Positions 1 through 64,000 of a DNA stretch of 64,000 nucleotides are shown piece after piece (position 1 is the first letter of the stretch; each line of letters opens with the position of its first letter). The DNA lies in contig NZ_VANU01000001.1 of NCBI RefSeq assembly GCF_005771535.1, positions 558,001-622,000 of the forward strand, in the 5' to 3' direction. The notes under the pieces are model-generated. The model saw only the letters and a program-made list of their open reading frames with translations, was not told the DNA's origin and made no database searches. Source of the DNA: Arcobacter arenosus. GTDB taxonomy: Bacteria > Campylobacterota > Campylobacteria > Campylobacterales > Arcobacteraceae. Both the position numbers and the translations under genes were made by a program.

Positions 1-608
1 AAAATGGATTTAATGAAGAAGAAAGCTTTTTACATTTTAAAGCTATTGAGAAAATGAGTTCATTTGGAAAATATGATTTAAGCTTTGACCCAATTGTTGC
101 GATAAATGCAAATGCAGCAAAACCCCATGCCCTACCAACTTCAAAAAGATTAAAACTCAATAACTTAATACTTGTTGATGCAGGGGTAAAATACAAAAGG
201 TATTGTTCAGATAGAACATGTACTTCAAATGCCAATTTTGAGAAATTTTCTTTTAAAAGAGAGCAAAAATTCAAAAATAAAAAACATCAAAAAATCTATG
301 ATTTAGTTTATAAAGCCCAATTAAATGCTATTAGTAAAGCAAGGGTTGGGATGAAAGCTTCCCAAATTGACAACCTAACTAGGAGTGTTATTGAAAAAGC
401 AGGATTTGGAAAATATTTTGTTCATAGTACTGGTCATGGTGTAGGACTTGATATTCATGAATTTCCAAATATCAACTCTAGAAGTGATGTAATTATTGAA
501 GATAATATGGTTTTTACCATTGAACCAGGAATCTATTTACCAAAAGAGTTTGGTGTTAGAATAGAAGATACTGTTGTTATGAAAAATGGTAAAGCATTAA
601 TACTGTAA
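1..608 (+). CDS. pepP: M24 family metallopeptidase (Xaa-Pro aminopeptidase type), 5' end missing
   Basis: The C-terminal part of an aminopeptidase P/creatinase-fold enzyme, which removes the N-terminal residue before a proline. The reading frame is open from base 3 and has no start before ATG 54, so the gene begins before the window. Visible M24 metal-site motifs are HSTGHGVGLDIHE (first metal-binding His and its surroundings) and FTIEPGIYL followed by GVRIEDTVV (the two Glu ligands). An earlier Asp ligand lies in LILVDAG. The folK gene follows after about 60 bp. The family is clear; whether the substrate is Xaa-Pro peptides or dipeptides cannot be told from this fragment. Confidence 0.88.
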   Translation, partial: NGFNEEESFLHFKAIEKMSSFGKYDLSFDPIVAINANAAKPHALPTSKRLKLNNLILVDAGVKYKRYCSDRTCTSNANFEKFSFKREQKFKNKKHQKIYDLVYKAQLNAISKARVGMKASQIDNLTRSVIEKAGFGKYFVHSTGHGVGLDIHEFPNINSRSDVIIEDNMVFTIEPGIYLPKEFGVRIEDTVVMKNGKALIL

Positions 609-671
609 ATTTCAAAATTTACAATATTTATACTTGACTTATTTAATAAGTTTACTTTTCTAAGGAGAAAT

Positions 672-1148
672 TTGAAAAAAAAATTGCGAGATGATTTAAC
701 TCTTTTTAAAACCTCTAATTTTCCAAAAAAATTTAAATCACAATCAAATAAAAAATATCAGGTAACTATTGGAATTGGGGGAAATATTGGGGACACAAAA
801 AAAATATTTGATAAGTTAATCTTATCTTTAAAAGGTGACTCTCGATTTGATTTACTTATAACTTCCCCACTTCTTCTTAATCCCCCCTTTGGATACCTAG
901 AACAAAATGAGTTTTTAAATGGTATAATAATACTTAAAACTAATCTATCACCAAATGAGTTTTTAAAAAACATGCATAGATTAGAAAAGAGATTTGGAAG
1001 AAAGCGGTCCTTTCAAGATGCGCCTAGAACCTTAGATATAGATATAATCTTTTTTGATAATAAAAAAATTAATACTAAAAAACTTATTATCCCTCACAAA
1101 GATTGGGCAAATAGAGAGTCTGTGCTTATTCCTTTAAAACATTTATAA
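672..1148 (+). CDS. folK: 2-amino-4-hydroxy-6-hydroxymethyldihydropteridine pyrophosphokinase
   Basis: HPPK transfers pyrophosphate from ATP to the pterin alcohol in folate synthesis. Recognised by the N-terminal GIGGNIGD (usual G-SN-GD type), the central RLEKRFGRKR segment, and the signature APRTLDIDIIFFD that carries the magnesium-binding Asp pair. The 158-aa length is normal for a single-domain HPPK, although about 30 residues precede the first core strand. The start is a TTG with AAGGAG five bases upstream. It is downstream of the M24 peptidase gene and ahead of mnmA, probably in one transcript. Confidence 0.93.
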   Translation: MKKKLRDDLTLFKTSNFPKKFKSQSNKKYQVTIGIGGNIGDTKKIFDKLILSLKGDSRFDLLITSPLLLNPPFGYLEQNEFLNGIIILKTNLSPNEFLKNMHRLEKRFGRKRSFQDAPRTLDIDIIFFDNKKINTKKLIIPHKDWANRESVLIPLKHL

Positions 1149-1205
1149 AAACAACTTATTGTTGTAAATACAGTTCTTAAAATAGAACTTTTTTAAAGGT
1201 AAATT

Positions 1206-2306
1206 ATGAAAAAAAAGAAAATAGTTGTAGGAATGTCAGGTGGTGTTGATTCTTCAGTTACAGCACTATTATTAAAACAACAAGGGTACGATGTTGTTGG
1301 TCTATTTATGCGAAATTGGGAGTATGGAATTAAAGGTAGCCAATGCCCTAATCGTATTGAATTTGAAGATGCAAAAAAAGTTGGTGCCTTAATAGGAATT
1401 GAGGTAAAGGGTAAAGATTTTGTTGAAGAATATAGAACCAAAGTATTTGATGTATTTTTAGAAGGTTTAAAAAAAGGTCTTACTCCAAATCCAGATATTT
1501 TATGTAATCGAGAAATTAAATTTAATGTTTTTTTAAATGAAGCAAAAAAAATGGGTGCAGATATGATTGCAACAGGGCACTATGCAAAAATTGCTTTTTA
1601 TAAAGACCACTACGTTCTTGATACTCCAAAAGATAGTTCAAAAGATCAAAGTTACTTTTTACATGCCTTATCAAGTGAACAATTATCACATGCTATGTTT
1701 CCACTAGGTGATTTAACAAAAAAAGAAGTTAGAGAAATAGCTAGAGAACATAATCTTCCAGTAAGTGACAAAAAAGATAGTACAGGTATATGTTTTATTG
1801 GTAATCAAAGATTTGATGATTTTATTACACAACATCTAAAAGCTATCCCTGGTGATATGATAGATGAAAATGGAAAAGTTTTAGGTAAACACAAAGGTCT
1901 TATTTGTTACACACTAGGACAGAGAAAAGGTATTGGTCTTGGTGGTATTAAAGATAATGAAGGTGAAAACAACACCCATAAACCATGGTTTGCAGCTAAA
2001 AAAGATATTGAAAACAATACATTAACAGTTGTACAAGATACAAATCATCCTTTACTTATGAGTGAATATACAGAAGCTAGTCATATGCATTGGGTATTAG
2101 AAGAGGCACCTAATGTTGGTGATAAATTAATGGCACAAGTTAGATATAGACAACACAAACAACCTTGTACAGTAATTGAAGCAGATGAAAATAGAGTTTT
2201 AGTTAAATTTGATACTCCACAAAGAGCTGTTACATTAGGACAAAGTTTAGTTTTATACGATGGAAACTATTGTCTAGGTGGTGGATTTATAAGTGACTAT
2301 AAGTAA
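1206..2306 (+). CDS. mnmA: tRNA-specific 2-thiouridylase, copy 1 (general bacterial type)
   Basis: MnmA adenylates U34 of Lys, Glu and Gln tRNAs and installs the 2-thio group using sulfur from a relay. The PP-loop SGGVDSS is at residues 10-16. Both catalytic cysteines are present: C100 in NPDILCNREIKF and C196 in STGICFIG. The 366-aa length suits the family. A second, clearly different mnmA starts ten bases downstream. This copy carries the MRNWEY-type segment found in most bacterial MnmA proteins, so it looks less like the Campylobacter type than its neighbour. Function is confident for the family; the division of labour between the copies is unknown. Confidence 0.92.
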   Translation: MKKKKIVVGMSGGVDSSVTALLLKQQGYDVVGLFMRNWEYGIKGSQCPNRIEFEDAKKVGALIGIEVKGKDFVEEYRTKVFDVFLEGLKKGLTPNPDILCNREIKFNVFLNEAKKMGADMIATGHYAKIAFYKDHYVLDTPKDSSKDQSYFLHALSSEQLSHAMFPLGDLTKKEVREIAREHNLPVSDKKDSTGICFIGNQRFDDFITQHLKAIPGDMIDENGKVLGKHKGLICYTLGQRKGIGLGGIKDNEGENNTHKPWFAAKKDIENNTLTVVQDTNHPLLMSEYTEASHMHWVLEEAPNVGDKLMAQVRYRQHKQPCTVIEADENRVLVKFDTPQRAVTLGQSLVLYDGNYCLGGGFISDYK

Positions 2307-2316
2307 GTAGGATTAA

Positions 2317-3360
2317 ATGGATATGGAAAAAAAGAAAGTAATGGTAGGTATGAGTGGAGGGATTGATTCTTCTGTTACTGCTTATATGTTACAAAAAGAT
2401 GGATATGAAGTTGAAGGTTGTTATTTAAAGCTTCATGATAGAACAGATGGATATCATGAAAAAAATATACAATATATTGAAGATGTAGCAAAATTTCTTG
2501 GGATTAAATATCATATTTTAGATTTATCAGATGCTTTTTCAAAAGAGGTTTATGATTATTTTGTTGATTCATATTTGGAAGGGACAACCCCTAACCCATG
2601 TGTTAAATGTAATAGGCAAATCAAATTTGGAAAGATGTTAGATTTTGCAAAAGAACAAGGTGCATCCTATTTAGCAACAGGGCATTATGCAAAAACTGAT
2701 GGTAAATTTTTCTATGAAGCGGAAGATAAAACAAAAGACCAAAGCTATTTTTTATCTCAAGTAGATAAAGAAGCATTACCGTATATGATGTTTCCATTAA
2801 GCAAAAGAAAAAAAGAAGATATTATTGAATTTGCAGCAAAACTAGATTCAGCTTATAAAAGAATTACAGAAAAAAATGAATCACAAGAGATATGTTTTGT
2901 TGAAACAGTTTATACAGATGTTGTTAAAAGACATGCAAATATCGATATTCCAGGAAAAGTTTTAGATGAAGGTGGAAATGAGATTGGTGAACATAAAGGT
3001 TATATGCATTATACAATTGGAAAAAGAAGAGGATTTACAGTTCATGGAGCACATGAACCCCATTTTGTTACAAAGCTAAATCCTGAAAACAATACTATCG
3101 TTGTAGGTAAAAAACAAGCCTTAGAGATAAATGAAGTTAAAATTGAAAACCTGAATATGTTTATTGATGAAAAAGAGTTTAAATGTACTGTAAAACTAAG
3201 ATATAGAGCTGTTTCAACAGCATGTAAAGTTAAACTTGAAGAAAACACAGGAACAATTTATCTAGAAGAACCAGCTTTTGGTGTAGCGGCTGGTCAACTT
3301 GCAGTGTTTTATGTGGGTGAAAAAGTAATAGGAAGTGGTTGGATAAAAAGTGCAAAATAA
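2317..3360 (+). CDS. mnmA: tRNA-specific 2-thiouridylase, copy 2 (Campylobacterota type)
   Basis: A second MnmA of 347 aa. PP-loop SGGIDSS near residue 14; putative catalytic C98 in NPCVKCNRQIKF and C193 in SQEICFVE; GHYAKTDG and DQSYFL follow as in the family. The CYLKLHD segment after the first helix is what I recall of Campylobacter MnmA, so this is probably the vertically inherited copy. It is translated from ATG 2317 (or the ATG two codons on) with AGGA just upstream, and the 10-bp gap implies co-transcription with copy 1. Both copies keep all the catalytic residues, so neither looks like a decaying duplicate. Confidence 0.9.
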   Translation: MDMEKKKVMVGMSGGIDSSVTAYMLQKDGYEVEGCYLKLHDRTDGYHEKNIQYIEDVAKFLGIKYHILDLSDAFSKEVYDYFVDSYLEGTTPNPCVKCNRQIKFGKMLDFAKEQGASYLATGHYAKTDGKFFYEAEDKTKDQSYFLSQVDKEALPYMMFPLSKRKKEDIIEFAAKLDSAYKRITEKNESQEICFVETVYTDVVKRHANIDIPGKVLDEGGNEIGEHKGYMHYTIGKRRGFTVHGAHEPHFVTKLNPENNTIVVGKKQALEINEVKIENLNMFIDEKEFKCTVKLRYRAVSTACKVKLEENTGTIYLEEPAFGVAAGQLAVFYVGEKVIGSGWIKSAK

Positions 3361-3434
3361 AGCAACTAAATTTTGTATAAGATAAATTTAGATAAAATCA
3401 GCACAATTTACACAATCACACAAGGAAAAATCTA

Positions 3435-4367
3435 ATGGCGAAATTTAAACTTTTTAGTGGTACTGCCAACCCTGAGTTTGCTAAAAAAGTAGGAAAGTAT
3501 CTTAATGTAAACGTTGGTGGGGCATCTATAAATAAGTTTAGTGACGGTGAAATATCTGTTCAAATTCATGAAAGTGTTAGGGGACAAGATGTATTTATCG
3601 TACAACCGACTTGTGCTCCAACAAATGATCATTTAATGGAACTACTAATTATTGTAGATGCACTAAAAAGATCAAGTGCTAAATCTGTTTCTGCAGTTAT
3701 GCCTTATTTTGGTTATGCAAGACAAGATAGAAAAGCAGCACCAAGAGTTCCAATTACGGCAAAACTAGTTGCAGATATGCTTGAGACTGTAGGAATTGAT
3801 AGAATTATTACTATCGATTTACATGCTGCTCAAATTCAAGGTTTCTTTGATATTCCAGTTGATAATCTTTATGGTTCAGTATTATTTGTTGATTACTTAA
3901 GAGCTAAAAACTTAAAAAATCCAATCATTGCATCTCCAGATATTGGTGGTGTTGCAAGGGCTAGATCTTATGCGGAAAAACTAGGATATGACTTAGTTAT
4001 CGTTGATAAAAGAAGAGAAAAAGCTAATGTTGCTGAAGTTATGAATATCATCGGTGAAGTAAAAGGTAAAGATGTTATCCTTGTTGACGATATGGTTGAT
4101 ACTGCAGGAACTTTAGTTAAAGCAGCTGAAGTTTTAAAAGCTAAAGGTGCAACTTCTGTTATGGCATGTTGTACACACGGTGTATTAAGTGGACCAGCTT
4201 TTGAAAGAATAAACAGCGGTACATTAGATGAATTAATAATTACTGATACAATACCAATGCATGGTAAATGTGATAAAATCACAGTTTTAAGTGCAACAAA
4301 AATTATTGGTGAAACTATTAGAAGAATCACTAACAATGAATCAGTAAATTCTATTTTTATAGATTAA
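3435..4367 (+). CDS. prs: ribose-phosphate pyrophosphokinase
   Basis: Makes PRPP from ribose 5-phosphate and ATP, feeding purine, pyrimidine, histidine and tryptophan synthesis. All family landmarks are present: NKFSDGEI, the flexible-loop YARQDRK, ITAKLVADML, DLHAAQIQGFF, and the PRPP-binding loop VILVDDMVDTAGT. At 310 aa it is a class I enzyme. The start ATG has AAGGA eight bases upstream. It stands alone between mnmA and the porin gene. A poor -10-like element (TATAAG) lies around 3376, so it may have its own promoter. Confidence 0.97.
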   Translation: MAKFKLFSGTANPEFAKKVGKYLNVNVGGASINKFSDGEISVQIHESVRGQDVFIVQPTCAPTNDHLMELLIIVDALKRSSAKSVSAVMPYFGYARQDRKAAPRVPITAKLVADMLETVGIDRIITIDLHAAQIQGFFDIPVDNLYGSVLFVDYLRAKNLKNPIIASPDIGGVARARSYAEKLGYDLVIVDKRREKANVAEVMNIIGEVKGKDVILVDDMVDTAGTLVKAAEVLKAKGATSVMACCTHGVLSGPAFERINSGTLDELIITDTIPMHGKCDKITVLSATKIIGETIRRITNNESVNSIFID

Positions 4368-4402
4368 TTTTAATAATAAATTTAATATTAATTTATTTTA
4401 GT

Positions 4403-4408
4403 TATAAT
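4403..4408 (+). promoter_or_regulatory. -10 box of the OmpA-like porin gene
   Basis: A perfect TATAAT sits 31 bases before the porin ATG in a very AT-rich leader. No convincing -35 is visible, which is usual for Campylobacterota sigma-70 promoters. Confidence 0.55.
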
Positions 4409-4439
4409 TTAAAAACACACAAAAAAACAAAGGTAGAAT

Positions 4440-5519
4440 ATGAAAAAAATTGTTTTATCAGCAGCACTTTGTGCTTCTATGATGTTCGCAGCAAACAGTG
4501 ACTATAAATATGAAATTACTCCAATGATAGGTGGAACTTATTCAGAGGGTAACTTAAACTTTGATGATCAAAACTATGCAAATGCAGGTTTAGGATTAGG
4601 ATTTAATTTAGATGATTCTATGTTTGATCAAGTTGAATTAGGTCTTTTAAGATCTTTTGAAGATGTTGACTATGACAATGGATCAGATACAGGTGTAACT
4701 AGATTTTTTACAAACTTAGTAAAAGATTATGGATTAAATGATTCAACTTCTTTATATGCATTAGTTGGTGCTGGTGTTGAATGGTTTGATGATGAGCAAT
4801 TTAATAATGAAAATGGATTATTTGCTAACTACGGTGTTGGTATCAAATATAAAATTTCTGAAGCAATGGCTTTAAAAGCTGACATTAGACACTTAGTTTC
4901 TTTTGATGGTGGAGACAACAACCTTCTTTATACAGTTGGTTTAGCAATTCCATTTGGTAAAAAAGCAGCTCCTGCACCTGAACCAAAACCAGAGCCAAAA
5001 CCAATGGATTCTGATAACGATGGTGTAATTGATGCAAATGACCAATGTCCAAATTCAGCTCCTGGTGCAGTTGTTGATGCAAAAGGTTGTGAAATTGATA
5101 CTGATGGAGATGGTGTAGTTGATTCAAAAGACAAATGTCCAGATACTCCAAAAGGTAACATTGTTGATGAAAACGGATGTTCTTTAAAAGTTGACTTAAA
5201 CATTAATTTTGAGACTGACTCTGCAGTAATTAACAATTCATATGATTCAAAAATCAAAAAATTTGCTGACTTTATGAAAGCTTTCCCATCTGTAAAAGGA
5301 AAAATCGAAGCTCATACTGACTCAGTTGGTTCTGAAAAATACAACCAACAATTATCAGAAAAAAGAGCAGCATCTGCAGTTAAAGCTATTGAAGCTTACG
5401 GTGTTGAAGCTGATAGATTAAATGCAATTGGATATGGTGAAACTAAACCTAAAGCATCTAATGATACTGCTGAAGGTAGAGCTGAAAATAGAAGAGTTGA
5501 AGGTTCAATTCAACAATAA
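4440..5519 (+). CDS. OmpA family outer-membrane protein with thrombospondin type 3 repeats
   Basis: An outer-membrane beta-barrel tied to peptidoglycan. Residues 1-19 are a signal peptide (cleavage after MMFAA). Residues ~20-170 form the predicted eight-strand barrel ending in AIPFGKK. A Pro/Glu hinge (PAPEPKPEPKP) follows, then two calcium-binding TSP3-like repeats (DSDNDGVIDANDQCP and DTDGDGVVDSKDKCP). The C-terminal ~120 residues are an OmpA peptidoglycan-binding domain with NFETDSA, EAHTDSVGS and the NRRVEG end. This is an OprF-like architecture, larger than Campylobacter CadF. Abundant expression is likely, given the clean -10 box and a strong downstream terminator. Confidence 0.93.
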   Translation: MKKIVLSAALCASMMFAANSDYKYEITPMIGGTYSEGNLNFDDQNYANAGLGLGFNLDDSMFDQVELGLLRSFEDVDYDNGSDTGVTRFFTNLVKDYGLNDSTSLYALVGAGVEWFDDEQFNNENGLFANYGVGIKYKISEAMALKADIRHLVSFDGGDNNLLYTVGLAIPFGKKAAPAPEPKPEPKPMDSDNDGVIDANDQCPNSAPGAVVDAKGCEIDTDGDGVVDSKDKCPDTPKGNIVDENGCSLKVDLNINFETDSAVINNSYDSKIKKFADFMKAFPSVKGKIEAHTDSVGSEKYNQQLSEKRAASAVKAIEAYGVEADRLNAIGYGETKPKASNDTAEGRAENRRVEGSIQQ

Positions 5520-5530
5520 TTTATTTTAAA

Positions 5531-5564
5531 TTTTAGATTTTAGGCTTTTGCCTAAAGTCTAAAA
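5531..5564 (+). terminator. Rho-independent terminator after the OmpA-like gene
   Basis: A 13-bp stem (5533-5545 with 5550-5562, one G-T pair) closes a TTTT loop. T-rich sequence follows (T run at 5573-5580). It separates the porin gene from lepA. Confidence 0.8.
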
Positions 5565-5608
5565 AAACTTACTTTTTTTTCTTAACTCATTACTAACAAT
5601 TTTTTAGA

Positions 5609-5614
5609 TATAAT
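5609..5614 (+). promoter_or_regulatory. -10 box of lepA
   Basis: A TATAAT lies 31 bases before the TTG start of lepA, directly after the porin terminator. No clear -35 is seen. Confidence 0.5.
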
Positions 5615-5644
5615 CGCGAACTTAATAAACATATAGGAATAACC

Positions 5645-7432
5645 TTGCAAAAAAATATTAGAAACTTTAGTATTATTGCTCATATTGACCATGGTAAATC
5701 AACTCTTGCAGATAGAATTATTCAAGAGTGTGGAGCTGTTACAGATAGAGAACTTACTTCACAGATGATGGATACAATGGATATTGAACAAGAGCGTGGA
5801 ATTACAATTAAAGCTCAAAGTGTAAGATTAAAATATGTAAAAGATGGTGAGACATACATCTTAAACCTAATTGACACTCCAGGTCACGTTGACTTTTCAT
5901 ATGAAGTGAGTCGTTCTTTAGCTTCATCAGAGGGTGCACTTTTAATTGTTGATTCAACACAAGGTGTTGAAGCACAAACTATTGCAAATGTTTATATTGC
6001 ACTTGACAATGATTTAGAACTATTGCCTGTTGTAAATAAAATCGATTTACCTAGTGCCGATCCAATGAGGGTACTTGAAGAAACAGAAGAAGCAATTGGA
6101 CTTGATTGTACTGAACATAATCTAATCTCAGCAAAAACAGGTCTAGGAGTTAAAGAGTTAATTGATTCTATTGTTGATAGAGTTCCTGCTCCAAATGGTG
6201 ATGAAAATGCACCAACAAAAGCTTTAATATATGATTCATGGTTTGATAACTATCTTGGTGCCTTGGCGCTTGTAAGGGTTTATGAAGGTAGTATTAAAAA
6301 AGGTCAAATGCTTAAAATGATGAACACAAAAGTTGAACATCCAGTATTAGATTTAATGTACCCTCACCCAATAAAAAGAGAAAAAACAACTGAAATACAA
6401 ACAGGTGAAATTGGGATTGTTGTTCTTGGTCTTAAAACTTTAGATGGAATTGCAGTTGGTGATACGATGACTGATGCAAAAAATCCTACACAAGAACCAA
6501 TTGATGGATTTGAACCAGCAAAACCATTTGTATTTGCAGGACTTTATCCTATTGAAACAGATAAGTTTGAAGATTTAAGGGAAGCATTAACTAAATTACA
6601 ATTAAACGATTCATCAATCTCTTTTGAACCTGAATCTTCAGCAGCACTAGGAAGTGGATTTAGAACAGGTTTCTTAGGAATGCTTCATATGGAAGTTATC
6701 AAAGAAAGATTAGAAAGGGAATTTAATCTTGACTTAATAGCAACTGCACCTACAGTTGTTTATGAAGTTTTAAAAACTGATGGAGAAAAGTTAACTATTG
6801 AAAATCCATCGGAACTTCCTGAACCAAACTATATTGATACTATTTTTGAACCTTATGTAAAAGCAACAATTTTAGTTCCTGATGAATTTTTAGGAAACGT
6901 AATTAAATTGTTAAATGATAAAAGAGCTATACAAAATAAAATGGATTACTTAGGGAAAAGAGTTCTTTTAGATTATGATATCCCTATGAATGAAATTGTT
7001 ATGGATTTTTATGATAAATTAAAATCAACTACTAAAGGTTACGCATCTTTTGATTATGAACCAATTGAATTCAGACCTGGAAACCTTAAAAAACTTGATG
7101 TAAGAGTTGCAGGGGATGTTGTTGATGCCTTATCAATTATTGTTCCAGAAGAAAAAGCAGTTTCAAGGGGTAGAGAGTTTATCAAAGCCTTAAAAGAGTT
7201 AATCCCTAGACAACTATTTGAAGTTGCAATTCAAGCATCTATTGGAAATACAATTATCGCTAGAGAAACTGTAAAATCAATGGGTAAAAATGTTACTGCT
7301 AAATGTTATGGTGGTGATATTACAAGAAAAAGAAAGCTTTTAGAGAAACAAAAAGCTGGTAAGAAAAGAATGAAAGCAATAGGAAAAGTAAACGTTCCAC
7401 AAGAAGCTTTCATGGCCGTGTTGAAGATTTAA
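5645..7432 (+). CDS. lepA: elongation factor 4 (back-translocating GTPase)
   Basis: A translational GTPase of the EF-G group. G1 is [10 protein letters not shown]2 lies in QERGITI, G3 is DTPGHVD and G4 is NKIDLP. The LepA-specific C-terminal domain ends in [22 protein letters not shown]. The 595-aa length is standard. Translation starts at a TTG with AGGAA six bases upstream; the next in-frame Met would remove the G1 motif. It appears to be a single-gene unit with its own -10 box. Confidence 0.97.
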
Positions 7433-7490
7433 TTTTTTATAAATCTTCAACAAACATAATTAAAATCTAAAAATTCCAACTTTCATCAAA

Positions 7491-7624
7491 TGTGAGCATT
7501 TAAAAAATAGCGTTAAGATAGTTTATAGATATTCGTAAAAATTTAAACTGTTTGAGACGAAGTCGAGTTTTTAAATTTTAGAATATTAAAAAACTATTAG
7601 CGTAATTTTTTATCTCTGCTCACG
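7491..7624. repeat. 134-bp imperfect inverted-repeat element between lepA and comF
   Basis: The ends TGTGAGCA (7491-7498) and TGCTCACG (7617-7624) are complementary over seven bases. Inner parts also pair imperfectly: TAAAAAAT near 7500 with ATTTTTTA near 7605, and TAGTTT near 7517 with AAACTA near 7591. A second dyad surrounds 7540-7575, centred on GACGAAGTC. No ORF of note lies inside. It could be a MITE-like repeat or a structured leader for comF; one window cannot show whether it recurs. The rest of the 7433-7671 gap holds only the hairpin described next. Confidence 0.5.
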
Positions 7625-7632
7625 CTTTTTTG

Positions 7633-7657
7633 TATACTTTTTTCTAAAAAAAGTATA
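7633..7657 (+). promoter_or_regulatory. perfect 11-bp hairpin just before comF
   Basis: TATACTTTTTT and AAAAAAGTATA (7633-7643 and 7647-7657) form a perfect stem with a three-base loop, ending 14 bases before the comF ATG. No Shine-Dalgarno sequence is visible between hairpin and start. It may be part of the preceding repeat element or may affect comF translation. Confidence 0.45.
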
Positions 7658-7671
7658 TAATATTTTCTATT

Positions 7672-8241
7672 ATGAAATGTTTATCCTGTGAAAACTTATC
7701 TTTTCAAATCATTTGTAAAACTTGTCAAAAAAATCTACTAACACCCTCTTTTCATAAAAGAGAACTTGAAAAAGATTTTTTCAATTATTCATTTTATTCA
7801 TTTAGTGAAATAGAAGATTTAATTTCCTCAAAATATTATTCCCATGGAGATAGAGTTTTTAATACCTTGGCAAAACTCTCATTTAAAAAATTTGCACAAA
7901 ACTTTGTATTTGATGAGTTAGTTTACTCTATAGGTATTGATGAACATACCCGCCATGAGTTTTCTCAAACAGCTATTCTTTCCCGTCATTTAAAATCAGA
8001 ATTTATCAAACCTTTATATTCTAAATTAATAGCAACAAATATAGTTAAATATGCAGGTCATGATTTAGAATTTAGGAAAAAAAATAAAAGAAAATTTAAA
8101 ACAAGTCTTACAAATAAAAAAATTATCCTAGTTGATGATATGATTACAACAGGAACTACAATATTAGAAGCAAAAAAAGTTTTGGAAAAAAGAAACAATA
8201 AAGTCCTATTTTCCCTTACTTTAGCCGATGCAAAACTATAA
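7672..8241 (+). CDS. comF: ComF family protein (phosphoribosyltransferase fold)
   Basis: A homologue of the competence-associated ComF/GntX proteins. The N-terminus carries four cysteines (C3, C6, C15, C18) as expected for the zinc finger of the family. The C-terminal PRPP-binding loop reads IILVDDMITTGTT. At 189 aa it is slightly shorter than usual. The biochemical role of ComF is not firmly settled; in naturally competent bacteria it is needed for DNA uptake. No Shine-Dalgarno is seen, but the Cys motif fixes the start at or very near this ATG. Confidence 0.85.
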   Translation: MKCLSCENLSFQIICKTCQKNLLTPSFHKRELEKDFFNYSFYSFSEIEDLISSKYYSHGDRVFNTLAKLSFKKFAQNFVFDELVYSIGIDEHTRHEFSQTAILSRHLKSEFIKPLYSKLIATNIVKYAGHDLEFRKKNKRKFKTSLTNKKIILVDDMITTGTTILEAKKVLEKRNNKVLFSLTLADAKL

Positions 8242-8325
8242 AAAATCGATTTTTATTTTAAACTTACACTTAACTAACACTACAAATATATAATTCCATA
8301 CATCTAAACTAAAAGGAGATAAAAG

Positions 8326-8574
8326 ATGAATTTAAAAAAGAATTTAGCAATTCTACTAATGGTAACTGCGACTACAGTATTTGCAGCTACAGGACTAGAA
8401 GGTATTAGTATGTTAGTTGAGAAAATCAATAATACAACTAATCAAGAGGAAAAAGCAAAGTTGCTTGACAAACTTGATGAAGAGATTGGTCAAGTTGAGA
8501 AAAAAGATCTTAAAAAAGCACATGAGTTAGTTAATAAAAATTTAAAAACTACAGAAATAACAAAAAACAACTAA
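8326..8574 (+). CDS. small periplasmic protein, paralogue of the 84-aa protein at 10,331
   Basis: An 82-aa protein with a signal peptide (residues 1-21, cleavage after TTVFA) and a mature part that is almost all charged helix. AAGGAG lies eight bases before the ATG. Its segment LVEKINNTTNQEEKAKLL lines up without gaps with LFEQVNHASNPKEKKELI of the protein at 10,331-10,585, so the two look like paralogues. It is convergent with the histidine kinase gene. No function is known to me; a periplasmic partner or output of the adjacent two-component system is a guess from position. Confidence 0.72.
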   Translation: MNLKKNLAILLMVTATTVFAATGLEGISMLVEKINNTTNQEEKAKLLDKLDEEIGQVEKKDLKKAHELVNKNLKTTEITKNN

Positions 8575-8621
8575 ACTCATTCCCCATTCTTTCCATAAAA
8601 AAATTAAGTCCATACAAGAGG

Positions 8622-8648
8622 TACAGATTACCATATAGGTAATCTGTA
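8622..8648. terminator. hairpin between convergent genes
   Basis: A perfect 11-bp stem (8622-8632 and 8638-8648) with a five-base loop lies between the small periplasmic gene and the convergent kinase gene. It has no immediate T-run on either side, so it is only a probable bidirectional terminator. Confidence 0.55.
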
Positions 8649-8658
8649 TACTCAAAAA

Positions 8659-9690
8659 TTAAAAAGATAATTCTACAATTGTACCTTTTCCAAGTTCACT
8701 TTTTATAAATATATTAATATTTAAAATATCGCATAATTGTTTTACAATACTTAGCCCCAAACCTAATCCACGATCATTTTCTTTATAATATCTTTCAAAA
8801 ACTTTTTTTGTATTTTTAATTCCAATTCCTGTATCTTCAATAATAAGTTTTTTATCTTTTATTGTGATATATATTTCACCATTCTTTTTGTTATATTTAG
8901 AGGCATTGGTTAATAAGTTATCAATAATCCTATCAAGTCCATTTTTATTACTATCTACAACAAAACTTTTTACATTGTTGATAAATTTTATATTAGGATA
9001 TATCTTTTTTAATATTTCAATTTTATTATTAATTAACTCAGAAACATCAACTTTTTCATCTTTTGTTATATTATTAGGATTAATAAATTCTAAGTTTTTA
9101 TATAAAGATGAAATGCTTTTTGCACTAAGTTCAATTCTATCTATCTCTTCAAAATCTCCCCGTCTTCTTAAAAGTTTTGAATTTAATAAAATTGAAGTTG
9201 CCGGAGTATTTAAATCATGGATTAAATCTTTTAGAAAGGTCTCTAACAAAGTTAAAGCTTCTTTCATAGGTCTTAATGAGTATATAGCAAATCCTATAGA
9301 TAAAAGAAACAACAAAATAAATACTATAATTGCAAATTTCAATATCCTAAGTAATAACTCATTATAAAGTACAGTATATTTTTCTTTAGCAAAAATCACT
9401 TTTAGAAGATATGGACCTGAAGAGCTAGTTTTAAAATATGCACAAAGCCCCTCCTCACAAAAATATATTTTGAAAGTCTCTTTCTCTTTTTTATCTTCAA
9501 CAATATCTAAAGAAAAAGTATCCCCTTTAAAATCAAAGGTATAGTCTTTCATTTGATAAAGAATTGTTTGATTTAAATCTTTGACTTTATCTTGATGATA
9601 CATGTATAAAACAATACTTGAAAAAACCATCAAAGGTATAAAGAAAAGATAAACAGATGTAAAAAAAGATTTCTTTTCATAATTTTTCAA
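8659..9690 (-). CDS. membrane sensor histidine kinase
   Basis: A 343-aa kinase with TM helices at about residues 10-30 and 117-137, and a short periplasmic sensor of ~85 residues containing C78 and C83 (motif CEEGLC). The H-box is KDLIHDLNTPA with H158. The N-box is NLLTNASKY, G1 is EDTGIGI, and G2 is GLGLGLSIV. No HAMP domain is obvious. Its 5' end overlaps the response-regulator gene by 14 bp, so they form a pair. The two cysteines so close together in a small periplasmic loop hint at metal or redox sensing, but that is inference. Confidence 0.88.
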   Translation of the reverse strand: MKNYEKKSFFTSVYLFFIPLMVFSSIVLYMYHQDKVKDLNQTILYQMKDYTFDFKGDTFSLDIVEDKKEKETFKIYFCEEGLCAYFKTSSSGPYLLKVIFAKEKYTVLYNELLLRILKFAIIVFILLFLLSIGFAIYSLRPMKEALTLLETFLKDLIHDLNTPATSILLNSKLLRRRGDFEEIDRIELSAKSISSLYKNLEFINPNNITKDEKVDVSELINNKIEILKKIYPNIKFINNVKSFVVDSNKNGLDRIIDNLLTNASKYNKKNGEIYITIKDKKLIIEDTGIGIKNTKKVFERYYKENDRGLGLGLSIVKQLCDILNINIFIKSELGKGTIVELSF

Positions 9691-10321
9691 GTTTATATCC
9701 TATACCTTTTGTATTTATAATATCTATTTCCAAAACCTTTTTTAATTTACTTATTAAAACACGAAGTCCCGCTTCACTAGGTTTATTCATATAATCAAAA
9801 AAAGAAGATTTACTAACAGTCATACCAATATTTCTTATAAGTAATGAGAAAATATCTTTTTCTACATTTCCCAAAGCAAGCTCTTCATTTCCTTTTAAAA
9901 CTCTATTTTCAAGTAAATCAAAACTTATATCTTTATATATAAGCGTTGGATTTTTTCTTTTTAAAGTTGCTTTAACTCTTGCTAATAATTCATCTATATC
10001 AAATGGTTTTTTAATATAATCATCACAACCACAATTAAAACCATCAAGAACTGATTTTGTATCTATTAAAGCTGTGATAAAAAAAGTTGGTGTATTATCC
10101 TCAGCTTCTCTTAATAGGTTTAATAAATCTTTCCCATTTAATAATGGTACATTTATATCAAATAGATATAAATCGAATCTATTTTCATATGTATACTCAA
10201 GAACTTCTTCACCATCAATTGCAAGAGTTACATCATAGTTTTCTTGTTCTAAAATCTGTACCATAGTTTGAGCTAAAATAGTGTCATCTTCTAAAAGTAA
10301 AATTTTAATTTTTTTATTCAT
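9677..10321 (-). CDS. OmpR-family response regulator
   Basis: A 214-aa regulator. The receiver domain (1-115) has the acidic pocket LLLEDD, phosphoacceptor D55 in LFDINVP and the conserved Lys in IKKPFD. The C-terminal winged-helix domain (~130-214) ends in the family motif TKGIGYKLEKL. It sits between a small periplasmic gene (9-bp gap) and the overlapping kinase gene. Genes controlled are unknown. The operon it belongs to and the small gene at 8326 are the first candidates. Confidence 0.9.
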   Translation of the reverse strand: MNKKIKILLLEDDTILAQTMVQILEQENYDVTLAIDGEEVLEYTYENRFDLYLFDINVPLLNGKDLLNLLREAEDNTPTFFITALIDTKSVLDGFNCGCDDYIKKPFDIDELLARVKATLKRKNPTLIYKDISFDLLENRVLKGNEELALGNVEKDIFSLLIRNIGMTVSKSSFFDYMNKPSEAGLRVLISKLKKVLEIDIINTKGIGYKLEKL

Positions 10322-10330
10322 CAGGCTTCT

Positions 10331-10585
10331 TTATTTAGATAAAGGGATATCTTTATAAGGTTTATTAGGTAACTTTTCTTTTGCTTTTAAAATAGCATTA
10401 GCTTCTTCACGTTTTTTAATATTTTCTTGAGCTAACTTTTTTTTAAGTTCTTCAATCAATTCTTTTTTCTCTTTTGGATTAGAGGCATGATTAACTTGTT
10501 CAAACAATTTATCCACCTCTTTAACTTCTCCAAATAACACAGTTACTAAAAAAAACATAAAAGCAGAAATTTTTAAAAGATTCAT
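10331..10585 (-). CDS. small periplasmic protein, paralogue of the 82-aa protein at 8,326
   Basis: An 84-aa protein with a signal peptide (about 1-19, MNLLKISAFMFFLVTVLFG) and a charged helical mature part. The pattern E(K/Q)(I/V)N...N..EK..L...L is shared with the protein at 8326-8574. The ATG overlaps the stop of the upstream lipoprotein gene (ATGA, four bases) and the response regulator follows nine bases later, so it is translated within the two-component operon. Function unknown; it may be an accessory protein of the sensor. Confidence 0.72.
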   Translation of the reverse strand: MNLLKISAFMFFLVTVLFGEVKEVDKLFEQVNHASNPKEKKELIEELKKKLAQENIKKREEANAILKAKEKLPNKPYKDIPLSK

Positions 10586-11010
10586 TTGTTATCCTTTTTT
10601 TTTGCTTCAATAGTTTTAATTTTTTCTTTTATTTCATCAAGTGGATTTATTTCAAAATCATTTAAATCACATTTATATTTTTTTGCTAAATTGTACTGTT
10701 TTTTATAAGAATCAAGTGCAGCATTAATGTTTTTGGAAAATGGTGTAGGTGATCTGTTTTCAATCAAAAAAACTTGCGCCTTTGCACCTATATCATCCCC
10801 TTGAATAAAATAACCTTTTTCAAACTCATTAAAAATATATGTTGAAGCATGTGTCATAATTTTTATATGATTATGACAAAACTTATATATAGGTTTTTTA
10901 TCTACTACTTTTGGGGAAACTGTTGGTTTTTTATCAATTTGTTGATAGCTACATCCTGTAAATACAACAATAAAGCATATTAAAAAATATCTTTTAAAAG
11001 ATATATCCAT
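10582..11010 (-). CDS. predicted lipoprotein, first gene of a two-component operon
   Basis: A 142-aa lipoprotein. The lipobox VFTGC puts the acylated Cys at residue 20, followed by a Lys/Pro-rich linker. The open frame extends further upstream to 11061, but I chose ATG 11010 because AAGGA lies just before it and it gives a normal signal peptide. The mature part contains three conserved-looking motifs only in the sense of being hydrophilic (KFCHNHIK, GYFIQGDD, YKCDLND). I recognise no family. Four genes (lipoprotein, small protein, regulator, kinase) overlap or nearly touch. Confidence 0.75.
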   Translation of the reverse strand: MDISFKRYFLICFIVVFTGCSYQQIDKKPTVSPKVVDKKPIYKFCHNHIKIMTHASTYIFNEFEKGYFIQGDDIGAKAQVFLIENRSPTPFSKNINAALDSYKKQYNLAKKYKCDLNDFEINPLDEIKEKIKTIEAKKKDNK

Positions 11011-11031
11011 ATTTTTATTCCTTTCAAATAA

Positions 11032-11055
11032 AATTATATTAAAAATTATATTAAA
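11032..11055 (-). promoter_or_regulatory. duplicated -10 region of the lipoprotein/two-component operon
   Basis: The 12-base sequence AATTATATTAAA occurs twice in direct tandem (11032-11043, 11044-11055). Read on the minus strand, each copy contains TATAAT, giving two possible -10 boxes 12 bases apart ahead of the lipoprotein start at 11010. Confidence 0.45.
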
Positions 11056-11108
11056 GCTCAAAAAAAATTTAATTCTTCTTTTTAACTCTATGCAATGAAA
11101 CTTTTTTG

Positions 11109-11114
11109 TATAAT
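11109..11114 (+). promoter_or_regulatory. -10 box of hisH
   Basis: TATAAT 26 bases before the GTG start of hisH. No clear -35 element. Confidence 0.5.
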
Positions 11115-11140
11115 ATCTTCTTTTTAATAAAGGATTATAT

Positions 11141-11755
11141 GTGATTGGAATTATCGATTATAATATGGGAAATTTAGCAAGTGTATACAATGCATGTAGT
11201 TTGCTTGATACAAAAGCTTCATTTGTAAAAAACCCTGAAGATTTAAAAAACTTTGATAGGGTTATATTACCTGGTGTTGGAGCATTTGGTGATGCAATGG
11301 AACACTTAAATGAAACAGGGATGAAAGAAGCGATTTATGAATTTGCTAAAACAGGTAAACCAATGATTGGTATTTGCTTGGGTATGCAATTACTTTTTGA
11401 AAGCTCTGAAGAGTTTGGGAAAAATGAAGGTCTTGGACTGATTGATGGAAATATTATAAAATTTGATAAATCAAAAATGCATGAAGATACAAAAATTCCT
11501 CACATGGGATGGAATGTGATAAAAACACAAGATGAACATACTTTATTTGAAGGGTTAAAAGACCCTTACCTTTATTTTGTACACTCTTACCATGCAGTAA
11601 CAGATAAAAAAAATGTTATAGGGACAACTGAATATGGATATGAGTTTGTAAGTGCTGTACATAAAGAAAATATCTATGGTTTTCAGCCACACCCTGAGAA
11701 ATCACACGATAATGGTCTTAAAATATTAAAAAACTTTATAAATTTAACACATTAA
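11141..11755 (+). CDS. hisH: imidazole glycerol phosphate synthase, glutamine amidotransferase subunit
   Basis: Supplies ammonia from glutamine to HisF in histidine synthesis. N-terminal IGIIDYNMGN is the family signature. The class I glutaminase triad is visible: Cys in GICLGMQLLF and His-x-Glu in FQPHPEKS. The 204-aa length is normal. The start is a GTG with AAAGGA eight bases upstream; an ATG two bases earlier is out of frame. hisA follows after 128 bp; hisF is not in the window. Confidence 0.95.
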   Translation: MIGIIDYNMGNLASVYNACSLLDTKASFVKNPEDLKNFDRVILPGVGAFGDAMEHLNETGMKEAIYEFAKTGKPMIGICLGMQLLFESSEEFGKNEGLGLIDGNIIKFDKSKMHEDTKIPHMGWNVIKTQDEHTLFEGLKDPYLYFVHSYHAVTDKKNVIGTTEYGYEFVSAVHKENIYGFQPHPEKSHDNGLKILKNFINLTH

Positions 11756-11760
11756 AAAAT

Positions 11761-11863
11761 AAGGCAAACTCGTTTGACTCTTTAGAGTTTGCTTCTTTAA
11801 ATAGAATTTACTTCTATTACCAAAAGAAGTCATAAAATAATTTGGTCCCTTAAAAAATGGGAC
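11761..11863 (+). terminator. three successive hairpins between hisH and hisA
   Basis: Stems: GCAAACTC/GAGTTTGC (11764-11771, 11785-11792), ACTTCT/AGAAGT (11810-11815, 11825-11830) and GTCCC/GGGAC (11845-11849, 11859-11863). The last is short and followed by ATTTTT, then the hisA ribosome site. This could be a terminator plus leader structure that uncouples hisA from hisH. I see no His-codon-rich leader ORF, so classical attenuation is not supported. Confidence 0.45.
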
Positions 11864-11883
11864 ATTTTTAAAGGAAAACAAAT

Positions 11884-12597
11884 ATGGATATTTTACCAGC
11901 AATCGACCTAAAAGATGGAAAAGCTGTAAGATTAAGTAAAGGACTTATGGATAGTGCAAAAATCTATTCAGATGAGCCATGGCAAGTAGCAAAAAGATTT
12001 GAAGAGTTAGGATCTAAGTGGGTTCATGTGGTTGATTTAAATGGAGCATTTGCAGGTGAACCAGCAAACTTAGAACAAATCAAAAAGATAAAAGAAAATT
12101 GTAATCTAAAAATTGAAGTTGGTGGTGGAATTAGAGATGAAGAAACTATCAAAATGTATCTTGAACTTGGTATTGATAGATTAATTCTTGGAAGTATTGC
12201 AGTAAAAGATCCACAGTTTGTAAAAGATATGGCTTCAAAATATCCAATTGCTGTTGGAATTGATGCAATGAATGGAATGGTTGCAGTTGAAGGTTGGGCA
12301 GAAGTTTCAACTATGAAAGCAACTGATCTTGCACGTGAGTTTGCAAATGCAGGTGTTGAAGCAATTATTTGTACTGATATTTCAAAAGATGGAATGCTTT
12401 GTGGTGTAAATGTTGAATTTACTGAATCAATTGCCCTTGCAAGTGGTGTTGATACAATTGCAAGTGGAGGAGTAAAAGATATCAATGACATTACAAACTG
12501 TCAAGCAAATGGAAATATTGCTGGTGTAATTGTTGGTAAAGCATTTTACGAAGGAACTTTAGACTTAGAAGAAGGGTTTAAAGTTTTAGAAAACTAA
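11884..12597 (+). CDS. hisA: phosphoribosylformimino-5-aminoimidazole carboxamide ribotide isomerase
   Basis: Amadori isomerase of histidine synthesis. The (beta/alpha)8 barrel shows [16 protein letters not shown], catalytic Asp near residue 8, VGGGIRDEE in the first phosphate-binding half and [10 protein letters not shown] in the second, and [10 protein letters not shown] with the second catalytic Asp. The 237-aa length is normal. AAAGGA precedes the ATG by nine bases. Confidence 0.96.
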
Positions 12598-12612
12598 TAA
12601 GCATTTTAAATT

Positions 12613-12798
12613 ATGTGCTTAATAATCTCACTAATATTTTCTAGCCTTGCATATATGTTTTTTATTGAAAACAATATGCTGGGCTTTTATATAAATATCT
12701 CAATTGCCCTACTCTTTTTACTACTTATGACTAGAAATATTTTAAAAGAAAAAAAACGAAGAATAGAAGAAAGTAAAAAAGATGAAAGAAAGAATTAG
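12613..12798 (+). CDS. small membrane protein ahead of an MFS transporter
   Basis: A 61-aa frame with two hydrophobic segments (residues 2-17 and about 21-43) and a strongly basic tail (KEKKRRIEESKK). It overlaps the transporter gene by 17 bp, which argues for translational coupling. No good Shine-Dalgarno precedes the ATG, so it could also start at Met 22 and then have a single TM helix. No family recognised. Confidence 0.55.
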   Translation: MCLIISLIFSSLAYMFFIENNMLGFYINISIALLFLLLMTRNILKEKKRRIEESKKDERKN

Positions 12799-14104
12799 AA
12801 AAAAAACTGAATCAGTTTATGAAAAATTGATGAATGAAGAGGATGCTAGAGTTTGTAAAGCAATTGATGAAAGTGCTTGTAAAGTAGTTCCTGGAAACTT
12901 TTTTCTTACAATAATTAGCTACTTTTTTAATAAACTTGCAGATTCCGTTGCCAATACAAAAGTTATTATCCCTTGGATTATGGAATCACTTTCTGTACCT
13001 CTTTTTTTAATAAGTTTTCTTGTTCCAATTAGAGAATCTGGCTCTCTTCTACCTCAACTTTTAATTGCAGCATATGTTAGAAAAATGCCTATTAGAAAAT
13101 ATGTTTGGGTAAGTGGTGCTTTTTTGCAAGCATTTTCTATGATAGGAATTGGAATAGTTGCTTGGAATATGACAGGACTTAATGCAGGTATTGCAATCAT
13201 TGCATTAATAATTGTTTTTTCACTTGCAAGGGGTCTTAGTTCTGTTGCAGCTAAAGATGTTCTTGGAAAAACTATTCCTAAAACTAGACGAGGAGTATTA
13301 AATGGTTATTCTGGAAGTTTAGCTGGACTTTTAATAATAGGTCTTGGAATCTATTTTTTAATGGTTGGAGAAAAACCCTTTTCACCACAAAATTTTGGAA
13401 TAATTTTATTTTCTGCTGGTGCATTTTGGATAATAGCAGGAGTTGTTTATTCAAGAATAAAAGAGTTTGAGGGGGAAACAGATGGTGGAGGAAATGCTAT
13501 TAGTGTTGCCCTAAAAAAAATAAGCTTACTTAAAACAGACAAAGATTTTAGAAACTTTGTAATATCAAGGGCACTTTTTTTATGTTCAGTTTTATCTGCA
13601 CCATTCTTTGTAATTTTAGCCCAACAACAAAGTGTTTCAAATAACTACTTACTTGGTCTTTTTATACTTTCAGGGGGATTAGCTGATTTTTCATCTTCAA
13701 TTGTTTGGGGAAAACTATCAGATAAATCAAGTAAAAACTCTATGATTATTGGAGCGACTATCGCTTCTAGTTTAGGATTTTTAGTTTTCTTTTTAGATAC
13801 ATTTTTTGAAAATATCTTCGCTACTATTTGGTTAATGCCATTAATCTATTTTATTTTAACTGTCGGATATCAAGGTATTAGAATAGGAAGAAAAACATAT
13901 TTAGTTGACCTTGCTGGTGGAAATAAAAGAACAGATTATGTAGCTGTTTCAAATACTGTAATTGGATTTATTTTATTATTTACTGGATTTATAGGTATTT
14001 TAAGTTCAATTATTGGCTTAAATGGAATTATTTTACTACTAGCAATTGTAGGATTAGTTGGAGTTTTTATGGCAACTAAACTACCTGATGTAACTTCAGA
14101 TTAG
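12782..14104 (+). CDS. major facilitator superfamily permease
   Basis: A 440-aa membrane protein with about 11-12 hydrophobic segments after a soluble N-terminus of some 45 residues. The loop between helices 2 and 3 contains RKMPIRKYVW, in place of the usual MFS Gly-rich/Arg motif. The second half carries GKLSDKSSKNSM and RIGRKTYLVDL, MFS-like cytoplasmic loops. Substrate unknown. The gene overlaps the small membrane protein upstream. It is followed by a convergent gene with only a 50-bp AT-rich gap. Confidence 0.72.
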   Translation: MKERIRKKTESVYEKLMNEEDARVCKAIDESACKVVPGNFFLTIISYFFNKLADSVANTKVIIPWIMESLSVPLFLISFLVPIRESGSLLPQLLIAAYVRKMPIRKYVWVSGAFLQAFSMIGIGIVAWNMTGLNAGIAIIALIIVFSLARGLSSVAAKDVLGKTIPKTRRGVLNGYSGSLAGLLIIGLGIYFLMVGEKPFSPQNFGIILFSAGAFWIIAGVVYSRIKEFEGETDGGGNAISVALKKISLLKTDKDFRNFVISRALFLCSVLSAPFFVILAQQQSVSNNYLLGLFILSGGLADFSSSIVWGKLSDKSSKNSMIIGATIASSLGFLVFFLDTFFENIFATIWLMPLIYFILTVGYQGIRIGRKTYLVDLAGGNKRTDYVAVSNTVIGFILLFTGFIGILSSIIGLNGIILLLAIVGLVGVFMATKLPDVTSD

Positions 14105-14156
14105 GATGTTAATTAGATTAAAACTAATTTTTTAAAATTTTTGTAGAAATATTATT

Positions 14157-17117
14157 CTATTTATCCTCATCCACCATTGTATAGTGAAGTTCAAGACCAT
14201 TTGAAGTTGCAACAAAACCATTTACATTTATTGTACCCTCATGAACCATTTTATGGTGCTTTTTACAAAGTGGTATTAGATTGTATTTATGGTTTGCATT
14301 TATATGTCCTATAAATCCATCTTTATTTGCCCTTGCTTGCTCTTTAATATGGTGAACATCATCACAAGCTTTACCACAAATTACACATGATGCAGCAAAT
14401 ACATCTTTATTATATTTAGAGGTTTTCCTCTGAGATAATCTTTCAAGTGGATTATAATCATCAGTAAGTTTTTTTCTAATATCATTGGCAACAGATAAAA
14501 ATTCTCTATCCATATGAAGTGATTTTGCATACTCTAAACCATACATAGATGAGCCACTTCCATAGGATAACTTTCTATCAAAGATTAGTTTATCTTCTTT
14601 ATCTTTATACATAACAGATAGATGAAGGGCAATTATATTTTTAAGCTTTTGAATCTCTTCTATTTCTGGCAGTTGATGTAAGTGAGTAGCAAATACAAAA
14701 ATAGATTCTAGTTTTGCTAATTTTAATATAGCACTAGCAACAATAGAAAGACCACTCATAGTTTCAGTACTATGAGAGATTTCATCACCTAATACAAGTG
14801 AATTCTTTGTTGCCCTATTAAAAATATTTTTAAGTTCTAACATTTCAACTGCAAAAGAAGATAAACCTTTTGCAATATTATCTGCACCACTAATTCTAGT
14901 ATATACAGCATCAAATATTGAAAATCTCATAGATTTTGCTGGTACATAAAAACCTGCTTGTGCAAGAATTACAGAGATACCAATTGCTTTCATAAGAGAT
15001 GATTTCCCTGAAGAGTTAATACCATAAAGTAAAATTCCATGCATCTTATTATTAAACATATTAATTGGATTTGAGTTTTTTACTATTACATTATCTTTAT
15101 ACTCTTTTGAAGCAAGGCTTAGTTCACCTAAAATGATATCATTTGGTACATAAATACCTTGTTCTTCATTTGCTTCAATAATAGGGTGTCTTAAATCTAT
15201 TAGTTCTAAAAAGTTCTCTTCATCTTTTGTTTTTACAATTTTTGGGCAAGTATAGTTATATTTTTTCGCTGTTTTTATATTTGAAACTGTTAAATCTATC
15301 TCAGCAATAAATTGAACTAATTCTTCAAGTAATGTTGCAAATTTATTTTCAAATTCAGAAATTTTCTCTTTAAATACTAATTTGTTTAGTTCAACAATTT
15401 TTCGTAAATTATGAACATATTTATCAGATACATCTTCACTAATTTTTGAAAAAATCTTTACATTATTTGTTTGAACTTTTATTGTAAAATCTTTAAACAA
15501 ATGTAATTCATCATCAATAATAATATGTGAGTTTAACAACTCCTCTTTTACTAGATTAAACCTATTTTTTGTTAAAGTTAAAAAGAAACCTTCTTTATCT
15601 AATCTATTTATTCCTACATAGTTTGTATCTTTTGTTTTTAAAAACCCTAAAATATGATTTTGAAGAAGTTCAAGTTTTGTATAAAGTTCTTCATTTTCTT
15701 TATTTAGTTCATCAATTTGGGTATTAATCCCTTCACAAACCATATTCCCCTCAACATCTTTTAGCATATATTTTCCACTAATTGCCAAATCAAAGGTTGA
15801 GTCAATAGATTGAATAAAAAGTTGTAATTCAGAACTACTGCAAGGTGGAGTTAAAAATTTATAATTTTCCATAAAAGAGACAACCTCTTTTATACTAATT
15901 AATGAATCATATAAATAGTTTAACTCAAAAGGGTGTAATCTATTCAGCTTTATTCTTCTTGTTAATCTTTCAATATCATAAATATTTGCTAATTCATTTT
16001 CAATTGGAGCATGAAAATCAAAAAGCTCTTTAGAAAGAGCATATCGTCTAAGTATCTCTTTAGAATCTTTAACAGGATGGGTTAATCTTTCTTTTAATAA
16101 CCTTTTCCCCATGGCTGTTGAAGTATTATTAATTAGTTTTATTAAACTTGGATTATGGGTTGTTTCTATTACATTTAATTGCTCTAAGGCATTATTTCCT
16201 AAATAGATATATCTACTTACATCAAGTTTTTGAGGGAATGAAAGTTTTTGAATAATATTAGAATCATGTCCTATTACAAAATCAATCAAAATAGCCAATG
16301 ATTCTGTACTTAAAGGAACTCTTTCCATATCAAGATGTTCAATTGCTGTTAAAAGGGACTCTATTCTAAATACATTTTTAAAAAGTTCATTTTGATAATT
16401 TATTTTTGGTCTAAAAGTTCCTATATGAAAAGTTTTTAATTTTAACTCAAGGTAATCAATAACCTCTTTTTGATTTATATTTTTATCTGCAAAACTTATT
16501 ACTACTTCATTGGTTTTATGCATATTCATATAATTAAAAACTTCATCAAGTGCATAAAATTTATCTTCACTTGTTCCATGAATCTCATTGTAATAACATT
16601 TACCTGTTGTAACATCAATAGCACTATAACCAACCAAATAGATACCTCTTATTTGGTCAATCACCAAAGAAGTGATATTGTTCTCATCTTGATCAACAAC
16701 AAAATCAAAATTTGTACCTGGACTTACGACTGTATCTAAATATCTAGAAACATTTGGTGGAAGCCCTTTTTGTCTTACAATTGCAACTGTATACTTTTGT
16801 TCTGCAATTATTCTTGCTAAATGTTTCTCAAATGAAATAGCCGGAACTCCAGCCATAATTGGATTTTCCTGTGAGTTTTCTAAAATTGATTTATTTTTTC
16901 TTGTTAATTGAATATTTAAAAGTTCAGCAATCTCTTTTGCTTTTCCTATTTGTTCCTCATCATTATTTACTTCATAAACCTCAAAAAATGTCCCTATTTC
17001 CATAAGAACAACTGCATTATTTCCGTACTTTTTTTCTAAAAGTTTTTGAAGTTTGAAATAAGTGATTGTAAGTAGGTTTTTTTTGTCATTTAATAATTCT
17101 TGAACTTCTTCTCTCAA
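14157..17117 (-). CDS. MutS7-type MutS protein with C-terminal HNH endonuclease domain
   Basis: A 986-aa mismatch-repair ATPase. The mismatch-recognition F-x-E motif lies in GTFFEVY (F44, E46). Core and clamp domains follow. Walker A is GINSSGKSS (699-707) and Walker B lies in SLVLGDEIS, followed by THLHQLPE. The last ~75 residues are an HNH nuclease: C911 and C914 of CVICG, H922-H923, a NLIPLC segment and KKHHKMVH. MutS7 with a fused nuclease is known from marine Campylobacterota, octocoral mitochondria and giant viruses. No mutL is visible. Start is taken as TTG, two bases before the end of the upstream gene's stop codon; GGAG lies 12 bases away, so the exact start is uncertain. Confidence 0.92.
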   Translation of the reverse strand: MREEVQELLNDKKNLLTITYFKLQKLLEKKYGNNAVVLMEIGTFFEVYEVNNDEEQIGKAKEIAELLNIQLTRKNKSILENSQENPIMAGVPAISFEKHLARIIAEQKYTVAIVRQKGLPPNVSRYLDTVVSPGTNFDFVVDQDENNITSLVIDQIRGIYLVGYSAIDVTTGKCYYNEIHGTSEDKFYALDEVFNYMNMHKTNEVVISFADKNINQKEVIDYLELKLKTFHIGTFRPKINYQNELFKNVFRIESLLTAIEHLDMERVPLSTESLAILIDFVIGHDSNIIQKLSFPQKLDVSRYIYLGNNALEQLNVIETTHNPSLIKLINNTSTAMGKRLLKERLTHPVKDSKEILRRYALSKELFDFHAPIENELANIYDIERLTRRIKLNRLHPFELNYLYDSLISIKEVVSFMENYKFLTPPCSSSELQLFIQSIDSTFDLAISGKYMLKDVEGNMVCEGINTQIDELNKENEELYTKLELLQNHILGFLKTKDTNYVGINRLDKEGFFLTLTKNRFNLVKEELLNSHIIIDDELHLFKDFTIKVQTNNVKIFSKISEDVSDKYVHNLRKIVELNKLVFKEKISEFENKFATLLEELVQFIAEIDLTVSNIKTAKKYNYTCPKIVKTKDEENFLELIDLRHPIIEANEEQGIYVPNDIILGELSLASKEYKDNVIVKNSNPINMFNNKMHGILLYGINSSGKSSLMKAIGISVILAQAGFYVPAKSMRFSIFDAVYTRISGADNIAKGLSSFAVEMLELKNIFNRATKNSLVLGDEISHSTETMSGLSIVASAILKLAKLESIFVFATHLHQLPEIEEIQKLKNIIALHLSVMYKDKEDKLIFDRKLSYGSGSSMYGLEYAKSLHMDREFLSVANDIRKKLTDDYNPLERLSQRKTSKYNKDVFAASCVICGKACDDVHHIKEQARANKDGFIGHINANHKYNLIPLCKKHHKMVHEGTINVNGFVATSNGLELHYTMVDEDK

Positions 17118-17118
17118 T

Positions 17119-17538
17119 TTATTTTTTTACTCCAGTCCAATCTCTAATTTGTGTTCTTTGCTCTCTTGTTAAATCTGCTTCTTCATGGAATCTAATATAT
17201 GAAGATAAAGGCATAGAGGCATAAGCAGTTCTAAATACTTCTTTCATCTTTTTATTTTTTTCTTCAAGAGAATACTCTTCCCAAGTTGAAAAATTCAAAG
17301 CTTTTCTTCCATCTTTTACGTGGGTATTTATTGCCCATGAAAATGGTGCGATATTTGAATACCATGGCCATTTTGTTTGATTTGAGTGACAATCATAACA
17401 TGCATTTTTTAACATTGTCATGATATTGTCAGGAGCTTTTATCTCTAAAGTTGTATCAATCTCTTTATTTTCTTTATCTACTTGAAAAAACTGCATAATT
17501 ATTAGTATTGAAAAAATTATTAAAAGTGCTCTTTTCAT
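17119..17538 (-). CDS. haem-binding domain protein (monohaem c-type)
   Basis: A 139-aa exported protein. An N-terminal hydrophobic segment (residues 3-18) is a signal or anchor. The haem c attachment motif is C47-Y-D-C-H51, followed by SNQTKWPWYSNIAPFSW, which is typical of the haem-binding family found beside di-haem peroxidases. The C-terminal MPLSSY...LTREQRTQI is also typical. It lies two bases upstream of the MutS7 gene and four bases after the thioredoxin-like gene, so it belongs to their transcript. Probably a periplasmic electron carrier or sensor. Confidence 0.8.
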   Translation of the reverse strand: MKRALLIIFSILIIMQFFQVDKENKEIDTTLEIKAPDNIMTMLKNACYDCHSNQTKWPWYSNIAPFSWAINTHVKDGRKALNFSTWEEYSLEEKNKKMKEVFRTAYASMPLSSYIRFHEEADLTREQRTQIRDWTGVKK

Positions 17539-17542
17539 TTTC

Positions 17543-17872
17543 CTATTCCATAAATAAGCTATATGGTCTTTTTAATTCCTGATTAAATTGTGTTATAGAG
17601 ATATTTCTTCCATACCTTTTAAACTCCTTTGAATCAAAAAAAACCAAGATTGTTGGAATAGAAAATACCGAAAAATTGCTTGCTATCTCTTTATACTTAG
17701 AAGCTTCAACTTCAAAAGTTTTAATCTTTGGAAAATTTTCTAAAATTTCAGATTCTATTTTTGGTTTTAAAACTTTACAAACGGAACAATCAACACCAGA
17801 AAAGTATACAAGTAAAGCATCCTCTTCACTTATATACTTATCTAGTTCTTCCTTACTTGTTAATCTCTTCAT
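17543..17872 (-). CDS. thioredoxin-like protein
   Basis: A 109-aa thioredoxin-fold protein without a signal peptide. The redox motif is C29-S-V-C32 in GVDCSVCKVLKP, and the cis-proline lies in FSIPTILVFF. CSVC differs from the usual CGPC, so its redox potential and partner may differ. The start overlaps the end of the DUF1538 transporter gene by 20 bp, which indicates coupling. It may serve the neighbouring haem protein or be a general cytosolic reductant. Confidence 0.78.
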   Translation of the reverse strand: MKRLTSKEELDKYISEEDALLVYFSGVDCSVCKVLKPKIESEILENFPKIKTFEVEASKYKEIASNFSVFSIPTILVFFDSKEFKRYGRNISITQFNQELKRPYSLFME

Positions 17873-19880
17873 GAACTACTGCTGTCTCTTTAAACTTTTC
17901 TGTTAATTTTTCCTCTTCTTGTCTAATCAACTCTTCACTATCAAGATTCTTATGGTCTTTTCTATTTACAAAGATATCATGTCTACTTAAACTAATCCCT
18001 TTCATATGGGTTAATGGGAAGGCAAAGGCAATACCTTTTCCTGTAGTTGTAATATGTAAAGAGTGAATAATCGATTTAATAACAGGATTAACCATACTTT
18101 GAGGTAAAAGGAATAATAACATTACATCATTTGCTTCAAAGCCAGACCTATAAAAGTTATCAATTTTTCCAAGACCAATACCGTCTGCTCTTAATACAGT
18201 AACCCCTGGAGCACCCGCTTTACTAGCAGCTTGGATAGCATCAATTTTTTTCTCTTTTGGAACTAAGATAACAACTGCTGAAAAGTCCATTGGTAAAGAG
18301 TGTCGTCTATCACTACCATCAATATTTACAGTTGCTAAATCCATATTTTCTGCATCGATTAAGGCATCCCTTAAGATATTTGCAGCTTCAATTTCAGTAT
18401 CAGATTTAACTCCAAGTTTTTCAGTTATAACCCCATAAAGCATAACCGTAATCATTGGAAATAATGAAGCAAAAGCAATAAGTCCAAAACCATCAATAAG
18501 GGGACTTCGTCCTTCAATATTTGTAGCAAGTCCAATACCAAGTGCAGCAACTAAAGGAACAGTTACAGTTGAAGTTGTAACCCCACCACTATCATATGCA
18601 ATAGGGATAATATATTTTGGAGCAATAAAAGTAAGAACGATTACTAAAATATACCCAAAAATAATATAGTAATGAATATGTCCACCATCAACAATTCTAA
18701 AAGCACCTAGAGCAATACCAATAGCAACACCACCTGCTACGAATACTCTTAAAGCAAAATCGTTAATCTTACCATCAGATATCTCTCTAGCTTTTTTAGC
18801 AATTGCCATAAGTGCAGGTTCTGCCATAGTTGTTGAAAAACCAATTGCAAAAGCAAAGGCATAAATTACAAATACAGAATCTCTTTTTGTAAGTTGATAA
18901 GCCATAGTCTCACCAAGAGAGAATAGACCCATCTCAAGTCCAAGAATAAATGCATATAAACCAATAATTACAAGAAAAAATCCAAAAAATACTGTTTTGA
19001 TTTTTTCAATTCTTTTTTTGATAACACCATACTGAAAAAATAGAATAATTAATAAAATAGGTGCAACATCTTTAACAACTGCAATTATTCCAGTAATAAT
19101 TGATTGAACACTAATATCTGCTGTTGAAGATACAGTTGCTTCAACTACAACTTGAGCAACATCTTTTGCATCAACTAAATTATATACTGCAATTCCATAA
19201 ATCTGAACAAATATCATTGGAGTTAATGAAGCAAAGGCAATAAGACCGAATCCATCTACAACAGGATTTCTTCCTTTAATAGATGAAGCTAAACCAATAC
19301 CAAGGGCAGCAACTAATGGAACGGTTACGGTTGAAGTGGTAACACCACCAAGGTCATATGCAAGTCCAATTATCTCTTGTGGTGCAAAAAATGTTACACC
19401 AACTACAGCAATATATCCTGCAATAATATAATAATGAATTGGGTGGCCTTTATAAATTCTAAAGACACCTAAGAAGATAGCAAACCCTACTGAACCAGCA
19501 ACAACCAATCTTAAAATTGTTGCATCAATTCTTCCACTAGAAATGGAAGCTGCTTTATCAGCAATAACAGCAAGGGCAGGCTCTGCAATAGTTGTACCAA
19601 AACCTATTAAGAAACCGAAAACTAATACCCATTTCATGTTCCCATATTTTGCAAAATCTCTAGCAAGCCCTTCACCAACAGGAAACACACCAATTTCTAG
19701 ACCTTGTAAAAAAATTGCTAAACCAACACCAACAATACCTAATCCAATTGCTGTACTAACCCATCCTTCAGGAACTGCTTGAATAATAGCAAGTTGAAAA
19801 AATAAGATTACAATAATAATAGGTAATAAATCTCGAAAAGACTCTTTCAATAATTTTAGAAAGAAATTAAATTGAGTCAT
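17853..19880 (-). CDS. DUF1538 membrane transporter with C-terminal PII-like domain
   Basis: A 675-aa protein built of two homologous membrane halves (about 1-240 and 255-500), each carrying GGVTTSTVTVPLVAALGIG and DGFGLIAFASL. After a linker, residues ~525-640 read as a PII-like sensor: AVVILVPKEKK as strand one, then AASKAGAPGVTVLRADGIG, like the PII helix and T-loop base, then VNPVIKSIIHSL and GKGIAFAFPLTHM. PII domains bind nucleotides and control transporters, so the tail probably gates this permease. Substrate unknown. AAGGGGAAAG precedes the ATG. Confidence 0.82.
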   Translation of the reverse strand: MTQFNFFLKLLKESFRDLLPIIIVILFFQLAIIQAVPEGWVSTAIGLGIVGVGLAIFLQGLEIGVFPVGEGLARDFAKYGNMKWVLVFGFLIGFGTTIAEPALAVIADKAASISSGRIDATILRLVVAGSVGFAIFLGVFRIYKGHPIHYYIIAGYIAVVGVTFFAPQEIIGLAYDLGGVTTSTVTVPLVAALGIGLASSIKGRNPVVDGFGLIAFASLTPMIFVQIYGIAVYNLVDAKDVAQVVVEATVSSTADISVQSIITGIIAVVKDVAPILLIILFFQYGVIKKRIEKIKTVFFGFFLVIIGLYAFILGLEMGLFSLGETMAYQLTKRDSVFVIYAFAFAIGFSTTMAEPALMAIAKKAREISDGKINDFALRVFVAGGVAIGIALGAFRIVDGGHIHYYIIFGYILVIVLTFIAPKYIIPIAYDSGGVTTSTVTVPLVAALGIGLATNIEGRSPLIDGFGLIAFASLFPMITVMLYGVITEKLGVKSDTEIEAANILRDALIDAENMDLATVNIDGSDRRHSLPMDFSAVVILVPKEKKIDAIQAASKAGAPGVTVLRADGIGLGKIDNFYRSGFEANDVMLLFLLPQSMVNPVIKSIIHSLHITTTGKGIAFAFPLTHMKGISLSRHDIFVNRKDHKNLDSEELIRQEEEKLTEKFKETAVVHEEINK

Positions 19881-19991
19881 AAAACTTTCCCCTTCGTCAT
19901 AACTTATAATATTTTATTATTTTTTTTCAAAGTAACTACTGAAAGTTATTTAAGTAAAATTTTTTTATTTTGAATTTAATATATTTTTAAG

Positions 19992-20018
19992 TTAATAGGT
20001 AGCTTTTGCTACCTATTA
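19992..20018 (-). terminator. terminator hairpin after leuA
   Basis: AATAGGTAGC (19994-20003) pairs perfectly with GCTACCTATT (20008-20017) around a TTTT loop, directly after the leuA stop on the minus strand. The remaining gap up to 19880 is AT-rich and holds the likely promoter of the DUF1538 gene (TATTATAAG near 19910). Confidence 0.65.
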
Positions 20019-20019
20019 T

Positions 20020-21573
20020 TTACACTTGATGTTCTGTTTTTTTAGATAATCTTTCTTTTTGAGAAAGGTAAGAGTTAACTGCACCTAAATATGCTTTTGC
20101 AGTTGCAAGCATTGTATCTATGCTTAATCCATGTCCTACAAATGATGGAGTATTTTTGTCAAATACAATTCTTGTTGTAACTTTTGCTAAAGCATCTTTA
20201 CCTTCTGTTACAGAAGTTACATTATAACTTTGTAAATCACCAGAAATTCCAGTTAATCTATCAATTGTTTTAAAGATTGCGTCCATTGTTCCATCACCAA
20301 TATTTGCATCACTTAAAATCTCATCATTATGTTTAATTGTAACTGCTGCCATTGGAGTACCAGATGAACAATCGGAAATTTGTAAACCAATTAATTCATA
20401 AGTTTTGTCTTGGTTTAAAGACTCATCAGTAATTAACATTCTTACATCATCATCAGTAACTTCTTTTTTCTTATCAGCTAATACTTTAAATCTTTCAAAA
20501 GCTGCATTTAACTCTTCATCAGTAACTTTATCAAAACCTAAATGATTGATTTTATCCCTAAATGCAGCTCTACCACTGTGTTTTCCTAAAATTAATGTAG
20601 AATCTTTAAATACACCTACATCTTCAGGTTTCATAATCTCATATGTTTCTTGATGTTTTAAAACACCATCTTGGTGAATTCCACTTTCGTGAGCAAAGGC
20701 ATTTTTACCAACAATAGCTTTATTTTGTTGTGGTTCAACACCTGTAATTGTTGCAACTAATCTTGATGTTGGGTAAATCTCCGGAGTATTAATAGTCGTA
20801 TATAAATCACCAAAAGCATCTTTTCTAGTTTTAATAGCCATAACTGCTTCTTCTAAAGAAGAGTTACCTGCTCTTTCACCTAAACCATTGATTGTAACTT
20901 CTATTTGCCTTGCACCATTTTGAACTGCAGCTAAAGTATTCGCTGTTGCTAAACCTAAATCGTTGTGATTGTGAACTGAAATTCTTGCTCTATCTCCAGC
21001 AAAATCAGATAATTCTTTAACCATTGCACCTAACTCAGTTGGCAATCTATATCCAACTGTATCAGGTAAGTTAATTGTTGAAGCTCCAGCTGCAATTACT
21101 GCATCCATAACCTCTTTCATAAATGAGATTTCAGAACGTCCAGCATCTTCTAAAGAAAACTCTACATCATCAACAAATGTTCTTGCATATTCAACAGCAT
21201 GGATTGCTCTTTTTATAACTTCATCTGGTTCCATTTTTAATTTGTACTTCATATGAATTGGAGAAGTAGCAATAAATGTATGAATTCTATGTAATGGAGC
21301 TTTTGAAACTGCTAAACCTGATTGTTTAATATCAGTTTCAATTGCTCTAGATAAAGAACAGATTGAAGAATTTTTAACAATCTCTGCAATTCTACTAACA
21401 GCATCAAAATCACCTGGACTTGCCGCTGCAAAACCTGCCTCAATTACATCTACACCTAATTTTTCTAATTGTAAAGCAACTTTAATTTTCTCTTCTGTAT
21501 TCATAGAACAACCAGGAGATTGTTCCCCATCTCTTAAAGTTGTATCAAAAACTATAATTTTATTTTTATCCAT
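20020..21573 (-). CDS. leuA: 2-isopropylmalate synthase
   Basis: First committed step of leucine synthesis: condensation of acetyl-CoA with 2-oxoisovalerate. The catalytic TIM barrel opens with [13 protein letters not shown], and the metal-binding HNHNDLG is present. NGLGERAGN marks the active-site region. The C-terminal ~130 residues form the LeuA regulatory domain that gives leucine feedback. The 517-aa length is full. AAAAGG precedes the ATG. No leuBCD genes are adjacent. Confidence 0.95.
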
Positions 21574-21599
21574 TGTTATTACCTTTTAAAAAGTCGATT

Positions 21600-21605
21600 A
21601 TTATA
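21600..21605 (-). promoter_or_regulatory. -10 box of leuA
   Basis: Minus-strand TATAAT 26 bases before the leuA start. No convincing -35. The rest of the 21,574-21,812 gap is AT-rich with no ORF that I can support. Confidence 0.4.
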
Positions 21606-21812
21606 TCTTTTTTTGTATAAAAAAAGAAAAACTGTATTTTGATTATTTTAAATATTTGTTATTAAATATTAGAGTGGTTTTGTAAGAAGTAGCAGAGAGT
21701 TAACACTTTTTATGAAATGGTTATTATAAAAATTAAATATTTTCATTGTACTCTCCTATAAATTTTAAAGTTAGAAATTATAATGTGTTTATTTCTCTTT
21801 GTCAAGCATTTA

Positions 21813-22403
21813 TTATTTTATTGCTAAAATAGTAATACCTGATTCTACTTTTTGTCCTATTTTTAAGTCAGTTTTATAACTTTCATCTAAAGTGATTATT
21901 ACTTGCCCATTTAAAAATGTTCCTATTTTTTCACCTTTGATGAATTTATCTTTTTTTTCTATTTCAATTGAATCATTAAATAAAGATGAAACAATTTGCA
22001 TACTTGTATCTTTATATTCAAAGATTGCTTGACTGTTAAGTTTTTTAGATTTAAGTGAAGATAAAACTAAATTCAAACCATATCTGATTTGTGTTTTTGT
22101 AAGTCCTGAGTCTAAACTTCTTAATATATGAGAATCACATAAAGAAACATCAATATAGATAATTTTTTTAAAATCTTTTACATCAATAGCTGAAATTTTT
22201 CCTGATATAGGTGCATATATTTTATTTTTTTCTAAAGTATTTAAATCAATATATTTATACCTATAGGCATAAATAAAAAAGATAAATGAAGCAAAAGAGA
22301 TAAAGGCTAAAAGGCCACACTCTAAAATTGTAAAAAACAAAAAGGCAATAAATGCCACTAAAATTTTTTGATATCCCTCTTTTGCTATCATATTATCAAA
22401 CAT
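21813..22403 (-). CDS. phosphatidylserine decarboxylase-related membrane protein, catalytic site absent
   Basis: A 196-aa protein with one or two TM segments (about 14-45). Then comes a domain like phosphatidylserine decarboxylase: YAPISGKISAID matches the family start, and DVSLCDSHILRSLDSG matches the region with the catalytic His. Active enzymes cleave themselves at a Gly-Ser in an LGST or GS motif near the C-terminus; the matching place here reads GTFLNGQVI, with no serine. It is therefore unlikely to be a pyruvoyl decarboxylase. Its place after prmA and ftsH matches the equivalent Campylobacter gene as I recall it; the pssA gene that follows there is missing here. Confidence 0.65.
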   Translation of the reverse strand: MFDNMIAKEGYQKILVAFIAFLFFTILECGLLAFISFASFIFFIYAYRYKYIDLNTLEKNKIYAPISGKISAIDVKDFKKIIYIDVSLCDSHILRSLDSGLTKTQIRYGLNLVLSSLKSKKLNSQAIFEYKDTSMQIVSSLFNDSIEIEKKDKFIKGEKIGTFLNGQVIITLDESYKTDLKIGQKVESGITILAIK

Positions 22404-22405
22404 AA

Positions 22406-24490
22406 TTATTCTTTTTTACCTTCATTGTTTTCAGATACATCTTCTGAAGTTTCAACATTTTCTTCATCATTCTCAGTTGTATCTAAATTTTTTTCTTCTA
22501 ATTCGTCATTAGGTGTATGAGGATCTTTTTCTTCATTTGTTTCTTCATCAATTGCACCTGAGTGTAAGTCTTCATCTTCAAAAACTTCTCCACCATGGGC
22601 TTTAATTAATTCTCTAACTCTTGCTCCTGAAATAACTTCAACATCAAGAAGCTCAGCTGTCATCTCTTCAATTGCATCTCTATTATCTTCTAAAGATTTT
22701 AATACAGCTTCATATCTCTCATTTAAAATATTTATAATAAACTCATCAAGTTTTTTTGCCATATCATCAGAAAAATCTTTATGTGATTGTCCACCTAAGA
22801 ATTGATTAGTTCTTTTTTCTAAAACCATAAGACCTGCAATATCACTCATTCCATATACAGAAGCCATAGATTTAATAATATCAGTTGCTCTTTCTAGGTC
22901 ATTTCCTGCACCTGTACTTATTTCACCAATAAACACTTGTTCTGCGGCTCGACCCCCAAGTAATACATCAACTTCCGCTATAAGTTCATGTTTTTGCATT
23001 AAATATTTATTTTCTTCTGGAGTATTTAATGTATATCCTAATGCGGCAAGACCTCTTGGAACAATTGATACTTTATTAACTTTTTTAGCACCTTTTGTAA
23101 TTTCTGCAATTACAGCGTGTCCAGATTCATGGTATGCAACAATCTTTCTCTCTTTTGGAGAGATTCTTCTTGATTTCTTTTCAAGTCCTGCAATTTGTCT
23201 TTCAACTGCTTCTTTAAAATCAGAAGCTGTTACTTCATCTTTATTATGTCTACCAGCTAATAATGCTGCTTCATTAACAATGTTTGCTAAATCTGCTCCT
23301 GCAAGTCCTGCAGTCATTTTTGCAACTTCAATTAAATCAACATCTTTACCTAATTTAACTTTTTTAATATGAACTTGTAAAATCTCTTTTCTACCTTCAA
23401 AATCAGGCTTATCAACTAAAACTTGTCTATCAAATCTACCAGGTCTTAATAATGCTGGGTCAAGAACTTCTGGTCTATTTGTTGCAGCTAAAACAATAAC
23501 AGGTGCAGCTTCTGTTGAGAAACCATCCATTTCAGCAAGTAACTGATTTAAAGTTTGTTCCCTTTCATCATTTCCACCCATTGGTCCACCACTTGCTCTA
23601 CTTTTACCAATAGCATCAATTTCATCAATGAAGATAATTGCAGGTGCAACTTTTTTTGCTTGTTCAAATAAATCTCTAACTCTTGATGCTCCAACACCCA
23701 CAAACATCTCAATAAATGCAGAACCAGATACAGATAAGAATTCAACATCTGCTTCCCCTGCTACTGCTTTTGCAAGTAAAGTTTTACCAGTACCTGGAGG
23801 TCCTACTAAAAGAACACCTTTTGGAATTTGTGCTCCAAGTTTAATATATCTTTCTGGGTCAGAAAGGAAATCAACAACCTCTTGAACCTCTTCTTTTGCT
23901 TCTACGTTTCCTGCCATATCATCAAATTTTACATTTGGTTTTTCAGAATTAATCATTTTTTTAGAGCTTCCAATTCCAAGGATTCCCCCTGAACCTCCAC
24001 CCATTGATTTTGACATTCTTTTTGCTAAGAACATCCAAATTGCAAAGAAAATAAAAATTGGTAATACCCATCCAAAAAGAATATCTGCTATTAAATTTTC
24101 TTCATTAATTCCACCATACGCAATACCTTTTTGCTCTAAACTTGGAATTAAAGTTTCATCAGGAACAACTCTTCTTGCTGTATAAGTTGTAACTTTTCCA
24201 CCAGAAGGTTTACTAACAGCTTTAATTTGTGTGTTACCAATACCAACATACTCAATTTGACCATTTTCAATCAATTTCTTTAAATCTGAATATGGAACAG
24301 TTTTTTTAGCAGCTTGTCCAAATGCAGACGAACTTGTTTGTGTACCCATAGGGCTTGAACTTCCCTCTGGGAAAATTGCTTTAAACACAAAAATTGTAAC
24401 TATAGAAAAAATTACAAATACTAAAAGTGGATTATTATTGAAAAAATTATTGTTATTATCTCCACTATTTTTGTTATTTCTGTCTTTCAT
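22406..24490 (-). CDS. ftsH: ATP-dependent zinc metalloprotease FtsH
   Basis: A membrane-anchored AAA+ protease for quality control of membrane and cytosolic proteins. TM helices at about 20-38 and 137-158 flank the periplasmic domain. Walker A is GPPGTGKT, Walker B IIFIDEIDA, then the SRH region ATNRPEVLDPALLRPGRFD. The zinc site is HESGH. The 694-aa length includes a long acidic tail (from ~640) rich in Glu, Asn and Asp. It sits between prmA and the decarboxylase-like gene with tiny gaps. Confidence 0.97.
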   Translation of the reverse strand: MKDRNNKNSGDNNNNFFNNNPLLVFVIFSIVTIFVFKAIFPEGSSSPMGTQTSSSAFGQAAKKTVPYSDLKKLIENGQIEYVGIGNTQIKAVSKPSGGKVTTYTARRVVPDETLIPSLEQKGIAYGGINEENLIADILFGWVLPIFIFFAIWMFLAKRMSKSMGGGSGGILGIGSSKKMINSEKPNVKFDDMAGNVEAKEEVQEVVDFLSDPERYIKLGAQIPKGVLLVGPPGTGKTLLAKAVAGEADVEFLSVSGSAFIEMFVGVGASRVRDLFEQAKKVAPAIIFIDEIDAIGKSRASGGPMGGNDEREQTLNQLLAEMDGFSTEAAPVIVLAATNRPEVLDPALLRPGRFDRQVLVDKPDFEGRKEILQVHIKKVKLGKDVDLIEVAKMTAGLAGADLANIVNEAALLAGRHNKDEVTASDFKEAVERQIAGLEKKSRRISPKERKIVAYHESGHAVIAEITKGAKKVNKVSIVPRGLAALGYTLNTPEENKYLMQKHELIAEVDVLLGGRAAEQVFIGEISTGAGNDLERATDIIKSMASVYGMSDIAGLMVLEKRTNQFLGGQSHKDFSDDMAKKLDEFIINILNERYEAVLKSLEDNRDAIEEMTAELLDVEVISGARVRELIKAHGGEVFEDEDLHSGAIDEETNEEKDPHTPNDELEEKNLDTTENDEENVETSEDVSENNEGKKE

Positions 24491-24505
24491 TAAATATAAC
24501 TCCCT

Positions 24506-25312
24506 TTATTTTTTAAATACAACAGTAACCCATTCATTTTTTTGAATAAGTTCTAATTGTTCTAAGTCTTGAAATTTCCTTAAAACCTTATCAATATGTT
24601 TATCCAATATCCCTGATACAATTAAAATACCATCTTCATTTAAGCATTTCTTTAAATCATTTGATATAAAAACTAAAACATCTGCAACTATGTTTGCAAT
24701 AACTACATCATATTTTTTTGTTGCATTGTTTGCACTACCTAACCAAGAATTATCAAAAGTCTCATTATTTAATTCAAAATTTGATTTTGTATCTTTTACA
24801 CAAACTTCATCTGTATCACATACATCAACTGTAGCACCTAGCTTCTTAGCAGCAAGTGCTAAAATACCACTTCCTGTACCTACATCTAAAACGTTTTTTT
24901 TCTCATCAACATATTTATTGATTGCTTCTATACAACTGTGTGTTGTTTCATGATGACCAGAACCAAAAGATAAAGCAGGGTCAATAATAATATTTATTTT
25001 ATCATCTTTAGGCTTTTCCCATGATGGTCTTATATAAAATCTATCAATCTCAATCGATTTTACTGATTCTTGATATTTTTTTATCCAATCAATATTCTCT
25101 TTTTTTGTTAATATAGTTTCACACTCTATATTTGCAGCTTTTGAAAACTCTTTTATTCCAAATTCTACATCACTTAAGTCTTCTTCACTTCTTGCAATAA
25201 TAGTATTATCTAACTCTTCAATTGCATCACCAGTTAAAGAAGATATAAGATCAACAAATATTTCAAAGTTTCCTGAGGGTTTAATAATTAATTCATAATA
25301 ATATTCAGACAA
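24506..25312 (-). CDS. prmA: ribosomal protein L11 methyltransferase
   Basis: A SAM-dependent methyltransferase of 268 aa. The N-terminal substrate-recognition region leads into PALSFGSGHHETT, the family signature. Motif I is VLDVGTGSGILALAA and motif IV is IVANIVADVL. It starts at a TTG with AGGAAA just upstream. Downstream ftsH begins 15 bases after its stop. Confidence 0.93.
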   Translation of the reverse strand: MSEYYYELIIKPSGNFEIFVDLISSLTGDAIEELDNTIIARSEEDLSDVEFGIKEFSKAANIECETILTKKENIDWIKKYQESVKSIEIDRFYIRPSWEKPKDDKINIIIDPALSFGSGHHETTHSCIEAINKYVDEKKNVLDVGTGSGILALAAKKLGATVDVCDTDEVCVKDTKSNFELNNETFDNSWLGSANNATKKYDVVIANIVADVLVFISNDLKKCLNEDGILIVSGILDKHIDKVLRKFQDLEQLELIQKNEWVTVVFKK

Positions 25313-25355
25313 ATATTTCCTTTTTTAAAAGTTCAATATTCTATCTAAAAAGTTT

Positions 25356-26288
25356 TTAAAAAAAGTTTTCTATCATATCACGCATAATTTGTTTATCATT
25401 TACACGATTAATAATATCTCTAAATTCAGCGGCACCTTTATAGCCTTTAGAGTAAGAGTGAAGAAGTTTTCTGAACATTATAGCACCATGTTCTCCATGA
25501 AACTTTAAAACTTCATCAAAATGTTCAAGTATAATTTCTCTTTTTTTCTGTTCAGTAATATTTTCAATACCATGTTTCAATTGATAAAAAATCCATGGCT
25601 TTCCAATTGCAGCTCTACCAATCATAAGACCATCTGCATTAGTATGGGCTAAAACATCTTTTGCTTTTTCATAGTCAGTAATATCTCCATTTGCAATAAC
25701 AGGAATTGAAACTGCTTCTTTCATAGCTTTAATTGCATCATAATCAACAGGTGCTTTATATTTACCTGCTCTAGTTCTTCCATGAACTGCAATATAATCA
25801 ACACCACAAGCTTCAACAACTTTTGCTATTTCAACTGGTATTTTTTCATTTACACCAATTCTAACTTTTGCTGTAGTGTATTGTTTTTTATTGTATTTTT
25901 TTACAGTTGTTAAAATCTCTTCAAGTTTTTTTAAATCACCTAGTAAATTTGAACCACTACCATGATTAAAAACTTTTGGAGCAGGACAACCACAATTTAA
26001 ATCAATACCATCAATACCATCAATATCATTTAGTATTTGTACTGCATCCCTAACTAACTCAGGTTTATTTCCTGCTATTTGAACAATATATGGATCTTCA
26101 GAAGGTGCTTTTTCAATCATTTTTCTTGTTTTTTCAGATTTATAAACAAGGGCATTTGATGAAATCATCTCTGATATTGTAATGTCAGCACCAAACTTTT
26201 TAACAACAGCACGAAAGGGTAAGTCAGTGTATCCAGCAAGGGGTGCCAGCACCATAAGGGGCTGGCTAAAATCTATTTTATTAGTCAT
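25356..26288 (-). CDS. dus: tRNA-dihydrouridine synthase (DusB-like)
   Basis: An FMN enzyme that reduces uridines in the tRNA D-loop. The barrel opens with VLAPLAGYTDLPFR. The catalytic Cys lies in DLNCGCPAPKV, and the phosphate-binding motifs are VHGRTRAGKY, VIANGDI and GLMIGRAAIGKPW. The 310-aa length is usual. The start lies four bases after the end of the upstream 336-aa gene, so they are probably coupled. Confidence 0.92.
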   Translation of the reverse strand: MTNKIDFSQPLMVLAPLAGYTDLPFRAVVKKFGADITISEMISSNALVYKSEKTRKMIEKAPSEDPYIVQIAGNKPELVRDAVQILNDIDGIDGIDLNCGCPAPKVFNHGSGSNLLGDLKKLEEILTTVKKYNKKQYTTAKVRIGVNEKIPVEIAKVVEACGVDYIAVHGRTRAGKYKAPVDYDAIKAMKEAVSIPVIANGDITDYEKAKDVLAHTNADGLMIGRAAIGKPWIFYQLKHGIENITEQKKREIILEHFDEVLKFHGEHGAIMFRKLLHSYSKGYKGAAEFRDIINRVNDKQIMRDMIENFF

Positions 26289-26291
26289 ATA

Positions 26292-27302
26292 TTAAATTAT
26301 AATATCATCAAGTGAGTAGTGTTTTCCAGCCTCTTTTAGATCTAAAATAGCTCTAAATGGCACCATTTCATTATCTTCATATCCACTTAAAAGATCTCTT
26401 AATTTTTCAATCATCTCAAGTTCACATAAAACATAAAAATATGCAGTTGTTGCTTCATCATTTTCATTTGATAATGTTTCAAAAAGTTCTAGTAATTTAT
26501 CTGGTGATAAAACCTCTTTGTAAAGTCTTGCTAAATTCACATACTCTTCTTGAGTGTAATTTAATGATTTTGTAATTTTTAAAATCTCTTCTTTTGTTAA
26601 ACCAAATTCGATATTTTCAATATCTTTTAAAAATAGTTTATAAGCTTTTTCTCTATCTAATTTAATATTATTATAAACTTTTTTGATTGTTGTCATTGTT
26701 TTATTTTCAACTACATTGTCAAAAGCAACATTAACAATATCAGTAGAATAGTTTGTTGATTTTTTTAGAATGTCTAGTGAAAAATCAGGTTGCTCATTCA
26801 TCTTATTAATTAGATTTTGTTTAGCTAGTTCACTATTTGGATCTAATTTAAGAGTTTTTTCATTTACATATTTTCCAGCTTTAATATCTTTAATTTGAGA
26901 AACAACTAAATTTAAACCTTCATTAGTAGAAGTAAATGTTGAATCACCAACTTCAAGTTTAAATTGCTTTAAAATTGAACTAAGATTTTTAAAACCTGGA
27001 GTTTTAAGTCTTTTTTTCTCATTTTTTTGAAGTAACATTGATTTTAAAACATCAATTATTGCTTCTTCATCTTTTATATAAGATCTATTTTTACAATAGT
27101 TTATTGAACCATAAAATAAAAGGTGTAAGACAGAAAAAATAAATAGTACTACTAGTGGAACTAGAATCCAAATTACAGTTGGTAATAAAAGTGAAAAATC
27201 TAAGAATGATAATCTATAATCTCCATTTTCAATACTGTACACATAAAGCCCAACGGCTATAATTAATAATAACGAAAATCCTATATATTTTTTAAGTCCC
27301 AC
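26292..27302 (-). CDS. membrane-anchored protein of unknown function
   Basis: A 336-aa protein with two N-terminal TM helices (about 5-23 and 37-69) and a cytoplasmic helical part of ~265 residues with many Lys/Glu. I recognise no catalytic motif. The soluble part is leucine-rich and helical, possibly repeat-like around residues 225-310 (ILKITKSLNYTQEEYVNLA, LYKEVLSPDKLLELFE). It is followed immediately by the dus gene and preceded by a DksA-like gene; this order may be conserved in relatives. No function proposed. Confidence 0.7.
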   Translation of the reverse strand: MGLKKYIGFSLLLIIAVGLYVYSIENGDYRLSFLDFSLLLPTVIWILVPLVVLFIFSVLHLLFYGSINYCKNRSYIKDEEAIIDVLKSMLLQKNEKKRLKTPGFKNLSSILKQFKLEVGDSTFTSTNEGLNLVVSQIKDIKAGKYVNEKTLKLDPNSELAKQNLINKMNEQPDFSLDILKKSTNYSTDIVNVAFDNVVENKTMTTIKKVYNNIKLDREKAYKLFLKDIENIEFGLTKEEILKITKSLNYTQEEYVNLARLYKEVLSPDKLLELFETLSNENDEATTAYFYVLCELEMIEKLRDLLSGYEDNEMVPFRAILDLKEAGKHYSLDDIII

Positions 27303-27315
27303 GCTTAATCCTTTT

Positions 27316-27669
27316 TTATTGTTCTTTTTCGTGAATCTCTCTACATGGTGTGCAATATTTAGCGAAAGGTTTAGCTCTTAACCTACCAATTGCAATAGAT
27401 TCGTCACACATTTCACAAATACCATAAGTACCTTTATCAATTCTTTTTAAAGCTGCTTCAATCTCTTCAAGCTCTTTTATTTGTTGATTAGCAATGATGC
27501 CTTCTTTAAAACTATCACTAGAAACCTCAGCATAATCATACTCATCTTTACATTCAGAATCTTTTAAAGAATCAATGCTGTCCCTGCTTCCTTGAATATT
27601 CTTAGTGATTTTTTCTTTTCTCTCTAGTAAGATTATCTTTAACTCATCAATCTGTTTTGTGTTAGCCAT
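27316..27669 (-). CDS. DksA/TraR-family zinc-finger protein
   Basis: A 117-aa protein with a coiled-coil N-terminus and a C-terminal four-Cys zinc finger: CEMCDESIAIGRLRAKP then YCTPC. The YGICEMC and AKYC pattern is that of DksA-like RNA-polymerase secondary-channel regulators. An upstream start at 27696 is open, but the ATG at 27669 has AGGG six bases before it. The acidic coil-tip DxxDxA residues of DksA are not clearly placed (EYDYAEVSSD is near), so a ppGpp response is likely but not shown. Confidence 0.85.
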   Translation of the reverse strand: MANTKQIDELKIILLERKEKITKNIQGSRDSIDSLKDSECKDEYDYAEVSSDSFKEGIIANQQIKELEEIEAALKRIDKGTYGICEMCDESIAIGRLRAKPFAKYCTPCREIHEKEQ

Positions 27670-27717
27670 ATTTTTCCCTATAAAAAAATTTCGCAATTAT
27701 ACTGAAATTAACATAAA

Positions 27718-28176
27718 TTACTTATGATATGGATGATTATTTTTTATAGCTAATCCTCTAAAAACTTGTTCAAGTAGTACTAGAGTAACGATTTTATGAG
27801 CCATTGTTAAAGAACTTAGACTTATAGATTTATTGCATTTTTTTAAAAAGTCTCTTTCAAAACCAAATGCGCCACCTATAAAAAAATTAACTTCATTATT
27901 ATTACTAATAATTTCTGAAAACTCAAAACTGTCTAACTTTTTTCCTAAAACATCGAGGGCAATACAATAACCTTTCATATATGGTTCAAAGGCTTGGGTA
28001 TATGACTTTTGAGCTTCAATTTCAGATATTGTTTGAGCTTTTGCTATATTTTTATTAAAAATACAATGTACTTCAACCTTTGCATATTTTGAGCACATTT
28101 TTATAAAATCATTAGAGATTTTATCAAACTCATCTTTTGAAGGTTTTACAATTGCATATATATTTATTTTATTCAT
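27718..28176 (-). CDS. rlmH: 23S rRNA (pseudouridine-1915-N3) methyltransferase
   Basis: A SPOUT methyltransferase of 152 aa that modifies helix 69 of the large ribosomal subunit. The trefoil-knot SAM-binding segment is FFIGGAFGF, and the C-terminus ends in the family hallmark NNHPYHK. It lies between accD and the dksA-like gene, on the same strand. Confidence 0.93.
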   Translation of the reverse strand: MNKINIYAIVKPSKDEFDKISNDFIKMCSKYAKVEVHCIFNKNIAKAQTISEIEAQKSYTQAFEPYMKGYCIALDVLGKKLDSFEFSEIISNNNEVNFFIGGAFGFERDFLKKCNKSISLSSLTMAHKIVTLVLLEQVFRGLAIKNNHPYHK

Positions 28177-28188
28177 AAATTAGAAAAT

Positions 28189-28220
28189 GAAGTCTTAGAA
28201 CCTGTAAACTAAGACTTCAA
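28189..28220 (-). terminator. probable terminator after accD
   Basis: GAAGTCTTAG (28190-28199) and CTAAGACTTC (28209-28218) are perfect inverted repeats with a nine-base loop, just after the accD stop. In the direction of transcription the following sequence is only moderately T-rich. Confidence 0.6.
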
Positions 28221-28226
28221 ATTAAA

Positions 28227-29099
28227 TTAACTTGCTTGAATAGGTGTTTTTCTAAACATTGTTAAAAGATCTGATAATGTTTTTTTCATTTCACTTCTAT
28301 TAACAACCATATCAATTGAACCTTTTTCAAGTAGGAATTCAGCTCTTTGAAAACCTTCTGGTAAATCAGCACCAATTGTTTGTTTAATAACTCTTTGACC
28401 TGCAAAACCTACAAGTGCACCTGGCTCTGCCATAATAATATCACCTAAAAAGGCAAATGATGCAGATACACCACCCATAGTTGGATCTGTTAAAACAGAA
28501 ATAAATGGTAATTTAGCTTTATCCATTTTTTTCAATGCTGCTGATGTTTTTGCCATTTGCATTAATGAGAAAGTTGATTCTTGCATTCTAGCTCCACCTG
28601 AAGCAGATACAATAATAAGTCCTTGATGTTTTTCCATTGCTCTATCAACAGCTCTTACAATTTTTTCACCTTCAACTGAACCTAAACTTCCACCCATAAA
28701 AGCAAAATCAAATACTACGATTTGAACTGGTACACCATTTATAGTACATTCACCACTTACAACAGCTGATGTTCTACCTGTTTTTTTCACAGCTTCATCA
28801 ACTCTTTTTTTGTAAGATTTTTTATCTACAAACTTTAAAGGGTCAACTGGTTTTAATTCAGAATCATATTCTACAAATGAATCAATATCAGCTAAAATTT
28901 CAATTCTTCTTTTAGCACCAATTCTCATATGAAAATTACATTTTGGACATATATTATTTTGATTTTCAACCTCTTTAAAAAACATTAAAGAAGCACATTC
29001 AGGACATTTTACCCAATGTGTAGGTGCATCTTTTTGTGTTGGTTGTTCTTTATCACTTTTGTCAAATGAAATTTTACTAAACAGGTTTTTTAAATCCAT
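28227..29099 (-). CDS. accD: acetyl-CoA carboxylase carboxyltransferase subunit beta
   Basis: Part of the enzyme that makes malonyl-CoA for fatty-acid synthesis. The N-terminal zinc ribbon has C32, C35, C51 and C54. The crotonase-fold core shows [12 protein letters not shown] and [12 protein letters not shown]. The 290-aa length is normal. A short hairpin in the gap downstream (AAGTCTTAG/CTAAGACTT around 28189-28218) may end the transcript. Confidence 0.95.
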
Positions 29100-29151
29100 T
29101 ATTATTTCCTTAAAATTAATTCCCTAAAAAAGGAACCTTTTGTTTTATATC

Positions 29152-30360
29152 TTATAGGTTTTTTAGTTTTTCAACTTCGTCAAGTTTTTCCCAAGGGTAA
29201 TCACTTTGACCAACTTGTCCTCTAGAAGCAACATCTGCATAAAGGAATGTTTCTTCAGAAGGTTTATCTAAACCAAACTTTTCCGTAATCCATTTTGGAG
29301 TTAAAGAGTACTCGTTCATAATAAATTCTGATAGTTTATCATCATCTAGCTTTGTATATGTACCCATTGTATCAACAGCAACAGAAGTAGGCTTTGCAAC
29401 ACCAATTGCATATGAAATTTGAACAATCGCTTTTTTTGCTAATCCTGCTGCAACAATATTTTTTGCAATCCATCTTGCTGCATAAAGACCACTTCTATCA
29501 ACTTTTGTATAATCTTTTGAAGATTGTGCTCCACCACCAATAGGAGAATATCCCCCAAATGAATCAACAATTAGTTTTCTACCTGTTAATCCACTATCGT
29601 GTAAAGATGAGTGATTTACATATCTACCTGTTGGGTTAATATGTATAATAGTTTCATCTTTTTTATACATATCAGTTGGTAAACCTGTATCATCAATAAG
29701 ACCTTGAATAAGCTCTCTTACCTCTTCAATTGGCATACCTTCAACAGAAGGTGCACTTACAACAATTGTGTGAATTTTTTGAGGTTTACAGTTTTCAAAA
29801 TTCTCTTTTGTTCCATAATCAACTGTTACTTGTGTTTTAATATCAACACCAAGTTTATGATTGTGTTTTAAAGCATAATTATAAACTTTATCTGCAAGCA
29901 TTCTTGCATATGTAATAGCCGCTGGCATTAAATCAGCTGTTTCAGACGAAGCAAATCCAAACATAATACCTTGGTCACCTGCTCCAATTTCACCTGTAGA
30001 TTGATCAACCCCTTGAGATATATCTGGAGATTGTTGATTTAATAATACTTGAACTTGTACATCATCTGGATGTAAGCATTGCTCTTTTGTAAAAGCAGAC
30101 TTTCCATCATATCCAATCTTTGCAAGTGCATCTTTTACAATCTTTTCATAATCTTCTTGAGTTAATTGAGTTTTTGATTTTACTTCACCACCAATTACAA
30201 CATGCTTACCTGCTACAAATACTTCAGAAGCTACTCTACTTTCACTATCTTCAATAATTAGTTTATCCACAATTGAATCTGCAATGATATCTGCACATTT
30301 ATCAGGGTGTCCTGGGCTTACTACTTCACTAGTAAATAAGTATTGAGTCTTGTTTTCCAT
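29152..30360 (-). CDS. metK: S-adenosylmethionine synthetase
   Basis: Makes SAM from methionine and ATP. TSEVVSPGHPDKCADII is the N-terminal signature, GAGDQGIMFG the ATP-binding hexapeptide region, and GGGAQSSKDYTKVDRS the C-terminal Gly/Lys-rich loop (usual GGGAFSGKDPTKVDRS). The 402-aa length is slightly long. The start ATGGAAAAC belongs to a series of similar sequences upstream (see the repeat at 30352-30446), so the exact start was judged by protein alignment: ENKTQYLFTSE leads directly into the domain. Confidence 0.95.
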   Translation of the reverse strand: MENKTQYLFTSEVVSPGHPDKCADIIADSIVDKLIIEDSESRVASEVFVAGKHVVIGGEVKSKTQLTQEDYEKIVKDALAKIGYDGKSAFTKEQCLHPDDVQVQVLLNQQSPDISQGVDQSTGEIGAGDQGIMFGFASSETADLMPAAITYARMLADKVYNYALKHNHKLGVDIKTQVTVDYGTKENFENCKPQKIHTIVVSAPSVEGMPIEEVRELIQGLIDDTGLPTDMYKKDETIIHINPTGRYVNHSSLHDSGLTGRKLIVDSFGGYSPIGGGAQSSKDYTKVDRSGLYAARWIAKNIVAAGLAKKAIVQISYAIGVAKPTSVAVDTMGTYTKLDDDKLSEFIMNEYSLTPKWITEKFGLDKPSEETFLYADVASRGQVGQSDYPWEKLDEVEKLKNL

Positions 30361-30446
30361 TTTTGTTTTCCATCCTTTTGTTTTCCAAAGGTCTTTTTCT
30401 TGACCTTATTGTTTTCCATTCCTTTGTTTTCCATCTTCGTTTTCCA
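30352..30446 (-). repeat. iterated TGGAAAAC start-site repeat before metK
   Basis: Six copies of minus-strand TGGAAAAC (plus-strand GTTTTCCA at 30352, 30365, 30380, 30411, 30426, 30439). Steps are 13, 15, 31, 15 and 13 bases. Four copies read ATGGAAAAC, the metK start itself, several with AAAGGA or AAAAGGA just before. A six-bp hairpin (AAGGTC/GACCTT, loop of eight) fills the wide central step. None of the extra ATGs is in frame with metK. Confidence 0.75.
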
Positions 30447-30561
30447 ACTAAAAAATAAGTTAAAAAATAAATAAAAAATAAAAGTTTGAATACTCTCCTG
30501 CAAAATTGCAAAAAAGTAGCGCATATTTTATCTAAATTATTCTTTTAGAAATTTGAAAAGT

Positions 30562-30597
30562 AAAAACTAAAGTGTTACTACTCAACAGTAACACTTT
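30562..30597 (-). terminator. Rho-independent terminator of glmS
   Basis: AAAGTGTTAC (30569-30578) and GTAACACTTT (30588-30597) form a perfect 10-bp stem that includes the end of the glmS coding sequence. On the minus strand it is followed by AGTTTTTAC. Confidence 0.75.
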
Positions 30598-32383
30598 TAG
30601 CTAAGTTTCTTGGCATATCAACATCATTTCCAAGTCTAATTGATATCTCCATAGAAAGAAGTTGTAGAACCACTAGCATCTCAAAAAACTCAAGCATATA
30701 ATGGTCTGTTTTACATGTTTTTATAAAATCATCTGCAAGCTCAAAATCAAGTGGAGAGATAGCACAAATAGTACTGTCTCTGGCACTTAACTCTTCTACG
30801 TTTGATTTAATTTTATCATATAATAAATTTTCTGGCATCAATGCAATTGTAAATAACTCTGGGTCAGCAAGAGCAATTGGTCCATGCTTCATTTCTCCAG
30901 CAGGATACCCTTCCGCATGTAAATAAGAAATCTCTTTTAATTTTAAAGCACCTTCTAATGCTAATGGAAAAAATACATCCCTTCCAATAAAGAAAAATCC
31001 ATGTCCATGAAGATATCTTTTTGAAAGTCTTCTAGCTTTTTCATGTACCTTATCTAAAACTTTTAAAGATTTTGGAACCTCTCTTAGTGCATGTATCTCA
31101 CTTTGTAATTTCTCTTTTGAAATAACATTCTTTGCTTTTGCAAAATATAAAGCAAGCATCCATAATACTACAGTTTGGGTTGAAAATGCTTTTGTTGATG
31201 CAACACCTTTTTCAATACCTGCCCTTGTTAAAATTGTGTTGTTGGCTGTTCTTGTCATAGAAGAGTTATCAACATTACAAATAACAAGTGATTTTAAGCC
31301 TGCATTTTTTGCCATTTTTAAAGCTTCTAAAGTATCAGCAGTTTCACCACTTTGTGAGATAACTATAAATAAAGTATCTTTAGTTAATAAAGGTTCTTTA
31401 TATCTAAATTCACTTGCAATCTCTACATTACACTTAACTTTAGCAAGTCTTTCAAAAAGATATGAAGATGTTAACCCTGCGTGGTATGATGTCCCACAAG
31501 CACAAATTTTAATCTCATTGATTCCATCAATTAAAGATTTATCAATCTCATCAAATAGAATCTCTTCATCCTTTAAACGCCCTAACATACAATCACTTAC
31601 AACATCACTTTGCTCGTAAATCTCTTTTTCCATAAAAAATCTAAAGCCATCTTTTTGAGCAAACTGTTTTGATGTTGGTAAAGTTGACCATGAATAATTA
31701 TCATTTAAAAATACAATTTCATTTGAAGAAGCGATCCCACCAACTCCATCTTCTAAATAAACAACATCATTAGCAAGTCCAATTAAAGGAGCATCAGAAG
31801 AGGCAAATAAAACCTCACCATCTTCATTACCCTTTGCTATAATTAAAGGACTTCCATGTTTAAAGAAAAATATTTTTTCAGGAGCTGCTTTAGAGATTAA
31901 AAGGATAGAAAAGGCCCCTTCTAATCTAGAGATTGTAGTTTTAAAAGCCTCTTCACAATTTTCAAATTCATTATTATAGCTTTCAAAAAGGTGAACAATT
32001 ACTTCTGTATCTGTTTGAGATACAAAATTATGCCCTTTAGCAATTAATTCATCTTTTAATTCTTTATAGTTTTCAATAATACCATTATGAACAACATAAG
32101 AGTATTCGCCAAGGTGTGGGTGAGCATTTAATTCTGTTGGTTTTCCATGTGTTGCCCATCTTGTATGACCAATACCAATATCATACGAAGGTGAAAGTTT
32201 AGCACTATCAATTTTATTTTTTAAATTATCTAATTTTCCAATTGCTTTAAATACATCAATTTTATCACAATTTAAAAGAGCAATACCAGCAGAGTCATAA
32301 CCTCTATATTCTAACTCTTTTAAACCATCTAGTAAAAATTTTGTAGTATCATTTTTACCTATATAACCAACTATTCCACACAT
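30578..32383 (-). CDS. glmS: glutamine-fructose-6-phosphate aminotransferase (isomerizing)
   Basis: First step of UDP-GlcNAc synthesis for peptidoglycan and LPS. MCGIVGYIG gives the N-terminal nucleophile Cys after Met removal. GHTRWATHGKP and HNGIIENY belong to the glutaminase domain, and two SIS domains follow (SQSGETADTLEAL; STKAFSTQ). The C-terminus NLAKSVTVE is the conserved GlmS end. The 601-aa length is standard. No glmS ribozyme is expected in this phylum, and the short upstream gap shows none. Confidence 0.97.
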   Translation of the reverse strand: MCGIVGYIGKNDTTKFLLDGLKELEYRGYDSAGIALLNCDKIDVFKAIGKLDNLKNKIDSAKLSPSYDIGIGHTRWATHGKPTELNAHPHLGEYSYVVHNGIIENYKELKDELIAKGHNFVSQTDTEVIVHLFESYNNEFENCEEAFKTTISRLEGAFSILLISKAAPEKIFFFKHGSPLIIAKGNEDGEVLFASSDAPLIGLANDVVYLEDGVGGIASSNEIVFLNDNYSWSTLPTSKQFAQKDGFRFFMEKEIYEQSDVVSDCMLGRLKDEEILFDEIDKSLIDGINEIKICACGTSYHAGLTSSYLFERLAKVKCNVEIASEFRYKEPLLTKDTLFIVISQSGETADTLEALKMAKNAGLKSLVICNVDNSSMTRTANNTILTRAGIEKGVASTKAFSTQTVVLWMLALYFAKAKNVISKEKLQSEIHALREVPKSLKVLDKVHEKARRLSKRYLHGHGFFFIGRDVFFPLALEGALKLKEISYLHAEGYPAGEMKHGPIALADPELFTIALMPENLLYDKIKSNVEELSARDSTICAISPLDFELADDFIKTCKTDHYMLEFFEMLVVLQLLSMEISIRLGNDVDMPRNLAKSVTVE

Positions 32384-32442
32384 TTATCAACCCTTATTCT
32401 TCTTTTTTGATTGGATATTCTAACTAAAAATATCTTAGAAAA

Positions 32443-33222
32443 TTACTTTACTTCTAGAATCTTCACAAGCTCATCTTGCAAACAACCATTTGTTGCTACA
32501 ATATATTTATCTTCAAAAAGTGAATATTCTTCACCTTTTTCATTAGTAAAAGCTCCACCTGCTTCACTTAAAATTATAACTCCTGCACTAACATCCCAAG
32601 GTTTTAAGTTCATTTCATAATAAGAATCAAAAACACCCTTTGCAACATAACACAAATCAAGGGATGCAGAACCTAACCTTCTAATATCTTGGCAATTTGG
32701 TAAAACATTTTTCATCATTTTTAAAACAGAATCTAAATCATCTTGATTTGTTCCACTTGTATAAGGAAATCCTGTTGCAATTAATGCCTTTTGAAAATCA
32801 TTTTCCTTTGAAACTTCAATTTTCTTTCCATTTAAAAAAGCACCCTTTTTTACTTGAGCTTCATATAATTCATTTAATATAGGATTATAAACAATTCCAT
32901 AAAAAGGTTTTTTATCTTTGTATACTCCAACAGAAATAGCAGTATGGGGTACACCATTTACAAAATTTGTTGTACCATCAATTGGATCAATAATTATTGA
33001 GTCATTAAATTTAATATCACTATTATCTGACTCTTCTGCTATAAGATTGAATTGATTAAACTCCTTTGAAAACTTTTCTTTTAAAAAGTTTTCAATACCA
33101 ACATCATATTTTGTTACTAAATCTTTTTTTGCTTTAAAATTTATCTCTTTTGTTGAGAAATACCCTTCTTTTAGTATCTCACCAGCTTCTTTAACTATCT
33201 CTTTTAATCTATCAATCATCAT
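32443..33222 (-). CDS. suhB: inositol-1-monophosphatase family protein
   Basis: A 259-aa magnesium phosphatase. Metal-binding motifs: IAEESD, IIDPIDGTTNFVNG (the family signature) and KPWDVSAGVIILSEAGG near the C-terminus. Bacterial members include SuhB, which also aids rRNA transcription, and sugar-phosphate phosphatases; the substrate cannot be told. Two adjacent ATG codons; AGG lies six bases before the first. Confidence 0.88.
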   Translation of the reverse strand: MMIDRLKEIVKEAGEILKEGYFSTKEINFKAKKDLVTKYDVGIENFLKEKFSKEFNQFNLIAEESDNSDIKFNDSIIIDPIDGTTNFVNGVPHTAISVGVYKDKKPFYGIVYNPILNELYEAQVKKGAFLNGKKIEVSKENDFQKALIATGFPYTSGTNQDDLDSVLKMMKNVLPNCQDIRRLGSASLDLCYVAKGVFDSYYEMNLKPWDVSAGVIILSEAGGAFTNEKGEEYSLFEDKYIVATNGCLQDELVKILEVK

Positions 33223-33280
33223 TTAAACCTAATTTTTTCGAAATTATATTTAAATTTGTTTAGTAAATAGATAAATTTAA

Positions 33281-33310
33281 TTGAAATTTAATTTTAAAAA
33301 GGAGTATAAT
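33281..33310 (+). promoter_or_regulatory. sigma-70 promoter of the small transcript
   Basis: TTGAAA (33281-33286) and TATAAT (33305-33310) are 18 bases apart, one of the best matches to a full promoter in the window. It points to the plus strand, away from suhB and toward the 12-codon ORF. Confidence 0.65.
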
Positions 33311-33339
33311 ACTTTTAAGAACATTTAGTGGAGGTGTCA

Positions 33340-33378
33340 ATGACAAACGATTCACTACTTTTTATTGTTAACATTTAG
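33340..33378 (+). CDS. 12-codon ORF with strong ribosome binding site
   Basis: Reads MTNDSLLFIVNI then TAG. GGAGG (33330-33334) ends five bases before the ATG, the best Shine-Dalgarno match near any start in the window. The peptide is short and hydrophobic at its C-terminal half. Whether it is a product in its own right or a device that controls the RNA structure downstream is unknown. Confidence 0.4.
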   Translation: MTNDSLLFIVNI

Positions 33379-33437
33379 ATAAACAATAATTTACTACAAA
33401 GTAAATTTGTAAATGAAAGTTTATTTACAATATTTAT

Positions 33438-33478
33438 AAAAAAAGGGAAGATGGTTTGAAATCAGCTTCCCTTTTTTA
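33438..33478. terminator. strong bidirectional terminator
   Basis: AAAAAAGGGAAG and CTTCCCTTTTTT flank an inner stem of five more pairs (33452-33456 with 33460-33464). T-runs occur on both sides, so it can end both the plus-strand small transcript and the minus-strand helicase gene, whose stop is at 33484. Confidence 0.85.
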
Positions 33479-33483
33479 ATGCC

Positions 33484-35301
33484 TTAAAGAAATGCCAAAG
33501 CACTTTTTTTTGCTACTTTTCCATCTTTTATAATTTTTGATAAGTTTATTTGTTCAGCTTTAGTAATCACTTCACTTTTTAATAATTCACCTAAAATAGA
33601 GCTTGTACTTCTATCTAATTTGTTTGCAATACTATTTATAGCTTCATCTTTTTTATATAAGCTTTTAACTTTTATCTTCTCTTCTAAACTCCATTTAAAA
33701 CCACTTTTTTTTGCTTTACCCTCTTTTATATTTTTCTCTTCTCTAAGTTTATTTTTTTCTTCTTGATCCATTTTTCTAAAATTTATTTTTTTATCTTTTA
33801 TATTAGATTCAATATTTTCATCTAATTCACTAATTCTACTATCAATTAATTTTTCAATATTTTTTGACATAAGATAGTGGAAGTTTTCGCTATCTTTTAC
33901 TAAAACTTTCCTAGCCCTTGTAATTGCTACATAAAAAAGATTAAACTCATCAAGAAGTTCTAACTTTGAATTTTTCTTTTGCTCTTTTTTAAAATCCTTT
34001 AAAGTAGTAAATCCCATATCTAAAATTAAATCAGCAAAATCGTTAAAATCATCTGCAACAATCACTTTATCCCACTCTAAACCTTTACTAGTATGGGCTG
34101 TTGTTAAAAATAAAATCTCCTCAACTCTATTTTCGAAACCATTGGTTTGTCTATTTTGCCAGGCTTTATAAAATTTTGTTGCTATATCTTTAAAATGAAA
34201 AATATTTTCTTTATATTCCTTTGCAACTTTTATGGCTGCTTTTAATTCAAAATCTTCAACCTCTTTTGCATAATCACTTAAATCATCTTCACATATAAAA
34301 TCTTTTAAAAATCTATTTCTTTTTATAGAATCATAGTCATTGTTTAAAAAGTAATAAACTTCTATTGTAAGATTAAATATTTCATCTGGGTTTCTAACAG
34401 TTACAAAAGGTTTTCTTGATTCAATTCTTTTTGCAATTATTGAAATCAATGAACCATTGGTTCGTGAAATATATCCATTTGTTTTTATATTTGAATCATT
34501 ATTATCACCAATTGAATCTATTTTTACCTCTTCATTTTTAAAATTTTCTAAAAGAGTATTTGCATATTCACAAATTGATTCATTAAACCTAAAACTTGTT
34601 GATAAATAAAATTCTATATCACAATCTATTTTTTCAAGGGCATTTTTACTGCCTCTAAATGAGTAAATCTGCTGATGTTTATCACCAACAAAAATTTTTG
34701 TTTTTGCAAACAGTTTTTCAAAAATTCCTAATGTTACTTCATTTGTATCTTGGGCTTCGTCTAACATTAATATATCATATTGAAATTGTGGTATTTGCTC
34801 ATTTTTCAACAATAGATAATAGTATTTCAAATAAAAACTATGTGTTGGTTTCATAATCCCTAACAACATGTTATCAAACATTTTTTTTGCACTTTTATGT
34901 TCTGTATCATCTTTTTCAATGGTATCATGTTTATTATTACAAAAATTCTCAAAAATTTTTAAAGCACTAATTGCTTGATTGTAGTTTATTTTAAACTCTT
35001 TTGATATATCAATTGCTCTATAGTTTACCAATGATGACAAATCTATATCTGTATATTTACTTACAGCTGAATAGGCTAATCCATGGGTAGTTTTAATAAA
35101 ACTATTTGATGGAAAAATCTTTGAAGCTTCATTTTTAATACTTGAATTAAAGGCTAAATATAAAATCTTTTTTTCTTTATATTTATTTGCAATAAGCTTT
35201 AAAGTTGTTGTTTTACCAGTTCCGGCAAAGGCATTGATTTTGATATTTTTGTATTTAGGAATTGATTCTATTATTTCATTTTGTTGTGTTGTTAAATTCA
35301 T
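33484..35301 (-). CDS. UvrD/Rep-like superfamily 1 helicase (FBH1-like)
   Basis: A 605-aa ATP-dependent DNA helicase. Walker A is AGTGKTT (26-32), motif II MLDEAQDTN, motif III VGDKHQQIYSFRG, motif V-VI TTAHTSKGLEWDKV and FYVAITRARK. AFNSSIKNEA after motif Ia is the pattern seen in the FBH1-like branch. The last ~110 residues are an added region: a Lys/Glu-rich linker followed by FKWSLEEKIKVKSLYKKDEAI, which looks like a small helix-turn-helix. It is a single-gene unit. It probably acts on recombination intermediates, but its partner is unknown. Confidence 0.85.
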   Translation of the reverse strand: MNLTTQQNEIIESIPKYKNIKINAFAGTGKTTTLKLIANKYKEKKILYLAFNSSIKNEASKIFPSNSFIKTTHGLAYSAVSKYTDIDLSSLVNYRAIDISKEFKINYNQAISALKIFENFCNNKHDTIEKDDTEHKSAKKMFDNMLLGIMKPTHSFYLKYYYLLLKNEQIPQFQYDILMLDEAQDTNEVTLGIFEKLFAKTKIFVGDKHQQIYSFRGSKNALEKIDCDIEFYLSTSFRFNESICEYANTLLENFKNEEVKIDSIGDNNDSNIKTNGYISRTNGSLISIIAKRIESRKPFVTVRNPDEIFNLTIEVYYFLNNDYDSIKRNRFLKDFICEDDLSDYAKEVEDFELKAAIKVAKEYKENIFHFKDIATKFYKAWQNRQTNGFENRVEEILFLTTAHTSKGLEWDKVIVADDFNDFADLILDMGFTTLKDFKKEQKKNSKLELLDEFNLFYVAITRARKVLVKDSENFHYLMSKNIEKLIDSRISELDENIESNIKDKKINFRKMDQEEKNKLREEKNIKEGKAKKSGFKWSLEEKIKVKSLYKKDEAINSIANKLDRSTSSILGELLKSEVITKAEQINLSKIIKDGKVAKKSALAFL

Positions 35302-35393
35302 AGACGTATATTAACTGAAAAAATTAAAAGTTAAAGGAAATATTACATTTTGTAATTTTATATTGAAGTATGTTTTTAAATATTGTAAAAGAT

Positions 35394-35427
35394 TAGTAGA
35401 GAAGTTGAAAAATTAACTTCTCTACTA
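35394..35427 (-). terminator. terminator of groESL
   Basis: TAGTAGAGAAGTT and AACTTCTCTACTA form a perfect 13-bp stem with an eight-base loop, 30 bases after the groL stop. A second hairpin (TAGTCTAA/TTAGACTA, 35442-35460) overlaps the stop codon itself. Confidence 0.75.
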
Positions 35428-35457
35428 TATTTATAGTCATTTAGTCTAAATCTTAGA

Positions 35458-37352
<1,895 letters not shown>

Positions 37353-37394
37353 TTCTATTCTCCTATAAATTTTTATTATTATAATTTTTAAATT

Positions 37395-37421
37395 TTAGCA
37401 CTCATTTTTTTAGAGTGCCAA
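37395..37421 (-). promoter_or_regulatory. CIRCE operator (HrcA site) of groESL
   Basis: TTAGCACTC, nine bases, GAGTGCCAA: the consensus is TTAGCACTC-N9-GAGTGCTAA, so there is one mismatch. It covers the expected transcription start immediately after the -10 box. Confidence 0.93.
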
Positions 37422-37450
37422 ATTATAAAAAAAATTTGATTAAATGTCAA
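37422..37450 (-). promoter_or_regulatory. consensus sigma-70 promoter of groESL
   Basis: Read on the minus strand: TTGACA (37450-37445), 17-base spacer, TATAAT (37427-37422). Both boxes and the spacing are perfect, fitting strong transcription when HrcA leaves the adjacent CIRCE site. Confidence 0.88.
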
Positions 37451-37484
37451 GTAGTATGAGTTAATTTGACTAAAGTTTTATTTT

Positions 37485-38351
37485 TTATTGCTTTTTATGT
37501 CTTGTAATATATTTTAAAAGTAATTCAGATAATGAATCTTTTAAATTTTCATCTAAACTATTTAATTGTTCTTCACACTTATTTGCTAATTCATCAGCTG
37601 CATTAATTGCACCATCAAGACCTAATAAATTCACAAATGAATTTTTAGATTCATCATTTTGAGTTGTTTTTCCAGCTTCTTCAGAAGACTGTGTTTCATC
37701 AATAATATCATCTTGTATTTGAAATAATAAACCTATATCTATTCCAAAATTAAAAAGTTTTTCTTGTGTTGATAAATCATATTCAGCAATTATTGCACCC
37801 ATTTTTAAACTTGCAGCAATAAGTTTTGCAGTTTTATGAATATGCAAAAACTCTAATTGCTCTAATTCTAACTTTTGATTTTCAAAATAACAGTCAATTG
37901 CTTGACCAATAATCATCCCATCAATACCACCATTAGTTGCTAAACATTTAACTAACTCAATTTTAATATCATTATGTAAAGGTGCAGATGCAACTAAATT
38001 AAATGCTTCTGAATTAAGTGCATCACCAACTAAAATTGCCGTAACTTCATCATATTTTTTATGTAAAGTTTCAAAACCTCTTCTTAAATCAGCATCATCC
38101 ATTGCAGGTAAATCATCATGAACTAAAGAATAAGTATGTAACATCTCTATTCCAAGAGCTACAGGCATAGCATTAGGAATAAGTAAAGATTTTTTAGATT
38201 TTAAAACAGAAAGTAAAAGCATTGGCCTAAATCTTTTACCACCAGCTTTTAACATATCAGCTAAAGCATCTTCAAAATAAGGATGAAAGGTTTTTGAAGT
38301 AGGAAGATTATCAAGAAGATAATCTTCAAAATTTTTTAAAAGTTTTTCCAT
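37485..38351 (-). CDS. ispA: polyprenyl synthetase (farnesyl diphosphate synthase)
   Basis: Condenses isopentenyl diphosphate units for undecaprenyl phosphate and quinone side chains. First Asp-rich motif DDLPAMDD with LRRG, second DDIID in FQIQDDIIDE; GKRFRP near the N-terminus. At 288 aa and with a two-residue insertion between the Asp pairs it is a bacterial short-chain enzyme. Its start lies four bases after the ybaB stop. Confidence 0.92.
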   Translation of the reverse strand: MEKLLKNFEDYLLDNLPTSKTFHPYFEDALADMLKAGGKRFRPMLLLSVLKSKKSLLIPNAMPVALGIEMLHTYSLVHDDLPAMDDADLRRGFETLHKKYDEVTAILVGDALNSEAFNLVASAPLHNDIKIELVKCLATNGGIDGMIIGQAIDCYFENQKLELEQLEFLHIHKTAKLIAASLKMGAIIAEYDLSTQEKLFNFGIDIGLLFQIQDDIIDETQSSEEAGKTTQNDESKNSFVNLLGLDGAINAADELANKCEEQLNSLDENLKDSLSELLLKYITRHKKQ

Positions 38352-38354
38352 TTC

Positions 38355-38675
38355 TTATTTTTGTCCAAAAGAACCAAAACCACCCATCATGTTCATGGCC
38401 ATCATTTTCTTGTTCTCATCAGACTGCTTAATCACATCATTCATACAAGAGATAAGTAATATTTGTAAAGAGTCTTTATCTTCTAAAAGTGAGTCATCAA
38501 TTTTTAAATCAACAACCTCAGAGTTTCCATTTATAGAGATTTCAACCATTCCTCCACCAGCTTTTGCTGTGAAAAGTTTTTGGGCATTTTCCTCTTTAGC
38601 TTTTTCAGCCATCTCTTGAACTTGTCCCATAACTTGATTTAGGTCTATTTTACTTAAGTCTATTCCATCAAACAT
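38355..38675 (-). CDS. YbaB/EbfC family nucleoid-associated protein
   Basis: A small DNA-binding protein of 106 aa. [13 protein letters not shown] is the first helix, then [23 protein letters not shown] and EDLLKDSL-type residues of the family. The start at ATG 38675 has AGGAAG five bases upstream; a GTG two codons earlier is also open. It overlaps the panD stop by eight bases. Confidence 0.88.
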
Positions 38676-39051
38676 GGTCACTTCCTACTAATTCGTTTGT
38701 AATTGTTTCTATATTGTTTTGTTCATCAACAATTACAACAGTTGGTAAATAGTTTTCCAACTCCTCTTCAGAATATGAAGCATATGAGATAACAATAATC
38801 TTATCACCAATTTCTACTTTTCTTGCAGCAGCACCATTTAGGCACATATCTTTACTACCTGCTTTCCCTTTTATAACGTAAGTAGCAAATCTTTCCCCAT
38901 TGTTTACATTTACAATTTCAACTTTTTGTCCAACTCTTAATTTTGAAGCTTTCATTAAGTCTTCATCAATAGTAATTGAACCAACATAGTTTAGATTTGC
39001 ATCTGTAACAGTTGCTCTATGAATTTTGCTATAAAGCATATCAAATGTCAT
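38668..39051 (-). CDS. panD: aspartate 1-decarboxylase
   Basis: Makes beta-alanine for pantothenate. A pyruvoyl enzyme that cleaves itself between G24 and S25 in YVGSITID. Y58 lies in the [12 protein letters not shown] segment, and [17 protein letters not shown] is conserved. The 127-aa length is standard. It overlaps ybaB downstream and follows the ferredoxin gene closely (12 bases). Confidence 0.95.
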
Positions 39052-39063
39052 TAATAACGTCCT

Positions 39064-39426
39064 CTATTGCACTAAATTAATAGGCTCTCCCCAGAATTGT
39101 TCAGGTATCAAATACTCCTGTACAGGGTTACCCCCAATTATGTGTTCTTCCACAATTTTATCTATTTTTTCCTTAGATAATTTACAATACATATGATGTC
39201 CAGGTTCAACTAACATAACTGGCCCCATTTGACATCTTCCTAAACATGATGTTCTAATTGGTTGAACTGGTCCCATTAAACCTTTTTGCATCATTGTTTG
39301 TGCTAAATGATTAAATAAATCTCTAGATTCATCAGTTACACATGAAGGTTTTGGCATACCGGGAGGAGCACTTTGTTCACATTTAAAAATGTAGAATGTT
39401 GGTTGTGGAATTGCTGGCATTTCCAT
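39064..39426 (-). CDS. thioredoxin-fold [2Fe-2S] ferredoxin
   Basis: A 120-aa protein with the four cysteines of the NuoE-like/thioredoxin-fold ferredoxins: C16 and C29 (12 residues between), C61 and C65 (SCLGRCQMGPV). A partner oxidoreductase is not adjacent; the next genes are panD and ybaB. In this protein family an electron-transfer or redox-sensing role is usual. Confidence 0.82.
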   Translation of the reverse strand: MEMPAIPQPTFYIFKCEQSAPPGMPKPSCVTDESRDLFNHLAQTMMQKGLMGPVQPIRTSCLGRCQMGPVMLVEPGHHMYCKLSKEKIDKIVEEHIIGGNPVQEYLIPEQFWGEPINLVQ

Positions 39427-39578
39427 AAAAAGTCCTTTAATTTAGTTTGCTTTTGTAAATTATGTTGCGATTTTATCAAATATTTTTTAAAGGTATCTAA
39501 AAATAGATTTTTAATAAACCTTTAACACCTTACATAATATACTAATTCTTCTGAATAAATCATATAGAAAGGTTAAAA

Positions 39579-40109
39579 ATGAAAAAGATTTTATTTCTTT
39601 TTTTCAGCTTTGTGTTACTTTTAGAAGCAGCTAATCCTATTGCTCTGTTAAAAACGAATCAAGGTGAAATTGAAATTGAATTAAGGCCAGATATTGCACC
39701 AAAAGCAGTAGAAAACTTTGTAACTCATGCTAAAAATGGTTACTATAATGGACTAATTTTCCATAGAGTTATTAAAAACTTTATGATCCAAGGTGGAGAT
39801 CCAACAGGAACAGGTAGAGGTGGAGAATCAATTTGGGGAGAAGCTTTTAAAGACGAGTTTGCACCTAATGCAGTATTTGATAAAGCTGGTATATTAGCAA
39901 TGGCTAATGCAGGACCAAATACAAATGGAAGTCAGTTTTTTATAACAACTGTGCCAACATATTGGTTAAATGGTAGACATACAATTTTTGGATATGTAAA
40001 AAATGGTATGAACATAGTTAAAAAAATTGAAAATGTTCCAACTACAAGTCAATACCAAGGTAATAGACCTTTAAATGACCAAAAAATTATTTCTATAACT
40101 ATAAAATAA
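39579..40109 (+). CDS. ppiA: periplasmic cyclophilin-type peptidyl-prolyl isomerase
   Basis: A 176-aa prolyl isomerase. A signal peptide (1-17) is followed by the cyclophilin core: [19 protein letters not shown] includes the catalytic Arg, then [17 protein letters not shown] and [11 protein letters not shown]. The export signal places it in the periplasm, where it would help fold outer-membrane proteins. AAAGG precedes the ATG. The divergent gap on its left (39427-39578) is AT-rich and holds both promoters. Confidence 0.92.
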
Positions 40110-40111
40110 GT

Positions 40112-40138
40112 TATTTGGAAAGTTTTACTTTCCAAATA
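40112..40138. terminator. shared terminator of convergent genes
   Basis: TATTTGGAAAG and CTTTCCAAATA form a perfect 11-bp stem. The stop codon of the minus-strand response regulator (40125-40127) lies in the loop, so both genes end in it. Confidence 0.75.
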
Positions 40139-41498
40139 GTTTTGAAAGAATCGTTTTATCTCCGTGAGTTAAAATATCCCTTTCAAGTTTTTCAGCCCTC
40201 TTTGCTTCACTTTTTGCTTTTTCTTTCCAGTAAGTCAATTTTTGAGATATCGCTTCAGCATTTTCTAAATCATCATATTTATCTGTAGTTCTTCTAAGTT
40301 CTTTTTCTAAATCGTCAATTTTAACTTCATAATTAAGTCTTAATTGTTTAAGATATTTTTGGTGATCCTCTTCTATTGTTTCAAGTTTAGTTGATAATCT
40401 TTTCACTTCAACTTTTAAATCACTTATTTCTTTTACATATTTTTGCTTATCTTTATAAAAGTTTTTACTCTCTTCTAAATCTTTTTTATAAAGGGCTACT
40501 TCTGTTCTTAGTTTTCTATTTTCTTTTGAATAGATTTCAGAAGTACTAATATATTTATTTTTTTCAATTTCTTCATTTTCTATTTTTGTTTCTAATATCT
40601 TAATCTCTTCTTCTAAAATATTAATTTTTTGTTCAAGGGAAGCAGTCGTCTCTTTACTTTTTTTAAAGATTTCACTTTTATCTCTTATTAATGATGTTTG
40701 AACTTCTCTACGTTTTAGAGCTTCTTTTGTTTCATCTTTTTGAATCATTAAACACCCAGTCATAACACCAGTATCATCCAAAGTTGTAATAACTGAACTG
40801 TTTGCAATATAATAATTCCCATCTTTTGTGATATTTTTTAAAATACCATTCCATTGTTTATTATTATAAACACAATTGTAAATTTTTTTATAAACCTCTT
40901 CATCCAAATCTTTGTGCTTTAGAAAAAGTAAATCTTTTCCAATTAATTCTTTTTTGTCAAAACCCGTTATTTCAATAAATAAGTCATTAACAAATGAAAT
41001 TTTTAGATTTTTATTTGTTCTAATTACAATATTATTATTATAAATTATATCTTTGTATTTTTTTAGTTCTTTATTTTGTTGTTTTAATAAAAACTCATGA
41101 TAAAGTATAGTTGCAAGTTCACCTAATACTGTCATTAAAAGTCTAATATCTATTGGTTTTATGATATATTCAAAAACTTTTAATTTTATGGAGTCAACTA
41201 AAAATTTAGTGTCAGAATATGCTGTTGTGAAGATTACAGGAATAGATTTATTCATAGTCCTAATCTCTTCAAGCATCTCAATACCTGTTAGTTTAGGCAT
41301 ATTTATATCTGCTATGATAATATCGATTTCATCTTTTTTTTCACTATATAAAGATAAACCCTCTTTTCCATCACAGGCAGTATAAATTTTATTAAAAAAG
41401 CTTGATAAAAGTTTTGTTAACTCATTCCTTACATTATCATCATCTTCTACATAAAGAACCGTTAATCTTTTTAAAAGCTTTTTATCCACTGATGCCAT
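40125..41498 (-). CDS. response regulator with PAS domain and long coiled coil
   Basis: A 457-aa protein: receiver domain (~12-130, phosphoacceptor D64 in IIADINMP), PAS domain (~150-255, with FVNDLFIEITGF and QWNGILKNITKDG), then ~190 residues of heptad-rich helix to the C-terminus. There is no kinase, GGDEF or DNA-binding output domain. Such a protein is more likely a scaffold or signal relay for the chemotaxis complex than a transcription factor. It is the last gene of the mcp-PAS-cheW-regulator cluster. Confidence 0.82.
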   Translation of the reverse strand: MASVDKKLLKRLTVLYVEDDDNVRNELTKLLSSFFNKIYTACDGKEGLSLYSEKKDEIDIIIADINMPKLTGIEMLEEIRTMNKSIPVIFTTAYSDTKFLVDSIKLKVFEYIIKPIDIRLLMTVLGELATILYHEFLLKQQNKELKKYKDIIYNNNIVIRTNKNLKISFVNDLFIEITGFDKKELIGKDLLFLKHKDLDEEVYKKIYNCVYNNKQWNGILKNITKDGNYYIANSSVITTLDDTGVMTGCLMIQKDETKEALKRREVQTSLIRDKSEIFKKSKETTASLEQKINILEEEIKILETKIENEEIEKNKYISTSEIYSKENRKLRTEVALYKKDLEESKNFYKDKQKYVKEISDLKVEVKRLSTKLETIEEDHQKYLKQLRLNYEVKIDDLEKELRRTTDKYDDLENAEAISQKLTYWKEKAKSEAKRAEKLERDILTHGDKTILSKLFGK

Positions 41499-41500
41499 AT

Positions 41501-41890
41501 TTATTTATTATCCATTGTTGTAACTAAATCAATAAATTTGATAAAATCAAAAGGTTTTAATAAATAATTGTCAACGCCAAACTCTTTTGCCTTGTTTATG
41601 TAATCAACTTCTGTATGGGCAGACATTATGATAATAGGCTTGTTAAAATTATCTTCTTTTAACTTTTCGATTAACTCTAAACCACTCATTATTGGCATAT
41701 TTAAATCTGTTACTACAACATCGATGTCAGGATTTTGTTTAATGACATCTAAAGCTTCTTCTCCATTTTTTGCAGTTAAAAAACTAGCTTGAAGTTTATT
41801 TAATGTATCAGTAATGATCTCAATTAAATCCTCTTCATCTTCAACAAATAGAAGCTTTAATTTTTTTAATTTTTCAATTTTTTCTTGCAT
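41501..41890 (-). CDS. CheY-like single-domain response regulator
   Basis: A 129-aa receiver. Acidic pair FVEDEED, phosphoacceptor D62 in VVTDLNMP, conserved Ser/Thr in IIMSAHTE and Lys in LLKPFD. It lies two bases before the receiver-PAS gene and 16 bases after cheW. It probably serves as a phosphate sink or relay for this accessory cluster; the flagellar CheY is more likely encoded elsewhere. Confidence 0.88.
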   Translation of the reverse strand: MQEKIEKLKKLKLLFVEDEEDLIEIITDTLNKLQASFLTAKNGEEALDVIKQNPDIDVVVTDLNMPIMSGLELIEKLKEDNFNKPIIIMSAHTEVDYINKAKEFGVDNYLLKPFDFIKFIDLVTTMDNK

Positions 41891-41906
41891 AATGTATTTT
41901 ATTACT

Positions 41907-42401
41907 TTAATTCTTTAGTTCATCTTTATGAACAACAGATTCTATATCCATAACAACTAACATTTGATTATTTGCAAGTCTAACAAAACCTTTTAGGTAT
42001 TTAGATGGGATAGCTGACCCCATATCTGAAACAGGTGCTAAGCTTGATGTATCTAATCTTTGTACATCGTCAACTTTATCAACAACAATACCTATCATTC
42101 TGTTATCTTTTGTTATAACAGCAATTACAGCAGTACTATCATTATAAATAGCTTCTCCAGTTTGAAATTTGATTCTTATATCTAAAATAGGAACAACTTC
42201 ACCTCTTAAATTAATTAAACCTTTTACCCACTTTGTAGTATTTGGTAAAACTGTAATATTTTTTGGATAAGTTAAAATCTCTCTAATTTTAGGCAATTCA
42301 ATTGCATACTTCATTTTACCTAATTCAAAAGTCATAAACTCACTAGTATTTGCGTAATTTATAATCTCTTCTTCTGTTTGATTTATATTATTTGTTTCCA
42401 T
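41907..42401 (-). CDS. cheW: chemotaxis adaptor CheW
   Basis: Couples receptors to CheA. A 164-aa CheW fold: MTFELGKMKYAIELPKIREIL, WVKGLINLRGEVVPILDIR (signature), then GIVVDKVDDVQRLD. It overlaps none of its neighbours but lies four bases from the PAS gene. No cheA or cheB/R gene is present here, so it feeds into an array encoded elsewhere. Confidence 0.93.
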   Translation of the reverse strand: METNNINQTEEEIINYANTSEFMTFELGKMKYAIELPKIREILTYPKNITVLPNTTKWVKGLINLRGEVVPILDIRIKFQTGEAIYNDSTAVIAVITKDNRMIGIVVDKVDDVQRLDTSSLAPVSDMGSAIPSKYLKGFVRLANNQMLVVMDIESVVHKDELKN

Positions 42402-42405
42402 TTAA

Positions 42406-42810
42406 TTATCTCCCTTCTTCTTTATTCCATTCTTTGTATACTTTTTCAATCTCTTCAATCTCTTTTTTTGATGGCTTTCTTCTACAGGACAAATACCCTT
42501 TTGACCCATCACAACTTTCAAAAGGATAAACAGTTGCATAAACCCAGTAAAACCCACCAGATTTTGTTGCATTCTTAACATAACCTGTCCATGTTTCACC
42601 TGCTTGTACAGTATCCCATAGGGATTTAAATGCTTTTTTTGGCATATCTTGATGTCTTACCATAGAGTGGGGTTGTCCCATTAATTCTTCTAGGGTATAT
42701 TCTGCCACTTTACAGAAATCATCATTTGCAAATCTTATTATACCTTTTTCATCAGTTTCACTTACTAAAAATGCATTATGATCTAATACTATTTCTTGTC
42801 CATTTGCCAT
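42406..42810 (-). CDS. soluble Aer-type PAS protein (CetB-like)
   Basis: A 134-aa single PAS domain. The FAD-pocket signature of energy-taxis sensors is present: GQPHSMVRHQDMP, then W-x-T-x-x-x-G-x-x-W (WDTVQAGETW) and GYVKNATKSGGFYWVYA. In Campylobacter a PAS-only protein, CetB, pairs with a membrane receptor to sense redox state; here the gene follows an MCP gene by eight bases. It lacks its own membrane anchor, as CetB does. FAD binding is inferred from the motif. Confidence 0.84.
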   Translation of the reverse strand: MANGQEIVLDHNAFLVSETDEKGIIRFANDDFCKVAEYTLEELMGQPHSMVRHQDMPKKAFKSLWDTVQAGETWTGYVKNATKSGGFYWVYATVYPFESCDGSKGYLSCRRKPSKKEIEEIEKVYKEWNKEEGR

Positions 42811-42818
42811 AATTTCCC

Positions 42819-44996
42819 CTAATTAAACTTTTTACTTAATGCATCTTCAACTAAATCTTTTGCCATTGATGATACATCATTTGCTATAGCTCTAACTTGA
42901 TTTGCTTCATTTGCATTTTCTTGAGTAACTCTATCAAGCATAGTAACAGTGTCATTAATCTGTTCAATTCCAGTCATTTGTTCTTTACTTGCACTACTAA
43001 CATTTTCGATTAAGTGTAAAGTTTCATTTATATGAGTATTTAATTCTTGATAACCATGAATCATCTCAGCGGAAATATTTTTACCCTCATTTGCTTTTAA
43101 ATTTGCATCTTCAACCAAATCTTTAATCTCTTTTGCCGCTTCTGCACTTCTACTAGCTAGATTTCTAACCTCTTGGGCAACAACTGCAAAACCTTTTCCT
43201 GCTTCCCCTGCTGTTGCTGCTTCAACTGCCGCATTTAAAGATAGAATATTTGTTTGGAAAGCTATTTGATCAATTACGGTAATTGCTTCATTAATAGAAC
43301 TAACTTTTTCATTTATTTCATCCATTGAAAATGCAGTTTTGCTCGCTAAAGATTCACCTGATTTAACTGATTGTTTTACTGTTTCACCAAGAGTTGCCAT
43401 TTTTGAAGCATTATTAGCATTACTTCTTGTAATTGAAGTAATCTCTTCTAAAGCTGCAGCTGTCTCTTCTAAAGACGCTGCTTGTTCATTTGCTTTTGCG
43501 GCAAGATTTTTCATTGAACTGTTCATCATATCAGCATTTTTTTCTAAAGTTTGTCCATTATGAAGGTTTCTTTTTGCACTTTGGCTTAGGGCAAGTCCAA
43601 GTTTATTTGTACTTTCCATAACCTCCAACATCTTAGCTTTTAGTTTTGGACTAATTTCAACTTTATCTGTGAAATCATCATTTGCATAGTTTGTAACAGT
43701 TCTAATAAGTTCAATCATATTTTTATCAACTGTATCAAGCATTTTATTAATTGTATCTTTTAAAGTTACAATCATTGGATTATCTGAAGAAGAATGGATT
43801 CTACATCTGTAAATACCTTGTTCAACCTTATCAGTTGTAAGAACAATTTCCCCAATAACTCTCATATCATCTTTTAACTTTTTATCAAATTCATCTGCTG
43901 TATTATTTAATAATACTAGCATGTCAGCAACTTCATCACTTGTATAAACTGCTGGCTTTTTGAAACTATTGGTTTTAAAAGTAATAAAATCTAAAAATTC
44001 TGCAAAAGATTTTTTAAATTTATTTAATCCCCCACTAATAATTTTATTAAAGAAATAGATTATTGTAATAACCAATAGAATAGTTAAAACAGCCATCATT
44101 CCAAGCATTGTATAAACTAGTTTTGCAGATTCATCAAATGTATTATTAACTTGTTCAACATGATCAGCAAGTATATAAAAACCTTGTTTTTGTCCTTTAA
44201 AATCTAGTATTGGGAATCTTGTATAAAAAAAGTTTTTATCAATAGTAAATCCTGTTTTTTCAAATCTATTAAAATCTATTTTTTCTAAAGAATTTCTAAA
44301 CTCTTTATCAAAAACCTTTTGTGACAAATAATATTTTCCAATTTTATCTTGTGAGCTTAAAGCATCACCTCTTTTTAATTTTTCATCCATTAAAACAATT
44401 AAAAACTCATCATCTTTTGCAAAATCTTCAACTACAGAATTGAAGCCTTGAATAAACTCAACAGAACCTACATACTTTCCATCAACATCAAATATTGGTG
44501 ATAAACCTCTTAAAACAAGTCCTGCTCGACCAACTTCTATTGCAGCGAGTGGTTTTTTTGTTTTTTTAACTTCTAAAATTGTATTCCTAAAAGAGCTTAA
44601 ATCATCTCCATATTTATCAGGTTGCCAACTTCTATAAAAAGATTTTATATCTTTGTCATGTACATGAATTTTTACATTATTAAAATTAGTGCCATTTTTC
44701 ATAGCATTTGAAAGAGAAGTTAGGGTAACTTTTAACATACTTCTGTCATTTGTTTCTAAAGCTAAAAGTAAATCCGTGTTTTGTGATAGGGTTACAGCAT
44801 TTGAAATTGCCACATCCATTTTTGATTGAATTCTTTCTTCAATCAAAACCTTAAAGTGGTTTTTTGTTTTTATTTCAACATCTTCTTTCATTGAATTTAA
44901 GATGAAATAAGAGATTACACCAGCTATAGCAATAACAACAAGTGCAACAAATAAAACTCTAATAATAATTTTTCCAGCAATCGAGTCTTTTTTCAT
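42819..44996 (-). CDS. methyl-accepting chemotaxis protein with large periplasmic domain
   Basis: A 725-aa receptor. TM1 at ~11-34, periplasmic sensor (~35-290, dCache-like, with [13 protein letters not shown]), TM2 at ~292-317, then a linker and a signalling domain (~500-710). The hairpin tip is [26 protein letters not shown] in the conserved order. The cytoplasmic part also contains [16 protein letters not shown], a spacer seen in some Campylobacterota receptors. The downstream PAS, CheW and regulator genes form one cluster with it. Ligand unknown. Confidence 0.9.
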
Positions 44997-45047
44997 AAAA
45001 TACCTTTGAGCATGATGAGATATTCTATCGTGTGTAAACTTAAATTA

Positions 45048-46235
45048 TTATTGTTTATTTAATTTTTTTATCTCACAAAGTGCGATTGTATTAGGCGTTT
45101 GAAGAGTTATTTTTTCACCTACTTTCGTTTTATCTAAGTTTATTATCTCATTATTTTGAGATATTTGAACATAGCCTTTAAAATCTTTTTTTGAGGGATC
45201 ATTTGTTTTATAACTATTTTTTAATGAATTAATCTCATTTTGATAAGAATTGAAAATTTGTGTTAAATTTGTTTTAAAAGAGTTTTTCATAAAAACTATC
45301 TCTTTTTCAATTAGATTAAATCTATTTTTTAAAGAGTTTTGTTCAAAAAGTCTAGATAGATTATCTAATAAGTTTTGTTTATTTTCTAAAGTATTTGATA
45401 TCCTGTGTCTAAATTCATTTTCTAAATTATCTAAATAGATTCTATGTTCATTAGCATCGGGTAATACTATCTCCATTGCATTTGATGGCGTTGCAGCTCT
45501 AACATCAGCAACAAAATCAGATATCAAAAAATCTATTTCATGACCAACTGCTGAGACAACAGGTTTTTCACAATTAAAAATTGCATCGGCAACCATTTCT
45601 TCATTAAAGGCCCATAAATCTTCTATACTTCCACCACCACGTCCAACTACTAAAAGGTCTACATCTAAAGTTTTTGCATAATTTATTGAGTTAACAATAT
45701 CTACTTTAGCACCCTCACCTTGAACTAGAGTTGGTATCAAAATAAATTTAGTTAAAGGCCATCTATTACTTGCAACTTTTTTCATATCTTCAATGGCTGC
45801 ACCAGTAGGAGATGTTACCAATGCAATTTTTTTTGGATATTTGGGAAGTTGTTTTTTTATTGAGGCTTCAAAATAACCCTTTGCTTGAAGTTTTTGTTTT
45901 AACTGCTCATAGGCTAAGGCTAAAGCACCTTGTCCTGAAGGTTCAATTTTGTTACACATAAGTTGATAACTTCCCCTTGGTGTGTAAACAGTTATATTCC
46001 CAGTAATTACAACTTTTAGTCCTACTTCTAATTGAAACTTTAAATATTTTGCATTTCCTTTAAACATTACACAAGAGATGGTAGAATTTTCATCTTTTAT
46101 AGAAAAATAGATATGCCCTGAATTATGATATGTTAAATTTGAAATTTCACCTTCAACATAGACATTTATAAAGGTTGTTTCTAATAAAGATTTAATTTGG
46201 GTATTTAAAGTTGAAACAGAGATTGGGGAATTCAT
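45048..46235 (-). CDS. xseA: exodeoxyribonuclease VII large subunit
   Basis: Cuts single-stranded DNA. The N-terminal OB-fold leads into VYVEGEISNL and NSGHIYFSIKDENS, followed by the catalytic region VTSPTGAAIEDM, VGRGGGSIEDLWAFN and SAVGHEIDFLISDFVAD. The 395-aa length is on the short side because the C-terminal coil is reduced. I chose ATG 46235 over a TTG one codon earlier. xseB is not adjacent. Confidence 0.93.
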   Translation of the reverse strand: MNSPISVSTLNTQIKSLLETTFINVYVEGEISNLTYHNSGHIYFSIKDENSTISCVMFKGNAKYLKFQLEVGLKVVITGNITVYTPRGSYQLMCNKIEPSGQGALALAYEQLKQKLQAKGYFEASIKKQLPKYPKKIALVTSPTGAAIEDMKKVASNRWPLTKFILIPTLVQGEGAKVDIVNSINYAKTLDVDLLVVGRGGGSIEDLWAFNEEMVADAIFNCEKPVVSAVGHEIDFLISDFVADVRAATPSNAMEIVLPDANEHRIYLDNLENEFRHRISNTLENKQNLLDNLSRLFEQNSLKNRFNLIEKEIVFMKNSFKTNLTQIFNSYQNEINSLKNSYKTNDPSKKDFKGYVQISQNNEIINLDKTKVGEKITLQTPNTIALCEIKKLNKQ

Positions 46236-46260
46236 CAAAAACCTGTTAAAGGCAAGAAAA

Positions 46261-46971
46261 CTAAAGTTTTCTTGCTATGATTAAAGTAGATATATTCATA
46301 GAAAAAGCTTGTGTATGAATTGGCTCAAGGCCTGCTTGTTTTAACTCTTTACAAAGATTTTCAGTTGTTAAAAATTCATCAATTGAGTTTGGTAAATATG
46401 TATATGCTTCTTTATTTCTTGAAATTAATCCACCTAAAGTTGGTAAAATTTTATTCATATAAAAATCAGTTATATAATCTAATAGTGAGTTTTTTTCATT
46501 TTTAGTAAATTCTGAAATTACAACTAATCCATCTTTTTTAAGAACCCTTGCAAATTCATCAAAAGCTTCTTGTCTTTGAACTACATTTCTAATTCCATAA
46601 GAGATAGAGATAATATCTGCACTATCACTATCTAGTGGCATTTGTGCTGCTCCTGCTTCAATAAACTCAACTTCAGGTAATTTAACTCTAGCAACATCCA
46701 TCATACCAACACTTGGATCAACTCCAACAATATTTTTAAGTTCAATTCCATTGTTTTTAGCAATCTTTTTCCAGAACTCAATCATATCACCAGTACCACA
46801 AGCTACATCTACAATTTTTTCAATTTTATCTTTATCATAAAATTTATATGCCAAATTACAAGCTTTGTTTCTCCAAGACTTGTCAATTCCCATACTTAAA
46901 ACTCTATTTGCTACATCATAAGTACCTGCAATGTCATTGAACATTGATACGATTTTTTCTTGTTTTCCCAT
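46261..46971 (-). CDS. ubiE: demethylmenaquinone/quinone C-methyltransferase
   Basis: A SAM-dependent methyltransferase of 236 aa acting late in quinone synthesis. YDVANRVLSMGIDKSWRN is the family start, IVDVACGTGDM motif I, YGIRNV the conserved post-motif and GLVVISEFTKN the next. Menaquinone is the likely product in this phylum. It precedes xseA by 22 bases. Confidence 0.93.
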   Translation of the reverse strand: MGKQEKIVSMFNDIAGTYDVANRVLSMGIDKSWRNKACNLAYKFYDKDKIEKIVDVACGTGDMIEFWKKIAKNNGIELKNIVGVDPSVGMMDVARVKLPEVEFIEAGAAQMPLDSDSADIISISYGIRNVVQRQEAFDEFARVLKKDGLVVISEFTKNEKNSLLDYITDFYMNKILPTLGGLISRNKEAYTYLPNSIDEFLTTENLCKELKQAGLEPIHTQAFSMNISTLIIARKL

Positions 46972-47003
46972 TAATTCATTTCCTTAAAAAATGTCCCATT
47001 GGA

Positions 47004-47252
47004 CTATATTAGATATTTTCCTACAAAAAGACCAGCAATAAAACCAACATTTAACATGATGATTAAAAATAAAATTGATATTTTTTTATCTTTTTGTGGT
47101 ATTTGATTTAAAATTTTCTTTTGTGCAATAATTGAATCATCCAAAGATCTTCTTGCATGATCAATATTATCAAAAGAGTTTCGTAAACTAAGTTCAGCTA
47201 ATTCAAGTCTTTCAACTATCTCCTTAGCTTGTTTAAAAGTCATATCACTCAT
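47004..47252 (-). CDS. small coiled-coil membrane protein coupled to ParA-like ATPase
   Basis: An 82-aa protein: an amphipathic helical part (residues 1-55, heptad-like LELAELSLRNSFDNIDHA), then one TM helix (~58-80) ending the protein. The tail-anchored layout puts the coil in the cytoplasm. The ATG overlaps the stop of the ParA-like gene (ATGA), so the two proteins are made together. It may be the membrane receptor or activator of that ATPase. No family recognised. Confidence 0.72.
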   Translation of the reverse strand: MSDMTFKQAKEIVERLELAELSLRNSFDNIDHARRSLDDSIIAQKKILNQIPQKDKKISILFLIIMLNVGFIAGLFVGKYLI

Positions 47253-48040
47253 TTTTTAATTTCAAGCCATTTATCTAAATCTGTAAATATTTTATTTAAT
47301 GTTCCAAGAACATAATCTTTTGCTTCAGTTTGAATTCTTCTAAAGAAAAGAAATTTTCTTGCACTTTCAATATCACCTAACTCTTTTGCCTGCATTGCTT
47401 TTTTTGCAAAATCTGTATTATTATATGCCATTTCCCAAACAGTACTACCAAGATATCTACTCATAGTAATTACCTTATCATTTTTAACAGGGAAATATTT
47501 TGGGTCTTTTACAAAATCGCAAATCACAGAATTACTATCTAAATATTTATGACCAAAAAAATTAATAAACTGTTCTTCAATATAATCTTTATCCATAGAG
47601 ATAGCTCTATTTAATGCAAAAAGAATATTATCTTCCATGTTTTGTTCAATTTTTTTGATTTTTTTCATAGTTGCAATAGCATTTTTACCGTCAAGTTCAC
47701 CATCGCCTAAAGGGATAATCCATTTTACATTTCCAAAAGAACCAACTTTTTTAATCTCTTCTAAAACTAATGTTGAAGTTTTATTTCCACCAACATCAAC
47801 AATGATTTCGTGTTTGTCATCCATCAAGATTAGTTCATCAAGTTCAGTTAGTTTGTTTGTTCCTAACATCCTTTTATTTACAATTTGCGTTCTTGTAAAA
47901 GATTGACTGTCATTATTTTCATCATCAATCTCAATATATGTTACTTTTTTTCCATGTTTTTTATACAAATAAGGTGCAATAACTTGCATTGCAACTGTTG
48001 ACTTTCCAACACCACCTTTAGTTTGTGGAATAATAATCAT
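47249..48040 (-). CDS. orphan ParA/MinD-type ATPase
   Basis: A 263-aa deviant-Walker ATPase. QTKGGVGKST at residues 6-15 has the signature Lys, and the switch I region is YIEIDDENNDSQ. Walker B reads IIVDVGGN, which differs from the usual hydrophobic-DxP/DxxG form. There is no ParB or parS-like repeat nearby, and the usual soj-spo0J neighbours are absent. The partner is probably the small membrane protein that overlaps its stop. Role could be positioning of a membrane-linked cargo. It overlaps magIII upstream by four bases. Confidence 0.83.
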   Translation of the reverse strand: MIIIPQTKGGVGKSTVAMQVIAPYLYKKHGKKVTYIEIDDENNDSQSFTRTQIVNKRMLGTNKLTELDELILMDDKHEIIVDVGGNKTSTLVLEEIKKVGSFGNVKWIIPLGDGELDGKNAIATMKKIKKIEQNMEDNILFALNRAISMDKDYIEEQFINFFGHKYLDSNSVICDFVKDPKYFPVKNDKVITMSRYLGSTVWEMAYNNTDFAKKAMQAKELGDIESARKFLFFRRIQTEAKDYVLGTLNKIFTDLDKWLEIKK

Positions 48041-48699
48041 TTTTCAACCCTTGTGAAACTCTTTGATTTACTCTGCTTCATATATTCAATAATCTTCCCA
48101 TGAAACCTACAATATAGCTTGTTAAGAGATATTTCATATCCATAAAGTTCGTAAATTCTATCTAAATTTTCATTAATTCCATATTCACACCATGCTGATA
48201 AATCTTCATATGAATCGAATTTATAGTTAAATAATAATAAAAGTTTTTGTGTATATTTATCAACAACCATAAACTCTTGATGACAACCATAACATAAAAT
48301 TGCATCAGCTGTTTCTTGACCTATTCCCTTTTGGCTTAAAAGCCACGCTCTAGAAACATTTTTTTGAAAGTTTTCAAAACTTCCAAACTCATCAAGAATA
48401 TTTTTTGCAAATAATTTAATTCTATGGGATTTTTGATTTTTAAAACCACTTGGAGTAATAGCTTTTATCAATATTTCTATATCTACTTCAATTAAAGCTT
48501 CCAAAGATAAAAGATTTAAATCTTTTAAATTTTTTAAAGACTTTTCAACGTTTTCCCATTTTGTATTTTGTGTTAGTATTGCTCCAATAGTAATTTCAAA
48601 ATCATTACTATTTGGCCACCAAAATTCTGGAGAATTTTCTAATAAATTTTGTTTTTTTAAAAACTTCAATAAATCAAAACTATCTTTTATCTCAATCAA
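48037..48699 (-). CDS. magIII: MagIII-type 3-methyladenine DNA glycosylase
   Basis: A 220-aa endonuclease III-superfamily enzyme for alkylated bases. WWPNSNDFEITIGAILTQNTKW matches the Helicobacter MagIII N-terminus as I remember it. The HhH is WLLSQKGIGQETADAILCYG, and the catalytic Asp lies in MVVDKYTQK. The four-Cys iron-sulfur loop of true EndoIII is absent, as in MagIII. It overlaps ymdB by eight bases and the ParA-like gene by four. Confidence 0.88.
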   Translation of the reverse strand: MIEIKDSFDLLKFLKKQNLLENSPEFWWPNSNDFEITIGAILTQNTKWENVEKSLKNLKDLNLLSLEALIEVDIEILIKAITPSGFKNQKSHRIKLFAKNILDEFGSFENFQKNVSRAWLLSQKGIGQETADAILCYGCHQEFMVVDKYTQKLLLLFNYKFDSYEDLSAWCEYGINENLDRIYELYGYEISLNKLYCRFHGKIIEYMKQSKSKSFTRVEK

Positions 48700-49519
48700 A
48701 AATTGCCTCAGTTTTAATTATTTCAGCTCTATCACAATACTTTTTTAATTTAAAAGATTCAATGGTTTTACCATCTTGTATCTCTAAAACCATCATTTGT
48801 AGTATTGATTTACATGCATTAGGAACTTCAAAGTGTCCACCAATACCTGTTGTTGCTTTTTGAATTGGAATCTTTTCATTCATCCCAATTATATTATCCC
48901 TACATCCAGTTAAACCAATATCAGTTAAATAAGATGTACCATCAATAACTTGTAAATCATCAGTTCCAACATGGGTATGTGTGCCACATATTCCACTAAC
49001 CTTACCCTTCAACATCATAAAAATAACTCTTTTTTCACTTGTAGCTTCTCCATGAAAATCCACAAAAATATTTTTAATCCCCTGCTGATTTAACTCTTCA
49101 ACTTTTCTTTTTGCCCAATTAAATGGATTTTCAACAGTTGGCATTGAAAACTGACCCATTAAATTTAATACTGCTAATTTTTCTATTTTATCTTCTGAAT
49201 CTTTTATCTCAAAAATTTTTAGTCCAGATCCTGGAACACCTTCAGGGTAGTTATCAGGTCTTAATACATAAGGAGTTTCTAGTAAAGCAAACATCTCTTG
49301 TTTTTTATCAAAAGAGTGATTACCTCCTGTGATTACATCAATTCCACACTTTAATAATTCATTACAATTTTTTACTGTTAATCCAAATCCATGGCTAGCA
49401 TTTTCAGCATTTGCTATTACAAAATCAATATTATATTCATTTTTTATTTTTGAAAGATTCTCTTTTATTATTCTTCTTCCCGGTCGACCAACTATATCAC
49501 CTATAAATGCAATTCTCAA
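48692..49519 (-). CDS. ymdB: YmdB-family metallophosphoesterase
   Basis: A 275-aa binuclear metal phosphodiesterase. FIGDIVGRPGRR and IANAENASHGFG with GGNHSFDKK give the metal ligands, HGEATSEK and GTHTHVGTDD follow. In Bacillus the family acts on cyclic nucleotides and affects biofilm gene expression; the substrate here is unknown. It is the first gene of a chain with overlapping ends: ymdB, magIII, parA-like, small membrane protein. Confidence 0.9.
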   Translation of the reverse strand: MRIAFIGDIVGRPGRRIIKENLSKIKNEYNIDFVIANAENASHGFGLTVKNCNELLKCGIDVITGGNHSFDKKQEMFALLETPYVLRPDNYPEGVPGSGLKIFEIKDSEDKIEKLAVLNLMGQFSMPTVENPFNWAKRKVEELNQQGIKNIFVDFHGEATSEKRVIFMMLKGKVSGICGTHTHVGTDDLQVIDGTSYLTDIGLTGCRDNIIGMNEKIPIQKATTGIGGHFEVPNACKSILQMMVLEIQDGKTIESFKLKKYCDRAEIIKTEAIFD

Positions 49520-49748
49520 ATCTATCCTTATGGAGTTAATTTACTCAAATTTTAATGAAAGAATTGTATCCACAGTAGCATTTGTAAATAATTAATTATT
49601 CAAAAATTTATCTTTATGTTTATTTTAAACAATATTTTGATATTTTGCTTACACATCTTATGTTTTATTTTTACATTTTATAAGTATTAAAAAAACTTTT
49701 CTAATGTAAAAATATTTCATAAAAAATCAATTATAAAAGGATTACTTT

Positions 49749-51302
49749 ATGCCCAATAAAGCATATAAGACTGACTATGAAGTTGGTCAGGACAATGTAG
49801 AATTGATGGGAATGGACTTGCACAACCCTGTATTTTTTATAAGTGCCGTTGTGATATTACTTTTTGTAGTTTTAACACTTATTTTTCCGGCAGGTGCAAA
49901 GGAAGCATTAGATGGTGCTAAATGGTGGTCAATTAATAATTTTGATTGGCTTTTTATGTTAGCTGGTAATATTTTTGTTCTGTTTTGCTTAATTTTAATT
50001 TTTCTTCCAGTTGGGAAAATTAGACTTGGTGGAAAAGATGCTAAACCAGAATTTTCTAGAATCTCATGGTTTTCTATGTTATTTGCAGCAGGTATGGGTA
50101 TTGGACTTATGTTTTGGAGTGTTGCTGAACCAATAGCTTACTATACAGGTTGGTATAAAACACCACTGGGAGTTGAAGCAAACACAGCCGAAGCTGCAGA
50201 TATGGCTATGGCTGCAACTATGTATCACTGGGGACTACACCCTTGGGCTATATATAGTGTAGTTGGTTTATCTTTGGCTTTTTTTACTTACAATAAAAAG
50301 CTTCCACTTACAATAAGATCTGCATTTTACCCAATATTTGGAGAAAAAATCTGGGGCTGGACTGGTCATATTATTGATATGTTGGCAGTTTTTGCAACTA
50401 TTTTTGGACTTGCCACATCACTTGGACTTGGTGCACAACAAGCAAGTGGTGGACTTCATTATCTTTTTGGAATTGATGCAGGAATTTCAACTCAAGTTGG
50501 TATTATAGTTTTTGTAACAGCTATTGCAACATTTTCAGTAATTAGAGGAGTTGAAGGTGGTGTAAAACTGTTAAGTAATATAAATATGTTTATTGCAGCT
50601 TGTCTTTTATTTTTTGTTATTTTAGCTGGTGCAGCATTTGGAATTTTTTCTGAGTTTTTTTCAACAGCTGGCAACTATTTAACAAATATTATCCCTTTAA
50701 GTAACTGGGTAGGTAGAGAAGATACAGCATGGTTCCATGGATGGACTGTATTTTATTGGTCATGGTGGATTTCATGGTCACCTTTTGTGGGGATGTTTAT
50801 TGCTAGAGTTTCAAAAGGAAGAACAGTTAGAGAGTTTATTTTAGCTGTTTTATTAATCCCAACATTAATTACGATTTTATGGATGAGTGCCTTTGGTGGT
50901 TCAGCTATGGATCAAGCTATGAATAATGTTGGAGCTTTAGCAAATGGAATCACTGATGTATCTTTAGCAATGTTCCAAATGCTTGAAAATATGCCATTTT
51001 CTTCAATCACTTCATTTTTAGCCATTGTTCTAATTTTAGTATTTTTTATCACTTCATCTGATTCAGGTTCCCTTGTAATTGATAGTATAACTGCAGGTGG
51101 TAAAATTGATGCACCAGTTCCTCAAAGAGTTTTTTGGGCTGTAGTTGAAGGTTTAATTGCTGGTTCATTACTATTTGTTGGAGGGAAAGAGGCTTTAAAA
51201 GCACTTCAAGCTGGTTCTGTAACCACAGGATTACCTTTTACCCTAGTTTTACTTGTAATGTGTTTCTCTTTATACAAAGGGTTAAAATCAGAAAAACTAT
51301 AA
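49749..51302 (+). CDS. BCCT-family betaine/carnitine/choline transporter
   Basis: A 517-aa, 12-TM secondary transporter for compatible solutes. Family signatures: AAGMGIGLMFWSVAEP and the helix-8 motif WWISWSPFVGMFIARVSKGR, with Trp residues that form the substrate box. There is no long C-terminal osmosensory tail. A second BCCT gene follows after 129 bp. No -10 box is obvious in the 229-bp gap upstream (49520-49748), in which I see no gene. Confidence 0.92.
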   Translation: MPNKAYKTDYEVGQDNVELMGMDLHNPVFFISAVVILLFVVLTLIFPAGAKEALDGAKWWSINNFDWLFMLAGNIFVLFCLILIFLPVGKIRLGGKDAKPEFSRISWFSMLFAAGMGIGLMFWSVAEPIAYYTGWYKTPLGVEANTAEAADMAMAATMYHWGLHPWAIYSVVGLSLAFFTYNKKLPLTIRSAFYPIFGEKIWGWTGHIIDMLAVFATIFGLATSLGLGAQQASGGLHYLFGIDAGISTQVGIIVFVTAIATFSVIRGVEGGVKLLSNINMFIAACLLFFVILAGAAFGIFSEFFSTAGNYLTNIIPLSNWVGREDTAWFHGWTVFYWSWWISWSPFVGMFIARVSKGRTVREFILAVLLIPTLITILWMSAFGGSAMDQAMNNVGALANGITDVSLAMFQMLENMPFSSITSFLAIVLILVFFITSSDSGSLVIDSITAGGKIDAPVPQRVFWAVVEGLIAGSLLFVGGKEALKALQAGSVTTGLPFTLVLLVMCFSLYKGLKSEKL

Positions 51303-51306
51303 ATTA

Positions 51307-51330
51307 AATCAGGTGTTTTTACACCTGATT
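51307..51330 (+). terminator. terminator between the two BCCT genes
   Basis: AATCAGGTGT and ACACCTGATT form a perfect 10-bp stem around TTTT, five bases after the first gene's stop. Only GTTTACT follows, so the T-run is short. Confidence 0.65.
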
Positions 51331-51431
51331 GTTTACTCCTAAAAATTATTGAATTGAAGATTAAGAAAAAAATTGTAAAATGAAAACTGTATATAATTAG
51401 TATACTAATTAAAACTACTAAAAGGAAACTG

Positions 51432-53405
51432 ATGAGTTCAAAATTGAACAAACAAGTTTTTTTCACCTCTTCTGGAATAATTGTTTTACTAGCATTATTT
51501 GCTTCAATATTTCCAAAAGTCGCTGATAATTTTTTTAAAAGCTTACAAAATGTAATTGTGCAAAATGGTAGTTGGTTTTATGTATTAACTGTTGCAATAA
51601 TTCTAATTACTGTTTTATATTTAGCTATTTCCAAATATGGAGATATTAAATTAGGCCCTGATCATTCTACTGCTGATTACTCTTATCTTTCATGGTTTGC
51701 TATGCTATTTTCAGCTGGTATGGGAATTGGTTTAATGTTTTTTGGTGTAGCTGAGCCTGTAATGCACTTTTTAAATCCTCCTGTTGGAGAAGGAAGTACT
51801 ATTGAGTCTGCTAAAGAGGCTTTAAAAATTACATTTTTTCACTGGGGATTACATGCTTGGGCTATTTATGCCATTGTTGCAATTATTCTTGCATTTTTTA
51901 GTTACAGGCACAATCTACCTTTAACTTTAAGGTCTGCACTTTATCCTTTAATTGGGGATAAAATTTATGGGCCTATTGGTCATGCTGTTGATATTTTCGC
52001 AGTTATTGGAACATTATTTGGTGTTGCTACATCTTTAGGTTATGGTGTTCTTCAAGTAAATACAGGGCTTAATTATTTATGGGATATTCCTGTAAGTCCT
52101 ACTTCTCAAGTTATTTTGATTATTGCTATAACAGCGCTTGCTACACTTTCAGTAACAACAGGACTTGATAAAGGTATCAAAATTTTATCTGAGGTAAATC
52201 TTGTATTAGCAGTGTTACTTTTACTTTTTGTTTTAGTTGCAGGAAATACTATTTTCCTACTTCAAGCATATGTACAAAATATTGGAGATTATGCATCAAA
52301 CTTGTTAAAAAGTACCTTTAATCTTTTTGCTTATCAAAAAACTGATTGGATAGGTGGATGGACTATTCTTTATTGGGCATGGTGGATTTCTTGGTCGCCA
52401 TTTGTAGGTTTATTTATTGCAAGAATCTCTAGAGGTAGAACAATTAGAGAATTTACCCTTGGTGTACTTCTTGTTCCAACTGGATTTACTTTAATGTGGA
52501 TGACTTTCTTTGGAAACTCAGCTATTAGTTTAATTTTAGATGATGGATTTATTGCTTTTGGACAAATTGTTAAAGATAATGTGCCTGTTGCAATATTTGC
52601 ATTTTTAGAACATTTTAGTTTTAGTGGTTTAACTTCAATTGTAGCAACAATTATGGTAATTGTATTTTTTGTAACATCATCAGATTCTGGTTCTATGGTT
52701 ATTGATATGCTTTGCTCAAATGGAAATGATAATACACCTATTTGGCAAAGAGTTTATTGGGCTGTAGGAGAAGGAGTAATTGCTTCTATATTAATTTTAG
52801 TTGGTGGATTAAGTGCTCTACAAACAATGACTATTGCTAGTGCCCTGCCCTTTTCCATTGTCTTATTAATTGCCTGTTATGGTTTAATGAAAGCCTTGCG
52901 AGTTGATATTGCAAAAAAAGAAAGTCTATTATATAGCCCAACTCAAATTACAACTATAAATAATACAGCAAATTGGGATACGAGATTAAGCAATATTATT
53001 GATTTTCCATCTAAAAACAATGTAAAAAGGTTTATTCAAAAAATTGCATATCCTGCTATTACGGATGTTGCAGAAGAATTAAAAAAACATGAATTAGATG
53101 TTTCTATAAAAGAAACTGATGATGGAATATCGCTTACTGTATTTCTTGGAGAAGAAGGTAACTTTGGTGAGAATAAAAACTTTATTTACAAGGTTAAAGT
53201 TGTACCTAGAGTTAAACCAAGTTTTGCAGTTGATGAAAAAGAAGAAACAGAAAGAACAGAAGAAGAATTATATTACTGTGCAGTAGTACACTTAATAGAA
53301 GGTGGACAAGATTACGATATCATGGGATGGTCAAAAGATGGTATAAGAAATGATATAGTTGACCATTATCAAAAACATATGCACTTTATTCATTTATTAA
53401 GTTAG
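51432..53405 (+). CDS. BCCT-family transporter with cytoplasmic C-terminal domain
   Basis: A 657-aa relative of the previous gene (GMGIGLMFFGVAEP; WWISWSPFVGLFIARISRGR). After the last TM helix near residue 490 comes a soluble tail of ~165 residues that ends in YDIMGWSKDGIRNDIVDHYQKH. This long BetT-like tail often controls activation by osmotic strength. AAAGGA precedes the ATG. Choline or glycine betaine is the likely substrate. No bet dehydrogenase genes are present. Confidence 0.9.
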   Translation: MSSKLNKQVFFTSSGIIVLLALFASIFPKVADNFFKSLQNVIVQNGSWFYVLTVAIILITVLYLAISKYGDIKLGPDHSTADYSYLSWFAMLFSAGMGIGLMFFGVAEPVMHFLNPPVGEGSTIESAKEALKITFFHWGLHAWAIYAIVAIILAFFSYRHNLPLTLRSALYPLIGDKIYGPIGHAVDIFAVIGTLFGVATSLGYGVLQVNTGLNYLWDIPVSPTSQVILIIAITALATLSVTTGLDKGIKILSEVNLVLAVLLLLFVLVAGNTIFLLQAYVQNIGDYASNLLKSTFNLFAYQKTDWIGGWTILYWAWWISWSPFVGLFIARISRGRTIREFTLGVLLVPTGFTLMWMTFFGNSAISLILDDGFIAFGQIVKDNVPVAIFAFLEHFSFSGLTSIVATIMVIVFFVTSSDSGSMVIDMLCSNGNDNTPIWQRVYWAVGEGVIASILILVGGLSALQTMTIASALPFSIVLLIACYGLMKALRVDIAKKESLLYSPTQITTINNTANWDTRLSNIIDFPSKNNVKRFIQKIAYPAITDVAEELKKHELDVSIKETDDGISLTVFLGEEGNFGENKNFIYKVKVVPRVKPSFAVDEKEETERTEEELYYCAVVHLIEGGQDYDIMGWSKDGIRNDIVDHYQKHMHFIHLLS

Positions 53406-53418
53406 TAAGATTTTCTTA

Positions 53419-54567
53419 CTAGCTTAATGCTTTTGCACATACATATCCTTGTGCAAAATATAATTGAAAATTATATCCACCTAATTCTCCTGTAGCATCT
53501 AAACACTCACCAATAAAATATAAATCTTTTTGTTTTTTACTTTCAAAGGTTTTATAATTGATTTCATCGGTATTGATACCACCACTTGTAACTTCTGCTT
53601 TTGTATAGCCAAAGGTTCCAGCGGGAGAAAACTCATAATTTTTTAACATTTTTAACTTCTCTTTTTCCTCAGTTGATAAAGAACTAACTGCTTTATCTTC
53701 AAGGTCAATTGAACTTAAAAACTCTGTCATAAATCTTTTTGGAAGAGGAAATGCACTAGAAACTTTTTTATTCCCCTTTAAAAGTGGTTCTATTTTTTTA
53801 TTTGGTAAAAAATCTAAACTCATCTTACCTTTTTGCCAATATAAAGAGGAGTTTAAAATAACAGGACCAGAACATCCTTTATGGGCGAAAAGTAAACTTC
53901 CATAAAATGATTTTTCTTGATTTTTATAAGGTATTTTTGCTTCAACCATAGTTGAAATTCCACTTAGATTTTTAAACCAAAACTGCTCTTTTTGAACAGT
54001 AAACCCAACTAAAGCTGGTTTTGTTTTAGTAAGAGTATGTCCAAATTTTAAAGCTATATTATAGGCAATTGAACTTGCCCCTAAAGTTTCATATGACAAT
54101 CCACCACTTGCAACTATAAGTTTTTTTGTAAGAATTTCTTGTTTATTTGTTTTGATTTTAAAATTTTTATCAAATTCTACTTCTAAAACTTTTGTGTTCA
54201 TAAACTTTTTAGCATGAGTAGTTAGTTTTTCAAACATAGAAATCACTTCTTTTGAACTATTACAAAAGTATGTTCCTTTTACGATTTTTGGATTTACTTT
54301 AGGATAAACTCCATTTTCATTTAAAAAATTAAGAAGCTCTTTATTTGAAAATTGAGATAAGCTATTTTTTACAAAATCTTCATCTCCTAAATAGTTTTTA
54401 AAACTTACCTTTTCATTTGTGATATTACACTTTGCCCCACCACTAACTTTTATCTTTGCACCAATTTTATCATTAGAATCAATTAAACAGATTTTTTTAT
54501 TTTTTATTTGACTTGCAAGCATAAGGCCGCTTGCCCCTGCTCCTATAATAGCTATATCGTAGATAAT
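53419..54567 (-). CDS. BaiN/HI0933-like FAD-dependent oxidoreductase, probable AUU start
   Basis: A flavoprotein of unknown substrate. The FAD-binding loop IIGAGASGL lies before the first ATG (54522), so that ATG cannot be the true start. The frame is open back to TGA 54571-54573. Between the stop and ATG 54522 there is no ATG, GTG or TTG. ATT 54567 is six bases after AAAGGA and gives IIYDIAIIGAGASG, which matches family N-termini. GAKIKVSGGAKCNITN and GGLSYETLGASS are family motifs. The kinase stop overlaps by 16 bases. If ATT is not used, a one-base frameshift or a broken gene remains possible. About 382 aa from ATT. Confidence 0.75.
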   Translation of the reverse strand: MIYDIAIIGAGASGLMLASQIKNKKICLIDSNDKIGAKIKVSGGAKCNITNEKVSFKNYLGDEDFVKNSLSQFSNKELLNFLNENGVYPKVNPKIVKGTYFCNSSKEVISMFEKLTTHAKKFMNTKVLEVEFDKNFKIKTNKQEILTKKLIVASGGLSYETLGASSIAYNIALKFGHTLTKTKPALVGFTVQKEQFWFKNLSGISTMVEAKIPYKNQEKSFYGSLLFAHKGCSGPVILNSSLYWQKGKMSLDFLPNKKIEPLLKGNKKVSSAFPLPKRFMTEFLSSIDLEDKAVSSLSTEEKEKLKMLKNYEFSPAGTFGYTKAEVTSGGINTDEINYKTFESKKQKDLYFIGECLDATGELGGYNFQLYFAQGYVCAKALS

Positions 54568-55805
54568 TCTTCATCCTTTTTACAAGTGAAAATATTTTTC
54601 CCATCTTTATATTCATAAAATAATGTGTATCCATTTGCTTTTAAAATATTATGGATAATATACAAACCTAATCCAAAAGAGTTTTTTCTTTTTTCCTCAT
54701 TTGCAAAAAATGGTTCATAATATTGTTCAAGCTCATATTCAAGCTCTTTTCCACTATTTATAAACAATATATCATTTTCTTCTGTTTTTACTTCTACTTT
54801 ATTATCATCACTATATTTAAGTGCATTATCAATTAAATTTTTTACAGCTATTGAAAATAGTTTAAAATTAACTTCAAATTTTTTATTATCATATGAACTA
54901 ATAATCTCTTCATCCTCAATCATCAAAATATCTTTTACATTATCCATAATATCATTTAAAAAATATGGTTTTTTCTCAATATTTTTATTTGAAGAAATTA
55001 ACTCCTCAATTGAAGCAAACTCATTGATTAAAGATTCTAATCTATTAAAAACCTCTTTTAGTTTTAAATCATTTTCTGGGCTTTTTTCAAGTTCAGCTAA
55101 AAACTTTCCTTTTGTAATAGGTGTTTTTAATTCATGCATTATATTTCTAATAAATACATTTCTAGCTTCTTTTATATCTTTTAATTTTTTAGCACTATTT
55201 TTAAACTCTCTAGCAAGTTGTGAAACTTCATCTTTACCATCCATATTGCAACATTCAAAATCAAAATTCTCATCACCTAAAGTATTAACTTTTTCTTTTA
55301 AAAGTTTTAATGGCATTAGTTTTCTAAGGGTAACTATAAATGATAAAATTAAAGTTAATAAAATTATTACAAATCCCAAAATTATGTATGTTTTAGAAGT
55401 TTGAGTAATTTCATTTTTATCTTCTACAAAAAAAGTTTTATTGTTTCTTTTTAAATATAAAAACTGTCTATCGTTTAATTGTAATACTCTAAATAAAACA
55501 TCATTAAATTGTCTTTGGGCAATCACTTTTGTTTTTGGATTATATGTTATTGCATTAATTTTATTTTGGTCTAAAAAAACATCATAATTAAATCTTTTTA
55601 GATCTTGTGCAAAGACTTCGTCTAAACCACCTTGTCTAAACTCTTTTCTCATAAGCATTTTTGTAAGGGGTCTATATTTGTCAACTAGATGATGGTCCAA
55701 TTTTTTTTGGTTTCCTATCATCAAAATTCCAAAACTTATAACAACTAAAATAATACTTATGACAAAACTAATTGTCAGTGTAAAAAATATTGACTGTCTA
55801 TTCAT
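54552..55805 (-). CDS. arsS: ArsS-type sensor histidine kinase
   Basis: A 417-aa kinase. TM1 at ~8-30 and TM2 at ~138-160 bound a ~105-residue periplasmic sensor. HAMP-like region ~160-215; H-box FIRNIMHELKTP (H224); N-box NLIDNALKYS. G1 is degenerate (FINSGKELE) as in ArsS-type kinases; G2 is SFGLGLYII. Helicobacter ArsS senses acid, but here the sensor domain is not obviously histidine-rich, and a Met-rich periplasmic protein is encoded first. The stimulus is therefore open. Confidence 0.85.
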   Translation of the reverse strand: MNRQSIFFTLTISFVISIILVVISFGILMIGNQKKLDHHLVDKYRPLTKMLMRKEFRQGGLDEVFAQDLKRFNYDVFLDQNKINAITYNPKTKVIAQRQFNDVLFRVLQLNDRQFLYLKRNNKTFFVEDKNEITQTSKTYIILGFVIILLTLILSFIVTLRKLMPLKLLKEKVNTLGDENFDFECCNMDGKDEVSQLAREFKNSAKKLKDIKEARNVFIRNIMHELKTPITKGKFLAELEKSPENDLKLKEVFNRLESLINEFASIEELISSNKNIEKKPYFLNDIMDNVKDILMIEDEEIISSYDNKKFEVNFKLFSIAVKNLIDNALKYSDDNKVEVKTEENDILFINSGKELEYELEQYYEPFFANEEKRKNSFGLGLYIIHNILKANGYTLFYEYKDGKNIFTCKKDEELSTI

Positions 55806-56487
55806 TTGTAAATTTGTATCCCATTCCTCTTATTGTATGTAAATATTTAGGTTCTTTTGGATTATCTTCTATTTTATGTCTTATTCTATTTATAATAACA
55901 GCAAGTGAACCTGAACTTTCAAAGTCTGAATTTAGTAAATCTGCATTATCAAATATCTCTTCTCTACTTATTATAAAGCCCTCTCTTTTTAACATCAAAG
56001 ACAAAACTTCATATTCTGCAGCAGTTAGTTTAAGATATTCTCCATTTTTTGTAATTTCTCTTTTTTCAATATCTAAATTAAAAAGTTTTACTTTTTCTTG
56101 TGTTGAATTTGTATCTTCATGATTGGAATTAAATCTTCTAAGAATTGTTTTTATTCGAACCTCTAATTCCCTTGGGTCATAAGGTTTTGGAAGATAATCA
56201 TCAGCTCCTAATTGTAAAGCTGTTACTTTATCAGTTATATCACTTCTAGCACTAGAAATGATTATTGGTATATTATAATCTTTTACAATAAGTTTACAAA
56301 CATCTAAACCATCCATTCCAGGAAGAGTTAAATCTAATATAATCAAATCGTATTTATTGAACTTTAAACTACTAAGAGCCAAAAAAGGCTCCTCGTAGTT
56401 AGTTACTTCTATATTATATTGCTTTAAATATTGAGTTAAAACATCTGCAAGTTCTAAATCATCTTCAACCATTGCAATTTTTATCAA
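55798..56487 (-). CDS. OmpR-family response regulator (ArsR-like)
   Basis: A 229-aa regulator with receiver (D52 in LDLTLPGMDG; K in LPKPYD) and winged-helix domains ending in HTIRGMGYKFTNE. It overlaps the kinase gene by eight bases and the Met-rich gene by four. Family members bind direct repeats with 11-bp spacing; four TTAA(T/C) boxes at exactly that spacing lie upstream of the operon, so autoregulation is likely. Confidence 0.9.
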   Translation of the reverse strand: MIKIAMVEDDLELADVLTQYLKQYNIEVTNYEEPFLALSSLKFNKYDLIILDLTLPGMDGLDVCKLIVKDYNIPIIISSARSDITDKVTALQLGADDYLPKPYDPRELEVRIKTILRRFNSNHEDTNSTQEKVKLFNLDIEKREITKNGEYLKLTAAEYEVLSLMLKREGFIISREEIFDNADLLNSDFESSGSLAVIINRIRHKIEDNPKEPKYLHTIRGMGYKFTNE

Positions 56488-57035
56488 AAATTCATTCCTT
56501 TTCTCATATAAGGTCTATTTTGCATCATTGTATTTCTTCTTTCTTCTCTTAAATCTAAAAGAACTTTAAACTGTTCTTTTTGTTCTGGAGTTAATAATGC
56601 ATATGATTTTTCTACAATTTCAGCTTTTGATTCTATCATATTATCTCTTTTTTGTTTCATTAATTCAATATATTTTGTTTTATCAAATGAATCTTTTGTA
56701 AAAGCTACACTAGTAGAATTTGCATATTTTTTGAATACCTCTTGTCTAATTTGTGCCATTTTCATATATTGGTCAGAAGATAAATTCAATTTTCTAAAGA
56801 TATTCATAACTGAATTTCTTGATCCTTTTGAACCTTTTTTTGACATGCCACAAGATTTATTTCCTTGCATTCCTTTCATCCCCTGCATACCTTGACCTTT
56901 CATGCCTTGCATCCCTTGTCCTTGCATACCATACATTCCTGGCATACCTTGACCTTGGAAATTACACCCAGCTGCATAAAGACCTGTTCCTAATAATGTT
57001 GTTAATGCTACAGTAGCTAAAATCTTTCTTTTCAT
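56484..57035 (-). CDS. CpxP/Spy-like periplasmic protein with Met-rich repeats
   Basis: A 183-aa exported protein. Signal peptide 1-21 (cleavage before AGCNF). Residues ~25-60 are a Gly-Met-Gln repeat (GQGMQGMKG twice) with Cys residues near each end. The rest is helical with LSSDQ and LTPEQ, the LTxxQ motifs of CpxP/Spy chaperones. Met-rich stretches like this often bind copper or silver. The stop overlaps the regulator start. This suggests a metal- or misfolding-linked feedback protein for the two-component system. Confidence 0.83.
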   Translation of the reverse strand: MKRKILATVALTTLLGTGLYAAGCNFQGQGMPGMYGMQGQGMQGMKGQGMQGMKGMQGNKSCGMSKKGSKGSRNSVMNIFRKLNLSSDQYMKMAQIRQEVFKKYANSTSVAFTKDSFDKTKYIELMKQKRDNMIESKAEIVEKSYALLTPEQKEQFKVLLDLREERRNTMMQNRPYMRKGMNF

Positions 57036-57065
57036 TGTAAATCCTTTTTTATTTATTACAGTGAA

Positions 57066-57071
57066 ATTATG
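57066..57071 (-). promoter_or_regulatory. extended -10 box of the CpxP-like/two-component operon
   Basis: On the minus strand TGTCATAAT carries an extended -10 (TGn before CATAAT), 31 bases before the ATG at 57035. There is no good -35, which fits a promoter that needs an activator. Confidence 0.55.
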
Positions 57072-57082
57072 ACACGAAGCTT

Positions 57083-57120
57083 TTAATGGATTTTTAATTT
57101 TATATTAACGACAGTTTAAC
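57083..57120 (-). promoter_or_regulatory. four direct repeats at 11-bp spacing (response-regulator box)
   Basis: TTAAT at 57083 and 57094, TTAAC at 57105 and 57116 (plus-strand reading), each exactly 11 bases from the next, just upstream of the -10 box. This is the geometry bound by OmpR/PhoB-family dimers in tandem. Confidence 0.6.
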
Positions 57121-57289
57121 AATACTTGTTTTTCTTGTATATAATATATATAAGATTTAACCATAAAATCGCACTTTCTATTTATATTTAAAAATATTAC
57201 ATATATAATAAATACAATTAATACATTAAATTTTAGCACAAAATCGACACATTAAAAAAGTAAAATTCTTAACTGTGCTATTTTTAAGT

Positions 57290-57829
57290 TTATTTTAAAT
57301 ATTCCTCAATGCCTTCTCTTATTGCCATTGCTAATTCAGTATTTAATTTAGTACCTTTTGCAACGCCATCATCATCGCTCATAAAATAAGGCTCAATTAA
57401 AATCATAGGTGCATTTGTATATCTTAAAACATATCCACCTCTATCTTCACTATCAACTGCTTTAATACCTCTATCTCTAAACTCTAAAACTTCAAGCATT
57501 TTGTTTTGAACTAAAGTAGCTAAATCTTTTCCATTTGTGGACTTATGATAATAAAGTGTTTCTGTTCCTTGAACATTTTTATTTGCACTTGAATTATGAT
57601 GAACTGAAATTATAATGTCAGGACTTGTATGGTTTATATCATTTGGTAGTTTTGCGTAACCATTTTTTCTATAAACTAAATAAGGTGTAAAATCATCATT
57701 TAAACTAAGTGCATTTTTTATCTCTTTTGCAAGTACATCATTTAAATAAAACTCATGTAAATTTAGATTCTCATTATATGCACCTTTAGACCACACGCTG
57801 TGACCTACAACAATTGCTATTCTTTTCAT
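57290..57829 (-). CDS. phage endolysin, N-acetylmuramoyl-L-alanine amidase
   Basis: A 179-aa amidase_3-type zinc enzyme without a signal peptide. Probable ligands are H10 (VVGHSV), E26 (LHEFYL) and the first His in SVHHNSS; the catalytic Glu is in LIEPYF. It cleaves the stem peptide from peptidoglycan. Entry to the periplasm needs the holin. It overlaps the outer-spanin gene by four bases and is the last gene before the prophage end. Confidence 0.9.
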   Translation of the reverse strand: MKRIAIVVGHSVWSKGAYNENLNLHEFYLNDVLAKEIKNALSLNDDFTPYLVYRKNGYAKLPNDINHTSPDIIISVHHNSSANKNVQGTETLYYHKSTNGKDLATLVQNKMLEVLEFRDRGIKAVDSEDRGGYVLRYTNAPMILIEPYFMSDDDGVAKGTKLNTELAMAIREGIEEYLK

Positions 57830-58077
57830 TTACACATCCTATTATTTCTATCTACTTGATCCTCATAAAAATCAAATACTTCATTCAGGCTATCCTTATA
57901 TGCTTTTGCAATTTCAATATTCCAATCTTCATTCAAAATTTTGATATTTGCGTTAGGTCTTTCAGTTTTATATTGTGTCACACAAATTAATTCTTTTTGA
58001 ATAACTACTTGTGGCTCTTTTTGCGAGCATCCACTAAAAACTAAAATCAACAAAATTGTTACTAGTAACAGTTTCAT
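57826..58077 (-). CDS. outer-membrane spanin lipoprotein (Rz1-like)
   Basis: An 83-aa lipoprotein with lipobox VFSGC (acylated C17). I chose ATG 58077, which has GAAAGG seven bases upstream; a start five codons earlier is open. The gene begins inside the 3' end of the inner-spanin gene in a different frame, as in lambda Rz/Rz1. It would fuse outer and inner membranes after peptidoglycan loss. Confidence 0.78.
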   Translation of the reverse strand: MKLLLVTILLILVFSGCSQKEPQVVIQKELICVTQYKTERPNANIKILNEDWNIEIAKAYKDSLNEVFDFYEDQVDRNNRMCK

Positions 58078-58372
58078 CTTTATGCCTTTCATTCAATTCT
58101 TTTAATCGTACAATTGATTTTTCTGCGTTGCTTTTAGCTTCTTTATTAGTAGCTTCTGTTTTATTTTTAATTTCAAGTTCTTTAATAGAGTATTCGTAAG
58201 CATTTATAATATCCTTTTCATTTTGTTTCATAGTTGCGATATTTAGCTTTAATTCTTTGTTTTCGATATATGTATCAACTATAAAAGATACTGCGAAATA
58301 TAAAGCAATAGCCACTAGTAAATAAGGAATATATTTTATATATTTGATATTTTTAATTAAATCCAAAATCAT
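58034..58372 (-). CDS. inner-membrane spanin (Rz-like)
   Basis: A 112-aa protein with an N-terminal TM helix (~13-33) and a long coiled-coil periplasmic part rich in Lys, Glu and Asn. Its 3' end overlaps the lipoprotein gene out of frame. Position between holin and amidase fits the i-spanin role. Confidence 0.75.
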   Translation of the reverse strand: MILDLIKNIKYIKYIPYLLVAIALYFAVSFIVDTYIENKELKLNIATMKQNEKDIINAYEYSIKELEIKNKTEATNKEAKSNAEKSIVRLKELNERHKDETVTSNNFVDFSF

Positions 58373-58717
58373 TTATTTACCTTTGAATAAATTAGAGATT
58401 TTGTCTAGTACAATATCTCCGAATCTTGCTTGTGCTACTTCTAAGATTTTATATGAAGAAACACCACACATTGAAATGACTGCATCTCTCCACCATAATT
58501 CATTCGGGATTAATCCACCAATCACAAAGCCAACATATCCACCTAAAATTATATTAATCAATAGTGAAGTCCACTTAAATGCAAAGTCATCACCGCTTCT
58601 TCTCGCCTTTGAATAGTCAAATAAGTAAGCTATAAAGCCACCAATAAATCCCAAAAATATATCTTTTAATGAGATTAAAAACTTAATTAAATATGATGTA
58701 TCTTCGGGATTTATCAT
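58373..58717 (-). CDS. probable phage holin
   Basis: A 114-aa protein with about three hydrophobic segments (~15-32, 48-68, 77-95) and a basic tail, in the standard place before spanin and endolysin genes. ISLKDIFLGFIGGFIAYL and IILGGYVGFVIGGLIP are Gly-rich membrane helices. The specific holin family is not certain. Confidence 0.7.
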   Translation of the reverse strand: MINPEDTSYLIKFLISLKDIFLGFIGGFIAYLFDYSKARRSGDDFAFKWTSLLINIILGGYVGFVIGGLIPNELWWRDAVISMCGVSSYKILEVAQARFGDIVLDKISNLFKGK

Positions 58718-58719
58718 TA

Positions 58720-58944
58720 CTACAACCTTCTCATTTCTTTATTGATTTCTCGTTGATTATCTATGTTCTTACTAGCACTTTCAATCAACTCATTAAGTTC
58801 ATCAAACTTTTTTTCTAAGTCGAGATTTACTTCTTCTTTATCTTCCTTTAAAAAAGGAATTTGTTTTCTATATATATGCAGAACTAATAGTGTTAAAGCT
58901 ATTAGAGTGATTGAAACGAATAAGTAGATTGGTAGATAATTCAT
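58720..58944 (-). CDS. small phage membrane protein with coiled coil
   Basis: A 74-aa protein: one N-terminal TM helix (~4-23) and a cytoplasmic heptad-rich part (DLEKKFDELNELIESASKNI). It shares one base with the gene before it. It resembles the small anchored coil proteins found beside holin genes, perhaps the DUF2730 kind; not proven. Confidence 0.6.
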   Translation of the reverse strand: MNYLPIYLFVSITLIALTLLVLHIYRKQIPFLKEDKEEVNLDLEKKFDELNELIESASKNIDNQREINKEMRRL

Positions 58945-59120
58945 TATGCTCCTACTTTCTCCATTAGTTCTCTTTTTATTCTTCTTTTTTCACTCAACTC
59001 ATCAACTCCATCATCTTCTAACTCAAAATCAACTTGTTTTTTAGATATGTAAAATACAATAGATACAATAGCAATAACTGCTATTGTGATAAGAGTGTAG
59101 AATATAGTTTCTAGTGTCAT
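58944..59120 (-). CDS. 58-aa phage membrane protein
   Basis: ATG 59120 to TAA 58944-58946. The sequence begins MTLETIFYTLITIAVIAIVS, one TM helix (~5-25), then an acidic stretch (DFELEDDGVDELSEK) and a basic tail. The stop and the next start share TAATG, showing coupled translation. Possibly an anti-holin or second holin; not identified. Confidence 0.6.
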   Translation of the reverse strand: MTLETIFYTLITIAVIAIVSIVFYISKKQVDFELEDDGVDELSEKRRIKRELMEKVGA

Positions 59121-59172
59121 TGTTTTAGCTTTGTACTAGATGCTTGTTTTGTTAAGTTTTTCATGATAAAGC

Positions 59173-60657
59173 TTAATCTATCAATCCACTATCTCTAAGG
59201 ATAGTTTCTAAAGCTAATACTCTTTGTGCTGTTTGCTCAGTAGTTGCAGTAGAAGTATCAAAAGAGCCTTTTAATTCTATTCCCATTCCTTCTGTTAAAC
59301 CCCCACCATTGTTCCAAGTATTAGCTTCAATTTTTTGGTATGGACTTGGTTTAATAAAGTCCCAACCAGACCATTTTGCAACTTCTAGCCCTATTAATCG
59401 ACTTCCTTCTTGAGTATAATGTACTCCATCACCATTCATATCATTGTAGGCATTTAACCGACTCTCGTCATAAGGGTCTGCAACAATTGAAGCAATGTCT
59501 ATAACATTTTCAAAGTTTTCTTTTAACCATGCGTTATAATCTGTTCTAAGTGCTTCTTTTTCTGCATCATTGTGTGCATTGTCAAATGGTGTAACAGTAA
59601 AAAATACTGGAATAAAGCCATCATTTAAAGCTTTTGTATTCATAGAATTTAAACTTGTTTGCATTTCAGCTAAAGTTCTTCCCTGTGCAATATCATTAAG
59701 ACCTCCTTGAATAATCACATACTTAGAATTTACTTTTAAAGGTGTTATATCAGTTTCCCATCTAGCATCCATTGTATCCAATCTTTGACCCCCTACTGCT
59801 CTATTAAATACATTTGTTCTAAGCTCTGCTTCGAGCCATCTTGAAACCTCTAGATTGGTTGGTAAATCACGTTGGTCTGATGCTCCAGCCATTGTAGAGT
59901 CTCCTATCATTGCAATCCCATCAGTGTAAGTAGAATCTTCAATTTTTTCTAATTGAAACCCCCCTATATAGACTTCTCTAGGGTTATGGTCAGGCTTATA
60001 CCAAGTAAAAGAAGAAGCCTCACCACTTCCTAAAGCTATTGTCGGGTCTATAATATTGTCAATAGAGTCCGAAGATAAAGCTTCTATTAAAATCCAATGT
60101 CTTCTAATTTCATTAGTGTGAAGTCTTGCACCATGTCCGTAACTGTAAGTAGCCACGACTCTTCTTTGGTAACCAAAAAAAGACTCTTTCCCTGCAAAAG
60201 AATAAAAGGACATTAAATATCTTTCCCCTGCGACTAAAGGCACATTACTACCTGCTACTACAAGTGCTCCATTGAAAGAGGTTGTGCTTACTTTAGTTAG
60301 CTTTATCCCCCCGATTTCAATATTGTCTGCTTCTTTGGTTAAACTAACTGCAACATAAATACTGTTATGTATATCTTCTGTATATTTCCAAATGTTTTTT
60401 CTAGCTCCATAATTACTAATTTCTATTTCACTAGAAGATATGTCTTTCGATACAGGAAACTTTTGATTTCTACTTATAGTTTCATCAATCTTACTAGCAC
60501 TACTCTCTAATCCTTCAATCTTGTCAAGTTCAGCACTTCTATCATGTGCTTTTTTTATCGCTTCATCTTCTTGCTGTGCTGTTAATCCATTTCCGCTTTG
60601 CCATAAATTAAAAAGTGTTCCTAAACTTCCAGTTATTTTTTCTGTTAAACTTGACAT
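59173..60657 (-). CDS. phage virion-associated SGNH/GDSL esterase
   Basis: A 494-aa protein. The N-terminal ~60 residues are a charged helix that may attach to the tail; residues ~60-230 look beta-rich. The SGNH hydrolase spans ~245-430: GDS at 252-254 (IAMIGDSTMAG), Gly in VGGQRL, Asn in QGGLNDI, and the Asp-x-x-His pair in GDGVHYTQEG. Such fibre-linked enzymes remove acetyl or other ester groups from surface polysaccharide during adsorption. AAGG-like site before the ATG is weak. Confidence 0.83.
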   Translation of the reverse strand: MSSLTEKITGSLGTLFNLWQSGNGLTAQQEDEAIKKAHDRSAELDKIEGLESSASKIDETISRNQKFPVSKDISSSEIEISNYGARKNIWKYTEDIHNSIYVAVSLTKEADNIEIGGIKLTKVSTTSFNGALVVAGSNVPLVAGERYLMSFYSFAGKESFFGYQRRVVATYSYGHGARLHTNEIRRHWILIEALSSDSIDNIIDPTIALGSGEASSFTWYKPDHNPREVYIGGFQLEKIEDSTYTDGIAMIGDSTMAGASDQRDLPTNLEVSRWLEAELRTNVFNRAVGGQRLDTMDARWETDITPLKVNSKYVIIQGGLNDIAQGRTLAEMQTSLNSMNTKALNDGFIPVFFTVTPFDNAHNDAEKEALRTDYNAWLKENFENVIDIASIVADPYDESRLNAYNDMNGDGVHYTQEGSRLIGLEVAKWSGWDFIKPSPYQKIEANTWNNGGGLTEGMGIELKGSFDTSTATTEQTAQRVLALETILRDSGLID

Positions 60658-60661
60658 ATTA

Positions 60662-60799
60662 TTACCTTTTTCTCAATCTTATATATCCATCACTAGTTAT
60701 TCTTAAATATCCATCACTTGTAAGTATGAATGAAAAAACCTTTTTGATTCTTCCAAAACTTCCCCTTAACCCTCTAAATGCGTTAAAACTGTTAAACAT
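60662..60799 (-). CDS. 45-aa phage protein with doubled TSDGY motif
   Basis: ATG 60799, preceded by AAGG nine bases before, in the gap between two virion genes. Basic protein; LTSDGYLRI and ITSDGYIRL are a tandem 8-residue repeat, like a minimal fibre or tail-peptide repeat. No family recognised. Codes for a complete frame that ends just before the SGNH gene. Confidence 0.55.
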   Translation of the reverse strand: MFNSFNAFRGLRGSFGRIKKVFSFILTSDGYLRITSDGYIRLRKR

Positions 60800-60808
60800 G
60801 GGTTAGCC

Positions 60809-61063
60809 TTATGAAGTTACACCAAGTTCGGCTGTTCCTGATTCAACCCAAACATAAACATAATCGTCAGCTTCAAAATGCACGTCTTTTTCTAATCCTT
60901 GATAAGGCATTAATGGGTGTTTACCATCGGTTGTTTTATTGATTGTTTTTTCTGTATCTGAAACAGAATACCAAATGATGCTGTTAGAATTGTTTGTAAT
61001 TTTTAAACCTGAAACTGGCACATATGTTGGAGTTGATGTTGCTGTAAATTTTGTAGTGTTCAT
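60809..61063 (-). CDS. small phage virion protein, unknown
   Basis: An 84-aa, Thr/Asn/Val-rich, probably beta-sheet protein (FTATSTPTYVPVSGLKIT; DDYVYVWVESGTAELG). Its position among tail genes fits a tail or decoration protein. AAGGAT precedes the ATG. No family recognised. Confidence 0.62.
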   Translation of the reverse strand: MNTTKFTATSTPTYVPVSGLKITNNSNSIIWYSVSDTEKTINKTTDGKHPLMPYQGLEKDVHFEADDYVYVWVESGTAELGVTS

Positions 61064-61072
61064 ATTTATCCT

Positions 61073-61282
61073 TTAAATTTCATCTTCTTCAATAGATTTT
61101 GAAGTGTGATTTTTGTCTATTTTGTTTAAGACTTTAGCTATAAAAATCTCGACCTTATTTGCTCTGTTCTCTCTGATTCTCACACCAATTTCGTGCGAGA
61201 TTGTTACATCAGGGTTTCCACCATAGATTATTGTTTTACCAAGTTGGTCGAAAGCTATTAAAATGTTCCATAATCTATTCAT
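61073..61282 (-). CDS. small conserved phage protein
   Basis: A 69-aa protein whose first half, MNRLWNILIAFDQLG then GGNPDVTISHEIG, recalls short proteins beside tail genes in many phages. It overlaps the following 179-aa gene by eight bases. Function unknown. Confidence 0.65.
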   Translation of the reverse strand: MNRLWNILIAFDQLGKTIIYGGNPDVTISHEIGVRIRENRANKVEIFIAKVLNKIDKNHTSKSIEEDEI

Positions 61283-61814
61283 CTAATAAGTCCTCTTGTG
61301 CTTGTCTTATTCCTACTAAAGTACCTATTGCACTTGCATAATTGTCTGCTTTATAGATAATCTTAGCTATAAGCTCATCTTTGGTATATTTTGTTCTGTT
61401 TTCAACAATACTATCTATTAGTGGAGTTGGAACTTTGTTATCAAGTAAATATGCTCTTGCTTCTTGTTCTTGCTTAGTCCAAGTTAATCTTTCACTTTGT
61501 GGAACACCACTTGTTAATAAAGCGACCTTCGTTTCATACTCTGAATTAATATTATTTAAGTTTATGGCAAATTGTTCTTCATCTGTATAAGTAGGATTTT
61601 CAATTTCATATTTTTTTATTTCAAATTCATCTAAAGCATATTGATAATCCTCTAAATTTCCTTTTGTCATATTAGGCTCAATTAAAACAAAGTTATTACC
61701 TTTGTGAAACTGAACTGCATCATGCTCACAAATTGTATCAATTTCTATTTCTACACCATCTATAATTACAAGATTTCCAATAATTGTCATAGTTTTAATA
61801 TCTGCAAAATTCAT
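61275..61814 (-). CDS. phage tail-fibre-assembly-like protein (DUF4376 type)
   Basis: A 179-aa protein. LLTSGVPQSERLTWTKQEQEARAYL then TPLIDSIVENRTKYTKDELIAKI matches the DUF4376-like C-terminal region common in proteins next to tail fibres. It lies two bases after the collar gene, as fibre chaperones do. Chaperone function is inferred from position. Confidence 0.75.
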   Translation of the reverse strand: MNFADIKTMTIIGNLVIIDGVEIEIDTICEHDAVQFHKGNNFVLIEPNMTKGNLEDYQYALDEFEIKKYEIENPTYTDEEQFAINLNNINSEYETKVALLTSGVPQSERLTWTKQEQEARAYLLDNKVPTPLIDSIVENRTKYTKDELIAKIIYKADNYASAIGTLVGIRQAQEDLLDE

Positions 61815-61816
61815 AA

Positions 61817-62512
61817 TTAACCTTTCATAATATATGCTAACTTCATATATGGTGGTAAATTTTTATTTGCACCATCCACACCTGCATTATCAATTGTTAC
61901 TGTATGAGAGTGGTCTCCTGCACTATTTGTATTGCTAAGAGAATAAGAATTTCCATATCCATTACTATCATATGTGTTTCCTCCAACAAAAGCGGTATGA
62001 GTATGGTTTCCTGCTGTATTTGTACTTCCTGTATGAGAGTGTTTTACAACTACTGCATCTGCACTACCACCAGTTGTTCCAATATCTGCTTCTGTTGTTG
62101 TACCCATTATAAATGTATCTGACAAATCAGGAGTACCATTTGTACCATCACATAAATACCAACCGCTAGGAATAGAAGTTATTGCTCCACTCCACATAAG
62201 AATACAACCACTTGGAACACCCTCAATAGTTAAATCTCCACTTCCCCATATTGATTGTTCATTTATAGTTTTTAAAGAATGGGTGTGATCACTATTCGAT
62301 TTTAAATCTAGTGCTTCTTGTGTTAATGTTGAAATAGGTTTCCCTAAGTCACTTGTGTTCTCAACACTATCTAAGCCTAAAGCCATTTTAACACCTTCTG
62401 GAGTTCCAGTTGTTCCAATGCTTCCACTTAAAAAATCTCGTAATGTATTTATTAGGGTGTAAAATCCACCTTTGGTTAAATTACTATCTGAAAAATCAGG
62501 TAAATTAGCCAT
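61817..62512 (-). CDS. phage tail fibre with tail-collar domain
   Basis: A 231-aa protein. The N-terminal coil connects to GSGDLTIEGVPSGCILMWSG, the usual start of a phage collar domain, then SGWYLCDGTNGTPDL and repeated HSHTG, HTHTAF and HSHTV, which coordinate iron in T4-type trimeric fibres. It overlaps the tail-tip gene by eight bases. Confidence 0.85.
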   Translation of the reverse strand: MANLPDFSDSNLTKGGFYTLINTLRDFLSGSIGTTGTPEGVKMALGLDSVENTSDLGKPISTLTQEALDLKSNSDHTHSLKTINEQSIWGSGDLTIEGVPSGCILMWSGAITSIPSGWYLCDGTNGTPDLSDTFIMGTTTEADIGTTGGSADAVVVKHSHTGSTNTAGNHTHTAFVGGNTYDSNGYGNSYSLSNTNSAGDHSHTVTIDNAGVDGANKNLPPYMKLAYIMKG

Positions 62513-64000
62513 TGTTATATCCTTTCATTAATATATCAACCAATCCAGTAGTTGCATCGCCATTGATATCATATACTTTGATTAATGCTCCGTTTGTATT
62601 TTTTATGTACTTAACTGAATAAGCATCACCGCCATCATCTTGTAAAACTCCACCTACCCATTTAACTGAATCAATATTTTCTGCTGTAACTGTTTTCCCT
62701 TCTATTGGAATTTCAACATCATCTAAAGTCTCTAATATATCTATTGCATCAATTTCAACTTTAAACTCTCTGATAATTGGTTGTGTAGGTGAATCATCAA
62801 ACTCTATTTTTATTTGATAGGGTGTGTTTGCTTTTGCTTTAAATCCACTTGTATAAACTTCCCAATCGTTTTGTGTTGCTTCTCTATAAAGATAATCGCC
62901 ACTTGGTAAATAAGCATCGTCACTATCAAAGAATAATTCATCACCAAAAGTTCTATAATAAATTGTTGGACTTCCATCCCCTTCATATATAACCTTTGCT
63001 GTTTCCCCTACATCAGGATAAAAGATACCAATAAATGACATATCCCAAGTGCTATCACCATTGTCAGTTGTTGCTACTAATTCGCCATCTATTACAGTAC
63101 CATTTGAGATAGTTCCATTAAATCCATTGTCTGCATAATCCATTGTGAATACCAAATTGTTGTATAAAGAAATTGATTGAGTGAAGATGATATTTGATGT
63201 GTTTGCACTTTCATTTCCAAAAATATCAACCGCTTTTATCATCAAAGTGTAAGTACCTTTTGTGCTTAATAATTCAGTTTGATATGGTGAAGCGGTAATT
63301 AAACTATCACTTAATGGTATTGCTGTGTTCCAATCAGGATAATCACCTAATTGATATCTAATTTCATACCCTTTAAAATCAATAGGTTTATTTGCAAGAG
63401 TGAAATTTAAAGTTTTCATTTCTTTTGTAGCACCACTAATTGTGAAAGTGCTAACATCAGGCGGTATTGTGTTATCTTGAAATACTACTTGAACAGTTTG
63501 TGTATCAACTTTAATATCGTATGTTTCACCATAGATTAAATCAGTTATTGTTGTGCTATTTTGACTTACATTTTTTAAAAATGTATATTCTGTATCTGTT
63601 GAAAGTTTGTAGTATATTGGGTAGCTTAGTTTTCTGCCAACCCAAGATACATTTAATCCAACCTCATAAGACTCTTGATTTTTGATTAAGAATGTTTGTG
63701 CTTTTAGGTTTGATACTTCGGCACTAGTTGTTGATTCTTCTACTTCTATCGTCACATCATCATCATAAACAGTTGGGTTATATTCTAATGCTGTAATTTT
63801 TTTTATAAAATCATTTGATGTTGAAAGGTTTGTAACTCTATATAAATTTGTTGCTTCTGTATCTAGTTTACCAAAAGCAAATACTACATTTTTTGCTTCA
63901 TCTGTAAGTGTTGTATCTATTGTAATAGTATTGGTTGATTCTGTCGTATCCGCTGTAAAGTTATAAGAATATATAGAATCATCTTCTAACCTTAATTGAA
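62505..64000 (-). CDS. phage tail-tip (host-specificity J-like) protein, 5' end missing
   Basis: The frame is open to the window edge, so the shorter form starting at GTG 63755 is not the true protein. Before that GTG the frame reads ITALEYNPTVYDDD, the motif that ends the core of TipJ/J proteins. A fibronectin-III-like region follows (LNFTLANKPIDFKGYEIRY, YTLMIKAVDIFGNESAN), then a C-terminal beta-rich segment that probably contacts the host surface. Confidence 0.83.
   Translation of the reverse strand, partial: QLRLEDDSIYSYNFTADTTESTNTITIDTTLTDEAKNVVFAFGKLDTEATNLYRVTNLSTSNDFIKKITALEYNPTVYDDDVTIEVEESTTSAEVSNLKAQTFLIKNQESYEVGLNVSWVGRKLSYPIYYKLSTDTEYTFLKNVSQNSTTITDLIYGETYDIKVDTQTVQVVFQDNTIPPDVSTFTISGATKEMKTLNFTLANKPIDFKGYEIRYQLGDYPDWNTAIPLSDSLITASPYQTELLSTKGTYTLMIKAVDIFGNESANTSNIIFTQSISLYNNLVFTMDYADNGFNGTISNGTVIDGELVATTDNGDSTWDMSFIGIFYPDVGETAKVIYEGDGSPTIYYRTFGDELFFDSDDAYLPSGDYLYREATQNDWEVYTSGFKAKANTPYQIKIEFDDSPTQPIIREFKVEIDAIDILETLDDVEIPIEGKTVTAENIDSVKWVGGVLQDDGGDAYSVKYIKNTNGALIKVYDINGDATTGLVDILMKGYNNG

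Follow-up and report, generated by a model that had tools for sequence, protein, structure and literature searches.

The rnTrpL RNA of Sinorhizobium meliloti is an attenuator-derived small RNA that is released from the leader preceding the trp genes and whose leader peptide, peTrpL, itself acts; both the RNA and the peptide have been reported or proposed to act in trans (PMC7298713). In Bacillus subtilis, the dual-function small RNA SR1 encodes a functional small protein, SR1P (PMC8501984). A third case, the intergenic small RNA CJnc110 of Campylobacter jejuni, exhibits a translation efficiency above 1 and has been suggested to be a small mRNA or a dual-function RNA (PMC11955535). As regards Arcobacter, Stav et al. 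2019 examined 38 intergenic regions of Arcobacter sp. L; the majority of the novel ones did not extend beyond the genus and were left unnamed (PMC6429828).

Here we describe a candidate RNA gene located in the gap between suhB and a UvrD-like helicase gene of Arcobacter arenosus, whose genome comprises 3.13 Mb with 29% GC. The analysed 64-kb stretch of DNA is referred to as the window, and its numbering is used throughout. The elements of the locus are as follows:

32443-33222, minus strand: suhB, the upstream neighbour, named from the reading of its translation
33281-33310, plus strand: sigma-70 type promoter, TTGAAA (33281-33286), 18 bases, TATAAT (33305-33310)
33317-33478, plus strand: predicted transcript of about 160 nt, its start inferred from the -10 box, with homologues over the full length
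33326-33357, plus strand: 5' hairpin, the window version of P1, UAGUGGA (33326-33332) with UUCACUA (33351-33357)
33330-33336, plus strand: Shine-Dalgarno sequence GGAGGTG, the sole occurrence on either strand of the window
33340-33378, plus strand: mini-ORF of 12 codons, MTNDSLLFIVNI, with the stop codon TAG
33362-33369 with 33382-33389, plus strand: perfect 8-bp hairpin of the window, TTATTGTT/AACAATAA
33363-33369, plus strand: conserved strand UAUUGUU, which in relatives is the 3' strand of P1
33389-33406, plus strand: hairpin P2 of 7 bp between the two 8-bp hairpins, ATTTACT (33389-33395) with AGTAAAT (33400-33406)
33407-33430, plus strand: hairpin P3, a perfect 8 bp, TTGTAAAT (33407-33414) with ATTTACAA (33423-33430)
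33439-33477, no strand assigned: near-symmetrical intrinsic terminator (A run, stem, T run) that matches itself in reverse orientation
33484-35301, minus strand: UvrD-like helicase gene, downstream and convergent with the RNA, named from the reading of its translation

Beyond the helicase gene lies groEL (likewise named from its translation). A DNA search returned matches in 14 of 16 genomes of the same genus, the relatives in our collection being Arcobacter and Arcobacteraceae metagenome assemblies, and covariance searches extended the set of full-length members to 11 genera of the family, with E-values of 1e-10 or better. The comparisons are based on 49 copies; weak covariance matches at E ~1e-4, mostly the bare terminators of other genes, were left out of the counts. 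No full-length match outside the Arcobacter family was obtained from a 36-genome sample of the phylum drawn from other families. An order-wide covariance search reached, outside the family, only two genomes of one genus (E ~1e-4), neither of which contains such a module: the match corresponds to a terminator-like hairpin in one and to unrelated sequence in the other. Six genomes (G005, G006, G013, G274, G322 and G329) carry two full copies each, as in sibling small RNAs. In the alignments, both TGGAGGTG and an ATTGTT strand are invariant, and a start codon, two AT-rich hairpins and a terminator can be recognised. The original prediction, which was made from the window sequence, had proposed conservation in relatives as a check on the unit, and the -10 box, the start and stop of the ORF and the hairpins are indeed conserved.

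The promoter had been described as full, and it is present with 11 of the 12 consensus bases. By itself it is unremarkable in AT-rich DNA, with about 2.5 sites as good expected per strand in each 64-kb shuffle; a comparable promoter with GGAGG-N4-8-ATG in the next 60 bases did not arise once among 40 shuffles of the 64-kb sequence. A -10 box that agrees with the consensus at no fewer than 5 of its 6 positions occurs in 47 of the 49 copies, and the -35 box is weak or variable. A strong terminator had also been claimed, and we find it at the other end of the gene, with a stem of 12 bp, one mismatch and 5 bp, followed by a T run. It was not picked up by a simple consensus scan; it lies directly after the stop codon of the convergent helicase gene, with which it is apparently shared as a bidirectional terminator, and it co-varies among the homologues. 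The terminator motif GGGAAN..GGTTTGAAATC..TTCCC, seen in the window and in copy L003, is a common bidirectional terminator that also turns up at other sites of the genome and in relatives. Copies L009 and L010 have a perfect inverted repeat, GTGTTATA-N5-TATAACAC, immediately before the RNA; in some copies the repeat overlaps the -10 box and the start site. It may be a repressor site and is not kept throughout the family.

The genomic surroundings of the gene are not constant. Its downstream neighbour is a convergent groEL in 19 copies, its upstream neighbour is suhB in 9, and the remaining neighbours differ. In the majority of copies, the gene on the downstream side is convergent. We therefore regard the RNA gene as autonomous and not as a leader; at the level of sequence, it is free-standing and has its own promoter and terminator. 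This is in agreement with the earlier view of an independent unit that is directed away from suhB, and hence is not the suhB leader: the orientation toward a convergent helicase gene is as described. A mini-ORF followed by hairpins and a terminator is, on the other hand, the layout of an amino-acid attenuator, but we give hardly any credence to a leader or attenuator of a downstream gene, as the gene that follows is convergent both in the window and in most copies and is not the same one throughout, and as the ORF contains no runs of a single amino acid. A leader-peptide attenuator in particular would act on a co-directional downstream gene, and the gene orientation in the window contradicts it.

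The predicted folding energy of 33317-33478 is -39.7 kcal/mol, compared with -21.8 +/- 3.1 kcal/mol for shuffled sequences (z = -5.69), and together with the matches in nearly all same-genus genomes this bears out the early impression that nothing in the gap looks random. In P2, changes on both sides are found in all 7 of its pairs, with 92% of the cells paired, and in P3 compensating changes occur in 5 of the 7 pairs tested. For P1, P2 and P3 together, 14 pairs are changed on both sides, 73 double-change cells are observed against 20.9 +/- 5.9 in shuffled data, and pairing reaches 89%, falling to 39-49% when the partner strand is slid. Since two hairpins and the terminator exhibit strong compensating changes, we consider it almost certain, from the comparison of homologues, that this is a real structured RNA gene; compensating changes in relatives had been suggested at the outset as the mark of an RNA, and the stems carry that mark.

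P1 evolves in a different manner: there is hardly any variation in its 3' strand, the 5' strand drifts for the most part via G-U pairs, and its alignments show little formal covariation, the changes being mostly one-sided G-U replacements. In the window, the 5' hairpin draws part of the ribosome-binding site into its stem. Most relatives have a different but equivalent P1, composed of AACAAUAU/GUAUUGUU and GGAGGUG/CA(Y)UUUU, which places the ribosome-binding site opposite a U-rich strand. Copies with altered sequences rebuild an equivalent 5' hairpin, namely UUAUAGGAGGU/ACCUUUUAUAA in L039, UAGUGGA/UUCACUA in the window and UGUAAC/GUUACA in L043, and GGAGG is predicted to be paired (0.58-1.00) in all 25 copies tested. 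The conserved UAUUGUU strand, less variable than its partner, pairs upstream in relatives and closes the hairpin over the ribosome-binding site, whereas in the window it pairs downstream with AACAATA (33382-33388). This downstream pairing is the first of the two perfect 8-bp hairpins that had been reported; both exist, but TTATTGTT/AACAATAA is specific to the window genome.

The position of GGAGG opposite U-rich sequence in many copies is reminiscent of a fourU-type RNA thermometer. However, from 10 to 50 C the site is predicted to stay paired to nearly the same degree in five of the six copies examined, and to exactly the same degree in the window, and no protein gene follows, just the ORF of 7-15 codons. 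With predicted melting that is too shallow for a site paired in the cold and free in the warmth, and no protein gene under its control, we reject the thermometer, to which we would assign a negligible probability.

GGAGG had been called the best Shine-Dalgarno site in the area, which accords with the uniqueness of GGAGGTG in the window. It is retained in 48 of the 49 copies (GGGGG in the remaining one), and it is followed by a start codon in every copy (47 ATG, 2 TTG), at a spacing of 5 bases in 46 copies and 4 bases in 3. An in-frame stop is likewise present in 49 of 49, ending an ORF of 7 codons in 27 copies, of 12 codons in 17 (including the window), and of 6, 13 or 15 codons in the rest. 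The 12-codon ORF of the original prediction is therefore real in the window, but 12 is one of two versions, the more frequent one having 7 codons. Among the copies with 7 codons, the stop alternates between TAG and TAA only, and the sole indel (copy L017) is the loss of exactly one codon. A 1-base deletion has put the 12-codon class into another frame, and there the former TAG/TAA position is no longer kept as a stop. Because variation is limited to TAG/TAA, the indel removes a whole codon, and the position is lost when it falls out of frame, we conclude that the stop acts as a stop codon and not as an RNA motif. It is probable that the mini-ORF is translated.

The internal codons tell a different story: pN/pS is 0.91 for the ORFs of 7 codons and 1.46 for those of 12. 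Both values are raw pairwise proportions computed from the distinct ORF sequences with no correction for phylogeny, and the second is confounded by structure, as the ORF of that class overlaps paired RNA. The encoded peptides, e.g. MTKVSHF, MTGLLQW, MTRRTFT and MTKEFDA, have little in common. Conserved codons with synonymous changes had been proposed as the sign of a peptide gene; the start and stop are kept in every copy, but the inner codons change regardless of the amino acid. Initiation and termination thus look conserved and the peptide does not, and its sequence is probably unimportant. An mRNA that encodes a functional micro-peptide, 7-12 residues long, would account for the ideal ribosome-binding site and spacing, for the conserved start, stop and length, and for the M-T-K-x-x-H-F pattern that recurs in part of the family. 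Nonetheless, we consider it improbable, given that no amino-acid constraint is detectable on the internal codons at these pN/pS values, that the peptides listed above share so little, and that the 3' hairpins are conserved as RNA without a coding role. By the same pN/pS values, a dual-function RNA whose peptide is under selection finds no support. Existing 7-residue precursors had also raised the idea of a Microcin-C-like heptapeptide, a family typified by a C-terminal Asn; this residue is missing here, and the idea was dropped.

The strength of the ribosome-binding site and the 7-codon ORF could also indicate a drain on ribosomes or tRNA, i.e. a minigene that, translated briefly and repeatedly, would release peptidyl-tRNA or occupy initiating ribosomes, and minigene effects via peptidyl-tRNA have been described (PMC8708949, PMC3856088). 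This is very unlikely: part of the ribosome-binding site is concealed in each of the 25 copies tested, the final codon shows no conservation, and the conservation of P2 and P3 would be left unexplained.

Three divergent copies of one genus (L042, L043 and L045; genus g7) keep the promoter, the hairpins, GGAGG in a stem-loop and the terminator, with no start codon at the usual distance, and possibly represent a version whose ORF was lost. As they have no start codon at the right distance, translation is evidently not needed in every lineage. It is mainly because this genus lacks a usable start codon and yet retains both GGAGG and the hairpin that we keep alive the alternative of a structured, essentially untranslated small RNA. 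GGAGG would then bind a protein or act as a 30S-subunit decoy, with the start codon and ORF as by-products. The GGA in a hairpin, similar to CsrA-type sites, and the two copies in six genomes, comparable to pairs of sponge RNAs, agree with this alternative. On the other hand, the genome has no CsrA match, and the start, stop and frame kept in 49 of 49 copies would be needless for a pure binding site; we regard this alternative as unlikely, albeit worth bearing in mind.

The window genome, G000, yielded a match neither to CsrA (PF02599) nor to Hfq (PF17209) in searches that found their positive controls. With both unmatched, small-RNA regulation here would need neither. A CsrA sponge, suggested by the GGA in a hairpin, was dropped as the main reading for lack of a CsrA match, and an Hfq-dependent small RNA was rejected in the same manner for Hfq.

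Comparison of the homologues thus reveals a conserved stand-alone unit, in which the structure and the start and stop codons are maintained and the peptide is not. The reading that we tentatively prefer for it, and which is quite possibly correct, is that of a free-standing small regulatory RNA gene of about 160 nt, in which the ribosome opens the 5' hairpin by way of a disposable mini-ORF. The 5' end would be a ribosome-loading module: a hairpin in which a very strong ribosome-binding site and a start codon are partly concealed, with an ORF (7 codons, 12 in the branch of the window) that ends at or just past the 3' strand of that hairpin. The simplest use of a module that takes up a ribosome and lets it go after a few codons would be mechanical: an initiating ribosome would strip off the 5' strand of P1, freeing the conserved UAUUGUU strand, and a ribosome terminating on the 7-codon ORF would halt right at this strand. 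We infer that the gene is transcribed and translated, that ribosomes open the hairpin and that the RNA pairs in trans with its targets; the movement of ribosomes would then decide whether UAUUGUU(AA), and perhaps the whole RNA, is free for target mRNAs or degraded. Exposing the pairing region, hiding it, or shielding the RNA from decay are alternative outcomes that the model would accommodate. P2, P3 and the terminator would form a stable 3' body, and the peptide made would be thrown away. Perhaps UAUUGUUAA or the linker AAACACUAAU is the region that pairs in trans. The latter is an unpaired segment between P1 and P2 common to copies L006, L009, L015, L019, L033 and L034 from three genera, absent from the window copy, and it could be a second pairing region. 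That the RNA is a ribosome-gated regulator acting in trans is possible, if conjectural. It had been suggested originally that the locus could be a regulatory RNA, or a tiny-peptide gene in which translation controls folding; the control of folding by translation best fits the comparative data, and the codons of a peptide are not conserved.

It is tempting to extend the preferred reading to the entire family as a switch, in which the translation of a disposable ORF of 7-12 codons, and not a peptide or ligand, sets the structure and activity of a free-standing RNA, reporting the capacity for translation initiation to its targets without Hfq or CsrA. We consider this rather doubtful in its full extent. 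Start, stop, spacing and length that are kept while the residues drift point to translation as a mechanical signal. If this is true, recoding of the peptide should be harmless and loss of the start codon should not.

The locus contributes an RNA family to the Arcobacteraceae, on whose small RNAs we found almost no literature, and it does so in a genome without a match to Hfq or CsrA. Rfam 15 gave 0 matches above the gathering threshold for the window and 12 homologous loci, and at a relaxed threshold the best sub-threshold matches were at the level of chance, which agrees with the original view that no matching RNA family was known. No Arcobacter small RNA of this description was found in the open-access literature. 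The structured, intergenic regions of Arcobacter sp. L left unnamed by Stav et al. (PMC6429828) are of a similar kind, and the present locus could be among them. Like CsrB/RsmY-type sponge RNAs, the Arcobacter RNA is predicted to be stable, has a GGA motif in a hairpin, and sometimes occurs in two copies per genome; unlike them, it lacks repeated GGA hairpins, and its genome gave no match to CsrA. CJnc110, from a related order, is likewise a free-standing small RNA, and one with ribosome occupancy; it resembles the present RNA by description, and for the latter the searched genomes gave no homologue beyond the Arcobacter family. In mechanism, the present RNA comes closest to rnTrpL/peTrpL (PMC7298713) and to dual-function RNAs such as SR1 (PMC8501984). 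From SR1 the Arcobacter RNA differs in the drift of its encoded residues and in a match to the Rfam SR1 model that is no better than chance, but both are free-standing small RNA genes with an internal short ORF. From rnTrpL/peTrpL it differs in having no downstream operon and an unconserved peptide; like that system, it is a short RNA that combines a strong ribosome-binding site with a very short ORF and a terminator.
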